From positions 1 through 39,752 of IMG/VR virus record IMGVR_UViG_3300042505_001204: a stretch of 39,752 nucleotides of DNA; one strand, written 5' to 3'. How positions within the stretch are numbered: the first letter of the stretch is position 1; each line of letters opens with the position of its first letter. This DNA is from a virus. The position numbers and the translations under genes are program-made. Below the pieces are notes generated by a model that saw nothing but the letters and a program-made list of their open reading frames with translations, searched no databases and had not been told where the DNA came from. Below, piece after piece: positions 1-39,752 of the stretch.

Positions 1-1632
1 GGGACATTCCGGGTCAACTTCTCGAACACCTCGGTTTTCCTGAGCTTGGGTTCGGTGACTGTCAGCGGTGCGACCGTGACCGGAACGGGCTTCATGTCGC
101 TTGATATGCATATCAACGACTATTTCAAGATTGCGGCTGATGCTGACACCTTCTGCCGGCAGATCGACTCCATCGACAGCGACACGCAGATCACCCTGAA
201 GTCTGCTTACACCGGCTCCGCTTCCGGCACCGGCAACCGCTCACTGGTGCAGCCTTTCACCGGCTCGGGCGGCTCGCAGTCGGTGGCATCGGGTGCGCTC
301 ACGCTCACGGCAGGCACGACCGCTACCAGCATTACCGGCATCAAGCGTTACACGGACTACGGCCCGCTCGTCTTCCGCTCCCGCGTCACGGTTTCTCAGC
401 GCATCGCCAACCAAGAAATCCACATTGGCCTGGAGGAAGACGCGGCAACGACTCGGTGGTTTGCTCGCTTCCTTTTGGATGGCACGACAAACACCACGCT
501 CAAGTGCGAGACCGGGCGCAACCCAAGCGGCGCACCTTCGGCATCAGAAACGCAGACCACGACCGTAACGATTCCAAACGGCGCCACCACGGCAACGGCT
601 CGTGATTACCGGGTTGAATTGCTTACTGAGTCGGTGCGCTTCTTCATCGATGGGGTTCTGTTGGCGGAGCATGTGAACGTCATCCCGCACCAGCACGACG
701 AAATGACCTCGCATGTGGAGATTCGCAACGGCACCACGCCTGCGAGTTCCACAACGGCAACCGTTGATTATCTGACCGGGAAGAACCACAACAAGCTAGA
801 AGTTGGGGTAATGAGCGATGCAGAAAAGCTCATTGCCAGCGCGGCCCCATTGGTGCCGTACACCTACAGCGTGGCCGGCGTTATCACGATCAATACCGAT
901 TTGATCGTTCTGGATTGCTCGCAGCTTCGCTCCTTGTTCATCCAGTGCAACAGCATGGGAACGACCGGCGTTGTCACGGTGCAATGGTCAAACACGGCAG
1001 ACTTTGCCCAACCCATTACTGCAACGCTCCTAAGCGAAGCCGGCGCGACTTCGACCACGTTTAACGCTGCCGTGCTGCGCGTGACCAACGTGATGGCCCG
1101 GTACTGCCGCTTACGCCTGACCACGGCCACCACGGCAGGCACGACGACCATCAACGTTTGGGGCTCGCAAGTTCCATACGTGCCAATCATCAGCACGCAG
1201 CCTGTAAGCGGCACGGTGACCGCCAACATCGGCACCGGCTCACTTGCAGCGGGTACGAACTTGGCGATGGATGTGGGCTTGCAAGTGCGCGCCAACGCTA
1301 CCGGCGCGGCCAGCATTCACCATATCGTCAGCGCCGCCACCACGAACGTGGCGCAGATCAAAGCCACGGCGGGGCGGGTTCTGGGCTACTGCCTGAGCAA
1401 CACCACGGCGAGTTGGCGTTACGTCAAGTTGCACAACGTGGCATCTGCCACGGCGGGCTCTGGCGTGGTGCAGACCATCGGCATCCCCCCAAACGGGAAA
1501 GTGAACTGCGACTTGGGTCAGGGCATCGGCTTTGCAACGGCCATTAGCAGGTCTATCGTGACAGGCGCAGCAGATGCCGACGCAACGGCAACCGGCGTTG
1601 CTGATGTGGTTGGCGATATCTTCTTCGCCTAA
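1..1632 (+). CDS. Tail/virion structural protein, C-terminal part (5'-truncated by window edge)
   Basis: The reading frame is open from base 1 with no convincing start. The first internal start (TTG at 46) has no ribosome site, so this is the 3' part of a gene beginning outside. The N-terminal part is Gly/Thr/Ser/Val-rich beta-type sequence (V-T-V-S-G-A-T-V-T-G-T-G then DYFKIAADAD and IDSDTQITL), a pattern common in phage tail or baseplate proteins. The rest is Ala/Thr-rich and beta-prone, ending in a compact acidic segment. Its 5' part is very likely the fragment at the other window end (39545-39752): that fragment ends in L-T-D plus one base and this one opens with G-T-F-R-V-N-F. It is followed after 9 nt, with a good AAGGAG, by another virion gene. 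Function as a host-contact or tail protein is inferred from composition and position. Confidence 0.75.
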   Translation, partial: GTFRVNFSNTSVFLSLGSVTVSGATVTGTGFMSLDMHINDYFKIAADADTFCRQIDSIDSDTQITLKSAYTGSASGTGNRSLVQPFTGSGGSQSVASGALTLTAGTTATSITGIKRYTDYGPLVFRSRVTVSQRIANQEIHIGLEEDAATTRWFARFLLDGTTNTTLKCETGRNPSGAPSASETQTTTVTIPNGATTATARDYRVELLTESVRFFIDGVLLAEHVNVIPHQHDEMTSHVEIRNGTTPASSTTATVDYLTGKNHNKLEVGVMSDAEKLIASAAPLVPYTYSVAGVITINTDLIVLDCSQLRSLFIQCNSMGTTGVVTVQWSNTADFAQPITATLLSEAGATSTTFNAAVLRVTNVMARYCRLRLTTATTAGTTTINVWGSQVPYVPIISTQPVSGTVTANIGTGSLAAGTNLAMDVGLQVRANATGAASIHHIVSAATTNVAQIKATAGRVLGYCLSNTTASWRYVKLHNVASATAGSGVVQTIGIPPNGKVNCDLGQGIGFATAISRSIVTGAADADATATGVADVVGDIFFA

Positions 1633-1641
1633 GGAGCCGGC

Positions 1642-2523
1642 GTGCTTCTCTGGCAGCTAAACCTAGAGGCTACAGACAAGCTCCGGGTTTATAGCGTCAG
1701 TGCGACCGCAGGCACCCCGCCTAGCGGAACGACGATCAGCGCAGGCCCGGGCAACGCTGGAGCCGTTGGGGTAACTGCGCTTGCGAACGTCAGCATTAAC
1801 GCAAGCCCTGGCGAAGCTGGCGCGGCTGGGGTAACGGCTCGCCTAAACACCTCGCTCATTGCGGGGCCTGGCGTTGCAAGTGCTGTTGGCGTTACTGCGC
1901 TCCTGAATGCCTCGGTACTGGCTGGCCCAGGGGTGGCAAGTGCTACGGGCGTCACGGCAACGATTGGCACCAGCAGCAGTACAACGATTACCGCAGGCCC
2001 GGGCAATGCAGGGGCAACCGGCGTTGCCGCGCTACTTAATGCAGCCATCAATGCAGGCCCTGGCAACGCTGGGGCGGTGGGTGTTACTGCCCTGGCCGGC
2101 TCGGCCTCGTCGATCAACGCGACCCCGGCAGAGGCAGGAGCGACCGGCTTAACGGTTCAACTTAGCCGCATCTTTGGCGCGCAAGTTGGGGCAGCGATTG
2201 CCGCAGGCGTTAAAGCCAACATCCTCATTAACGGGGTGTTGCCACGCAACGCGCAGGGCCTCCGCAAGACCCGATACACCCCGGGGCGGGTGCCTTACGA
2301 ACTCGCGCAACTCTCGCAGTTCTTGCAGTCAGAGATTGAACGCATTACAGATGGGCTTGAGTCGCCATTCACTCACCAACTGCTAGAGCCTTTGGCAGTG
2401 GAGCCGGCGCGCAGATCGACGACACAGGCGATGGTGGTTTATGCAGATGGCACGAATTGGGACCCCGGCAGTGGTGAAGGTATCTACGCCTATTACTCGG
2501 GCACATGGACGAAATTGGGCTGA
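1642..2523 (+). CDS. Repeat-containing tail fibre-like protein
   Basis: A 293-residue protein with a GTG start and AAGGAG 5 nt upstream. Residues about 32-175 hold seven degenerate 20-24 residue units of the form I-x-A-G-P-G-N-A-G-A-V-G-V-T-A-L-A-N-x-S. This suggests a repetitive, probably trimeric fibre shaft. The C-terminal part is different: a charged helical stretch (LAQLSQFLQSEIERITDG) and an end rich in Tyr, Trp and Gly (YADGTNWDPG...YYSGTWTKLG) that resembles conserved C-termini of phage virion proteins. It lies between the tail protein and the internal virion proteins. No enzymatic motif was seen. The structural role is inferred from repeats and neighbourhood. Confidence 0.7.
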   Translation: MLLWQLNLEATDKLRVYSVSATAGTPPSGTTISAGPGNAGAVGVTALANVSINASPGEAGAAGVTARLNTSLIAGPGVASAVGVTALLNASVLAGPGVASATGVTATIGTSSSTTITAGPGNAGATGVAALLNAAINAGPGNAGAVGVTALAGSASSINATPAEAGATGLTVQLSRIFGAQVGAAIAAGVKANILINGVLPRNAQGLRKTRYTPGRVPYELAQLSQFLQSEIERITDGLESPFTHQLLEPLAVEPARRSTTQAMVVYADGTNWDPGSGEGIYAYYSGTWTKLG

Positions 2524-2535
2524 TTAGGAGCACAC

Positions 2536-4134
2536 ATGGCAACAAGCATTACCGGGCAGGACATGACCAATTGGCTTTGGAAAGGTTCCGACCCAAACAC
2601 GCAATACCGCACCTATGACCCCAAGACCGGGCAGTTTTCGGCGGACTTTGGCGGCGGCACTGGATGGGGGAGCACGCCAAGGACGAACGGCGAGCTAGGC
2701 ATTCAAGGCGAGCTTTTCCGCTACCTGCAAGCGATGGGCTACACAGGCCCGCAGGACTCAGGGCAGGCGGTTTGGGACGACATCAACACTCCCGACCCAT
2801 TGACCGGGGAGTACAAGGACGCGACCGCAGGGTTTGAGGCCAGCAAGGCCCGCAATCCCGAGCTTGAGGCGTTCCTGCAATCGCAGGGCTTGAGCTTGCA
2901 AGAGGGCATCCAGTACACCCCAGGTGCATCGCAGAAAACGTGGATTCAACGCCTTGTTGGAGCCGATGGCAACCCCGTAGCAGTGGACGCCTATAACGAC
3001 CGATACAACGCAGGCGACCGCTTTACCAACTTGGTGCAGGCGGGCCTAGTTGCGGCGGGTGCTGCGGCTGCGGGCAATGCGGCGGGCTTGTGGGACTTGG
3101 GCGCGGCAGGTGCTGGAACCGGAGCCGGCACAGCGGGCGGCGGGGCAGCCCTTGGCGGCGGTGCTTCTGGCGCAGGGGCTGGCGTTACCGCTTCTCTCCC
3201 CAGCGGCATTACCAGCGGGCTAGGACTGAGCAACGCGGCCCCCATTGCCCTCGCTCCTTCCATCACCGGGGCCGGCGCAGCAACAGCCGGCAGTGCAGCA
3301 GCGGCCCAAGCGGCAGCGGCGGGCATGGGCGCGGGCGCGGCGGGTCTTGGAGCGCAAGCCTTGCCGCAGGGCGTCACCTCGGGTCTTGGCCTCAGTAACG
3401 CGGCTCCTATCGGATTGGCTCCTTCCATCACCGGAACGGGTGCAGCCACGGCAGGGAGCGCGGCGGCATTGGCAGCAGAGGCAGCAGCATTGGGCGGCGC
3501 AGGAGCGGCCACCAATGGCACCTATTGGGACTTGCTCAACTCCGGCGAGATGGGCGCAATCGGCGGCGGCAGTTCGGCAGCAGGCGGCTCTGTGCTTGAA
3601 GCACTCAAGGCAGGCGGCAGCGGCTTGCTTGACGGACTCGGCGGCGCAAAGAACCTTGCCCCTGTCATCGGGGCCATTGCAGGCGCAAGCGAAGGCGGCA
3701 AGACAAACACCATCAGCCAATCCAGCAAGCTTGATCCGGTCATGCAGCAGTACCTATACGGCACTGGCTTCGGCGATCAAAACAGCTTCTTAGGCGCGGC
3801 TCAAAACTGGTTCAACCAGAACAAGTCGGGCACCAATGCCGACATGACCGCAGGCATGAACCAACTGCGGAGCCTGTACTCGTCGCCTGAGTACACGCAG
3901 GGCTATCAACAGATGCGCGGCATTGGGCAAGGGCTCTTGTCTAGCCCGGTAGCAGGGAACCCATTCACGCAGGGGCTCTTGGCCCCACCACAAACCGGCA
4001 TGCCTTCCCCGCAAGTTGGCATCGGCCAGCCGGGAATGATGTTCCCGGGCGGCTCGGCTGGCTTCTACGGCCAGCCAGAAGAAAAGCAGACCGTAAAAGT
4101 TCCGCGCAACCTCTTGGGCATTGGGAGTTATTGA
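2536..4134 (+). CDS. Gly/Ala-rich virion protein with internal duplication
   Basis: A 532-residue protein with ATG start and an AGGAG site (TTAGGAGCACAC). The N-terminal 150 residues are mixed sequence (PNTQYRTYDPKTGQFSADFG, RYLQAMGY). Residues about 165-400 are extremely Ala/Gly-rich and could be membrane-active or flexible. Within them residues 221-256 and 276-311 are near-copies of each other (SGLGLSNAAPI then LAPSITG.GAATAGSAAA). The C-terminal part is Gln/Gly/Pro-rich with the pattern QGLLSSPVAGNPFTQGLL. Three more large low-complexity genes follow, a set that in podoviruses often encodes internal head or DNA-ejection proteins. That role is inferred; no catalytic motif was found. Confidence 0.7.
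   Translation: MATSITGQDMTNWLWKGSDPNTQYRTYDPKTGQFSADFGGGTGWGSTPRTNGELGIQGELFRYLQAMGYTGPQDSGQAVWDDINTPDPLTGEYKDATAGFEASKARNPELEAFLQSQGLSLQEGIQYTPGASQKTWIQRLVGADGNPVAVDAYNDRYNAGDRFTNLVQAGLVAAGAAAAGNAAGLWDLGAAGAGTGAGTAGGGAALGGGASGAGAGVTASLPSGITSGLGLSNAAPIALAPSITGAGAATAGSAAAAQAAAAGMGAGAAGLGAQALPQGVTSGLGLSNAAPIGLAPSITGTGAATAGSAAALAAEAAALGGAGAATNGTYWDLLNSGEMGAIGGGSSAAGGSVLEALKAGGSGLLDGLGGAKNLAPVIGAIAGASEGGKTNTISQSSKLDPVMQQYLYGTGFGDQNSFLGAAQNWFNQNKSGTNADMTAGMNQLRSLYSSPEYTQGYQQMRGIGQGLLSSPVAGNPFTQGLLAPPQTGMPSPQVGIGQPGMMFPGGSAGFYGQPEEKQTVKVPRNLLGIGSY
3196..3468 (+). repeat. Direct repeat of 108 bp inside a virion gene
   Basis: Bases 3196-3303 and 3361-3468 encode 36-residue segments that differ at only a few positions (LPSGITSGLGLSN... 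versus LPQGVTSGLGLSN...). The two copies are in frame, 165 nt (55 codons) apart, so gain or loss of a unit would keep the frame. Confidence 0.8.
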
Positions 4135-4135
4135 G

Positions 4136-5206
4136 ATGAGCAACCCTTACTTGCCGCAACAGGCGCAGGCAATTACCAACCAAGTAACGAACAACCTGCA
4201 ACGCAACGTGCTGCCCGGGATCAACTCCGGCGCTATGGCCTCGGGTGGGTTCGGTGGGTCGCGTCAGGGCATCGCCCAAGGTCTTGCGATTGGCGAGACC
4301 AATCAAGGCTTGTCGAACTCGCTAGCGAACCTCTACGGCAACGCTTACGAAGGCGACCAGAACCGCAACAACCAAATGCAGATGCAGCAGGCGGCGCTAG
4401 CCTCGCAGCAGCAGATTGCGAGCATGAACGATGCAACGCAGCGCATGGGGCTACAGAACCAATACAGCCTTGGCATGGGTAATCTCGGCCTTGGCTACAC
4501 GCAGACAGGCAACCAGTTTGCTTTGGGAATGGGCGGGCTCGGGCTCCAAAACAAGGGGCTCGATCAAAACTTCAACCTCGGCCAGCAAGCGCAGAACACC
4601 AACGCTTTCCAGGCTCAAACGCAACGCGACCTAGGCTTTGGAAACCTGAACCTTGGCAACCTGCAAGCAAACCAAAGCTACAACCTCGGACTCGGAAACC
4701 TCGGCCTTGGTCAGTTCCAAGCGCAGACCCAGCGCGAACTAGGGCTTGGCAATCTTGACTTGGGCAACAAGCAAGCCGACAACTCCTACAACCTGGGAAT
4801 CGGCGGGCTCGGGCTCCAGAACAAGAGCCTTGACCAAAACTATTCGCTCGGCATGGGCTCGCAGGCTTTGCAGAACAAGAGCATGGATCAGGGCTTCTAC
4901 ACAAGCCAGCGCGGCCAAGACTTGCAGCAATTGGGCCTCGGCTCGCAACTCATGCAGCAGGGCAACCTAGGCTTGCAGCAAGGCGGGCAAGGGCTCTACA
5001 ACCTCGGGCAGCAGCAGATGCAAAACGGGCTTTACCCGCTCCAGCAATACGGCAATATGCTCTCTCCGTTCACAGGTTTAAACCAAACGCAGAGCCAAAC
5101 CACGCCCGGGGCTTCGACCATCGGCAGCGCACTAGGCGGGGCATTGACTGCGGCGCAAATCTGGCAACTACTGAGCGGCTCGGGCGCGACGACCGGCAAG
5201 CCATAA
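4136..5206 (+). CDS. Gln/Leu/Gly-repeat internal virion protein candidate
   Basis: The ATG at 4136, one base after the preceding stop and downstream of GGGAGT, gives a natural start (MSNPYLPQQAQAITNQVTNN); an in-frame TTG at 4121 is less likely. The protein has 356 residues. Residues about 85-260 are built of N-L-G-L-G repeats. The clearest are two 36-residue units at 158-193 and 194-229 (FQAQTQR[DE]LG.GNL.LGN.QA..SYNLG). Gln and Asn are very frequent. The end (GSALGGALTAAQIWQLLSG) is a short hydrophobic Gly/Ala segment. The regular spacing suggests a solenoid or extended amphipathic structure. Position between other ejection-like proteins supports a virion role; function is unknown. Confidence 0.7.
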   Translation: MSNPYLPQQAQAITNQVTNNLQRNVLPGINSGAMASGGFGGSRQGIAQGLAIGETNQGLSNSLANLYGNAYEGDQNRNNQMQMQQAALASQQQIASMNDATQRMGLQNQYSLGMGNLGLGYTQTGNQFALGMGGLGLQNKGLDQNFNLGQQAQNTNAFQAQTQRDLGFGNLNLGNLQANQSYNLGLGNLGLGQFQAQTQRELGLGNLDLGNKQADNSYNLGIGGLGLQNKSLDQNYSLGMGSQALQNKSMDQGFYTSQRGQDLQQLGLGSQLMQQGNLGLQQGGQGLYNLGQQQMQNGLYPLQQYGNMLSPFTGLNQTQSQTTPGASTIGSALGGALTAAQIWQLLSGSGATTGKP

Positions 5207-5216
5207 GGAGAACGAA

Positions 5217-6455
5217 TTGGGCCTTCTAGACAATTTAATCGGCACCGGGATCGACGATCCAAGGTTTGCAGCCACAACCCAACTTGCTCAGGGCCTCCTA
5301 AGCTCTCCAAGGCTCATGCAGGGCCTTGCTCAAGGCGTGGGCGGGTATCAGCAGGCCATTGCACAGGCGCGAGCACAGAAGGCGCAGGAAGAAGATCGGC
5401 AGATGCGTTTGCAGATGCAGCAACTCCAGATGCAGCAAGCCCAAGCCCAAGCGGAAAAGCAGAAGAAGCTTGAAGCCTTGGCGGGTCAGTTCGCACGCAC
5501 CCCGCAGCAAATGGCACTTGGCGCAGAGGGCAAGGGGCCGACCAATACCGCGCTGACAGCATCGCAGGGGATGGCCCCAGGCTTTGACTTCGCAGGCTAC
5601 GCGCAAGGCTTGGCGGGAATTGACCCGATGGCCGCGCTCACGATGCAAGGGGCGTTGCGCAAGGAGACTCCTGCGCCCGTTAAGGTGGCGGCTGGCGAAT
5701 CGCTATGGGATCCAGTACAGCGCAGGGCGATTTACACAAACCCGAAAGAGCAAGAGCAGACGAGCAGCCTACGCGAGTATTTGTTTGCCCGAGACCAACA
5801 GGGCTACCCCGGCACGTTCCAGCAATTCCAGCTAGAGCAAAAGCGGGCAGGGGCAACAAAAGTTCAAGTCGATGCAGGCCCCAAGGCGTTTGATAACGAG
5901 TTTGGGAGGTTCGCCGTTGAAACGTTCAAGGGACAGCGCGAGGGAGCCCAAGCGGCGGCGGGCGTCTTGCAGTCCGTTGGAGAAATCCGCAAAGCGGCAC
6001 AGGCCGGCGCTTATCAAGGTGCAGGTGCTGAATTGAAGCTAGGCGCGGCCAAGGCCCTTGGTGCTCTTGGCATGCCCTACGACGCCAAGACGGTTGCCAA
6101 CTCTGAATTGTTTTCAGCGCAGGCAAATCAATTTGTGCTCAACAGCATCAAGTCTCTTGGCGCGAACCCATCCAACGCAGATCGGGAATTCATCGAGAAA
6201 ACAGTGCCCCGCTTGCAGACAGACCCCGCCGCGCTTCCGTTGCTGCTCAACTTCATGGAGGGCAAGGCGCGAGGGCAACTTACCTCCTTCAACAGCAACG
6301 CGCAGCGCGTACAGAAAAGGGCCGACTACTTGCCGTTTTCGCTTGAGGTTTCCGCGCCAGAAGTTCCGCCAATCGGCGGCGGCGGCGCTTTGAGCCCCGC
6401 TGAACAGCAAGAGTTGCAGCGACTCCGCGCACAGCTAGGCGGGAGGAAGCCATGA
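5217..6455 (+). CDS. Coiled-coil internal virion protein candidate
   Basis: A 412-residue protein starting at TTG 5217, chosen because AAGGAG lies 6 nt upstream and no ATG fits. Residues 35-85 are a Gln/Ala/Lys-rich helix (QQLQMQQAQAQAEKQKKLEAL) predicted as coiled coil. The middle and C-terminal parts are helical with a conserved-looking segment (FVLNSIKSLGANPSNADREFIEKTVPRL). This resembles proteins of podovirus head-ejection modules, many of which carry such Gln-rich helices. The end overlaps the next gene by ATGA. No enzymatic motif was seen. Confidence 0.7.
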   Translation: MGLLDNLIGTGIDDPRFAATTQLAQGLLSSPRLMQGLAQGVGGYQQAIAQARAQKAQEEDRQMRLQMQQLQMQQAQAQAEKQKKLEALAGQFARTPQQMALGAEGKGPTNTALTASQGMAPGFDFAGYAQGLAGIDPMAALTMQGALRKETPAPVKVAAGESLWDPVQRRAIYTNPKEQEQTSSLREYLFARDQQGYPGTFQQFQLEQKRAGATKVQVDAGPKAFDNEFGRFAVETFKGQREGAQAAAGVLQSVGEIRKAAQAGAYQGAGAELKLGAAKALGALGMPYDAKTVANSELFSAQANQFVLNSIKSLGANPSNADREFIEKTVPRLQTDPAALPLLLNFMEGKARGQLTSFNSNAQRVQKRADYLPFSLEVSAPEVPPIGGGGALSPAEQQELQRLRAQLGGRKP

Positions 6456-8626
6456 CCCCACGCGAAGAACTGGAAGCACTGCGCCGCCTTGCTGAGTTAG
6501 AGGCAAAGGAGCGAGCCCCGCAGGGGTCTGCGGCTGCCAGGCCCCTTGCAGTCCAAGCCGGCGAAGCCATCAAGGACAGCCTACCCCGGCAACTTGGGCT
6601 TACCGCTCGTTATGGGCTAGAGGGCTTGGCGGGAGCGGCTGAGATTGTTACGGAGCCTATTCGCCAGTTTGTTACTGACCCTTTGGCGCGGGCGCTAAGG
6701 CCCAGCCTTACGCTTTCCGATCTTGTCGCAGGCAAAAGCAACGCAGCCCCGCAGAGCAAGCCGCTACGCGCAGCAACATCAGATGTTTTGACTAGCCTTG
6801 GCTTTCCTTCTCCGCAAGGTGCAAATGAGCGCGTTATCGGTGATGCCGCTCGAATGGTGGCAGGGGCGGGCGGCATTGTTGGGGCCGCTGGTGCGCTAGG
6901 GCGCGGCGCTTCTGGCTTGACGCAAGTTGTATTGAACGGACTTTCTGCCGGCCCTGGCACGCAGATCGCATCAGCAGCCGGCGCAGGCTTGGCTGGCGGC
7001 TCAGTGCGCGAGGCTGGCGGCGGCCCTGGCGCACAGTTCGCAGCCTCACTAGCTGGCGGCCTTGCCGCCCCGATGGCTCTCAATGGCGCACGCGCAGCCG
7101 GCGATTCATTGGCCGGCTTTGCTCGGTCGCGCATTGGCAGCACCGCAGAGCTAGACGCTCGCCTATCTCTGGAGCTTGGCAAGGCTGGGGTGAAGTGGGA
7201 AGACTTGGGCGCAGCCGTAAAGATGAAGCTGCGCGACGATGCCAGCAAAGCCGTTTACAGCGGCCAGCCAATCGACGCGGCGGCACTGCGCCGGCTTGCT
7301 GACTATCGCAACATCGGGGCAACTCCGATGCTTGGCGACATTACGCAGAACCCGGCACTTCTGACTCAGCAGCGCAACCTTGCAAAGCAAATGGCAAACA
7401 TGCCAAACCCGGGCGGGACAAACCTCCCAGGCTTGCAAAACGCAAACGCTGGGCGCGTGCTGCAAACGCTAGAGGGCGCGGCCAAGTCTCCGCTTGACGA
7501 GTTCGCAACCGGGCAGCGCATCATTGGCGGAGTGCAGGCCAAAGACGCGGCGCTAAAAGCCCAAGAGGGGACGCTATACAAGGCCGCTCAAGATGCCTAT
7601 GGGCGAGACATTCAGCTAGACCGTGGCGCTTTCTTGAATGAGGCATTTGGAAACCTCGCCAAGACCAACAAAACCGCCTTCCTTCCTGAGCAAGTCGGGA
7701 GCCTACTTAACCAGCTTGGGGCCGGCAAGGTCAAGGTAGGCGGCCAAGAGTTCCCCGTTCCTTTTGATGTCAACACCATTGACAGCCTGAAAACCACGCT
7801 TGCATCTGCCTCAAGGGCGAGCGCAGATGGCAACACCAAGGCGGCGCTTAAAGCGGTGCGTGATGCGCTTGAAAACGTACAGCCAAGGGTGCAGGACTTC
7901 GGCGGTGCACAAGTGGCAACCCCAGCGCAAGCGGCGGCCATGCGGGCAGGAGACCCAGCAGCAGAGGCGATGAAGGCGTTTGATGCTGCCCGGGGCTTTG
8001 CGCGAGACCGGCGCCAATGGCAGGAGTCGGCTTCATTCATTGAAGACGCACTAGGCGGTGCTTCGCCTGACAAGTTCGTGCAGAAGCACGTTATTGGGTC
8101 AGACGTTGGCGAGCTAACCAAGCTCAAAGCCTCTCTAGCGAACAGCCCCGAGACAGTCGATGCAGTTAAGAAACAACTCGTTGACTACATCTTGAAGCGC
8201 GGCAGGGCTGACAGCGATGTGACCAATTTCAGCAGCGCCGGCATGAAGGACGCACTCAAGGCGCTAGGGGATCGGAAGCTCGAGCTTTTCTTTGGCCCGG
8301 ATGAGATTCAGCAGATCAAGTCAGCGGTGAACGTTGGGCGTTACATGCAGTCGCAGCCCATCGGCTCGGCAGTCAACAACAGCAACAGCGGCGCATTGCT
8401 ACTTGGCCGCATGTCGTCCATGCTTGACTCCGCAAGTGGTCTGCCGTTCGTTGGGCCGATGGTCAGCCAGCCAATCAGCGGGGGGCTTTTGCGAATGCAA
8501 GCCCGCAGCATGGGCGACTTGTCAAAAGGGCTCTTGTCTGAGCAAGTGCAAAGGCCGGGAGCGGTTAACCCGGCAATCATCAGCGGGCTACTTGCGGCCC
8601 CTGTTTTGCCACCAATGCAGAACTAG
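6452..8626 (+). CDS. Large internal virion / DNA-ejection protein candidate
   Basis: A 724-residue protein, translationally coupled to the previous gene by an ATGA overlap. Residues about 130-235 are Ala/Gly-rich with hydrophobic stretches (AGGIVGAAGALGRGASG, AGLAGG) that could insert in a membrane. Residues 250-690 are long charged helices with a segment KDALKALGDRKLELFFGPDEIQQIK. It is the largest protein of the internal-protein cluster and the last gene before a terminator and the lysis cassette. The size and composition fit injected podovirus proteins of the P22 gp16/gp20 or T7 gp15/gp16 kind. No lytic transglycosylase motif was recognised, so the call is by context. Confidence 0.65.
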   Translation: MTPREELEALRRLAELEAKERAPQGSAAARPLAVQAGEAIKDSLPRQLGLTARYGLEGLAGAAEIVTEPIRQFVTDPLARALRPSLTLSDLVAGKSNAAPQSKPLRAATSDVLTSLGFPSPQGANERVIGDAARMVAGAGGIVGAAGALGRGASGLTQVVLNGLSAGPGTQIASAAGAGLAGGSVREAGGGPGAQFAASLAGGLAAPMALNGARAAGDSLAGFARSRIGSTAELDARLSLELGKAGVKWEDLGAAVKMKLRDDASKAVYSGQPIDAAALRRLADYRNIGATPMLGDITQNPALLTQQRNLAKQMANMPNPGGTNLPGLQNANAGRVLQTLEGAAKSPLDEFATGQRIIGGVQAKDAALKAQEGTLYKAAQDAYGRDIQLDRGAFLNEAFGNLAKTNKTAFLPEQVGSLLNQLGAGKVKVGGQEFPVPFDVNTIDSLKTTLASASRASADGNTKAALKAVRDALENVQPRVQDFGGAQVATPAQAAAMRAGDPAAEAMKAFDAARGFARDRRQWQESASFIEDALGGASPDKFVQKHVIGSDVGELTKLKASLANSPETVDAVKKQLVDYILKRGRADSDVTNFSSAGMKDALKALGDRKLELFFGPDEIQQIKSAVNVGRYMQSQPIGSAVNNSNSGALLLGRMSSMLDSASGLPFVGPMVSQPISGGLLRMQARSMGDLSKGLLSEQVQRPGAVNPAIISGLLAAPVLPPMQN

Positions 8627-8695
8627 CAGCGCGACGACCCATCCCGCCCACATCGGATTGATGTGGTTCCAAATCTCGTTCATTCGCTACTCCCT

Positions 8696-8718
8696 AGCCC
8701 GCCTTGTGCGGGCTTTTT
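8696..8718 (+). terminator. Rho-independent terminator before the lysis cassette
   Basis: Perfect 7-bp stem AGCCCGC / GCGGGCT with a 5-nt loop (CTTGT), followed by five T. It lies between the last internal virion gene and the first lysis-cassette gene, which is on the same strand, so lysis expression needs read-through, antitermination or its own promoter. Confidence 0.85.
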
Positions 8719-8746
8719 CATTATGCGCCCCAAGGAGCCGCCAGAA

Positions 8747-8998
8747 ATGAATCTTCCGACCCTTCCAGCCGACAAAGGCACCCACTTGGCCTACGGCGCA
8801 GCCCTTGCCTGCATTGGCGGCTTCCATTCCGTCCTGGCCGGCGCGCTGCTCTGCGTGCTGTTTGCCGTTGGCAAGGAGGCTTATGACTTCATCACGAAGA
8901 AGGGCACCCCCGAGCCACTCGACGCAGCCGCAACCCTTGCAGGTGGCGCTTTGGTGCTCTTGCCTCTAGCCGCCTGGCGCTTGGGGGTGTTCGCGTGA
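8747..8998 (+). CDS. Small membrane protein of the lysis cassette
   Basis: The start at ATG 8747 is preceded by AAGGAG at 8732-8737; upstream in-frame starts would run through the terminator hairpin and are rejected. The 83-residue protein begins NLPTLPADKGTHLAYGAALACIGG and has two or three hydrophobic segments (about 15-45 and 62-80) with a charged loop GKEAYDFITKKGTPE between. Small proteins of this type are common next to endolysin genes in proteobacterial phages. It may be a holin or holin-associated protein. It overlaps the next gene by GTGA. Confidence 0.75.
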   Translation: MNLPTLPADKGTHLAYGAALACIGGFHSVLAGALLCVLFAVGKEAYDFITKKGTPEPLDAAATLAGGALVLLPLAAWRLGVFA

Positions 8999-9231
8999 AC
9001 ATGGAGCAACTTTTCTTGATGGGCCTGTCTGCGGCAACCGGCTTACTTGGGTGGTTTGCACGCGAGCTTTATGCAGCAGTGCAGCAACTGCGTGCAGACC
9101 TGGCCGAACTTGAGGTTCGCATCGGTACGGATTACGTTCGATATGACCGGCTACGCGATGCGCTGGAGCCCATCAAGTCGGGCATAGACGAAATCAAAGA
9201 GACCCTTCGCCACAAGGCCGACAAGCCATGA
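8995..9231 (+). CDS. Small membrane-anchored coiled-coil protein of lysis cassette
   Basis: A 78-residue protein. GTG 8995 overlaps the preceding stop (GTGA); ATG 9001 is an alternative start. One N-terminal hydrophobic segment (LFLMGLSAATGLLGWFA) is followed by a charged amphipathic helix (VQQLRADLAELEVRIGTDYVRYDRL). This architecture resembles haemolysin XhlA-like or antiholin-like accessory proteins in phage lysis modules. The endolysin gene follows with an ATGA overlap. A precise role cannot be read from the sequence. Confidence 0.7.
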   Translation: MNMEQLFLMGLSAATGLLGWFARELYAAVQQLRADLAELEVRIGTDYVRYDRLRDALEPIKSGIDEIKETLRHKADKP

Positions 9232-9611
9232 CGTTTTCACTCAGCACCCGCAGCGAGTACGCATTGCAGGGCGTAAACCCTGACTTGGTTCGCGTGGTTC
9301 GCCGCGCCATCACGTTGACAAATATCGACTTCGTTGTGACCGAGGGCCTACGCACTCCAGAGCGACAGGCGGAACTGGTGAAGGCCGGCGCATCCAAAAC
9401 ACTGAACAGTCGCCACATTACCGGCCACGCGGTAGACCTTGCCCCAATCATTGCGGGGCAGGTTCGCTGGGACTGGCCCCCGTTCCATGAGCTAGCAAGG
9501 GCCATGAAGCAAGCGGCGGCGGCGGAAGGCGTTGCCATCGTTTGGGGCGGTTCCTGGACGCGTTTCCGCGATGGGCCACATTTCGAGCTAGACCGGAAAG
9601 CCTACCCATGA
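9228..9611 (+). CDS. Endolysin, M15-family L-alanyl-D-glutamate peptidase
   Basis: A 127-residue protein with the signature of VanY/M15 zinc peptidases: S-R-H-I-T-G-H-A-V-D-L (zinc ligands H63 and D70) and G-P-H-F-E-L (H118), plus the early VTEGLRTPERQ segment typical of phage endopeptidases of this family. It cleaves the L-Ala-D-Glu bond of peptidoglycan stem peptides to release progeny. There is no signal peptide, so export should depend on a holin. It is coupled by ATGA overlaps to the membrane protein upstream and the holin-like gene downstream. Length is normal for the family. Confidence 0.93.
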   Translation: MTFSLSTRSEYALQGVNPDLVRVVRRAITLTNIDFVVTEGLRTPERQAELVKAGASKTLNSRHITGHAVDLAPIIAGQVRWDWPPFHELARAMKQAAAAEGVAIVWGGSWTRFRDGPHFELDRKAYP

Positions 9612-9817
9612 TTCGCCAAGCCATAGAAGTTTCAGGCGGGCGGCGGTTCATCGTCACCGTTGGGGCTGGCGTCATGACTAGCTTCCTGCAATACGTGGGC
9701 AAGCTAGACCCGGCAGGCAGCACCTATGCGCTCGTCATCATCGGCACCGTTGGCGCTTACATCGCTGGGAATACAACCCAAAAGCTAAAGCAACCGGGCG
9801 AGCCAAATGCCAATTAA
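9608..9817 (+). CDS. Holin-like small membrane protein
   Basis: ATG 9608 overlaps the endolysin stop (ATGA), giving a 69-residue protein; a longer reading from 9542 would lie inside the endolysin gene and is rejected. Two hydrophobic segments (FIVTVGAGVMTSFLQYVG and TYALVIIGTVGAYIAG) are separated by a short polar turn, and the C-terminus is charged. This is a two-segment holin-like topology. The location directly after the endolysin and before Rz supports holin function. Which of the three small membrane proteins is the true holin is not decided by sequence. Confidence 0.75.
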   Translation: MIRQAIEVSGGRRFIVTVGAGVMTSFLQYVGKLDPAGSTYALVIIGTVGAYIAGNTTQKLKQPGEPNAN

Positions 9818-10319
9818 CCCGCTACTCATCGCACGCATGGCCGGTGCGCTTGCCTTCTGCGCATTGCTCATGTGGGCAGGTTATGCGCTTCGTGACAGCA
9901 GCGCCAAAGCCGACCTAGCCGAGTGCCAACGCACGCACGCGGAAGCCATCGCCATCACCCTGCGCGCAGCCCAAAAGGCGGAGGCTGAATACCGCGCCAA
10001 GGAAGCAGCAACCGCAGCGGAACACCAAAGGATCACCCATGCAGCCAACACCCAAGCCAATCAAGCTCGCGCTGATGCTGACCGCTTCCGCGCTGCTCTT
10101 GAGCGCATGCGGAAGCAAACCGCCATTGCCCCCGGTAGTAGTCCAGCCGCCAGTGATTCCAGCATTGCCGCCGGAAGCCAAGCAACCAGAGCCCCCAGCG
10201 ATATGCCGCCCGACATGCTCTGGCGGGCTCTTGAAGTGGCTGGAGACTTTGCAGCAGCCGCAGACCTTGCCCGCATTGCCGGCCAAGCCTGCGAGCGCAG
10301 TTACAACGCGCTAAGGTAA
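9807..10319 (+). CDS. Rz: Rz-like inner-membrane spanin
   Basis: A 170-residue protein overlapping the holin-like gene by 11 bp. An N-terminal transmembrane segment (MAGALAFCALLMWAGYAL) is followed by a long Ala/Gln/Arg/Glu-rich periplasmic coiled coil (about residues 30-105) and a helical C-terminus (WRALEVAGDFAAAADLARIAGQACERSYNAL). This is the architecture of Rz-type i-spanins, including DUF2514-like forms. The protein should pair with the nested Rz1 lipoprotein to fuse inner and outer membranes in the last lysis step, which implies a Gram-negative host. Confidence 0.88.
   Translation: MPINPLLIARMAGALAFCALLMWAGYALRDSSAKADLAECQRTHAEAIAITLRAAQKAEAEYRAKEAATAAEHQRITHAANTQANQARADADRFRAALERMRKQTAIAPGSSPAASDSSIAAGSQATRAPSDMPPDMLWRALEVAGDFAAAADLARIAGQACERSYNALR
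10039..10314 (+). CDS. Rz1: Rz1-like outer-membrane spanin lipoprotein nested in Rz
   Basis: A 91-residue protein encoded entirely inside Rz in the +1 frame, starting at ATG 10039 with AAGGA upstream. It has a lipoprotein signal (KLALMLTASALLLSAC) with lipobox L-S-A-C at C24, then a strongly Pro-rich stretch (KPPLPPVVVQPPVIPALPP). These are the hallmarks of Rz1 o-spanins. It is somewhat longer than lambda Rz1. The nested arrangement is known from lambda-like phages. Confidence 0.9.
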   Translation: MQPTPKPIKLALMLTASALLLSACGSKPPLPPVVVQPPVIPALPPEAKQPEPPAICRPTCSGGLLKWLETLQQPQTLPALPAKPASAVTTR

Positions 10320-10540
10320 ACCCGCACCTATCCCGCACGACATAGGCCAAGCCATTGATCCAATTGCTAGATATGGTGCAGACCCTGGGCACCAAAGGCA
10401 TTGGCAACAATAGCCAGCATTTCCCCGCACAAGCCCGCATTTCATAGGCAAATCGCCGGGCAGGGAAGGCACCAAAGGCAGCAGAAGACAGCGTAAGGCA
10501 TCATGTGCAGCCCGCACATTGCCCGCACGGCTTCCCGCAC
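10320..10540 (+). other. Candidate attP region with phased CCCGCAC repeats
   Basis: This 221-bp stretch between Rz and integrase has no gene. CCCGCAC occurs at 10321, 10332, 10424, 10511, 10522 and 10534, with CCCGCAT at 10434. They form three clusters in which neighbours are 10-12 bp apart, about one helical turn. A 13-bp direct repeat GGCACCAAAGGCA lies at 10388-10400 and 10468-10480, and TGGTGC/GCACCA (10374-10379, 10389-10394) forms an inverted pair. Clustered arm-type sites flanking a core with inverted recombinase sites is the usual attP plan of tyrosine integrases. The exact core cannot be fixed without a host attB. Confidence 0.55.
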
Positions 10541-11551
10541 ATGGCCTATTTCCGCAAGCTCGCGTCAGGCAAATGGCGCGCAGAGGTAGAGCTTGCGGGA
10601 GTCCGTGAGACCCGGGGCGGCTTCCTCACCAAGCGCGAGGCCGCAGAGTGGGCAGGCCAGCAAGAGGCAGACATTCGCGCAGGCAAGGCGGGCAAGTGGC
10701 CGCGCAGAACGCTAGCCGATGCAATCACCCGCTACCGTGACGAGATAACCCCAACGAAGGCAAGCGCCAAGGCTGAAACGCTCCGGCTCGATGCCATCTT
10801 GCGCGACCATCCCGCACTGTGCGGGAAATTGCTCGTTGAAGTGACCCCCGACGACTTGGGCGCGTGGGTTGCTCAAAGGCTCCAGACCGTCAAAGGCTCC
10901 TCAGTCAAACGGGAGTCCAACACCTTCAGCAACGTCTGGACGGTGGCGGCTAAGGTTTGGCGGTGGTGCCCCGTAGAGAGTCCGTGGACTTTTGTGAAGA
11001 TGCCCAGCGAGGGGCCGCCTAGGGATAGGCGCGTGAACTGGCGGGAGATTCGCAAGGTCTGTAGGAGGCTCGGCTACGTCACAGGCCAGCCACCTATCAC
11101 CTTGAGTCAGGAGGTCGCCTATGCGTGGCTACTGGCCCTTCGCACGGCCATGCGCTCGGGAGAGTTGCTAGGGCTGACCGTGGAAGCTGTGAACCTGCAA
11201 ACGCGGGTCGCTCGGCTGGATGTTCACAAGACCGTGCGATATACCGGGCGGGCTCGGTTCGTGCCGTTCACCAGGCACGCGGCGCGGCTCTTTGCCGTGA
11301 TGGTCAAAGGCAAGAAGGGCGAACTATTCCGGGTGAGCGACCAAAGCCGGGACGTTCTATTCCGCAAAGCGACCAAGGCTTGCGGCATCGTGGGCATGAG
11401 GTTCCACGACTCAAGGGCCGAAGCTCTCACCCTGCTATCGCGGCGGGTGGACTTGCTGACCTTGCAGAAGATCAGCGGGCACACAGACATTAATCAGTTG
11501 TCCTCAGCTTACTACCGGGAGACCCCGGAGCAAGTGGCGGCACGGCTTTGA
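10541..11551 (+). CDS. int: Tyrosine-recombinase integrase
   Basis: ATG 10541 is preferred over GTG 10505 because it yields the standard N-terminus MAYFRKLASGKWRAEVELAG and leaves the repeats upstream non-coding. The protein has 336 residues. The N-terminal region (1-60) is an arm-binding-like domain, 60-150 a SAM-like core-binding domain, and 165-336 the catalytic domain. Catalytic residues visible are R205 (T-A-M-R-S-G-E), H289 and R292 (F-H-D-S-R), H314 (S-G-H-T-D) and tyrosine Y324 or Y325 (S-A-Y-Y-R-E-T). It should integrate the phage through attP. Its 3' end overlaps a convergent gene by 40 bp. It follows the lysis genes on the same strand with no terminator between. Confidence 0.95.
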   Translation: MAYFRKLASGKWRAEVELAGVRETRGGFLTKREAAEWAGQQEADIRAGKAGKWPRRTLADAITRYRDEITPTKASAKAETLRLDAILRDHPALCGKLLVEVTPDDLGAWVAQRLQTVKGSSVKRESNTFSNVWTVAAKVWRWCPVESPWTFVKMPSEGPPRDRRVNWREIRKVCRRLGYVTGQPPITLSQEVAYAWLLALRTAMRSGELLGLTVEAVNLQTRVARLDVHKTVRYTGRARFVPFTRHAARLFAVMVKGKKGELFRVSDQSRDVLFRKATKACGIVGMRFHDSRAEALTLLSRRVDLLTLQKISGHTDINQLSSAYYRETPEQVAARL

Positions 11552-11709
11552 AGCTGGGGCCAAGCCTCATCAATGAACGCGCCAGATTGCACAAGCCTGC
11601 GGCGCAGTTCGTCAAATCGATGAGCCTGCAAAAGCCGCTCATACACGGCATCACCATAAAACCGGCGCACGGCAATCTGTCCGTCAATGTCGCCAAAAAG
11701 CCATTCCAT
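11512..11709 (-). CDS. Small protein of unknown function, last gene of leftward operon
   Basis: A 65-residue protein. ATG 11709 shares its A with the stop of the upstream excisionase-like gene (TGATG), and AAGGAGG lies 10 nt before it; GTG 11712 is an alternative start. The sequence (MEWLFGDIDGQIAVRRFYGDAVYERLLQAHRFDELRRRL) is charged and helical. The family was not recognised. Its 3' end overlaps the 3' end of the convergent integrase by 40 bp. No terminator is visible after it. Confidence 0.65.
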   Translation of the reverse strand: MEWLFGDIDGQIAVRRFYGDAVYERLLQAHRFDELRRRLVQSGAFIDEAWPQLQSRAATCSGVSR

Positions 11710-11882
11710 CACCGCTTCCCCTCCTTAAACCGCAGAACATCAGCGTAACGCCAACGCACCGTTTTCCGGCTGATGAGCGTCACAGGCTTGGGAAAGTCTG
11801 CCCGCTTGCTGATGCGGTCTACGAAGTGCTGGCGGCTGATTCCGAGAATCTGCGCGGCCATTGCGGAATCAATTTCGCTCAT
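11709..11882 (-). CDS. Excisionase/AlpA-like small HTH protein
   Basis: A 57-residue protein with AAGGAGA upstream, coupled to the previous gene by an ATGA overlap. The N-terminus (IDSAMAAQILGISRQHFVDRISKRADFPKPVTL) has the pattern of a MerR/AlpA-like winged helix: an A-x-x-L-G-I-S-R helix-turn-helix then F-P-K-P. The end is basic (KTVRWRYADVLRFKEGKR). Proteins like this are excisionases or AlpA-type regulators. Its place as the second-last gene of the leftward operon, next to int, supports a directionality-factor role. The family match is by pattern only. Confidence 0.72.
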   Translation of the reverse strand: MSEIDSAMAAQILGISRQHFVDRISKRADFPKPVTLISRKTVRWRYADVLRFKEGKR

Positions 11883-12256
11883 GCCTTCTCCTTGCCCATA
11901 GCGCCAGGATTGGCGGGTAGCGGCATCCAGTGCGAATAGCCAAAGTTGAAGTCAGGGCCAAACCACATATCGATTTCCACAATGTTGTGGTCGGCGTCAA
12001 AGGCAAGCACGCGCTCTTGAACTGGCGGCATCTGCTCGGCCACTGGAATCCAGCGCGCAGCCTTCAAGCGCAGCGCCTCACACTCAGCCCTGCTCTGCTC
12101 TGCGCTGGCTTGCCAAGCTCGCCACTGCTGCTGCACTGACATGAGCTTGTAGATGCCATCAGCGTCCTTGAGCACGGCCAGCGGGGAATAGCCAAGTCCG
12201 TACATGTGCATCTCAAATTGAGCTTGCTCATCGTCAATCCGTTGTGCCTCAGTCAT
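11879..12256 (-). CDS. DUF551-domain protein
   Basis: A 125-residue protein. Residues about 68-115 match the DUF551 pattern: W-I-P-V-x-E-Q-M-P-P-x-x-E-R-V-L-A-F near the start and H-W-M-P-L-P near the end. The N-terminal part (EAQRIDDEQAQFEMHMYGLGYSPLAVLKD... then WRAWQASAEQSRAECEALR) is helical. DUF551 proteins are common in phages and prophages with no established function. The DUF551 part is nearly identical to the 66-residue protein at 22676-22876 on the other strand. Start overlaps the neighbour by 8 bp (ATGACTGA). Confidence 0.85.
   Translation of the reverse strand: MTEAQRIDDEQAQFEMHMYGLGYSPLAVLKDADGIYKLMSVQQQWRAWQASAEQSRAECEALRLKAARWIPVAEQMPPVQERVLAFDADHNIVEIDMWFGPDFNFGYSHWMPLPANPGAMGKEKA
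11922..12034 (-). repeat. Inverted duplication, copy 1 (DUF551 segment)
   Basis: Reverse complement of these 113 bp equals 22724-22836 except for three single-base differences, with no gaps, by direct reading. All three are third-codon-position changes; two are silent and one changes Ile to Val. Confidence 0.95.
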
Positions 12257-12389
12257 TGCCGCTCTCCTTGCTGGCTGCTCGCCTCACGATGTCAAAGTTG
12301 ATGACAAGCGGGCCGATGAACAGCACGCGGCCTGCGTCCGGGTCGCGCCTGAAACGCAAGCGCCAACGCTTTTGGAAGTGGTAGGTCAT
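12249..12389 (-). CDS. Short basic protein, function unknown
   Basis: A 46-residue protein (MTYHFQKRWRLRFRRDPDAG...VLFIGPLVINFDIVRRAASKESGND) with a GAGAG ribosome site in the junction repeat. It overlaps the upstream gene by ATGA and the downstream DUF551 gene by 8 bp. The N-terminus is strongly basic and the middle hydrophobic (VLFIGPLVINF). The tail R-A-A-S-K-E-S is the shared junction module described separately. The family was not recognised; the tight overlaps argue that it is a real gene. Confidence 0.65.
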   Translation of the reverse strand: MTYHFQKRWRLRFRRDPDAGRVLFIGPLVINFDIVRRAASKESGND

Positions 12390-13042
12390 TTGCTCTCCTT
12401 GCTGGCTGCGATGGCTGGGGCTTCGGGCAGGGGCATCCAGTGGGTTGGCGTTCCCCTGAGATGGTTTCCGCCGAGGTCAACGGGCGCCCAGCCCCCGCGA
12501 TAAAACGCGGCAACAACTGGTTGCCTACCCGGAATGTTTAGGAGCACATCTACACAATTCTTAGGCGCTGTTTCAATCGGCTGCCAAGCAGGGGCAGGCG
12601 CTGCGGGTGCTGAGTACAGGCGAACGACCTCAAGGTGCGCGCACGCTTCGGTGGCATCAATGTCATCAGCGCCGTGCATGTAGCTCCACAGGTAGCCCAA
12701 GTCCTTGGTAGGGCCGAAAGCCGCTACGGCTTCCGCAACCTGGGCTTTGTTCCGCACCAAGTAGCCAGTCATCAATGGTTCGGGGGCAGGCGCTGCGGGT
12801 GCCGAATAGAGCGGCTGCATGTTGAAGTCGCGCATCACGCTAGGAGAGGGCTGGTGAGCGGAAAACTCAAGCGCGCCAGTGCGGGGGTTGACGCCCATGA
12901 AAGCGGTTGAAACAGGCTTCGGCCAAAGAAGCGCAGCAACAAACTCTTCCAGCGCAGCCGTCTGCACCGGCCCAATGCTTGCCCACTCACGCAGGCGTTC
13001 GCAGCCAGGGTGAGCCAGTGCAGTCGCAATATCAGTTGCCAT
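12386..13042 (-). CDS. DUF551-like composite protein with Ala/Pro linkers
   Basis: ATG 13042, with AAGGAGA 8 nt upstream, gives 218 residues (MATDIATALAHPGCERLREWAS...). Two linkers YSAPAAPAPE/A occur near residues 78-85 and 145-152. The C-terminal part from W-Q-P-I-E-T-A-P-K to T-H-W-M-P-L-P matches the DUF551 pattern. The middle segment (YLVRNKAQVAEAVAAFGPTKDLGYLWSYM) is of unknown type. The protein looks modular, with domains joined by linkers identical to those in neighbouring genes. The tail AIAASKESK is the junction module. Function unknown. Confidence 0.78.
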   Translation of the reverse strand: MATDIATALAHPGCERLREWASIGPVQTAALEEFVAALLWPKPVSTAFMGVNPRTGALEFSAHQPSPSVMRDFNMQPLYSAPAAPAPEPLMTGYLVRNKAQVAEAVAAFGPTKDLGYLWSYMHGADDIDATEACAHLEVVRLYSAPAAPAPAWQPIETAPKNCVDVLLNIPGRQPVVAAFYRGGWAPVDLGGNHLRGTPTHWMPLPEAPAIAASKESK

Positions 13043-13160
13043 GTTTGTTCTCCTTGTTGGCTGCGATGGCAAGCCTTGCAAACAGCGCACCGCACCAAGG
13101 GCAGCGGCGGTCAGTTGATTCGATTTCTTGTCGGCAGTTGCCGCAGTTAAGAACTCTCAT
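13032..13160 (-). CDS. Tiny zinc-ribbon protein
   Basis: A 42-residue protein (ATG 13160, TGA 13034) with two Cys pairs: C6-x-x-C9 (LNCGNCRQE) and C20-x-x-C23 (RRCPWCGAL). This is a minimal zinc-ribbon pattern. Its start overlaps the previous stop by ATGA, it overlaps the next gene by 11 bp, and GGGAGAGC lies upstream. The C-terminal I-A-A-N-K-E-N tail is the junction module and carries the next gene's ribosome site. Likely a metal-binding nucleic-acid or protein-binding peptide; target unknown. Confidence 0.7.
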   Translation of the reverse strand: MRVLNCGNCRQEIESTDRRCPWCGALFARLAIAANKENKHGN

Positions 13161-13627
13161 GCTTGCTCTCCCTTGCTGGCTGCGATAGCTTGCAGCGCCT
13201 CCAGCACGTTCATGTCCTCGCGCCCCCAGTCATCGCCCAACGTGAAGCGATCAAGGCTTGCGATGGCTCGCGTTAGCAATTCGTCTGTCAGTGCTGGGGC
13301 AGGCGCTACGGGTGCGGCTATCAGCGACCGAAGTTCGATTGCGAACCGCGCTCGGCTGGTTGGGTTGTCGTTGATCGTCAGCGCAGCGAGCAGTTCGTGA
13401 ACGCGCTTAGGCACCGGCTCAATAGCAGGTGCTGCGGGTGCGGCGGCGAGACAAAGCTCATCGACAAGCCGCGCCATGTAGAGCAACAGGTCTCCCGCGT
13501 CTACCTGTGACGCATGAGGGTCGTTGAACAGTTTGGCGGCCATGGTTCGGGCCTTGCCAGCGTAAAGCAGCGCCTCGCTGTGAAGCTTGGCGGCCCATCG
13601 CTCAAACTCTTTGCGCTCACTGTCCAT
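13157..13627 (-). CDS. Phage protein of unknown function with Ala/Pro linker
   Basis: ATG 13627 (MDSERKEFERWAAKLHSEALLYAGKA), with AAGGAG in the junction repeat upstream, gives 156 residues; a longer reading through the repeat from 13714 is rejected. The N-terminal segment is helical. AAAPAAPAIEP and AAPVAPAPALTDELLTRAI are Ala/Pro linkers followed by a short L-T-D-E-x-L helix, a layout seen in many beta-proteobacterial prophage proteins. Tail AIAASKGEQA is the junction module. The family was not recognised. Confidence 0.72.
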   Translation of the reverse strand: MDSERKEFERWAAKLHSEALLYAGKARTMAAKLFNDPHASQVDAGDLLLYMARLVDELCLAAAPAAPAIEPVPKRVHELLAALTINDNPTSRARFAIELRSLIAAPVAPAPALTDELLTRAIASLDRFTLGDDWGREDMNVLEALQAIAASKGEQA

Positions 13628-14096
13628 TGCCGCTCTCCTTGCTGGCTGCGATGCCGATGCCGTGGGCTTGTTCGACCAACCGCGCAAACGCTTCCTTTTT
13701 GAATCTGGCACCAAGACCCGGGCCAGTCCAGCAATCAGAGTGCTCGATTAATCGGTCGATCTGCTCATCCGTCAGCGGGGCAGGCGCTGCGGGTGCTGCC
13801 TTTACATCAGGTGTAAAGCCGGAAAGAGCGGCGCGAAGCTGCTTCGCGTACCACTCGCGCTCGGCATCGGTTTCGGCCTCGTAAGCCAGTGCGAACGACT
13901 GCACGCCGCGCTTGATCCAAACGCGCTCACGCTCGACCACGACTTGCACAGCAGGCTCTGCCTCGTAGGAGGCGAGTGCTGCGGCGGCTTCGTCAAGGCA
14001 TTGCCCGAGGGCTGTTTCGGGGCGGCTTGCTCCGTAGTAGGCAATCACGGCAATGCGCAGGTCACGCAGCGCCTCGGCTAGCTTCGTGGTGCTCAT
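13617..14096 (-). CDS. Phage protein of unknown function with Ala/Pro linker
   Basis: A 159-residue protein (MSTTKLAEALRDLRIAVIAYYGASRPETALGQCLDEAAAAL) with an AGGAG site. Two helical segments are followed by the linker AAPAAPAPLTDEQIDRLIEHSDCW and a C-terminal piece (FARLVEQAHGIGIAASKESGNGQ) that contains the junction module. It overlaps the next gene by 11 bp (ATGGACAGTGA). No enzymatic motif was seen. The linker plus L-T-D-E-Q-I-D unit is shared with its neighbour, which points to module exchange. Confidence 0.75.
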   Translation of the reverse strand: MSTTKLAEALRDLRIAVIAYYGASRPETALGQCLDEAAAALASYEAEPAVQVVVERERVWIKRGVQSFALAYEAETDAEREWYAKQLRAALSGFTPDVKAAPAAPAPLTDEQIDRLIEHSDCWTGPGLGARFKKEAFARLVEQAHGIGIAASKESGNGQ

Positions 14097-14266
14097 GCCT
14101 TGCTCCTTTCAGCTTCAGCGCGCAGCAAAGCCACGGCCAGATCAATGGCGAGGCCAACTTCTTTTGGGTCTTGCATTTCCATCGGCGCGTGGTCGGTGTT
14201 GTGGTCGTCCTCCCTGCGCCATTTGTTGTGCGCGGCGAGGATTTCGGCGGCTTGGGTGGTGGTCAT
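14093..14266 (-). CDS. Small phage protein, function unknown
   Basis: A 57-residue protein (MTTTQAAEILAAHNKWRREDDHN...), overlapped by ATGA at both ends. It contains A-A-E-I-L-A-A-H-N-x-W-R-R, a short N-terminal pattern found in phage proteins that start with a helix-turn-helix-like or helical hook, and an acidic/His-rich middle (DDHNTDHAPMEMQDP). The function is unknown. Its coupling on both sides supports the call. Confidence 0.68.
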   Translation of the reverse strand: MTTTQAAEILAAHNKWRREDDHNTDHAPMEMQDPKEVGLAIDLAVALLRAEAERSKA

Positions 14267-14415
14267 GCCTCTACCCCCAGCGCCTCTTTAACCAGTTCCT
14301 CGCTAATGCCCAAAGCCTGCGCCGTGGCTGAAATGCGCTTTGCTTCGGGGATGGTGCCCAAAAGGCCGGTGCGCTCGTAAGCGGCGAGGATGCGGTCAAT
14401 TTGTACGATGGTCAT
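14263..14415 (-). CDS. Small helical phage protein, function unknown
   Basis: A 50-residue protein (MTIVQIDRILAAYERTGLLGTIPEAKRISATAQALGISEELVKEALGVEA), overlapping the helicase-methyltransferase gene and the next gene by ATGA. The second half (IPEAKRISATAQALGISEELVKEAL) resembles a helix-turn-helix layout but is too short to be sure. Translation is probably coupled to the large gene upstream. Confidence 0.62.
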   Translation of the reverse strand: MTIVQIDRILAAYERTGLLGTIPEAKRISATAQALGISEELVKEALGVEA

Positions 14416-16907
14416 GCGGCCTCCAGCGCGTCAAACAAGCTCGGCATGCTGAACTCGCGCTCTGCCGACTTCAGGTAGTGAACTTGGTCCAAGAAGTAAG
14501 CCGGGTTCAGCTCGCTGCCGCCACCGCGCCGGCCTTTCAAGATCGCGCGATAGGGCACGGTGCCAAGGCCGCAGAAAGGGTCATAGACCAGTTCGCCCGG
14601 GTTGCTGTAGCGCCCGATCAATCGGTCAACGATGTCGAACTGGAGCGGGCAAACATGCTTCTCGACGGCCCGGCGGCTCTGGTCGCTGTTCAGGGTCAGC
14701 ATGCGCGTCACGTCGTGCCAAACGTCCGGGTGATGGCTGCCGGGCGCAAGGCTCATGAAGGTAGACGGCAGAGCGCCTCGCGCTTCCAGCTCTTCGCCGA
14801 TCTTGATGTGGAACTCGTAGTCATAGACGTTCTGCAGGCTGTACTTGGTGAACATGCTGGCCAGCTTGTCGGGGCCAAGACCCGCCAACTCTTCCGCCGT
14901 GATCTGGCGATTGCCGCTGCTGCGCCAGAAAGCATGCGCGTCAACTTGCCAGTGGGCCCGGGTGTAGTCATCCTTTGACTTGCTCACCGGCAGATCGGCA
15001 TAGCCCCGGCTGCGGTCGGTCTGCGGCTTGCGGAACAAGATCACATATTCAGGCGAGCCAACACCCATCTTGGTGCCGTCCTTGCACTGCTCGCTCCAGC
15101 CCAGCCGGTAGGTCTGGTTGTTCTCTCGCACCACGTCCGTGACGATGGTGATGAGGCCCATGTAGTCAAAGCCGTGTTTGCGACCGTGCATGATGGCCTC
15201 GCAGTGGAACGGGCTCACGGTCGGTGCGCCGGCTCCGGTCACGTTGCCGAACAAGATGCGGTCTTTGACGTGGCAAGCGTAGATTCGGCCCGGCTGCAAG
15301 ATGCGCAGCAGCTCCGGCGTCAGGTAATCCATCTGGCCCCAGAACTGATCGTTGTCCTCGGTGTGGCCGAAGTCGTTGTAGCTCGGGCTGTATTCGTAGT
15401 GGTTGGCGAACGGGATCGATGTCACGATCAAGTCCACCGAGTTTTCGGGCTGCAGCTTTGCCTCTTCCACGCAGTCATTGTTGGCAACGGTGAACCGTTC
15501 CCCTTTGACTTCGATGCGCTCAAGGCCAAGGCTGCGCGCAAGGGTCTCTTGCATCGCCAGTTGATTCAGGCCGAACTTCTTGATGATCTCGCTCATGTTG
15601 TGCACTAGCTCCTTGTGTTGCGTCCATTTGGTTTGCAAGGTGCGGAGTACTTCCCGCTCTGCCTCGCTGTAGACGATGTCGATTCGGACAGGGTGTGGCT
15701 GTTGGAAGCGCTGCACCCGGTGAATGGCTTGAATGAAGTCGTTGAACTTGAATCCGATGCCCGCGAAGATCTCGCGGTGGCAGTGGCGCTGGAAGTTGCA
15801 GCCGCTGCCGGCAATGACGGGCTTCGTGGACAGAACGCGGAACTCGCCTTCCCCGAAGCCAACAATGCGGCGCTCGCGCTCTTCAAGGTCTTGAGACCCC
15901 CAGACGCTCACCGCCTCGGGGATGGCCGATTGGATGGCATGGCGCTCTGCTTCTAGGTCGTGCCAGATCACGAAGTGGTCAGCGGGCGACTCGGCCACGA
16001 GCTGCGCCACGGTGGCAACGCGCGCCGGCATGCTGTCGCGCTTCTCGCCAGCCGCTGCGCTCAGGCCCATGGCCGGATCGTTGAACATGAGCGCCTGTCC
16101 ATCGCGGTCGCAGCCAGCTCTGGTGTAGTCACTGGGTACCTCGTGGTACCGAACGTCCAGCTCCGGCAGGTCATAGCCTTCGTCGCTGTAGCCCAGGTCG
16201 CTCGGGCGCTGCACAAACACGGCCCAGCTCGATACCCACAGCCAGAACTCCTGCTCTTTGTGCGGGTAGAGCGTGAGGTTTCCAGCCTTCTCGCTGTCGC
16301 GCTGAAAGAAGCGGGTGAGCGCTTGGCCGGTATCCATGACACCAAGAAAGCCGGCGTAGTGAATCAGCTCCTTGAATCGGTTCGGCGATGGCGTGGCCGT
16401 GTTCACCAGTTTGAACCGCACGCCATCGAACAGCGGCAGGAACTCTTGGTAGGTCTTGCTGCCAAAGCTGCGCAGCACGCTGGCTTCGTCCAAGCTCACA
16501 GCATCGAACTGCTTCGGATCTAGCTTGCCATCGCGCACGCTCTCGTAGTTCGTCACGTAGCAGCGGTGGCCCGGCGTCATCTCAGCGGCGGAGCGAATGA
16601 ATCGAATGTCAAGCCCGAGCATCGCGGCATCGCGGATCAGCTCTTGCCGAACGCCCAGCGGGCAAACGATCAAGCCCAAGCCGTCCGGTACCGCTCGCAT
16701 GATCTGGCGCAGCCACTCGCACTGCATGACGCTCTTGCCAAGGCCGAAGCTGGCAAAGATGGCGCGGTTGCCGCCTTGCACAGCCCATCGAACGATGTCC
16801 CGCTGGTGCGGGAACAGGATCGGGTGCGCTTCGTCTGGCTCAATGCTGAATCCTTTGAACTGCGCGAGCTTGATCTTCTGGCGTAAGAAAGAGGTGTAGT
16901 CGGTCAT
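14412..16907 (-). CDS. SF2 helicase - DNA methyltransferase fusion
   Basis: An 831-residue two-part enzyme. Residues 31-420 form an SF2/SNF2-like ATPase: Q-type L-F-P-H-Q-R-D-I-V-R (31-40), Walker A F-G-L-G-K-S (54-59), D-E-A-S (140-143), T-A-T-P-S-P (170-175) and a motif VI-like H-R-V-Q-R-F (396-401). Residues 470-831 form an amino-methyltransferase of beta order: motif IV T-S-I-P-F (496-500) precedes motif I D-P-F-C-G-L-G-T (776-783), so it should methylate adenine N6 or cytosine N4. No nuclease domain is visible. Likely role is self-modification of phage DNA against restriction, perhaps while translocating. It starts without a clear ribosome site after a structured 156-bp leader. Confidence 0.9.
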   Translation of the reverse strand: MTDYTSFLRQKIKLAQFKGFSIEPDEAHPILFPHQRDIVRWAVQGGNRAIFASFGLGKSVMQCEWLRQIMRAVPDGLGLIVCPLGVRQELIRDAAMLGLDIRFIRSAAEMTPGHRCYVTNYESVRDGKLDPKQFDAVSLDEASVLRSFGSKTYQEFLPLFDGVRFKLVNTATPSPNRFKELIHYAGFLGVMDTGQALTRFFQRDSEKAGNLTLYPHKEQEFWLWVSSWAVFVQRPSDLGYSDEGYDLPELDVRYHEVPSDYTRAGCDRDGQALMFNDPAMGLSAAAGEKRDSMPARVATVAQLVAESPADHFVIWHDLEAERHAIQSAIPEAVSVWGSQDLEERERRIVGFGEGEFRVLSTKPVIAGSGCNFQRHCHREIFAGIGFKFNDFIQAIHRVQRFQQPHPVRIDIVYSEAEREVLRTLQTKWTQHKELVHNMSEIIKKFGLNQLAMQETLARSLGLERIEVKGERFTVANNDCVEEAKLQPENSVDLIVTSIPFANHYEYSPSYNDFGHTEDNDQFWGQMDYLTPELLRILQPGRIYACHVKDRILFGNVTGAGAPTVSPFHCEAIMHGRKHGFDYMGLITIVTDVVRENNQTYRLGWSEQCKDGTKMGVGSPEYVILFRKPQTDRSRGYADLPVSKSKDDYTRAHWQVDAHAFWRSSGNRQITAEELAGLGPDKLASMFTKYSLQNVYDYEFHIKIGEELEARGALPSTFMSLAPGSHHPDVWHDVTRMLTLNSDQSRRAVEKHVCPLQFDIVDRLIGRYSNPGELVYDPFCGLGTVPYRAILKGRRGGGSELNPAYFLDQVHYLKSAEREFSMPSLFDALEAA

Positions 16908-17001
16908 GTTCTATGTGAGTTAGAGCCGCGCCCTTTTTCGTGCGACCAAAAAACCAGTTAAGGGAAGGCGCGGCTCGTATAAAAACCGCCGTGTGCCACA
17001 T
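16840..17001 (-). CDS. Possible leader ORF over the start of the helicase-methyltransferase gene
   Basis: A 53-codon frame from ATG (17001) runs through the 10-bp inverted repeat and ends 68 bp inside the large gene in another frame. No clear ribosome site was seen. If real it could couple translation into the large gene, which lacks its own AAGGAG. It may equally be a chance frame in GC-rich DNA. Confidence 0.2.
   Translation of the reverse strand: MWHTAVFIRAAPSLNWFFGRTKKGAALTHIEHDRLHLFLTPEDQARAVQRIQH
16923..16976 (-). promoter_or_regulatory. Inverted repeat in leader of helicase-methyltransferase gene
   Basis: GAGCCGCGCC (16923-16932) and GGCGCGGCTC (16967-16976) form a perfect 10-bp stem around 34 nt. 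It ends 15 bp before the ATG at 16907 on the minus strand. There is no T-run after it, so it is not a standard terminator. It could be an RNA hairpin that controls translation or a pair of protein-binding half sites. Confidence 0.55.
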
Positions 17002-17004
17002 CAA
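16976..17004 (-). promoter_or_regulatory. Possible internal promoter for the helicase-methyltransferase gene
   Basis: On the minus strand TTGATG (16999-17004) and TATACG (16976-16981) are separated by exactly 17 bp, each matching 4 of 6 consensus bases. It lies in the only sizeable gap of the leftward operon (16908-17063). This could give the modification enzyme separate expression, for instance in the lysogen. Two imperfect hexamers are weak evidence. Confidence 0.35.
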
Positions 17005-17063
17005 AGCCTTGTTGCGATGCCCCGGAGGTGGAGGGCGGCGGATGTGGCGGCGGGGTGAAATCG

Positions 17064-17252
17064 TTACTTCTGCTTGCGCTCAAAGCTAAGGCTCTGGAAC
17101 TTGCCCGCCTTGCCTTCTTTCGTCCAGGCGCTTACCCAGTACTCGACCCCATCAATCAGGGCGGTGCCCTTGGCGTTGGGGTGCGTTTCTTTCTCGCGCT
17201 TGTCGTTCTTGAACAGCACGCCCGACATATCTCGTTGCTTGAAGTCGCTCAT
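17064..17252 (-). CDS. Small conserved phage protein next to ERF module
   Basis: A 62-residue protein (MSDFKQRDMSGVLFKNDKREKETHPNAKGTALIDGVEYWVSAWTKEGKAGKFQSLSFERKQK). The pattern SGVLFKND...HP...G..YWVSAW.KEGK.GKF.SLS is familiar from small phage proteins near recombination genes, and its beta-rich composition could suit an OB-like fold. Assignment to a named family is uncertain. It overlaps its upstream neighbour by ATGA and is followed by the 156-bp leader of the helicase-methyltransferase gene. Confidence 0.75.
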   Translation of the reverse strand: MSDFKQRDMSGVLFKNDKREKETHPNAKGTALIDGVEYWVSAWTKEGKAGKFQSLSFERKQK

Positions 17253-17437
17253 GGCTTGGCCTTGCTCATTTGGTCAATGACTGATGCAAGACCTTCGGCA
17301 AGGTCTTTAACTGCATCAAGCTCGGTGCGGCCATAGCCAGTGGGGCCGCCTTCTTCTTCGCCATCAATGAAGGCGTGCCAATCGAAGTGCCGCACCGGGA
17401 TGGGCGGCGGTTCAAAGCGGGTGATTACGCTGCTCAT
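17249..17437 (-). CDS. Small phage protein, function unknown
   Basis: ATG 17437 overlaps the ERF stop (ATGA), giving 62 residues (MSSVITRFEPPPIPVRHFDWHAFIDGEEEGGPTGYGRTELDAVKDLAEGLASVIDQMSKAKP). A longer reading from 17506 lies inside the ERF gene and is rejected. It has a Pro-rich start, an F-D-W-x-A-F segment and a helical C-terminus of the form GYGRTELDAVKDLAE, a pattern seen in small phage proteins. Function unknown. Confidence 0.7.
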   Translation of the reverse strand: MSSVITRFEPPPIPVRHFDWHAFIDGEEEGGPTGYGRTELDAVKDLAEGLASVIDQMSKAKP

Positions 17438-18084
17438 GCGTTCACCTTGCGGGCGTCTTGGTGGCGCTTGATGCCGGAGCGGATATGCGAGGGCAGCAAA
17501 GACCACAGGGCAATCTTTTGCTCGTTCTCCAAGCCTTCCGCATCAAGACGGTCAACGATGGCAACGAAGTCACCAGACGCCACGAAATCAGCGGCCATCT
17601 CTTTGATGTACTCACGCTCATCGGCTGGGATTGCGTCAAGTGCGCCAGCTGTGGCACTGATGACCCCGCCTGCGTCTTTCTTGGCGGCGGGCTTGTCGGT
17701 CTTCTTCTCGACTGGCGGGCCGCTGTCTAGCGCATCGTGCTCAACGATCTCAAGCGCACAGACCCACAGGTAACGACGCAAGTACGTCTGAACCGCACCG
17801 AGGTTTTGCACCTCATGGCAGCCCTTCAAAGCGGCGCTGGACATGGGCGAGGTAATGAGCACCGATGCGCCATCCTCAATGTCAGTGATGGTCATCGTTG
17901 CGGTGTTCGCGTCAAAGCTCACCAGCGCACACAAGCCCACTTCGTTAAAGATGGTCAGCGCGGGAACAACAAAATCGGCAAGCTCGAAGTAGCTGTAGCC
18001 GGCGAACTTGTTAAGCCCTGTTTTCTTGACTTGGGCGGCGTGGAACTTGGCGCGGGCCTCGTTCAGTTTGCGAAGGACAGACAT
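17434..18084 (-). CDS. erf: ERF-family single-strand annealing protein
   Basis: A 216-residue protein with a GAGGAGA ribosome site. Residues 1-125 match the ERF superfamily: an N-terminal L-N-E-A-R-A-K-F-H start, K-F-A-G-Y-S-Y-F-E-L-A-D-F (26-38), and the hallmark G-A-V-x-T-Y-L-R-R-Y (97-105) followed by H-D-A-L-D. The linker is Lys/Ala/Pro-rich (VEKKTDKPAAKKDAG) and the C-terminus is a separate helical domain. ERF proteins anneal single-stranded DNA and mediate phage recombination, including genome circularisation. No partner exonuclease was seen next to it. Confidence 0.93.
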   Translation of the reverse strand: MSVLRKLNEARAKFHAAQVKKTGLNKFAGYSYFELADFVVPALTIFNEVGLCALVSFDANTATMTITDIEDGASVLITSPMSSAALKGCHEVQNLGAVQTYLRRYLWVCALEIVEHDALDSGPPVEKKTDKPAAKKDAGGVISATAGALDAIPADEREYIKEMAADFVASGDFVAIVDRLDAEGLENEQKIALWSLLPSHIRSGIKRHQDARKVNA

Positions 18085-18093
18085 AGGTTCTCC

Positions 18094-18207
18094 TCAGAAT
18101 GGAAGGCCACGAAACGCGATGCCATAGGCAATGCGGGCGGCGTAAAACGGTGAGTGATGGCGTGCGTACATGCGCCACACGCGAAAGAAGTCAGCGAGCC
18201 GGGTCAT
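18094..18207 (-). CDS. Short basic phage protein, function unknown
   Basis: A 37-residue protein (MTRLADFFRVWRMYARHHSPFYAARIAYGIAFRGLPF), starting by ATGA overlap with the upstream gene. It is aromatic and Arg-rich, with a pattern F-x-R-x-W-R-x-Y-x-x-x-H-S-x-x-Y-A-A-R-I-A-Y-x-I-A that recurs in tiny phage proteins. The ERF gene starts 9 nt after its stop. Function unknown. Confidence 0.65.
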   Translation of the reverse strand: MTRLADFFRVWRMYARHHSPFYAARIAYGIAFRGLPF

Positions 18208-18359
18208 TGCTCGGCCCTCAGTCGGTAGCTGGCCTCTTCCGCTAGGCTGTTGTGCAGGTACTGCCGACCAATCAGGCCGGCGCTTTGATAGGCGCGGCGC
18301 TCTGCCGCAATGCCGTTTGCTTGCCACAGGCAGTAAGCCCGGATGAGTGCGCGGATCAC
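18204..18359 (-). CDS. Small phage protein, function unknown
   Basis: GTG 18359 overlaps the previous stop (GTGA), giving 51 residues (MIRALIRAYCLWQANGIAAERRAYQSAGLIGRQYLHNSLAEEASYRLRAEQ). It is helical and Arg-rich, with an A-x-E-R-R-A-Y-x-x-A-G segment typical of small phage helical proteins. It overlaps the next gene by ATGA. Function not recognised. Confidence 0.65.
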   Translation of the reverse strand: MIRALIRAYCLWQANGIAAERRAYQSAGLIGRQYLHNSLAEEASYRLRAEQ

Positions 18360-18556
18360 GCCAGCACCCCAGCAAGAATCCACAGAGCCAGAACAACGGC
18401 AAAGGCGGCAACAGGCCAGAACAACGCACCAAAGCCGGCGTGCGGGTCTTCTTCTTCCACGCGGATAAAGCACGACTCAGGGCATGGGCACTTGAGGTCA
18501 CCCTGGTTGCATGGGCCGGTACAGCCGTGGCGGTAATAGCCGGGTTCGGTGTTCAT
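18356..18556 (-). CDS. Small Cys-rich membrane protein
   Basis: ATG 18556, downstream of GAGGAG, gives 66 residues. The N-terminal half has five Cys (HGCTGPCNQGDLKCPCPESC), suggesting metal binding or disulfides. The C-terminal half has one hydrophobic segment (LFWPVAAFAVVLALWILAGVLA) predicted to span the membrane. Overlaps by ATGA and GTGA with both neighbours. An early-expressed single-pass protein with a Cys cluster could act in superinfection exclusion or host takeover, but nothing in the sequence proves this. Confidence 0.65.
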   Translation of the reverse strand: MNTEPGYYRHGCTGPCNQGDLKCPCPESCFIRVEEEDPHAGFGALFWPVAAFAVVLALWILAGVLA

Positions 18557-18942
18557 TCCTCGGTCTCCTCTTCTGGCATCAGTTCCACAGCCAATTCCTT
18601 GATGCGCGCTTTGGTCTTGGCGCACTCAAGAAAGCGGTTTTTGAGCGTGTAGGCAGCCTGTTGGCAGTCCTCGCCAGCGCGGAAGATCAAGGCGAGCAAT
18701 TCGCCATCGGTCAGTTCATCGCCAGCCTGAAAGCGGCGCGAGGCTGCGGGAACGTCCACAAGCGAATTGGCCGGGATGGCTGAATTGGTGGCGAGCCAGC
18801 ATGCGATTTCGCAGGGGTCGCGTTCGATCAGTTCGGCGGCTTCGCTCAAGGCTTCGGCCTCGGTCAAGCGGTCGTCGCTTTCCCAATACTCAGAGGCTTC
18901 GCGGTAGCCCTGCTCGTCGTAGTAACTCTGTGCTGTCTGCAT
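18553..18942 (-). CDS. Acidic protein, first gene of the leftward operon
   Basis: A 129-residue protein with AAGGAG upstream and a promoter about 33 nt before the ATG. It is strongly acidic (SYYDEQGYREASEYWESDDRLTEAEALSEAAELIERDP... ending ELMPEEETEE). It contains no helix-turn-helix or peptidase S24 motif, so it is not a CI-type repressor although it occupies the place where one is often found. The protein will be among the first made after infection. A DNA-mimic or regulator role is possible but unsupported. Confidence 0.75.
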   Translation of the reverse strand: MQTAQSYYDEQGYREASEYWESDDRLTEAEALSEAAELIERDPCEIACWLATNSAIPANSLVDVPAASRRFQAGDELTDGELLALIFRAGEDCQQAAYTLKNRFLECAKTKARIKELAVELMPEEETEE

Positions 18943-18981
18943 CTCTTGCTCCTTCCCGCTTCGTTTTGAGCGAGTGACTGA

Positions 18982-19010
18982 ATTAAAGCACGCCTACAAA
19001 CAAAACGCAA
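18982..19010 (-). promoter_or_regulatory. Leftward early promoter (PL-like)
   Basis: On the minus strand TTGCGT (19005-19010), 17 bp, then TTTAAT (18982-18987) with an extended TG one base before it. Transcription would start near 18975, leaving a 33-nt leader with AAGGAG for the gene starting at 18942. The -10 lies in GGCGTGCTTTAAT, which is repeated exactly at the rightward promoter. Confidence 0.65.
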
Positions 19011-19058
19011 GTGCGCTTTAAGAAAAATGACTAGTAAAAACACTTAGAACAAAAAAGA

Positions 19059-19088
19059 TTGCAAGTCTGTTCGGCGGCGTGCTTTAAT
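19059..19088 (+). promoter_or_regulatory. Rightward early promoter (PR-like)
   Basis: TTGCAA (19059-19064), 18 bp, TTTAAT (19083-19088) with extended TG. The -10 ends only 5 nt before the ATG at 19094, so transcription would start at or next to the start codon. No ribosome site is present, so the first gene seems to be read from a leaderless message. Confidence 0.65.
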
Positions 19089-19093
19089 GCAGC

Positions 19094-19288
19094 ATGCTTA
19101 AAAAATATGCGATTGAGTTGCTTGGCGGCACTCAAACACAAGCCGCCAAAGCTTGCAGGGTTAGCCCGCAGGCCGTGAAAGATTGGCCCGATGTGCTGCC
19201 AAACAGGATTGCGGACAGGATCGAAGCGGCGCTATGGAGAGGGCTTCCCGCTAGCGTCCGCGCCCGTTCAAAATTGCTGAACAAATAA
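19094..19288 (+). CDS. Cro-like helix-turn-helix regulator
   Basis: A 64-residue protein: MLKKYAIELLGGTQTQAAKACRVSPQAVKDWPDVLPNRIADRIEAAL. Residues 12-32 form a helix-turn-helix (T-Q-T-Q-A-A-K-A-C-R-V-S-P-Q-A-V-K-D-W), and the W-x-x-x-L-P-x-R-x-x-D-R-I tail is typical of Cro/YdaS-type proteins. It is the first gene of the rightward operon and should bind the operators just upstream. The start codon lies 5 nt after the -10 box, with no Shine-Dalgarno. Confidence 0.85.
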   Translation: MLKKYAIELLGGTQTQAAKACRVSPQAVKDWPDVLPNRIADRIEAALWRGLPASVRARSKLLNK

Positions 19289-19290
19289 AA

Positions 19291-19410
19291 GTGACAAAAG
19301 CCCAGGCTTACGAGCACCTCAAGGCGCTTTGGCTCGCTCGCAATCCTCTTTGCACCAGCGAGCAGTACGAAGCAGCAATGGCAGAGATTGCGCGGAAGGT
19401 GGGTCTCTGA
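19291..19410 (+). CDS. Tiny helical protein, function unknown
   Basis: A 39-residue protein (MTKAQAYEHLKALWLARNPLCTSEQYEAAMAEIARKVGL) starting at GTG 19291, 2 nt after the Cro-like stop. Its TGA shares a base with the ATG of the initiator gene (TGATG), so the two are translationally coupled. The N-terminal A-Y-x-H-L-K-x-L-W-x-A-R-N-P and the E-Q-Y-E-A-A-M pattern recur in small phage proteins at this position. Function unknown. Confidence 0.68.
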   Translation: MTKAQAYEHLKALWLARNPLCTSEQYEAAMAEIARKVGL

Positions 19411-20264
19411 TGGCAGGCGGCATTGACTGGTTTCGCTGGCATCACGGCACCGTGACAGACCAAAAGTTTCCCCTCGTAGCTCGCAGGGCCGGTGCATCGG
19501 TGGCGGAAGTGATAGCCGTTTGGGCTTGCTTGCTTGAGAGCGCATCGATGAACGAAACAGAGCGCGGCTTACTGAGCGCAGAGCCTGACTTTGAAGCGAT
19601 GGATTGCGCCTTGGGGCTTACCGATGGCAAGGCTTGCGCGATCTTCAAAGCGATGCAGCAGCGTTCACTCGTTGACGAGCATTTGCACGTTGTGGCATGG
19701 CCGAAACGCCAGCCAAAGCGCGAGGACGACACCGCAGCAGAACGCAAGCGCAGACAGCGTGAGCGTGACCATGCGTTGAGCTTGGCAAATGCCGTGACAC
19801 AAGCAGAGTCACGCAATGTCACGCCAAGTCACGATAGAGGAGAGGAGAGTAGAGAAGAGAAGAACAAAGACATATCGGTAGAAGATAAATCTTCTACCTC
19901 GTCGCTAGGAGCGACCAAGCGCCCATCGGTTCCATGCCCCTACGAAGCAATCGTTGAGGCTTACCACTCCGCTTTGCCCATGCTGCCAAGGGTGCGAGTC
20001 ATGGACGAGAAGCGCAAGACGGCGATGCGCAAGCGGTGGGCATGGGTGCTCTCATCGTCAAAAGCAGATGGCACCCCGAGGGCAACGAACGGCGACGAAG
20101 CCTTGGCGTGGTTCGCTGCGTTCTTCGACCGGGCAGGGCATAGCGGCTGGCTGACTGGCCGAACCCCTGGCCGTGGCCATGAGGGATGGACGGCAGACCT
20201 TGACTTCCTCATGACTGACCGAGGCTTGAAAGCCGTGGTGGAACGTACCGAGGTGGCCGCATGA
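19410..20264 (+). CDS. Phage replication initiator (O-like)
   Basis: ATG 19410 (MAGGIDWFRWHHGTVTDQKFPLVARRAGASVAEVIAVWACLLE) gives 284 residues. The N-terminal 100 residues look like a winged-helix DNA-binding domain of replication proteins. Residues 110-170 are a charged, low-complexity linker (AAERKRRQRERD..., EESREEKNKD). The C-terminal part (YEAIVEAYHSALPMLPRVRVMDEKRKTAMRKRW) resembles helicase-loading domains of phage initiators. The linker-coding DNA holds iterons and a palindrome, so the origin probably lies inside the gene as in lambda O. A DnaB-type helicase gene follows with an ATGA overlap. Confidence 0.82.
   Translation: MAGGIDWFRWHHGTVTDQKFPLVARRAGASVAEVIAVWACLLESASMNETERGLLSAEPDFEAMDCALGLTDGKACAIFKAMQQRSLVDEHLHVVAWPKRQPKREDDTAAERKRRQRERDHALSLANAVTQAESRNVTPSHDRGEESREEKNKDISVEDKSSTSSLGATKRPSVPCPYEAIVEAYHSALPMLPRVRVMDEKRKTAMRKRWAWVLSSSKADGTPRATNGDEALAWFAAFFDRAGHSGWLTGRTPGRGHEGWTADLDFLMTDRGLKAVVERTEVAA
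19794..19898 (+). other. Candidate origin of replication inside the initiator gene
   Basis: GTCACG occurs three times at exact 10-bp spacing (19808, 19818, 19828), with an inverted GTGACA just upstream (19794). A purine-only style run (19835-19870) and the AT-richer CATATC follow. Then GGTAGAAGAT (19877-19886) and ATCTTCTACC (19889-19898) form a perfect 10-bp palindrome arm pair with 2 bp between. Iterons plus an unwinding region inside the initiator gene is the lambda ori plan. Confidence 0.6.
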
Positions 20265-21565
20265 GCCGTGAAGCAGAGCAATCCGTACTCGGCGCCTTGA
20301 TGCTCGACGCCGATGTGTTTGACCGTGTGGGCGCAGTGCTGCAAGCGAGCGACTTCGCAGACGGTTTTCATCGGCGCATTTGGGCGGCTATCTCGGGACT
20401 CATCGTGGCAAACAAGCCAGCCGACCCGATCACGGTTTACGCGGCGTTAGGAACTGGCGAGGACGAACACTTGGCGTACCTTGGGGCGCTTGTCTCCGCA
20501 GTGCCTAGCGCCAAGGCGGCAATCCGCTATGCCGAAATCGTCAGGGTATCGGCGATGCAGCGCGCAATCCGCCAAGCCGCGCAAGATGCCCAAGACGTTG
20601 CAGATGGCGAAGCCGGCCCGACCGAAAAACTTGACGCAATCGGCGCGATCTTCGGAAAGCTGGAGCGCCGCAGCGCATCGGAGCCAAAGGCAATCGGCGA
20701 CTTGCTAGCCCAAAGGATCGATGCGATTAACGAGCTTGCAGAGGGTTCAACAACGCCGGGATGGGCTACCCCTCACCCGTTCATCAATAAATCAATGCGG
20801 GGCGGTTTAAGGCCCGGCTCGCTCATTATTTTGGCGGCGCGTCCTGGCGTTGGCAAAAGTAGCTTTGCGATGGACTTGGCAATGAGGCTCGCAGCCGACC
20901 GCTTGCCCGCCTTGTTCATCTCGCAAGAAATGCCAGCCGACGAGCTAACCGACCGGGCCATGTCGAACGCTTCGCGGGTAGCGGGCAACGCGATTGGAAC
21001 CGGGCGGCTATCGGATGACGACTGGCGCAGGCTCACAGAAGGCGTGCAGTCCTTGGCGGGCTTGCCTTTGTGGCTGGACGACAAGCCGGCTCAAACGCTG
21101 CTTGATATCCGATCCAAGGCGCGCAGCACGAAGGGCCTAAAGCTCTTGATCGTGGACTACCTGCAACTGTGCAGCAGTCAGCTAACCAAGGAAAGCCGCA
21201 CGGCCCAAGTGGGCGAAATCAGTCGGGGGCTTAAGGCTCTAGCGAAAGAGCTAGGCATTGCCGTGGTTGCCCTCTCCCAGCTAAATCGTGAGGTTGAAAA
21301 GCGCCTTGGAAAAAGGCCGCAATTGAGCGACTTGCGCGACTCGGGAGAGATTGAACAAGACGCCGATGCGGTTTGGTTTCTTTGGCCTTTGGCGGAAGAG
21401 CAGATGGGCGACGACACCCGGCGCGTCGGCATTGAGATTGCAAAGAACCGAAGCGGCAGCAAGGGGGCGGCAGTCCTGCGCTTTCACCCTTCAACGCAGC
21501 AATGGCAAGAGTCCACAGAGCGCGTCAGCGACTTCACGGCGCGCAACAACAGCACAGAGCTTTGA
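20261..21565 (+). CDS. dnaB: Replicative DNA helicase, DnaB family
   Basis: A 434-residue protein covering both DnaB parts. The N-terminal domain (MSREAEQSVLGALMLDADVFDRV) is followed by a RecA-like domain with Walker A R-P-G-V-G-K-S (194-200), F-I-S-Q-E-M-P (219-225), Walker B L-I-V-D-Y-L-Q-L (296-303), A-L-S-Q-L-N-R-E-V-E-K-R and D-L-R-D-S-G-E-I-E-Q-D-A-D. It unwinds DNA at the phage fork. Overlaps the initiator gene by ATGA, which supports loading by that protein. Full family length. Confidence 0.96.
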   Translation: MSREAEQSVLGALMLDADVFDRVGAVLQASDFADGFHRRIWAAISGLIVANKPADPITVYAALGTGEDEHLAYLGALVSAVPSAKAAIRYAEIVRVSAMQRAIRQAAQDAQDVADGEAGPTEKLDAIGAIFGKLERRSASEPKAIGDLLAQRIDAINELAEGSTTPGWATPHPFINKSMRGGLRPGSLIILAARPGVGKSSFAMDLAMRLAADRLPALFISQEMPADELTDRAMSNASRVAGNAIGTGRLSDDDWRRLTEGVQSLAGLPLWLDDKPAQTLLDIRSKARSTKGLKLLIVDYLQLCSSQLTKESRTAQVGEISRGLKALAKELGIAVVALSQLNREVEKRLGKRPQLSDLRDSGEIEQDADAVWFLWPLAEEQMGDDTRRVGIEIAKNRSGSKGAAVLRFHPSTQQWQESTERVSDFTARNNSTEL

Positions 21566-21579
21566 ACAAGGAGACAGAA

Positions 21580-22050
21580 ATGCAAAACCCCAACTTCCGA
21601 GCCATCAAGGCTCACTACGCAAAGCACGCGGCAGCTATCGCGGCGACTCCTTCAACGCAATGGGCCATTGACCCCTACGCATGGGAGCACGAGGCCCGGA
21701 TTCGCCTGACTCCTATCGAGCGCGGCGTATGGAATGACATTCGATCAATGGGCATGGTGTTCTATCCGCAGTACCCCGTTGGGCGCTTCTTCGTGGACTT
21801 TGCCAATCCAGCCGCAAAGGTGGCGATTGAGTGCGACGGCGCTGCGTATCACCAAGACAAAGCCAAGGACGCAAAGCGCCAAGAAGAGATTGAGGCGATG
21901 GGCTGGACGGTCTACCGCTTGACCGGCAAGGAGTGCATGCAGGACACCGAGCAGGTAGAGGACGAAAACGGGCGGTTGCACATGCAGGTTTCAGCCAGCG
22001 CGCAGCTTTTGCGCGGCATTGATTCGGCGCGGATTGGGGGATTGGCATGA
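21580..22050 (+). CDS. DUF559/Vsr-like PD-(D/E)XK nuclease
   Basis: ATG 21580 with AAGGAG 6 nt upstream gives 156 residues; an earlier frame inside dnaB is rejected. The segment VGRFFVDFANPAAKVAIECDG holds D73 and E84-x-D86, the acidic core of a PD-(D/E)XK fold as in DUF559 and Vsr mismatch endonucleases, followed by Y-H-Q-D-x-x-K-D-A-K-R-Q-E-E-I-E-A-M-G-W-T-V-Y-R-L-T-G-K, which matches DUF559 ends. Probably a nickase or structure-specific nuclease in phage replication or recombination. Substrate unknown. Confidence 0.82.
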   Translation: MQNPNFRAIKAHYAKHAAAIAATPSTQWAIDPYAWEHEARIRLTPIERGVWNDIRSMGMVFYPQYPVGRFFVDFANPAAKVAIECDGAAYHQDKAKDAKRQEEIEAMGWTVYRLTGKECMQDTEQVEDENGRLHMQVSASAQLLRGIDSARIGGLA

Positions 22051-22679
22051 CACGCGCACACACCGACAAAGGCGAACTTTTCCTAAAAGTCCTCGGCCTT
22101 ATCAAAGCATCCGGCGCTTCTGGAATCACTACCGCAGACCTAATGGAGAAGTCTGGACTCAGCCGCCGAAGCATCCAGAACCACACCAGCGACCTCCGCT
22201 TGCGCGGCTACACGGTCAGCGCAGGCCACTGCAACGCTAGGGTGCATCTCACCAGCGAACACCCCGCCAAGGTCGTGCAGAAGGCCGCAGAAGACGCAGA
22301 TGCAGCATGGCGCGCCGCACAGGAGCCGATTAAGGCAATCGCCCGGCAAAAGCGCCTAGACCGGCAAAAGGCGTATTGCAAGGAATGGCGCAAAACCGGG
22401 CCAGTTGGGCAGTCCAAGGCCAAGCCAAAGGCCAAGGCCGAAGCCCAGGCGGCAAACACGGTTGCCAAGGCGATCAAAGTGCTTGACCGCAAGCCGTGGG
22501 AGCCGAAGCCAAAGCCATTGCCGCCCACGGTGACATGGTGCGCGCCAGAGCGGCACTACGTCGAACCGACGAAGCCGGGCAGGTATGAGGTGCTGGAGGT
22601 GGCGGGCTGCTTTAGCTCCATGAAGCCAGGGCAGTACGCATTCGAGCCGGCGAGCGTTGCGGCAAAGGTGGTTGCATGA
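22047..22679 (+). CDS. Winged-helix DNA-binding protein
   Basis: A 210-residue protein, ATGA-coupled to the nuclease. Residues 8-60 form a winged helix (GELFLKVLGLIKASGASGITTADLMEKSGLSRRSIQNHTSDLRLRGYTV). Residues about 85-160 are a Lys/Ala/Pro-rich linker and the C-terminus (CAPERHYVEPTKPGRYEVLEVAGCFSSMKPGQY) is compact. Likely a regulator of early or middle genes. The specific family was not recognised. Confidence 0.75.
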   Translation: MTRAHTDKGELFLKVLGLIKASGASGITTADLMEKSGLSRRSIQNHTSDLRLRGYTVSAGHCNARVHLTSEHPAKVVQKAAEDADAAWRAAQEPIKAIARQKRLDRQKAYCKEWRKTGPVGQSKAKPKAKAEAQAANTVAKAIKVLDRKPWEPKPKPLPPTVTWCAPERHYVEPTKPGRYEVLEVAGCFSSMKPGQYAFEPASVAAKVVA

Positions 22680-22876
22680 GCGCCGATAAGCAGACTCAAG
22701 CCGCTTGGATTCCTGTAAGCGAACAGATGCCGCCAGTTCAAGAGCGTGTGCTTGCCTTTGACGCCGACCACAACATTGTGGAAGTCGATATGTGGTTTGG
22801 CCCTGACTTCAATTTTGGCTATTCGCACTGGATGCCCATCCCTGCGAATCCAAATGCCAAGGATTCCGCCAAATGA
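22676..22876 (+). CDS. Minimal DUF551 protein
   Basis: A 66-residue protein that is almost only a DUF551 domain: WIPVSEQMPPVQERVLAF... to HWMPIPANP. Its DNA at 22724-22836 is an inverted near-identical copy of 11922-12034 in the leftward operon. Overlaps both neighbours by ATGA. The ~20 residues that precede the duplicated core and the end (NAKDSAK) differ from the other copy, so only the domain core was copied or kept identical. Function unknown. Confidence 0.83.
   Translation: MSADKQTQAAWIPVSEQMPPVQERVLAFDADHNIVEVDMWFGPDFNFGYSHWMPIPANPNAKDSAK
22724..22836 (+). repeat. Inverted duplication, copy 2 (DUF551 segment)
   Basis: 113 bp identical to the reverse complement of 11922-12034 except at three positions, without gaps. 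Because the copies are in opposite orientation about 10.7 kb apart, recombination between them would invert the whole early control region. Confidence 0.95.
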
Positions 22877-23358
22877 GCCAGCGATTCAGCACCACGGCTC
22901 TAAACGCCCAGCACGGCCACACCGTAGTGCTTGACTTGTGGGAATGGGCCAAGCCCCGCTTACTCATGGGCTACAAGCTAAACGTCACCGTTGACGACGT
23001 AAAGAGCCGGGAGCAGGAGAACCTTTATCACTCCTGCTTCACCGACCTTTCCAAGCACTGCGAACTGGCCGGCATGAAGCGCCCCGCAGAGGAATGGAAG
23101 CGGGCTTTGTTGCAGGCGTTCTATGAAGCCACCAGCAACGACCCCGACTTTGCCGACGACTGGAAGACTCGCGCACCAAGGATGGTTCCCGACCTTTACG
23201 GGCGCGGGGTTGTGTTCATCCCGATTGAGTCGAAGGGGTTCACCAGAAACCTAGCCTCAGGGTTTATCACATTCGTTCATTCCGTAGGAGATGAGCGCGG
23301 GGTTAAGTGGAGCCGCACTAGCTTGGGCCGTGAAGTTCCTGATGAGGTGGCCGCATGA
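22873..23358 (+). CDS. ninB: NinB-like recombination protein
   Basis: A 161-residue protein matching NinB in size and pattern: V-D-D-V-K-S-R-E-Q-E-N-L-Y-H-S-C-F-T-D-L-S-K-H-C followed by K-R-P-A-E-E-W-K-R-A-L-L-Q-A-F, and the C-terminal S-K-G-F-T-R-N-L-A-S-G-F-I-T-F-V-H-S-V-G-D-E-R-G-V-K-W. Lambda NinB (Orf) binds single-stranded DNA and SSB and supports Red recombination. Here it would work with ERF and NinG. Start and stop overlap neighbours by ATGA. Confidence 0.9.
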   Translation: MSQRFSTTALNAQHGHTVVLDLWEWAKPRLLMGYKLNVTVDDVKSREQENLYHSCFTDLSKHCELAGMKRPAEEWKRALLQAFYEATSNDPDFADDWKTRAPRMVPDLYGRGVVFIPIESKGFTRNLASGFITFVHSVGDERGVKWSRTSLGREVPDEVAA

Positions 23359-23573
23359 GCAACTACGGAAACTGCTTTGCGGCTGTGCAACTCCTGACCA
23401 AAGCCCCGCGCACATGCAGCGAGCTAGCGGGCTTGATTGGGGTAGGGCAGGCGGCGGTTTATCGCTACATCAAGGAAATGGAAGCGGAGGGCTTGATTCG
23501 CCCAACGGTTCCACGACCGAGGACGGAGGGGTACATCGGCGCGGCTGAAACGGTTTGGGAGTGGGCACCATGA
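23355..23573 (+). CDS. Small winged-helix protein
   Basis: A 72-residue protein: CFAAVQLLTKAPRTCSELAGLIGVGQAAVYRYIKEMEAEGLIRPTVPRP. This is a clear winged helix-turn-helix of the type that recognises DNA through A-A-V-Y-R-Y-I. It may be a small transcription regulator of the rightward operon. Overlaps NinB and the next gene by ATGA. Target unknown. Confidence 0.78.
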   Translation: MSNYGNCFAAVQLLTKAPRTCSELAGLIGVGQAAVYRYIKEMEAEGLIRPTVPRPRTEGYIGAAETVWEWAP

Positions 23574-24046
23574 GGAAGACAGGCGCAAGACGCAAGAGCC
23601 AGCCGCAGACGGTTTTCCGCAATCCACTGGCAAGGCTGAACCCAACCAGCGACGAGAACGCAAACCGCCTAGCCATGCGGGCTTATGCCGCGCTGGACAT
23701 GATGACCATGACCAAGCTAGGCGGCGACAAGGAAGCATGGCGCGACCTCGCAGACGTTGTGAACATCACCGAGACCATGGCGCGCAAGTGCGGGCTTCTA
23801 TCGGCTGACGCGCTGACCTACACCGAAGCCGCCAACGTGGCCATGAAAGCCGCACAGGAGCGATACAAGGCCGGCAAGAGCCTCCGCCTTGATGGCCCAG
23901 GCATTGAGGCAGTGCGGGCGGTTATCTCGATTTATGACGCGGCGCTAAAACTGCTGACAGAGCGGCAGGTAGAGGACGCGTTTGTGACGACTCAGCGGGA
24001 AGTGCAAAGGCTGATTCGTGCGGGTGCGGAGGCGATAAGCCTATGA
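23570..24046 (+). CDS. Conserved phage protein, function unknown
   Basis: ATG 23570 overlaps the previous stop; 158 residues. The N-terminus is basic (MRKTGARRKSQPQTVFRNPLARLNP), and the rest is helical (LAMRAYAALDMMTMTKLGGDKEAWRDLADVVNITETMARKCG...). Similar helical proteins occur between nin genes of proteobacterial phages. No catalytic motif was seen. A basic head and long helices could fit a nucleic-acid-binding protein. Confidence 0.7.
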   Translation: MRKTGARRKSQPQTVFRNPLARLNPTSDENANRLAMRAYAALDMMTMTKLGGDKEAWRDLADVVNITETMARKCGLLSADALTYTEAANVAMKAAQERYKAGKSLRLDGPGIEAVRAVISIYDAALKLLTERQVEDAFVTTQREVQRLIRAGAEAISL

Positions 24047-24252
24047 GCGCAAAGCAGAGCTTCCGCTACGCCTATCAAGGCTCGGTCGTTATGGCAATGG
24101 AAACGGTAGAGCGGGGCATGGTTCCCGTTTGCCGCATCAACGAGCAGCGCATGCACCTATGGCCCCTAGAGCGGGCAATAGATGTGCAGTCGGAGAAGCT
24201 GGAGCCGCTGCCTATGCCCTATTACGGCAACCAGATTCCGGGGGCGCGATGA
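24043..24252 (+). CDS. Small phage protein, function unknown
   Basis: A 69-residue protein (MSAKQSFRYAYQGSVVMAMETVERGMVPVCRINEQRMHLWPLERAIDVQSEKLEPLPMPYYGNQIPGAR), overlapped by ATGA on both sides. The beta-rich start and Pro-rich end give no family hint. Coupling within the operon supports that it is translated. Confidence 0.65.
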   Translation: MSAKQSFRYAYQGSVVMAMETVERGMVPVCRINEQRMHLWPLERAIDVQSEKLEPLPMPYYGNQIPGAR

Positions 24253-24452
24253 GCTACGGCTGTCACAACCGCGCCCCCCTTAGCCCGGTGCTAATCGTCC
24301 AAGACGGTTGGCGCTACGTCGCAGGCTCAGACGGTCAAACGACCCGCACGCCAGTTCTCAAGCGCACCCCGGTTTACATGAGCCGGGACTGCCAGCACAC
24401 GCTAGACGCACCGACCGACAAGAAGTGCAAGGGGTGCAGATGGCAGGCATGA
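24249..24452 (+). CDS. Small Cys-containing phage protein
   Basis: ATG 24249 overlaps the preceding stop; 67 residues. The C-terminal C-Q-H-T-L-D-A-P-T-D-K-K-C-K-G-C-R-W resembles a zinc-binding Cys/His cluster found in small phage proteins near NinG. It is overlapped by the NinG gene (ATGA). Function unknown. Confidence 0.68.
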   Translation: MSYGCHNRAPLSPVLIVQDGWRYVAGSDGQTTRTPVLKRTPVYMSRDCQHTLDAPTDKKCKGCRWQA

Positions 24453-25048
24453 AGCGTTCCCCGCTAGTACGCAAAGACCCCGACACGGCGCGGCTAACCA
24501 TCCCGGTTAAGCGGTGCAAGGTCTGCCGCAAAGGCTTTATTCCTGCGCGCCCGATGCAGCTTGTGTGCAGCCTCCCATGCAGCAAGGTGTACGCAGCCAA
24601 GGTTTCAGAAGGCAAGGCCAAGGCGGAGCGCAAGGCCGACAAAGCCAAGCTAGAGAAGCTGAAACCTCTTAGCCATTGGGCCGCGATAGCTCAGAAGGCA
24701 GTGAACCGCTACGTCAGAGCAAGGGACTTTGGCAAGGGCTGCATTAGTTGCCACCTTCCCGCGACATGGGGCGGCCAGTGGCATGCATCGCACCTACGCA
24801 GCACAGCCGCAGCGCCATCTATCAGGTTCAACCTTTGGAACATTCACAAGGCTTGCTCAGTCTGCAACAACCACAAGAGCGGAAACATCGGCGAGTACTT
24901 CCCGCGTGCCGTTGCCTTGATGGGTGTTGAGCGGGTGGCGTGGCTTTACTGCCAGAACTTCCCCGCCAAGTACACGCGGGAGTACCTGCAAAGGCTGGCA
25001 AAGGTCTTCAACAAGAAAGCAGAAAGGCAAGAGAAGCGAAATGAATGA
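24449..25048 (+). CDS. ninG: NinG/Rap-like recombination protein
   Basis: ATG 24449 (overlapping the previous stop) gives 199 residues; ATG 24440 is possible. The layout is that of NinG: zinc-type C-K-V-C-R-K-G-F ... C-S-L-P-C-S-K, a long charged helix (KVSEGKAKAERKADKAKLEKLK), then C-I-S-C-H, H-A-S-H-L-R-S-T-A-A-A-P-S-I-R-F-N-L-W-N-I-H-K-A-C-S-V-C-N-N-H-K-S-G-N. This family in lambda (Rap) cuts Holliday junctions and recombination intermediates. It has an HNH-like H-x-N/H core. Overlaps the next gene by 8 bp. Confidence 0.93.
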   Translation: MKRSPLVRKDPDTARLTIPVKRCKVCRKGFIPARPMQLVCSLPCSKVYAAKVSEGKAKAERKADKAKLEKLKPLSHWAAIAQKAVNRYVRARDFGKGCISCHLPATWGGQWHASHLRSTAAAPSIRFNLWNIHKACSVCNNHKSGNIGEYFPRAVALMGVERVAWLYCQNFPAKYTREYLQRLAKVFNKKAERQEKRNE

Positions 25049-25421
25049 CCGCCTAAGCCCTAACGCCGCACTAGACGACCTTCTAAGCCGCTGGCACCAT
25101 TGGGCAAGCCATCGGCCTATCTCTCGGGGCTATGCGCCTAAGTCGCTCGTCTGCGGTGATTACAAGACAAGCCGCCAGTACGACGACGCAAACGGGGCGC
25201 TAGACAGCGACCTAGAAAGCGCAACGATGCGGGTTGTTGAGTTCCAGGTTAGCGAACTGGCCGATCCGTACCGCTCATGCATTCATGCCCTCGCACGGGC
25301 TCTGTGCTGTGGCTATGCGGTTTGGACTTCGCCCCGGGTGCCGGCAGAGCAGAGGAAAGAGGTAGAGGCAAAGGCGCGGGTTTTGATCGTGGCTCGGCTT
25401 GTCGGTGCGGGGGTAATGTGA
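25041..25421 (+). CDS. Unknown protein in the lambda Q position
   Basis: ATG 25041 gives 126 residues (MNDRLSPNAALDDLLSRWHHWASHRPISRGY...). The N-terminal L-S-R-W-H-x-W and the C-terminal helix set (MRVVEFQVSELADPYRSCIHALARALCCGYAVWTSPRVPAEQRKEVEAKARVLI) resemble small phage proteins found just after ninG in proteobacterial phages. In lambda this is the place of the late antiterminator Q. With a terminator 460 bp downstream and late genes beyond, an antiterminator role is a fair guess by position only. Confidence 0.65.
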   Translation: MNDRLSPNAALDDLLSRWHHWASHRPISRGYAPKSLVCGDYKTSRQYDDANGALDSDLESATMRVVEFQVSELADPYRSCIHALARALCCGYAVWTSPRVPAEQRKEVEAKARVLIVARLVGAGVM

Positions 25422-25819
25422 TGGCAACCATCAAGGCAACGCCAAAGATGCGCTACCACCAGCACAAGGCCAGCGCCAAAAGGCGCGGCATTGAATTCGA
25501 CATGACGTTCGATGAGTGGTGGGCTATCTGGGAGCCGCACTTCGAGCAGCGAGGCCCTAGGCGTTTTGACTTGCAAATGTGCAGGAACGGCGACGACGGA
25601 GCGTATCGCCCTGGGAATGTGCACATCGCCACTTGCGAGCGCAACATGGCAGAGGCGAAGGTAAGTATGGCAACTAGGGCCATCCGAAGCGATTGGGTTT
25701 TTGACGGAGAGGACCGGAGCGAGCTTCGCTCTTGGGCATTCAACAGACACAAGGGCTTTCGTTGCCCATTGGCGCAGCTAGTTAGGACAGAAGAAGAAGA
25801 AACTGAAGAAGACAGTTGA
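25421..25819 (+). CDS. HNH-type homing-endonuclease-like protein
   Basis: Starts at ATG 25421, sharing a base with the previous stop (TGATG); 132 residues. The segment F-D-L-Q-M-C-R-N-G-D-D-G-A-Y-R-P-G-N-V-H-I-A-T-C-E-R-N-M-A-E-A matches the D-R-x-D-N-D-G-x-Y-x-P-G-N-V-R-W-A-T core of phage HNH-type endonucleases. The protein starts with a helical A-S-A-K-R-R-G-I-E-F-D-M-T-F-D-E-W-W segment also typical of them. D at the usual catalytic place is replaced by C-R-N-G, so activity may be lost. HNH genes next to terminase are common and may assist packaging. Confidence 0.7.
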   Translation: MATIKATPKMRYHQHKASAKRRGIEFDMTFDEWWAIWEPHFEQRGPRRFDLQMCRNGDDGAYRPGNVHIATCERNMAEAKVSMATRAIRSDWVFDGEDRSELRSWAFNRHKGFRCPLAQLVRTEEEETEEDS

Positions 25820-25880
25820 CATGTCTTAGTTTTTCTGCTCCAATTTTTTCCAGCAGGACAAGTGCGCCTGCAAAAAACCA

Positions 25881-25909
25881 AGCCCGCAGAGCAATCTGGC
25901 GGGCTTTTT
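25881..25909 (+). terminator. Rho-independent terminator at end of rightward early operon
   Basis: AGCCCGC / GCGGGCT stem with 11-nt loop and four to five T. An A-run (25871-25876) just before it could let it act in both directions. It separates the early operon from terminase and the late genes. Confidence 0.85.
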
Positions 25910-25959
25910 CGTTTCCGCCCCACGAACGCCCGACCACTCCCTGACTTGACCGGGGCCAG

Positions 25960-25980
25960 TTACGGGGGCGACCTATTGCG
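25960..25980 (+). other. Candidate cos site
   Basis: TTACGGGGGCGACCT (25960-25974) resembles the lambda cosN junction, which reads TTACG then GGGCGGCGACCT; here two bases are absent. A second GCGACC follows (25978-25983). As in lambda it lies just upstream of the small terminase gene. The gap 25910-26006 has no gene. Resemblance is by memory of lambda and short, so it needs end mapping. Confidence 0.45.
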
Positions 25981-26006
25981 ACCGACCCGGAAGGGAGTCG
26001 AACACC

Positions 26007-26255
26007 ATGGCAGCACGCCTAAACAAGCGCCACACCGAAGAAGTCCGCGCCCGGATTCAAGCAAGTCAGCTAATAAATGTCTTGCAGGAGCACGCACTTA
26101 ACGGCGGGAGCGAAATAAGCCCGACCCGCATGAAGGCAATCGAAATCCTTCTGCGTAAGTCTTTGCCTGATCTTTCCTCGGTAGAGGTGACAGGGGAAGA
26201 CGGTGGAGCGATTCAGCACAGTCTCTCGGTGACGTTCAAGACCCGTGGAACTTGA
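26007..26255 (+). CDS. terS: Terminase small subunit candidate
   Basis: An 82-residue protein starting at ATG 26007 after GGGAG. The sequence (AARLNKRHTEEVRARIQASQLINVLQEHALNGGSEISPTRMKAIEILLRKSLPDLSSVEVTG) is helical at first, with R-M-K-A-I-E-I-L-L-R-K-S-L-P-D-L, a pattern common in small phage terminase subunits that precede Terminase_3-type large subunits. It overlaps terL by 11 bp. It would bind the cos/pac site and recruit the motor. Shorter than most TerS proteins. Confidence 0.82.
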   Translation: MAARLNKRHTEEVRARIQASQLINVLQEHALNGGSEISPTRMKAIEILLRKSLPDLSSVEVTGEDGGAIQHSLSVTFKTRGT

Positions 26256-27507
26256 GTTTCCGCAGTGGGCACAGTCGCTCTTTGAGCCGGCCCGCTTCAA
26301 GGTCTATCACGGCGGGAGAGGTGGCGGCAAGTCTTGGGCAGTTGCTCGGGCTTTGCTCATCCAAGCCGCTCAGAGGCCCCTCAGGGTGCTGTGTACCCGT
26401 GAGGTGCAAAAGAGCATCAAGGACTCGGTGCATCGGCTCCTGGCTGACCAGATCGCCAGCATGGGCCTAGGCAGCTTCTATGAGGTGCTAGAGACCGAGA
26501 TTCGCGGAAAGAATGGCAGTGTCTTTCTCTTTGCCGGGTTGTTGCAGCACACGATAGACAGCATCAAGAGCTTCGAGGGCGTAGACCGGGTATGGGTTGA
26601 AGAAGCCCACTCGGTCAGCGAAAAGAGTTGGAATGTCCTAGTCCCGACGATCCGCAAGGAAGGGTCGGAGATATGGGCCACGTTCAATCCGCAGCTTGAT
26701 ACAGACCCGGTTTATGCGCGCTTCGTCAAGACTGGCCGCCCGGACTGCATCGCCCAGAAGGTGAACTACAGCGACAACCCTTGGTTTCCTGCGGTGCTTG
26801 AGACAGAGCGCATACATGCCAAGGCGACGATGAAAGAGGCCGACTATCGGCACACATGGGAGGGCGAGTGCCTCCCTGCCATTGAGGGCGCAATCTACTT
26901 TGACGAGGTGGCAGCGGCAGAGGCTCAAGGGCGAATTCGAGAACTTCCATATGACCCGCTCCTAAAGGTTCACACCGTTTGGGACTTGGGCTGGAACGAC
27001 GCGACCACGATCATTCTGGTTCAGCGCACAGCCTCAGAAATTCGGATCATTGATTACATAGAAGGCAGCCACAGAACGTTGGCTGACTACGCGCAAGACC
27101 TGAACGCGATGCGATTGAACTGGGGCACTGACTGGCTCCCGCACGATGCGTACAGCAAGGACGTAAAGACCGGCAAGAGCGCGGTTGAAATCATCAACGG
27201 GCAGGGCAGAAACGCCCCAGCGACCCGGGATCAGATTCCAGAGCTTGGGGTAGAGGACGGCATTCGAGCCGCTCGCGTTGTCTTCCCCCGGGTTTACTTC
27301 GAGAAGACCAAGGCAGCACGCCTGATCGAGTGCTTAAAGCGGTATCGGCGTCATGTGAACAGCGTGACGAACGAGCCCGGCGCTCCGCTACACGACGAAC
27401 ACAGCCACGGAGCAGACGCCTTCCGGTATCTCTGCGTGACTGTTGACCACATGGCAAACACAACGGGTTCAAAGCCGCTCACTTACAGAAACCGCCGCAC
27501 AGCATGA
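26245..27507 (+). CDS. terL: Terminase large subunit
   Basis: A 420-residue protein starting at GTG 26245, overlapping terS. The ATPase has Walker A G-G-R-G-G-G-K-S (23-30) and Walker B V-W-V-E-E-A (116-121) with N-P (148-149) of motif III. The nuclease domain has D247 (V-W-D-L-G-W-N-D, also D252) and the C-terminal H-D-E-H-S-H-G-A-D-A-F-R-Y (383-395) with the last metal-binding Asp (D391). The pattern fits the PBSX/Terminase_3 group. It cuts and pumps DNA into the head. Overlaps the portal gene by ATGA. Confidence 0.96.
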   Translation: MELEFPQWAQSLFEPARFKVYHGGRGGGKSWAVARALLIQAAQRPLRVLCTREVQKSIKDSVHRLLADQIASMGLGSFYEVLETEIRGKNGSVFLFAGLLQHTIDSIKSFEGVDRVWVEEAHSVSEKSWNVLVPTIRKEGSEIWATFNPQLDTDPVYARFVKTGRPDCIAQKVNYSDNPWFPAVLETERIHAKATMKEADYRHTWEGECLPAIEGAIYFDEVAAAEAQGRIRELPYDPLLKVHTVWDLGWNDATTIILVQRTASEIRIIDYIEGSHRTLADYAQDLNAMRLNWGTDWLPHDAYSKDVKTGKSAVEIINGQGRNAPATRDQIPELGVEDGIRAARVVFPRVYFEKTKAARLIECLKRYRRHVNSVTNEPGAPLHDEHSHGADAFRYLCVTVDHMANTTGSKPLTYRNRRTA

Positions 27508-29714
27508 AACAGACCGACGACGACCTATTGCGCTTCTTGGAAGCCGAAGCCGCCGCCGCGTATCACCATGTCTCGGGCGCTATTGCGGCAGAGCGTGAGA
27601 AGGGCCTACGCGCTTACATGCGCGAGCCCTACGGCACCGAAGCAGAGGGCCGCTCGCAGGTTGTCGCTTCTGATGTGTTCGATGCAGTCGAGGGCATGCT
27701 GCCCGACTTGATCGAAGTCTTCGCGTCTACCGATAAGGCAGTCGTGTTTGACCCGGTAGGCCCTGAAGACGTAGAAGGCGCAGAGCAAGCGACCAACGCT
27801 TGTAATCATGTGTTTTACAAGCAGAACAACGGCTTTCTGATCCTCTACACAGCAGCCAAAGATGCGCTTCTGATGAAGACCGGGGCGGTTAAGTGGTACT
27901 GGGATTACAAGGACACGCCCACGTTCACGACCTATCGTGACGTAAGCGAGATGCAGCTTGCCGCGTTCCTTGCCAGCAACCCTAAAGCAGAGGTGTTGAG
28001 CAAGGAAGAAGCAGAGCCAACGCCCGAGGCGATCCAAGAAGCCGCCATGTACGGCATGGAGCCGCCCAAGGTCTTTTCTATGGTCAAGATCAAGACGGTA
28101 GAGAAGAAGGGCAAGGTTTGCATCAGCAACATCCCGCCCGACGAATTGCACATTAGCCGCCGTCATAACTCGGTGTTGCTGGATGACTGCCCATATGTTG
28201 CGCACGTTGTCGAAAAGACCTTGAGCGAACTGCGCCAAATGGGCTTTGATGTGACTGCCGACGATGTGAAGGCAGCAGCAGACGAAGCCACGACGCAAGA
28301 CAGGGAATTGCGCGACTCGTTGCAAGGTGGCCGCTACGGATGGTGGCGCGAGGACTCGCAGGAGCTAGACGAATCCCGCATTCGTGGCTGGCTGCGCGAG
28401 GAATACGTGCTCACAGACAACGATGGGGATGGAATCGCAGAGCGCCGGCAGGTGTTCCGCTTGGGCAAGAAGATTCTGAGCAATGTGGAGTTTTCGCATG
28501 TGCCCATTGCTGCGTGGACTCCTTACATCCTCACGCACCGGTTCGATGGGTTCTCGGTCGCTGACTTGGTGGAAGACTTCCAGCGCATCTCCACCGAGAT
28601 TTGGCGCGCACAGCTTGACAACCTAGACCAAGCGAACAACCAGGAAACGGTGGTTCTCACCGACTCGCAGGGCAACCCGCAGGCCGACATTGACGACCTT
28701 TTGAACCGTCGGCCTGGCGGCATCATGCGCGAGCGTGTGCAGGGTGCAATCCGTCCTTACGTCGAACGCTGGCAGGGGATCGAAGCCATGCCAATGGTGG
28801 AGATGCTGGAGTCCAAGAAAGAGAACCGCACCGGCTACACGCGGTACTCCCAAGGCTTGGACGGTGACAGCCTGAACAAGACTGCGACCGGCGTCAACCG
28901 CATCATGGATGCGAGCCAAAAGCGCATGAAGCTCATGGCGCGGATCATGGCCGAGGCTCTTGTGGCTCCCATGTTCAAGGGCATCTTCAAGACGCTCACT
29001 GATTACGGCATGGAAAAGCTGTCGTTCCGGCTCAACAACACGTTTGTTCAGTACGACCCGCAAGAGTGGCGCGATGGTTACGACATGAGTATCAATGTCG
29101 GCATCGGCACAGGCGACAAGATGCAGCAGGCTCAGTACTTGGCGCAGATCAGCCAAGTTCAACTTGCTTTGATGAATTCGCCCCTCGGTGGCCGCGTTGT
29201 GACCGAAAACAACGTGTACGCACTGCAAGCCCGCATCGCAGAGAACGCAGGATTCAAGAACCCCGCAGAGTTCTGGACTGACCCGGCCCAAGTCCCGCCA
29301 CCACAGCCCCAGCCAAACCCTGAGCAGATCAAAGCCCAGGCCGAGGCGCAGAAGCTCCAGTTCCAGGCCCAGCAGGCCAAGGAGTTGAAGCAAATGGATT
29401 TGCAGGACTCGGCGATGAAGTTCCAGGCCGAGATGCAGATGCAAAAGGAAATCGACGCCAACCGCCAAGAGTGGGAAGCGCGGCAGAAGACCTTGGAGCT
29501 TCAACAACAGGCCCAGCTTGACGCACAGCGGCAGCAGTTCGAGAGCGAACGCGAAGCCATGCGCTTGGACTTTGAACGCTGGCGGGTTGAATACACCGCA
29601 GCGATTGACATGAAGAAGCACAACGACTCTCAAGCCATGCAGGGCATGCAGCACGCACGCGAGGACATGCGCGAGGAACGGGCGGCGTTCAATGCTCCTG
29701 AGGCTAACGAATGA
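27504..29714 (+). CDS. Portal protein, large P22-like type
   Basis: A 736-residue protein. The N-terminal two-thirds are typical of podovirus portals (SQVVASDVFDAVEGMLPDLIEVFASTDKAVVFDPV near 50; LRVAYALDL-like T-A-T-G-V-N-R-I-M-D-A-S-Q-K-R near 460). The C-terminal 150 residues are Gln/Glu/Arg-rich coiled coil (EQIKAQAEAQKLQFQAQQAKELKQMDLQ..., LDAQRQQFESEREAMRLDFERWR), like the barrel of the P22 portal. It forms the dodecameric DNA channel at one capsid vertex and binds terminase and tail factors. Overlaps both neighbours by ATGA. Confidence 0.94.
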   Translation: MKQTDDDLLRFLEAEAAAAYHHVSGAIAAEREKGLRAYMREPYGTEAEGRSQVVASDVFDAVEGMLPDLIEVFASTDKAVVFDPVGPEDVEGAEQATNACNHVFYKQNNGFLILYTAAKDALLMKTGAVKWYWDYKDTPTFTTYRDVSEMQLAAFLASNPKAEVLSKEEAEPTPEAIQEAAMYGMEPPKVFSMVKIKTVEKKGKVCISNIPPDELHISRRHNSVLLDDCPYVAHVVEKTLSELRQMGFDVTADDVKAAADEATTQDRELRDSLQGGRYGWWREDSQELDESRIRGWLREEYVLTDNDGDGIAERRQVFRLGKKILSNVEFSHVPIAAWTPYILTHRFDGFSVADLVEDFQRISTEIWRAQLDNLDQANNQETVVLTDSQGNPQADIDDLLNRRPGGIMRERVQGAIRPYVERWQGIEAMPMVEMLESKKENRTGYTRYSQGLDGDSLNKTATGVNRIMDASQKRMKLMARIMAEALVAPMFKGIFKTLTDYGMEKLSFRLNNTFVQYDPQEWRDGYDMSINVGIGTGDKMQQAQYLAQISQVQLALMNSPLGGRVVTENNVYALQARIAENAGFKNPAEFWTDPAQVPPPQPQPNPEQIKAQAEAQKLQFQAQQAKELKQMDLQDSAMKFQAEMQMQKEIDANRQEWEARQKTLELQQQAQLDAQRQQFESEREAMRLDFERWRVEYTAAIDMKKHNDSQAMQGMQHAREDMREERAAFNAPEANE

Positions 29715-29989
29715 CCCCAGAGCAGCAATCAAACCGTGCTGATGAGGCGCAATACCTCCTGAGCAACCCTCTGTTGCAGGAGGCTCTAGCCGCCATCGAT
29801 GCCGAAGTGGTCAGCCAGTGGGAGCAATGCCCCGCCCGCGACAAAGACGGCAAAGAAGCCTTGTGGCAGTTGCTCAAGACCTCCAAGAAATTCCAGCGGC
29901 TCCTAACCGGCTATGTAGAGACCGGAAAGCTCGCCAAAGAGAACTTAAAGCGCCACGAATCGAGTCTCTTAGACCGCTTCAAACGCTAA
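29711..29989 (+). CDS. Small head-module protein, function unknown
   Basis: A 92-residue helical protein (MTPEQQSNRADEAQYLLSNPLLQEALAAIDAEVVSQWEQCPARDKDGKEALWQLLKTSKKFQRLLTGYVETGKLAKENL). The pattern R-A-x-x-L-L-x-x-P-L-L-x-E-A-L...R-D-x-x-x-R/K-E-x-L-W is common in phages right after the portal. Overlaps the portal gene by ATGA; a terminator follows. Likely an assembly factor, not proven. Confidence 0.82.
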   Translation: MTPEQQSNRADEAQYLLSNPLLQEALAAIDAEVVSQWEQCPARDKDGKEALWQLLKTSKKFQRLLTGYVETGKLAKENLKRHESSLLDRFKR

Positions 29990-30012
29990 ACGAATCCCCG
30001 CAAGGGATACGC

Positions 30013-30040
30013 AGCCCGCCCTAAACCAGCGGGCTTTTTT
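30013..30040 (+). terminator. Rho-independent terminator between portal block and scaffold
   Basis: AGCCCGC / GCGGGCT stem, 9-nt loop, six T. A second small hairpin GCGGC / GCCGC follows at 30041-30057. The gap 29990-30078 holds only these. It may set the ratio between portal and the highly expressed scaffold and capsid genes. Confidence 0.85.
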
Positions 30041-30078
30041 GCGGCCTAACTAGCCGCCACCTTACTTTGTGAGTGTTT

Positions 30079-30990
30079 ATGGACACCGATCCGAACCCGG
30101 AAGTGTCTGCGCTACTGTCTGCGCTCGATGACTCCCCCCCGCAAGAAGCCACCGATACCGGCGAGGCAGAAGGCGCGGAAGAGCTAGAGACTGGCAGTGC
30201 TGATGACGAATCAGCGCAGGACGAAGCATCAGACGACGCAGAACCGACCCCGCTAAAGGTCGAGTTCGATGGCAAAACATGGGAACTCCCACCGGGAACG
30301 CCCCCAGAGTTGGCCCAAGGCGTCAAGAAGATGGCCGACGAACTGAAGGCCGACTACACGCGCAAAACGCAATCAGTCGCTGAGATGACGCGCCATGCCG
30401 AGGAGCGATCCAAGGCGGTGCAACAGCAAGCGGAGCTTGTCGCAGTCACCTCCACCAAGGTAGTGGAGTTGCGAGAAGTACAGCGGCAGATTGAACAGAT
30501 CGAAGCCATCGATTTCAACGCGCTAGCCGACCAAGACCCGCAGCAGGCAATCCGCTTGCAGGCGGCTCATACCCGGCTCTTACAGCAGCGCGAGGCGAAG
30601 CAACGAGAGTTCTTTGAGACCAAGCAGCAAGCCGAGGCACTGACAGCCCAACAGCGTCAGCGAGCCCTAGAGCAAGCCGCAGCGGAACTCAAGAAAGCCG
30701 TTCCAGACTTCACCCCAAAGATGGCGCAAGCAATCCGCGAGAACACCCGCGCTTACGGTTTCTCAGATGCCGAACTTGAGAACGTCACAGATCACCGCCT
30801 TGTCCTTGCTCTCAAAGACGCGATGTCCTGGCGCCAGTTGCAGGCACAGAAGCCCCAGGCAATGAAGAAGGTTGCTGAGGCCCCGCGCTCTATCAAGCCG
30901 CAGGCACCAGCACCCAAACGCGAAAACCAGTCAGCAGCGGAGCGCCTAAAGAAAACGGGCCGCGCTTCTGAACTCATCAATTTCCTTTAA
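30079..30990 (+). CDS. Scaffolding protein candidate
   Basis: ATG 30079 (MDTDPNPEVSALLSALDDSPPQ) is preferred; GTG 30073 is possible. The protein has 303 residues. The N-terminal 55 residues are very acidic (EAEGAEELETGSADDESAQDEASDD), the middle is charged helix and coiled coil (HAEERSKAVQQQAELVAVTSTKVVELREVQRQIEQIE...), and the end is basic (KPQAPAPKRENQSAAERLKKTGRASELINFL). Acidic head, helical middle, basic tail and position directly before the capsid gene are typical of podovirus scaffolds. Confidence 0.88.
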   Translation: MDTDPNPEVSALLSALDDSPPQEATDTGEAEGAEELETGSADDESAQDEASDDAEPTPLKVEFDGKTWELPPGTPPELAQGVKKMADELKADYTRKTQSVAEMTRHAEERSKAVQQQAELVAVTSTKVVELREVQRQIEQIEAIDFNALADQDPQQAIRLQAAHTRLLQQREAKQREFFETKQQAEALTAQQRQRALEQAAAELKKAVPDFTPKMAQAIRENTRAYGFSDAELENVTDHRLVLALKDAMSWRQLQAQKPQAMKKVAEAPRSIKPQAPAPKRENQSAAERLKKTGRASELINFL

Positions 30991-30999
30991 GGAACCGAA

Positions 31000-31971
31000 A
31001 TGGCACAACCAGCAGAAACCTTTGACTCCTACGATGCTCTTGGCATCAAGGAAGACCTGCAAGACAAAATCTACATGGTCAGCCCAGAAAAGACCCCGGT
31101 GATGAGCGCCGGTCGTCGTTTCAAAGCGACCCAGCGCCTGCACGAATGGCAGCGCGATTCCTTGGCGACCCCGAACAAGGACAACGCGGTTATCGAAGGT
31201 GACGACCGCACCGGCACTGCACTGACCGCAACCAACCGCGTTGCCAACACCACGCAGTTGTTCGACAAGGTGGCCGTAGTTACCAGCACGAATGAGAAGT
31301 CGCTCGCCGCTGGCCGCTCGTCGGAAATGAAGTATCAGATTGCCATGAAGGCGATTCCTGAACTCAAGCGCGACATTGAGGCCATGCTTGTATCGAACAA
31401 CGTGGCCGTTCTGGGCAACGCTTCGACCGCTCGCAAGGCGGCAGGTATTGGCCGCTTGGTCTATACCAACCTCTCGCACGGTGTGTCGGGCGCAACCCCT
31501 GCCCACACCTCTGGATTGGCAACCTCGGCCCTGACTGCCGGCACAAACCGCACTTTCACGGAAGCCCTGTTGAAAACGGTTCTGCAAAGCATCTACACCA
31601 ACAGCGGCGAGATGCCTTCCATGATCTCAGTCACCCCGGCTCACAAGGGCGTGTTTTCGACGTTCCAGGGTATTGCTGCAAACCGTCGTGAGACTGGCAA
31701 CAAGCAGGCAATGATCATTGGCGGAGCCGACGTGTACCAAGGAGATTTTGGATCGCTCTCGGTGGTTCCCAACTACGTCCAAGCAACGGCCAACAACGAC
31801 ACCGCCTTGATCTTGAACCCCGAGCACTATGGCGTGGCCTTCTTGCAGGACTTCCAGACCGTCCCGCTCGCCAAGACCGGCCACACCAATAAGGAGATGG
31901 TGTTCGCTGAAGTTACCGCAGTGGTGACCAGCGAGACCGCACAGGGAAAAGTGGCCAATTTAACCCCTTGA
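31000..31971 (+). CDS. Major capsid protein, DUF5309-like
   Basis: A 323-residue protein with AAGGAA before ATG 31000. The pattern E-K-T-P-V-M-S-A-G-R-R-F-K-A-T-Q-R-L-H-E-W-Q-R-D-S-L (about 30-55) and A-x-R-R-E-T-G-N-K-Q then F-G-S-L-S-V-V-P-N-Y matches HK97-fold capsid proteins of the DUF5309 family found in several podoviruses. It builds the procapsid with the preceding scaffold. No protease gene is visible near it, so maturation is probably without cleavage. Confidence 0.93.
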   Translation: MAQPAETFDSYDALGIKEDLQDKIYMVSPEKTPVMSAGRRFKATQRLHEWQRDSLATPNKDNAVIEGDDRTGTALTATNRVANTTQLFDKVAVVTSTNEKSLAAGRSSEMKYQIAMKAIPELKRDIEAMLVSNNVAVLGNASTARKAAGIGRLVYTNLSHGVSGATPAHTSGLATSALTAGTNRTFTEALLKTVLQSIYTNSGEMPSMISVTPAHKGVFSTFQGIAANRRETGNKQAMIIGGADVYQGDFGSLSVVPNYVQATANNDTALILNPEHYGVAFLQDFQTVPLAKTGHTNKEMVFAEVTAVVTSETAQGKVANLTP

Positions 31972-32024
31972 TGAGTGTATAAACTTGACATAAGATAGGG
32001 CCTCCTTGTTTGGGGGCTCTTCTT

Positions 32025-32615
32025 ATGTTGGTTTGCACGGTTGAAGGTTGTGGAAAGCCTGCCGAAGCTCGCGGCGTATGCAACACGCACTACATGCGGC
32101 TTCGGCGGGCTAATTTGGTTCCGATTGGCACTCGGGCTAAGGCCCCAGTTGAAGAGCGGTTTTGGCGCTATGTTGAGAAGCGCGATGAGGGGTGCTGGCC
32201 TTGGGTTGGCGGTGGCCGCAATGACAAGGGATATGGAACCCTAGGCGGTGGTGGCAAAGGCGGCAAGACGGTTCTTGCGCATCGCTTGTCCTATGAAATC
32301 CACAAGGGGCCGATCCCGCCCGGCTTGGTTGTTATGCACTCCTGCGACAACCCCGGATGCGTCAACCCGGCGCACCTAAAAGTCGGCACAACGGCAGAGA
32401 ACATCAAAGAGGCATACGACAAGGGCCGCAAGGTCTGTCAACCGCCGCACAAGCAAGGTGAAGCCCACGGGGCCGCCACGATTACCGAGCAGACCGTGAG
32501 GGAAATCCGGTCTGAACAAGGCAAGACGATCCGACAGATAGCCCGAGAGCGCGGCCTGTCAGAAAGCCTTGTCGCAAGAGTCCGTCACCGAAAAACGTGG
32601 CGACACATCGACTGA
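32025..32615 (+). CDS. HNH homing endonuclease, free-standing
   Basis: ATG 32025 gives 196 residues in three parts. There is an N-terminal Cys/His zinc cluster (C4, C9, C19, H22), then an HNH_3 nuclease core (FWRYVEKRDEGCWPW ... AHRLSYEIHKGPIPPG ... VMHSCDNPGCVNPAHL with H105, N114, H117), and a C-terminal helix-turn-helix (TVREIRSEQGKTIRQIARERGLSESLVARVRHRKTW). This is a typical phage-borne homing endonuclease that spreads by cutting alleles lacking it. It separates the capsid gene from the next head gene and brings its own terminator. Confidence 0.92.
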   Translation: MLVCTVEGCGKPAEARGVCNTHYMRLRRANLVPIGTRAKAPVEERFWRYVEKRDEGCWPWVGGGRNDKGYGTLGGGGKGGKTVLAHRLSYEIHKGPIPPGLVVMHSCDNPGCVNPAHLKVGTTAENIKEAYDKGRKVCQPPHKQGEAHGAATITEQTVREIRSEQGKTIRQIARERGLSESLVARVRHRKTWRHID

Positions 32616-32619
32616 ACCC

Positions 32620-32643
32620 AGCCCGCCTAGTGCGGGCTTTTTT
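32620..32643 (+). terminator. Rho-independent terminator after the HNH gene
   Basis: AGCCCGC / GCGGGCT stem with CTAGT loop and a T-run that ends exactly at the ATG (32644) of the next gene. The stem is the same as in the other three terminators. Confidence 0.85.
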
Positions 32644-32952
32644 ATGTCCACATTCAAGCTAACCGAACACGACGCACAGACCGGGATCACTACGACCGTG
32701 CATCACACAGGCTCGCAAGTGGTCATACAAAAGACCGAGGACGTGGAGCCCCTCTTGCGCGCAGCAGCCGCAGAGCGCGATTGGAACCAAGGCCAGCGAT
32801 GGGGCGACGGCATGAAGAAGGTAGGCACTGTGCCTATGTCGGTCGTCGCCAAATTCATGAGGCAAGACGGCGGCTTTGACTCCAAACGCTGCGCCGCTTG
32901 GCTCAAAGAAAACCCCGCCTTTGTGGTCTATGACAGGTTCTTGCTGAAATGA
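32644..32952 (+). CDS. Head-module protein with no ribosome-binding site
   Basis: ATG 32644 (MSTFKLTEHDAQTGITTTVHHTGSQVVIQKTEDVEPLLRAAAAERD) gives 102 residues. The C-terminal K-V-G-T-V-P-M-S-V-V-A-K-F-M-R-Q-D-G-G-F-D-S-K-R-C-A-A-W-L-K-E-N-P is a pattern of conserved phage head proteins after the capsid gene. There is no Shine-Dalgarno; the terminator T-run abuts the ATG. An in-frame TTG at 32569 inside the HNH gene would give a longer product. Confidence 0.75.
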   Translation: MSTFKLTEHDAQTGITTTVHHTGSQVVIQKTEDVEPLLRAAAAERDWNQGQRWGDGMKKVGTVPMSVVAKFMRQDGGFDSKRCAAWLKENPAFVVYDRFLLK

Positions 32953-33530
32953 CCTACACCGAGCTGGTTGCCCAGGTAGCGGCGTTTTCGCACCGCGCAG
33001 ACCTTGCCTCGCTGATGCCTACGTTTGTCGGCTTGGCAGAGGACAAGCTAAACCGTGCGCTGCGAGTGCGGCAGATGGAAGAAGCATTGCCAGTAACCGC
33101 CATTGACGCATTCAACGAAGTGGCCTTGCCTAGCGACTTCATGGCAATGAAACACCTTTGGGCCACGGACTACCCGCAAGCCCGGTTGAAGCCGCAAACG
33201 CTAGAGGCCATCGTGAGCCGTAACCGCTTCGACGGAACGCCCACAGCCTACGCAGTCACCGGCTCGGCCTTGAAGTTCGACGGATCGGGCGATGTGCAGG
33301 GCGTCTATTTCAAGCGCCTGCCAAGCCTTGTCAGCAACTCCACCAACTGGCTATCCGAAGCGCACCCAGACGCCTATCTATGGGCAACCCTAGAGGCGCT
33401 TTCTTCCTACACGCTGGACGCAGGGCAGGGCGCTTTGTTCGCTGCCAAAGCCGGCGAGGCAGTGCAAGGCATTCAAGGCGCAGACATGCGCGACCGTTTC
33501 AGCGGCCAGCTAACCGCGTCAGTGAGGTAA
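32949..33530 (+). CDS. Head-tail connector / adaptor protein candidate
   Basis: A 193-residue protein (MTYTELVAQVAAFSHRADLASLMPTFVGLAEDKLNRALRVRQMEEALPVTAID...). The N-terminal Y-x-x-L-x-x-x-V-A-x-F-x-x-R-x-D-L-x-x-x-x-P-x-F-I/V-x-L-A-E-x-x-L-N-R-x-L-R pattern is widely seen in phage adaptor proteins that dock below the portal (gp4-like). Later part is beta-rich with Y-L-W-A-T-L-E-A-L. It overlaps its upstream gene by ATGA. The connector role is by family resemblance. Confidence 0.82.
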   Translation: MTYTELVAQVAAFSHRADLASLMPTFVGLAEDKLNRALRVRQMEEALPVTAIDAFNEVALPSDFMAMKHLWATDYPQARLKPQTLEAIVSRNRFDGTPTAYAVTGSALKFDGSGDVQGVYFKRLPSLVSNSTNWLSEAHPDAYLWATLEALSSYTLDAGQGALFAAKAGEAVQGIQGADMRDRFSGQLTASVR

Positions 33531-33533
33531 CCC

Positions 33534-34172
33534 TTGGCAGTCGATTCAGCAACAACCATCGCCGCGCTAAACACGGCACTGCCCACAGGCGCAGACCCCA
33601 AGAGCGAGGGTGACGACAATTTTCGTCACATCAAGACGGTCATTAAGGCAGCGTTTCCGAACGTAGCCGGGGCGGTCTCCGCGACGGATGTAGAGCTTTC
33701 TCGCTTGGCTGGCGTTACCTCTGGAGTGCAGGCGCAATTGACTGCACTTGATGCAGGCAAAGCTAGTACGGCATCGCCTGCATTCAGCGGCACGCCCACA
33801 GTGCCAACGGCAAGCAACGGCACAAGCACCACGCAGGCGGCCAGCACGGCGTTTGTGCAAGCTGCCATCGCAGGGGTGAACGCACAGACCGGCGCGCTTG
33901 TCGATGTGCGAGTCACGACTGCGAGTTACTCAATCGCCAACGGGCAGCGCGCAATCCTTGAGGGGGCCTTTGTGCAGACCGTCACTGCGCCAGCCTACTC
34001 AGACGATGGCCGCTGGGGCATCAAGGTTGCGAATGGGCGCACTGACAACGTAATCAACTGGAACAGCGGCAACCACGAAGGCTTATCGGACGCAACCATG
34101 ACCATTGACCGAGCAGGGGCCGCCTTTGAGGTTGTCGGCACGAATTCAACTTACGGCTGGGGGCTCGTCTAA
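33534..34172 (+). CDS. Tail fibre-like protein
   Basis: Start at TTG 33534 (no ATG nearby; GAGGT upstream), 212 residues. The N-terminus (TTIAALNTALPTGADPKSEGDDNFRHIKTVIKAAFPNV) matches the start of many phage tail-fibre and tail proteins, and residues about 60-110 carry the L-D-A-G-K-A-S-T-A-S-P-A-F-S-G-T-P-T-V-P-T-A pattern of fibre shaft repeats. The C-terminal 90 residues are beta-rich. It may be a fibre or a chaperone-less short fibre attached to the tail. Followed directly by the next gene (TAAATG). Confidence 0.82.
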   Translation: MAVDSATTIAALNTALPTGADPKSEGDDNFRHIKTVIKAAFPNVAGAVSATDVELSRLAGVTSGVQAQLTALDAGKASTASPAFSGTPTVPTASNGTSTTQAASTAFVQAAIAGVNAQTGALVDVRVTTASYSIANGQRAILEGAFVQTVTAPAYSDDGRWGIKVANGRTDNVINWNSGNHEGLSDATMTIDRAGAAFEVVGTNSTYGWGLV

Positions 34173-34622
34173 ATGTCATCGCTTTCTCAATTTGGCGGGC
34201 AGCGGGCTACTCGATCTATCACTAACGGCTGGAGCACAAGCGGCTGGGCAGGGCTTGCCAACGCGGCAGTACTTGGCGGGCGCTCGCTGGATAGCGGCAG
34301 CACCACGGCCAACACACTCAAAACCATTTTCAGCGCCACAGGCGGTGGCGTGATTCATGGGTTGATTGCACGCAGCAACAACGCCACCTCTCGCACGATC
34401 CGCGCTCGCCTAACGCTGGATGGCGTTGTGGTGTTTGACTCCACTAGCGCAGCCATTGCAAGCGCCAACGCAGGCGGAATCGTTGTAGGCGGGTGGAGCT
34501 CTGCGTCTGGCTTGCACGCGCCCACTGTTGCCGTGTTTGCAAGCACAGCGACGTTTGAGATTGCATCGTCCCTTACCGAGACCGATGGCATCCAAACGCA
34601 ATACATCATCTTCGGGAACTGA
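34173..34622 (+). CDS. Virion-type beta-rich protein, function unknown
   Basis: A 149-residue protein whose ATG directly abuts the previous stop. It is Ser/Ala/Gly/Thr-rich and beta-prone (SLSQFGGQRATRSITNGWST, SATGGGVIHGLIARSNNATSRTIRARLTLDGVVVFDST). This looks like a tail or head decoration protein. The family was not recognised. A plain G-run (GGGGG) lies upstream as a possible ribosome site. Confidence 0.72.
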   Translation: MSSLSQFGGQRATRSITNGWSTSGWAGLANAAVLGGRSLDSGSTTANTLKTIFSATGGGVIHGLIARSNNATSRTIRARLTLDGVVVFDSTSAAIASANAGGIVVGGWSSASGLHAPTVAVFASTATFEIASSLTETDGIQTQYIIFGN

Positions 34623-34627
34623 CCACC

Positions 34628-34912
34628 ATGCCTGTTCAAGAGTTTGGCAACCCCGTAGCCGCTGCGCCGCTAGTGCCTCGTTCCGTCACCATGCGCCAAG
34701 CCCGCTTGGCCCTCTTGGGGGCTGGCAAGTTGGCAGAAGTCGATACGGCCATTGCCGCACTGTCAGAGCCCACGCGCACCGCTGCACAGATCGAGTGGGA
34801 ATACTCCAACGAAGTGCAGCGACACAACGGCATCGTGAGCCAACTCGGCCCGGCGCTTGGGCTGACTGAGGCGCAGATTGATGCGCTCTTTGTGGCGGCG
34901 GCTGCTCTGTGA
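34628..34912 (+). CDS. Small helical tail-module protein
   Basis: A 94-residue protein. The central part (MRQARLALLGAGKLAEVDTAIAALSEPTRTAAQIEWEYSNEVQRHNGIVSQLGPALGLTEAQIDALFVAAAAL) matches a pattern seen after phage fibre genes: V-T-M-R-Q-A-R-L-A-L-L, D-x-A-I-A-x-L, W-E-Y-x-x-x-V-x-R and L-G-L-T-E-x-Q-I-D-x-L-F. This type often forms the C-terminal part or partner of tail-fibre assembly proteins. It overlaps the next gene by GTGA. Confidence 0.82.
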   Translation: MPVQEFGNPVAAAPLVPRSVTMRQARLALLGAGKLAEVDTAIAALSEPTRTAAQIEWEYSNEVQRHNGIVSQLGPALGLTEAQIDALFVAAAAL

Positions 34913-35355
34913 TTCGCATAGCCTTCCGCTATGGCGACAAGCGGATATTTGCCCGCCTTGTCTGCCTCCTGCAAGGTGGAGACAGCGCGCACTGTGAGGC
35001 GGCTTGGTCGTGGCGGGGTGCTACGCATGACTGCGTAAGCGCCAGTTTCCTAGACGGTGGAGTGAGGCGCAAAGCCATCACCCTAAGCCCTGCAAAGTGG
35101 CGCGTCTACGAAGTGCCCGGCGAGCCTCTAGAGGTTGTGGAGTGGTACGGCAGGCACGCACGAGAGGGCTATGACTGGCTCGGGCTGTTGGGCTTCGTCT
35201 TCCGCCGCATCAAGGGCTTCGCCAATCGCAAGTTTTGCTCTGAGGCATGCGCATCCATCATGGGGCTGCCCGATGCGCATAGGTATGACCTCGCCTTGCT
35301 TGAGAGTGTTTGCATGCGCTATGGCCGGCGCGTTTCCGTGGATGACCCAAGCTAA
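34909..35355 (+). CDS. Permuted papain-like (NlpC/P60-type) hydrolase candidate
   Basis: GTG 34909 gives 148 residues. His lies early (S-A-H-C-E-A-A-W, H28 with E30) and the possible nucleophile late (K-F-C-S-E-A-C-A, C110), followed by a helix. This His-then-Cys order is that of circularly permuted papain-like enzymes of the YiiX/NlpC-P60 type. The segment D-C-V-S-A-S-F-L-D-G-G-V-R-R-K and the Y-D-W-L-G-L-L-G-F-V-F fits phage members. In a tail module it may cut peptidoglycan during entry. The catalytic assignment is by pattern. Confidence 0.68.
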   Translation: MIRIAFRYGDKRIFARLVCLLQGGDSAHCEAAWSWRGATHDCVSASFLDGGVRRKAITLSPAKWRVYEVPGEPLEVVEWYGRHAREGYDWLGLLGFVFRRIKGFANRKFCSEACASIMGLPDAHRYDLALLESVCMRYGRRVSVDDPS

Positions 35356-36890
35356 TGCCTAACGTCACCATCCCCACGCTCGGCCAATACGGCGTAATCG
35401 CTGACCAGCAGCCGCAGGAAATCCCGGTTAACGCCTGGACAAGCTGCGAGAACGTGCGTTTTCGTGGCGGCAGTGTGGAGCGGTTCGGCGGGCATGTGTC
35501 GGTGTTTACTGCTCCTTCTGTCACCCCGCAGTTTGTTGTCCCGTATCAGACGCAGACAAAGCGTTTCTGGATTCACTGCGCCACGAATAGCGTCTTTGCT
35601 GACGATGGCACCACGCGCAGCAACATCACCGGCACGACGCCAACAGGCACGGCGGCAGACCGTTGGAACGCGGCTGTTCTGAATGGCGTTCTGTTGCTCA
35701 ATAACGGCGTGGACTCCCCGAGTTATTGGGGCGGCACTGGCGTTTTGGCAAGCCTGCCCGGGTGGTCGTCATCATGGAAGTGCAAGAGCATTGGAGCCTT
35801 CAAGGCGTTCGCTGTTGCCGTGGGCATTACCAAGAGCGGCACGTTCTACCCGCACATGGTCAAGTGGTCAGACACCGCAGACCCGGGCAGCGTGCCTAGC
35901 TCATGGGATGAGGCAGACGCCACCAAGCTGGCGGGTGAAGTTGACCTAGCAGAGACAACCGACCTCATCGTCGATCAGTTGGTTCTAGGCGATGCGAACC
36001 TGATCTACAAGGAGCGCAGCATCTACGCGATGCGCTTCATTGGTGGGACGCAGGTTTTCGAGTTCCGCAGGGTTCCCGGGAGCGTGGGCATGCTCGCCAA
36101 GGGCTGCGCGGCAGTGACTCCTAAAGGCCATGTGGTTCTAGCCAATGGTGACTTGGTGCTAGTGGACGGAATCAACGAGCCGCAGAGCCTCTTGGCCGAC
36201 CGCTTGAAGACGTTTCTGTTTTCGTCGCAGATCGACTCCGCAGCATCGCAAAAGTGCTTTGTAGTCTCCAATCCTCCGCGCTCTGAGGTTTGGGTTTGCT
36301 ACCCCGAGGTAGGTGAGACAACCTGCACCCGGGCTCTAGTCTGGAACTGGGAAAGCAACACGTTTGGCTTTCGTGACCTGCCCAGCGCCAACCACGCAGC
36401 CTCGGGGCTCTTGGAGTACACCACTGGAACCTCTTGGACTTCGGACGCTGACACGTGGAACACCGATGCGAGCCTCTGGAACCAAGACGAGTTTGGCCCG
36501 ACTGAGCCGCGCTTAATCATCGCCAGCAATGCCCCGGGCCTGTACCTGGCCGACGCTGGCGCGAGCTTCGCGGGCTCGGCAATCCCTGCGCACGTTGAAC
36601 GAGTCGGGATGGCCTTTGATGCGCCCGAGCAAGTCAAGTTGCTGCGCTCAGTCGTTCCCCGATTCGACGCGCCGGCAGGTACTCAGTTGCTCATCAGCGC
36701 AGGCGGATCAATGGACGCAGAGCAAGGGGCCACCTTTGGCGCTCCATTTGCGTACACGGTGGGCAGTTCATACAAGGCTGACGTTTTCGCTACGGGTCGC
36801 TTTTTAGCCCTGCGAATCGAGTCAGCAGGCGGCGCACGTTGGCGGCTCAAGAGCATGACGCTCGATGTGCAGCCAATGGGCCTTTTCTGA
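35355..36890 (+). CDS. gp10-like tail / DNA-stabilisation protein
   Basis: A 511-residue protein. It starts with TIPTLGQYGVIADQQPQEIPVNAWTSCENVRFRGGSVERFGG, a pattern typical of the P22 gp10-like family (packaged DNA stabilisation) in podoviruses. It continues beta-rich with blade-like repeats (PHMVKWSDTADPGSVPSSWD, LIYKERSIYAMRFIGG, VLANGDLVLVDGINEPQSL) and ends with RLKSMTLDVQPMGLF. It likely forms the tail hub below the connector. Overlaps the previous gene by one base. Confidence 0.87.
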   Translation: MPNVTIPTLGQYGVIADQQPQEIPVNAWTSCENVRFRGGSVERFGGHVSVFTAPSVTPQFVVPYQTQTKRFWIHCATNSVFADDGTTRSNITGTTPTGTAADRWNAAVLNGVLLLNNGVDSPSYWGGTGVLASLPGWSSSWKCKSIGAFKAFAVAVGITKSGTFYPHMVKWSDTADPGSVPSSWDEADATKLAGEVDLAETTDLIVDQLVLGDANLIYKERSIYAMRFIGGTQVFEFRRVPGSVGMLAKGCAAVTPKGHVVLANGDLVLVDGINEPQSLLADRLKTFLFSSQIDSAASQKCFVVSNPPRSEVWVCYPEVGETTCTRALVWNWESNTFGFRDLPSANHAASGLLEYTTGTSWTSDADTWNTDASLWNQDEFGPTEPRLIIASNAPGLYLADAGASFAGSAIPAHVERVGMAFDAPEQVKLLRSVVPRFDAPAGTQLLISAGGSMDAEQGATFGAPFAYTVGSSYKADVFATGRFLALRIESAGGARWRLKSMTLDVQPMGLF

Positions 36891-36907
36891 GTTTTTAAGG
36901 AGTTTTC

Positions 36908-37375
36908 ATGGCAACCGGCGACGTTAAATGGTTTCAGCAAGGGGTCTTAGACCTCGGCAACAAGATTCACAACCTTGCGAGTGACGCGCTGCAATTGGGC
37001 ATCGTGACCACTGCAACCGTGCCAAGCATGAGCACAGCAGGCCCGCATTGGGGCGGCACTGGAACGACGAACTTTGCAACGAACCAAGTCGGCACAGGCG
37101 GCGGCTATACCGGCCCCATCACCTTGGCCTCTGTGACTTGGACGAACGTTTCCGGCGTGCTGACCTTGCGCGCAACGGATGTGACCATCCCCCAGAACGC
37201 GAGCGGTTTCAGCAACGGGGCTTGGGGAATCATCTTCAACAACACCGATGCGAACAAGCGTGCGATTGCCTACGTTGAACTCAGCGCAGGCGGCACGCTC
37301 TCGATTGTGTCCGGCTCGGTCACGATTGATTGGCAAGGCTTGGGAACTGACGTTCTCCGCATCACCCCGACCTAA
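36908..37375 (+). CDS. Virion-associated protein, function unknown
   Basis: A 155-residue protein with AAGGAG before ATG 36908 (MATGDVKWFQQGVLDLGNKIHNLASDALQLGIVT). The opening W-F-x-x-x-x-x-D-L-G-x-K-x-H-x-L-x-x-D-x-x-x-L-G and the ending D-W-Q-G-L-G-T-D-V-L-R-I-T match small phage tail-region proteins. Beta-rich centre. Function unknown, a structural role is likely. Confidence 0.78.
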   Translation: MATGDVKWFQQGVLDLGNKIHNLASDALQLGIVTTATVPSMSTAGPHWGGTGTTNFATNQVGTGGGYTGPITLASVTWTNVSGVLTLRATDVTIPQNASGFSNGAWGIIFNNTDANKRAIAYVELSAGGTLSIVSGSVTIDWQGLGTDVLRITPT

Positions 37376-37384
37376 GGAGCCCGC

Positions 37385-37969
37385 ATGGCACTCACCCCCG
37401 CCCAACTCGCAGCCCTGCGCGCAGACATTGCCGCAGACCCTGTGCTGTCGCTCCTGCCCGTAGAGGGCGATGGGAGCTACATCATTGCCGATGCCTACAA
37501 CCTGCCCGCAGTCCCCGAGGCTCGCGTTTGGGATGTGGCCGTACCGGTGCGCGCGATCATGGATACGTTCAACTGGGCAGCGTTTACGCCCACTGACACG
37601 GTGCCAGAGTCGAACGTAGACCAAGCCTCGTTGCAGCGGTTCATTTCGCGCATGCTTGTCATCCAGACCAAGCAAATGAACTTGCAACTCATGCTTCAAG
37701 GGCGCGACACGGTAGACGCAAGTCTTTCCAACTTCCGCGCCGGCTTGCGTGATGCCTTGGTTTCCATCCCCTCGGGCGTGAACGGTGCAGCAGTCAACGG
37801 GGCAGGCGGCAGCGCCACCAATGCTCTGAACGCTTGCACGCGCCCAGCAACCCGCGCAGAGCGTTTGTTTGCCACCAGCCAGCAAACGACCGGCAGCGTT
37901 ACAGCTTGGGTCATGGGCAACGTGGGGCCTATCAGCTATGCAGACGTGGCGCAGGCGAGGGCTAACTAA
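37385..37969 (+). CDS. Virion-associated protein, function unknown
   Basis: A 194-residue protein, AAGGAG upstream. The opening LTPAQLAALRADIAADPVLSLLPVEGDGSYIIADAYNLPA and the segment LQMLLQGRDTVDASLSNFRAGLRDALVSIPSG-like (LMLQGRDTVDASLSNFRAGLRDAL) are familiar from phage proteins following tail hub genes. The end (CTRPATRAERLFATSQQTTGSVTAWVMGNVGPISYADVAQARAN) is helical to beta. Possible assembly or tail protein. ATG of the next gene overlaps its last base. Confidence 0.78.
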   Translation: MALTPAQLAALRADIAADPVLSLLPVEGDGSYIIADAYNLPAVPEARVWDVAVPVRAIMDTFNWAAFTPTDTVPESNVDQASLQRFISRMLVIQTKQMNLQLMLQGRDTVDASLSNFRAGLRDALVSIPSGVNGAAVNGAGGSATNALNACTRPATRAERLFATSQQTTGSVTAWVMGNVGPISYADVAQARAN

Positions 37970-38466
37970 TGACGACGAACTACCGTGCAAGCAGTGCGGT
38001 AACCATCACCCTTGCATCGCTTGCAACGAGTGCAGGCTTGACCGTTGGGCGTTGCTCGGCCTCGGTGGCGAACGGCACGAATAAGGATGATTTCATCATC
38101 CCAACGCTTCGTTTTCGCACGGGTGGCACGGCCCCAACAGCCGGCACGGTGCTAGAGCTTTGGTGCTTTGCACAGCGAGCCGACTCAACGTGGCCCGAAC
38201 TGTTCACCGCCGCTTACACAGGCTCCGATGCAGGGTTCACCATCAGCAGCCGTGATGTGCTTTTCTCGGGTGCCGTGCTTTGCGGCTCGTACATATTCGA
38301 CGCGGCAACCGGGCGCGATGTGGTGATCCGTGGCCGTGAGCTTGCCCAAGTGTTTGGAGCCGTTCCGCAGAACTTCGCGTTCTTTGTGGTGCAGAGCAGC
38401 GGGCAAAACCTTGACTCGACGGGCGGAAACTTTGCCTTGACCGTCAACGCGGGCAATTACACCTAA
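37969..38466 (+). CDS. Beta-rich virion protein, function unknown
   Basis: A 165-residue beta-rich protein (TTNYRASSAVTITLASLATSAGLTVGRCSASVANGTNKDDFI...) with no enzymatic motif. The beginning and overall length suit a small tail-fibre or receptor-binding component. Its stop overlaps the ATG of the adhesin gene by one base (TAATG). Confidence 0.75.
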   Translation: MTTNYRASSAVTITLASLATSAGLTVGRCSASVANGTNKDDFIIPTLRFRTGGTAPTAGTVLELWCFAQRADSTWPELFTAAYTGSDAGFTISSRDVLFSGAVLCGSYIFDAATGRDVVIRGRELAQVFGAVPQNFAFFVVQSSGQNLDSTGGNFALTVNAGNYT

Positions 38467-39548
38467 TGCCTCGCCGCATCGTCAGGACTGAGCCGGCGGC
38501 ACAACCGCAGGCGGCCCTGAGCATCAATTGGGGCAACCCGCTTGCTCGTGGGTTGATTTCGCTTGTTGACGGATCAACGGGCCGCGACTTGGTAAGCCAG
38601 TCTCTACCGTCATTCAGCAACGGGACGCGATCTAGCGGCTCTGTTGGGCAGGCTTTGGGCTACACAACATCGCAATATGCGACTTACCCGTTCTCCAATA
38701 GAACGCGCCTGACCAACCAGCTAACGATGTTTTCGCTGACTGATTACACGGCTGGCGGCTCCCCCAATAGCTTTTTGTTTGGCGACACTGAGGCGGCGGG
38801 CGCTGGCTATAACTTCGGCCTATATACCAACGGCCTTACATGGCAGTCGTTTGTGAAAACGGGCGGCTCTGGCGCATCGGCTGCGGGCGGCACTTTCGCG
38901 CAGCGTTCGCGGTTTGTCCACGCAGCCACCTATGACGGAGCAAACATTCGCCAGTACCTAGACGGAGTGGCGGCAGGCGTTACAGCCAAGACCGGCAACG
39001 TAGATACGGGCTCATTCAGCCTGAACATCAATCGATGGAACTCTGGCAATGTTCACGCAGGCCGGTTCTATGTTGGCGGGGTATGGAATCGGGCGTTAAG
39101 CGTTGCCGAGATTGCAAGCCTCACCGCCAACCCCTGGCAACTGTTCGAACCTCAGATGCGGAGCATTCCGCTTCCTTCTGGCGTCACGGTCTACCGCCCA
39201 GCTTCTGACATCGTGGTCAATAGCTGGACACCCAGCACCGGCAGCGATCTTTACGCAATGATCGATGACCCAACGCTGAACCGATCGGACTTCATCACCT
39301 CGCCCAACCTGACCAACCCAGTAACGATGGGCTGGGGCTCATCGCTTGCCGCAGGCACCTATGACGTATCAGTTGACTTTGACCGCACCGGTACACAAGG
39401 GCAATTGCGCATCGTCTTGCTTGACTCTGGCGGCACTGCGGTAGGCACTAGCTCATGGCAGGCCGCGCCATCAAGCGCCGCAACAACCGTTTTTAGTGTG
39501 ACCACTACGGGCACATCTGACCGATTCCGAATTGAGGTTCAAGCATGA
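38466..39548 (+). CDS. LamG/concanavalin-like tail adhesin
   Basis: A 360-residue protein. Residues about 25-230 look like a LamG/concanavalin A jelly roll: ARGLISLVDGSTGRDLV at the start, V-H-A-A-T-Y-D-G-A-N-I-R-Q-Y-L-D-G-V near the middle and G-G-V-W-N-R-A-L-S-V-A-E-I-A-S-L-T-A-N-P-W-Q-L-F at the end, the last being typical of phage LamG proteins. A second beta domain (SGSDLYAMIDDP..., TYDVSVDFDRTGTQGQLRIVLLDSGGTAVG) follows. Likely binds glycans on the host surface. The split tail gene follows with an ATGA overlap. Confidence 0.85.
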   Translation: MPRRIVRTEPAAQPQAALSINWGNPLARGLISLVDGSTGRDLVSQSLPSFSNGTRSSGSVGQALGYTTSQYATYPFSNRTRLTNQLTMFSLTDYTAGGSPNSFLFGDTEAAGAGYNFGLYTNGLTWQSFVKTGGSGASAAGGTFAQRSRFVHAATYDGANIRQYLDGVAAGVTAKTGNVDTGSFSLNINRWNSGNVHAGRFYVGGVWNRALSVAEIASLTANPWQLFEPQMRSIPLPSGVTVYRPASDIVVNSWTPSTGSDLYAMIDDPTLNRSDFITSPNLTNPVTMGWGSSLAAGTYDVSVDFDRTGTQGQLRIVLLDSGGTAVGTSSWQAAPSSAATTVFSVTTTGTSDRFRIEVQA

Positions 39549-39752
39549 GCAGCATTACCCTAAACCCCGGCTCTGGCGGTTCGACGGTTGCAACGGACAT
39601 TCACGGTGGCGATCACTACCAAATCAACAAGGTAGCCGGGAACCGCGTCAGTCAGTGGCCGAACTACAGCCCGCCTTCTGACACCTTCCCAAGCCCGCTC
39701 AATATCGACGACTTCGGGAGCCTGCAAACACGCGGCGCGGTGCTGACGGATG
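39545..39752 (+). CDS. Tail/virion structural protein, N-terminal part (3'-truncated by window edge)
   Basis: ATG 39545 overlaps the previous stop (ATGA). The visible 69 codons (MSSITLNPGSGGSTVATDIHGGDHYQINKVAG...) end with G-S-L-Q-T-R-G-A-V-L-T-D plus one base. The start pattern S-x-T-L-N-x-G-x-G-G-x-x-V-A-T-D and H-x-x-x-K-V is typical of phage tail proteins whose next segment reads E-G-x-F-R-x-x-F; the other window end opens with G-T-F-R-V-N-F in frame 1. So this is the 5' part of the gene at 1-1632, with about 2 nt missing between. The whole protein would be about 610 residues. Confidence 0.8.
   Translation, partial: MSSITLNPGSGGSTVATDIHGGDHYQINKVAGNRVSQWPNYSPPSDTFPSPLNIDDFGSLQTRGAVLTD

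What the first reader, a model, noticed from the sequence alone, without database searches (positions are those of the whole stretch)
18943..19093. Mirror-image early promoters with an apparently leaderless cro
The 13-bp block GGCGTGCTTTAAT occurs in both directions and contains both -10 boxes (extended TG type) with -35 boxes at 17 and 18 bp. A repressor bound to this block would block both promoters equally. On the right the -10 ends 5 nt before the Cro-like ATG, and there is no Shine-Dalgarno, so cro is probably read from a leaderless message. In lambda it is cI from PRM that is leaderless, so here the roles look swapped.
Basis: partly seen in the sequence, partly recalled or inferred. Interest (0 to 1): 0.6.

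Follow-up and report, generated by a model that had tools for sequence, protein, structure and literature searches.

The report
Leaderless cro, back-to-back promoters, no cI
A complete phage genome has its two early promoters back to back, each covered by a Cro-type operator, with the usual cI repressor gene missing between them and a cro gene that seems to be translated from an mRNA starting exactly at its ATG; relatives show that the cro start is a conserved family trait and that the loss of cI recurs.

Summary
The sequence observation is confirmed. GGCGTGCTTTAAT lies once on each strand (19076-19088 +, 18982-18994 -). Each copy holds a TG-extended TTTAAT -10, with TTG-type -35 boxes at 17 and 18 bp. 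The right -10 ends 5 nt before the cro ATG, and there is no Shine-Dalgarno (SD).

Leaderless cro is well supported by comparison. In 73 non-redundant homologous loci, 61 have a -10-like hexamer ending 5-7 nt before ATG. None has an SD, apart from one mis-set start. A member of the same P22-Cro fold group, PY54, has RACE-proven leaderless cro.

The block is a Cro operator. Cro residue 30 covaries with one half-site base (K-G, Q-A, D-C, L-T), and the window (D, GCTTTAA) fits.

"Roles swapped" is wrong. This genome has no cI-type repressor: the contig ends abut in a relative, and HTH_3, S24 and a CI profile find none. In relatives cI sits between OL and OR, mostly without an SD of its own. Here OL1/OL2 and OR1 are only about 90 bp apart, so the mirror symmetry is PL and PR brought together without cI.

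The same cI-less layout recurs in 10 of 72 loci. Best reading: Cro alone tunes both early promoters. Nothing was tested at the bench.

The parts
19083..19088 (+). PR -10, TG-extended TTTAAT; ends 5 nt before the cro ATG
   Evidence: Sequence; same position in 61/73 non-redundant homologous loci
19059..19064 (+). PR -35 (TTGCAA), 18-bp spacer
   Evidence: Sequence; relatives have TTGAC/TTGCA at the matching place
19072..19087 (+). OR1, dyad of class TTAAAGCNNGCTTTAA with one intact half-site (GCTTTAA) over the PR -10
   Evidence: L084/L085 carry near-perfect dyads GTAAAGCATGCTTTAA / GTAAAGTATGCTTTAA at the same place; Cro residue D30 matches the GC half-site class
18982..18987 (-). PL -10 (TG-extended TTTAAT)
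   Evidence: Sequence
19005..19010 (-). PL -35 (TTGCGT), 17-bp spacer
   Evidence: Sequence
18983..18998 (-). OL1, operator over the PL -10 (11/14 of the dyad)
   Evidence: Best match to TTAAAGCNNGCTTTAA in the whole genome
19006..19021 (-). OL2, second left operator overlapping the PL -35; 23 bp from OL1, the spacing of OL1/OL2 and OR1/OR2 pairs in relatives
19094..19288 (+). cro-like gene, 64 aa, predicted leaderless (transcript start at A19094)
   Evidence: Pfam P22_Cro E 1.3e-5, below the curated cut-off; phrog_409 E 2e-7; family profile hits P22 Cro 1RZS E 4e-11 and 2HIN (N15 Cro) E 0.005
18553..18942 (-). first gene of the left operon, 129 aa, unknown; ordinary leader with SD AAGGAG at 18954-18949
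   Evidence: no PHROG match, no Pfam match over its cut-off
17434..18084 (-). Erf-like single-strand annealing protein, left operon
14412..16907 (-). DNA methylase/helicase, left operon
19329..20264 (+). O-like replication initiation gene, right operon
20261..21565 (+). DnaB-like helicase, right operon
10505..11551 (+). tyrosine integrase with the R..HxxR..H..Y residues in place
   Evidence: residues read

Best explanation
This is the control region of a lambdoid phage from which cI, and all that normally lies between OL and OR, is missing. PL (with OL1 and OL2) and PR (with OR1) stand back to back about 90 bp apart. PR fires the right operon (cro, O, DnaB). Its transcript starts at the A of the cro ATG, so cro is translated from a leaderless mRNA. 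PL fires the left operon through an ordinary leader with an SD. Cro, reading GCTTTAA half-sites with Asp30 of its recognition helix, binds over both -10 boxes and over the PL -35, and so turns both early operons and itself down. Shown: the sequence anatomy, absence of a recognisable cI from a genome whose ends join, conservation of the leaderless geometry, the residue/operator covariation, and recurrence of the cI-less layout. Inferred: the transcript start, Cro binding, and loss of cI-based lysogeny.
For: Leaderless: 61/73 non-redundant loci have a -10-like hexamer 5-7 nt before ATG, against a mean of 5.9 (maximum 22) at other distances; no SD except one mis-set start. In the first 39 loci: 0/39 with SD against 69/197 large ORFs of the same loci, and C just before ATG in 32/39. 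PY54 cro mRNA starts at AUG by RACE (PMC4488713), and its -10 CATAAT lies 6 nt before ATG. Operator: the dyad class recurs over the -10 in relatives, with OR2 and OL1/OL2 at 23-24 bp spacing. Cro residue 30 against the half-site base: K-G 36 (N 1), Q-A 7/7, D-C 3 with Q-C 7, L-T 3 (Q 1); in a simpler automatic parse of 56 loci, 0/20,000 permutations reach the observed association. No cI: the only HTH_3 match is cro itself, there is no S24 peptidase, and a family CI profile finds only cro weakly (E 0.02) while scoring many CIs in loci that were not used to build it. Window base 1 and base 39750 are adjacent, 4 nt apart, in relative contig G007. cI lies between OL and OR in relatives, with OL 0.7-3.8 kb away. 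Recurrence: 10/72 loci lack cI. Their left genes carry an SD and cro does not. G001 (40 kb) and L115's record (36 kb) show no CI-type match over the cut-off and no integrase.
Against: No transcript or binding data exist for this phage. TTTAAT lacks the key A at -11, so both promoters are weak by consensus. The left halves of OR1 and OL1 are degenerate, and OR2 is not recognisable. An intact integrase is odd in a phage without a repressor. A repressor of another type cannot be excluded: two HTH-like genes exist in the right operon (22047-22679 and 23355-23573). The operator itself is held near the ATG, so part of the fixed spacing could reflect operator rather than transcript-start constraint. 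The window and L002 share nearly the same control region, so they are not independent.
Confidence: 0.8

Rival explanations
1. The real cro promoter lies further upstream, giving an ordinary leader; the block is only an operator or a chance repeat.
For: TTTAAT lacks A at -11; a consensus scan finds no promoter.
Against: No SD anywhere before ATG in the family while neighbouring left genes have one; the -10-like hexamer is fixed 5-7 nt before ATG in 61/73 loci; PY54 RACE.
Confidence: 0.12
2. The phage is still temperate: a repressor of an unrelated kind (for example the HTH genes at 22047-22679 or 23355-23573), or Cro itself, keeps the prophage silent through the same operators.
For: Intact integrase; weak HTH matches.
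Against: Both HTH genes lie in the right operon that such a repressor would have to shut off; no CI-type protein found; cI-less relatives G001 and L115 lack an integrase.
Confidence: 0.2
3. Assembly artefact or misbinned deletion: cI was lost in assembly, not in the virus.
For: Metagenomic contig.
Against: The same control region appears in a second contig from another metagenome (L002), and similar cI-less layouts with other operators and other left genes appear in at least 8 further loci.
Confidence: 0.03
4. One reading: lambda roles swapped, cro leaderless in place of cI.
For: cro looks leaderless.
Against: No cI here; in relatives 12 of 14 cI genes also lack an SD, and PY54 cI and cro are both leaderless.
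Confidence: 0.03

Closest known systems
Phage PY54 immB cI/cro region (PMC4488713)
   Same: P22-type all-alpha Cro; -10 ends about 6 nt before cro ATG; leaderless cro mRNA shown by RACE.
   Different: PY54 has cI next to cro, one Cro operator (OR3) far from the cro -10, and is a telomere phage; here cI is absent and the operators cover both -10 boxes.
Salmonella phage P22 OR/OL, c2 and Cro
   Same: Cro is the closest solved relative (1RZS); OR1 holds a CTTTAAT half-site like the window's; lambdoid gene order with Erf on the left and cro and replication genes on the right.
   Different: P22 cro has a leader of about 25 nt with an SD, and c2 lies between OL and OR.
Lambda PL-cI-PR switch
   Same: Two divergent early operons repressed at like operators overlapping the promoters.
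   Different: No cI or PRM between them; cro rather than cI is leaderless; PL and PR are about 100 bp apart instead of about 2.4 kb (from memory).
Uncultured cI-less relatives found here (L087, L104, L115, L121, L128, L194/G001, L197, L215, L258)
   Same: Cro of the same family, no cI between the divergent genes, cro without SD, left gene with SD.
   Different: Other operator classes, unrelated left genes; the two large records lack an integrase.

Membership tests
P22-type Cro (PF14549) | Sequence match to the family profile | tested here: inconclusive
   E 1.3e-5 but 25.3 bits against a cut-off of 30.2; the family alignment hits P22 Cro 1RZS at E 4e-11
P22-type Cro (PF14549) | Position between divergent early promoters, first gene of the right operon before replication genes | tested here: met
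Leaderless gene | mRNA 5' end at the start codon | not testable with these tools
   Needs RACE or TSS sequencing
Leaderless gene | ATG start, no SD, -10 5-8 nt upstream, conserved in homologs | tested here: met
Lambdoid CI/Cro immunity switch | cI repressor gene between OL and OR | tested here: not met
   151-bp gap between divergent genes
Lambdoid CI/Cro immunity switch | Related operators overlapping PL and PR | tested here: met
Temperate phage | Integrase | tested here: met
Temperate phage | Prophage repressor | tested here: not met
   No CI-type protein; other repressor types not excluded

The most novel reading that the evidence does not exclude
A recurrent natural circuit: lambdoid phages that dropped cI several times and kept a Cro-only, self-limiting pair of back-to-back early promoters with a leaderless cro. 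In this integrase-bearing genome, Cro (or an unrecognised repressor) would act at these operators as the only brake and could still support a silent or carrier state.
Probability: 0.25. Interest if true: 0.72.

Novelty: new variant of a known kind. Interest (0 to 1): 0.52.

Why it matters
Leaderless cro was known to me from one experiment (PY54). Here the same geometry is a conserved property of a large, almost uncultured Cro family, so leaderless translation of a phage decision gene becomes a general, testable trait. The cI-less layout gives repeated natural experiments on what Cro does alone, and on how temperate phages may become virulent. The residue-30/half-site code makes operator specificity predictable from sequence.

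Tried and rejected
Nucleotide search for the control region in named phages: no match. tblastn of several family Cros against 50,697 phage records gave only weak hits, so the family has no close cultured member there. A fourth operator at GCATGCTTAAA (19087-19102) was rejected: it overlaps OR1 and follows from the conserved GC-ATG-CTN-AAR start of the gene family. The 'swapped roles' idea was rejected. A pattern scan for the exact back-to-back block found only the sister contig, so other cI-less cases had to be found through Cro. The Cro tree (52 columns) is too poorly resolved to count cI losses: on it the label needs 10 changes, as many as shuffled labels, but well-supported branches force only 2. 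A profile from too diverse an alignment could not be used for scanning.

Full report
**What the sequence shows.** The 13-mer GGCGTGCTTTAAT occurs once on each strand of the whole window, at 19076-19088 (+) and 18982-18994 (-). The inverted repeat reaches 25 bp at 84%. Each copy holds a TG-extended TTTAAT. The -35 hexamers are TTGCAA (18-bp spacer, right) and TTGCGT (17-bp spacer, left). The right -10 ends 5 nt before ATG 19094 with no Shine-Dalgarno (SD); the left gene (ATG 18942) has a leader of about 40 nt and AAGGAG. A plain consensus scan calls neither promoter, because TTTAAT has T where A is preferred at -11.

**Neighbourhood.** The layout is lambdoid: integrase 10505-11551, left operon with methylase/helicase and Erf, cro-like gene, O-like gene, DnaB, NinB, NinG, terminase, portal. 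The 64-aa protein is a P22-type Cro. It scores below the Pfam cut-off, but a profile of its family finds P22 Cro 1RZS at E 4e-11.

**Leaderless cro.** Relatives from viral and genome contigs were aligned on the cro ATG. In the first 39 non-redundant loci, 32 have a -10-like hexamer ending 5-7 nt before ATG (other five-position windows: mean 4.2, maximum 9). None has an SD, against 69 of 197 large ORFs of the same loci, and C precedes the ATG in 32. In the enlarged set of 73, 61 fit (three-position windows elsewhere: mean 5.9, maximum 22), and the only SD flag is a locus whose start I set 6 nt too late. PY54 cro mRNA begins at its AUG by RACE (PMC4488713), with CATAAT 6 nt before ATG. P22 and a Pseudomonas phage with a related Cro have leaders with SD-like sequence, so not all P22-type Cros are leaderless. 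The transcript start in the window remains an inference.

**The block is an operator.** In relatives a 16-bp dyad covers the cro -10, a second one 23-24 bp upstream covers the -35, and a mirrored OL1/OL2 pair lies 0.7-3.8 kb to the left. L084 and L085 have dyads GTAAAGCATGCTTTAA and GTAAAGTATGCTTTAA at the place of the window's block. The window therefore has OL1 (18983-18998), OL2 (19006-19021, 23 bp from OL1) and OR1 (19072-19087), each with one intact half-site. The Cro residue just before the invariant Trp31 covaries with the second base of the half-site GxTT: K with G (36, plus one N), Q with A (7 of 7), D or Q with C (3 and 7), L with T (3, plus one Q) (permutations 0/20,000 in a simpler parse). 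The D class (window, L084, L085) is exactly the GCTTTAA class. This matches the usual residue-base preferences and supports Cro as the protein that reads the block.

**cI is missing.** In relatives a CI-type gene faces cro, with its ATG usually about 70 bp from the cro ATG. In the window the only HTH_3 match is cro, there is no S24 peptidase, and a profile of the family's CIs finds nothing but cro weakly (E 0.02), while it finds many CIs in loci not used to build it. The genome is complete to within a few bases: window base 1 and base 39750 are 4 nt apart in contig G007. So OL and OR stand about 90 bp apart because nothing is left between them. The same control region is in a second contig, L002.

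**The cI-less layout recurs.** Ten of 72 non-redundant loci with enough upstream sequence lack a divergent CI: window, L087, L104, L115, L121, L128, L194 (= G001), L197, L215, L258. Several show mirrored operators over two divergent promoters. The left genes carry an SD and cro does not (the left start chosen for L215 is unsure). G001 (40 kb) and the L115 record (36 kb) have no CI-type match over the cut-off and no integrase. How many independent losses this represents cannot be counted on a 52-column tree.

**Interpretation.** The best reading is a lambdoid control region reduced to Cro and its operators, with leaderless cro. 'Roles swapped' does not hold: there is no cI here, and in relatives 12 of 14 cI genes lack an SD too. 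The surprising residue is the intact integrase. Either this is a recent loss, or another repressor exists.

Noticed in passing
window 1 and 39752: The two contig ends abut (4 nt apart) in a relative contig (G007/L181), so the window is a circularly permuted, essentially complete genome.
   Followed up: yes
window 11907-12057 (-) and 22676-22876 (+): DUF551-like small genes (phrog_924/phrog_60) occur in both the left and the right operon; a stretch of sister contig L022 aligned in its right operon matches the left-operon copy at 87%.
   Followed up: no
window 14412-16907 (-): 831-aa DNA methylase/helicase about 71% identical in DNA to Pseudomonas aeruginosa phage genes over about 1.2 kb, variously annotated as methylase or SNF2 helicase.
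   Followed up: no
window 21502-22050 (+): DUF559/MTES_1575-type nuclease overlapping the end of the DnaB gene.
   Followed up: no
L128: A Cro of this family sits on a 5-kb contig binned in a Planctomycetota MAG (KLAP200), probably a phage contig; the other genome hits are mostly Burkholderiales, pointing to a betaproteobacterial host.
   Followed up: no
loci L002-L261, positions -2 and -1 of cro: GC directly before the ATG is strongly conserved (C at -1 in 32/39, G at -2 in 27/39), as expected if the A of ATG is the transcript start.
   Followed up: partly
L128 and L197 upstream of cro: The cI-less loci L128 and L197 share the same left gene start (MTxS.LADLP.LA.SPQAAADGFRAAL), so they are one lineage.
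   Followed up: partly
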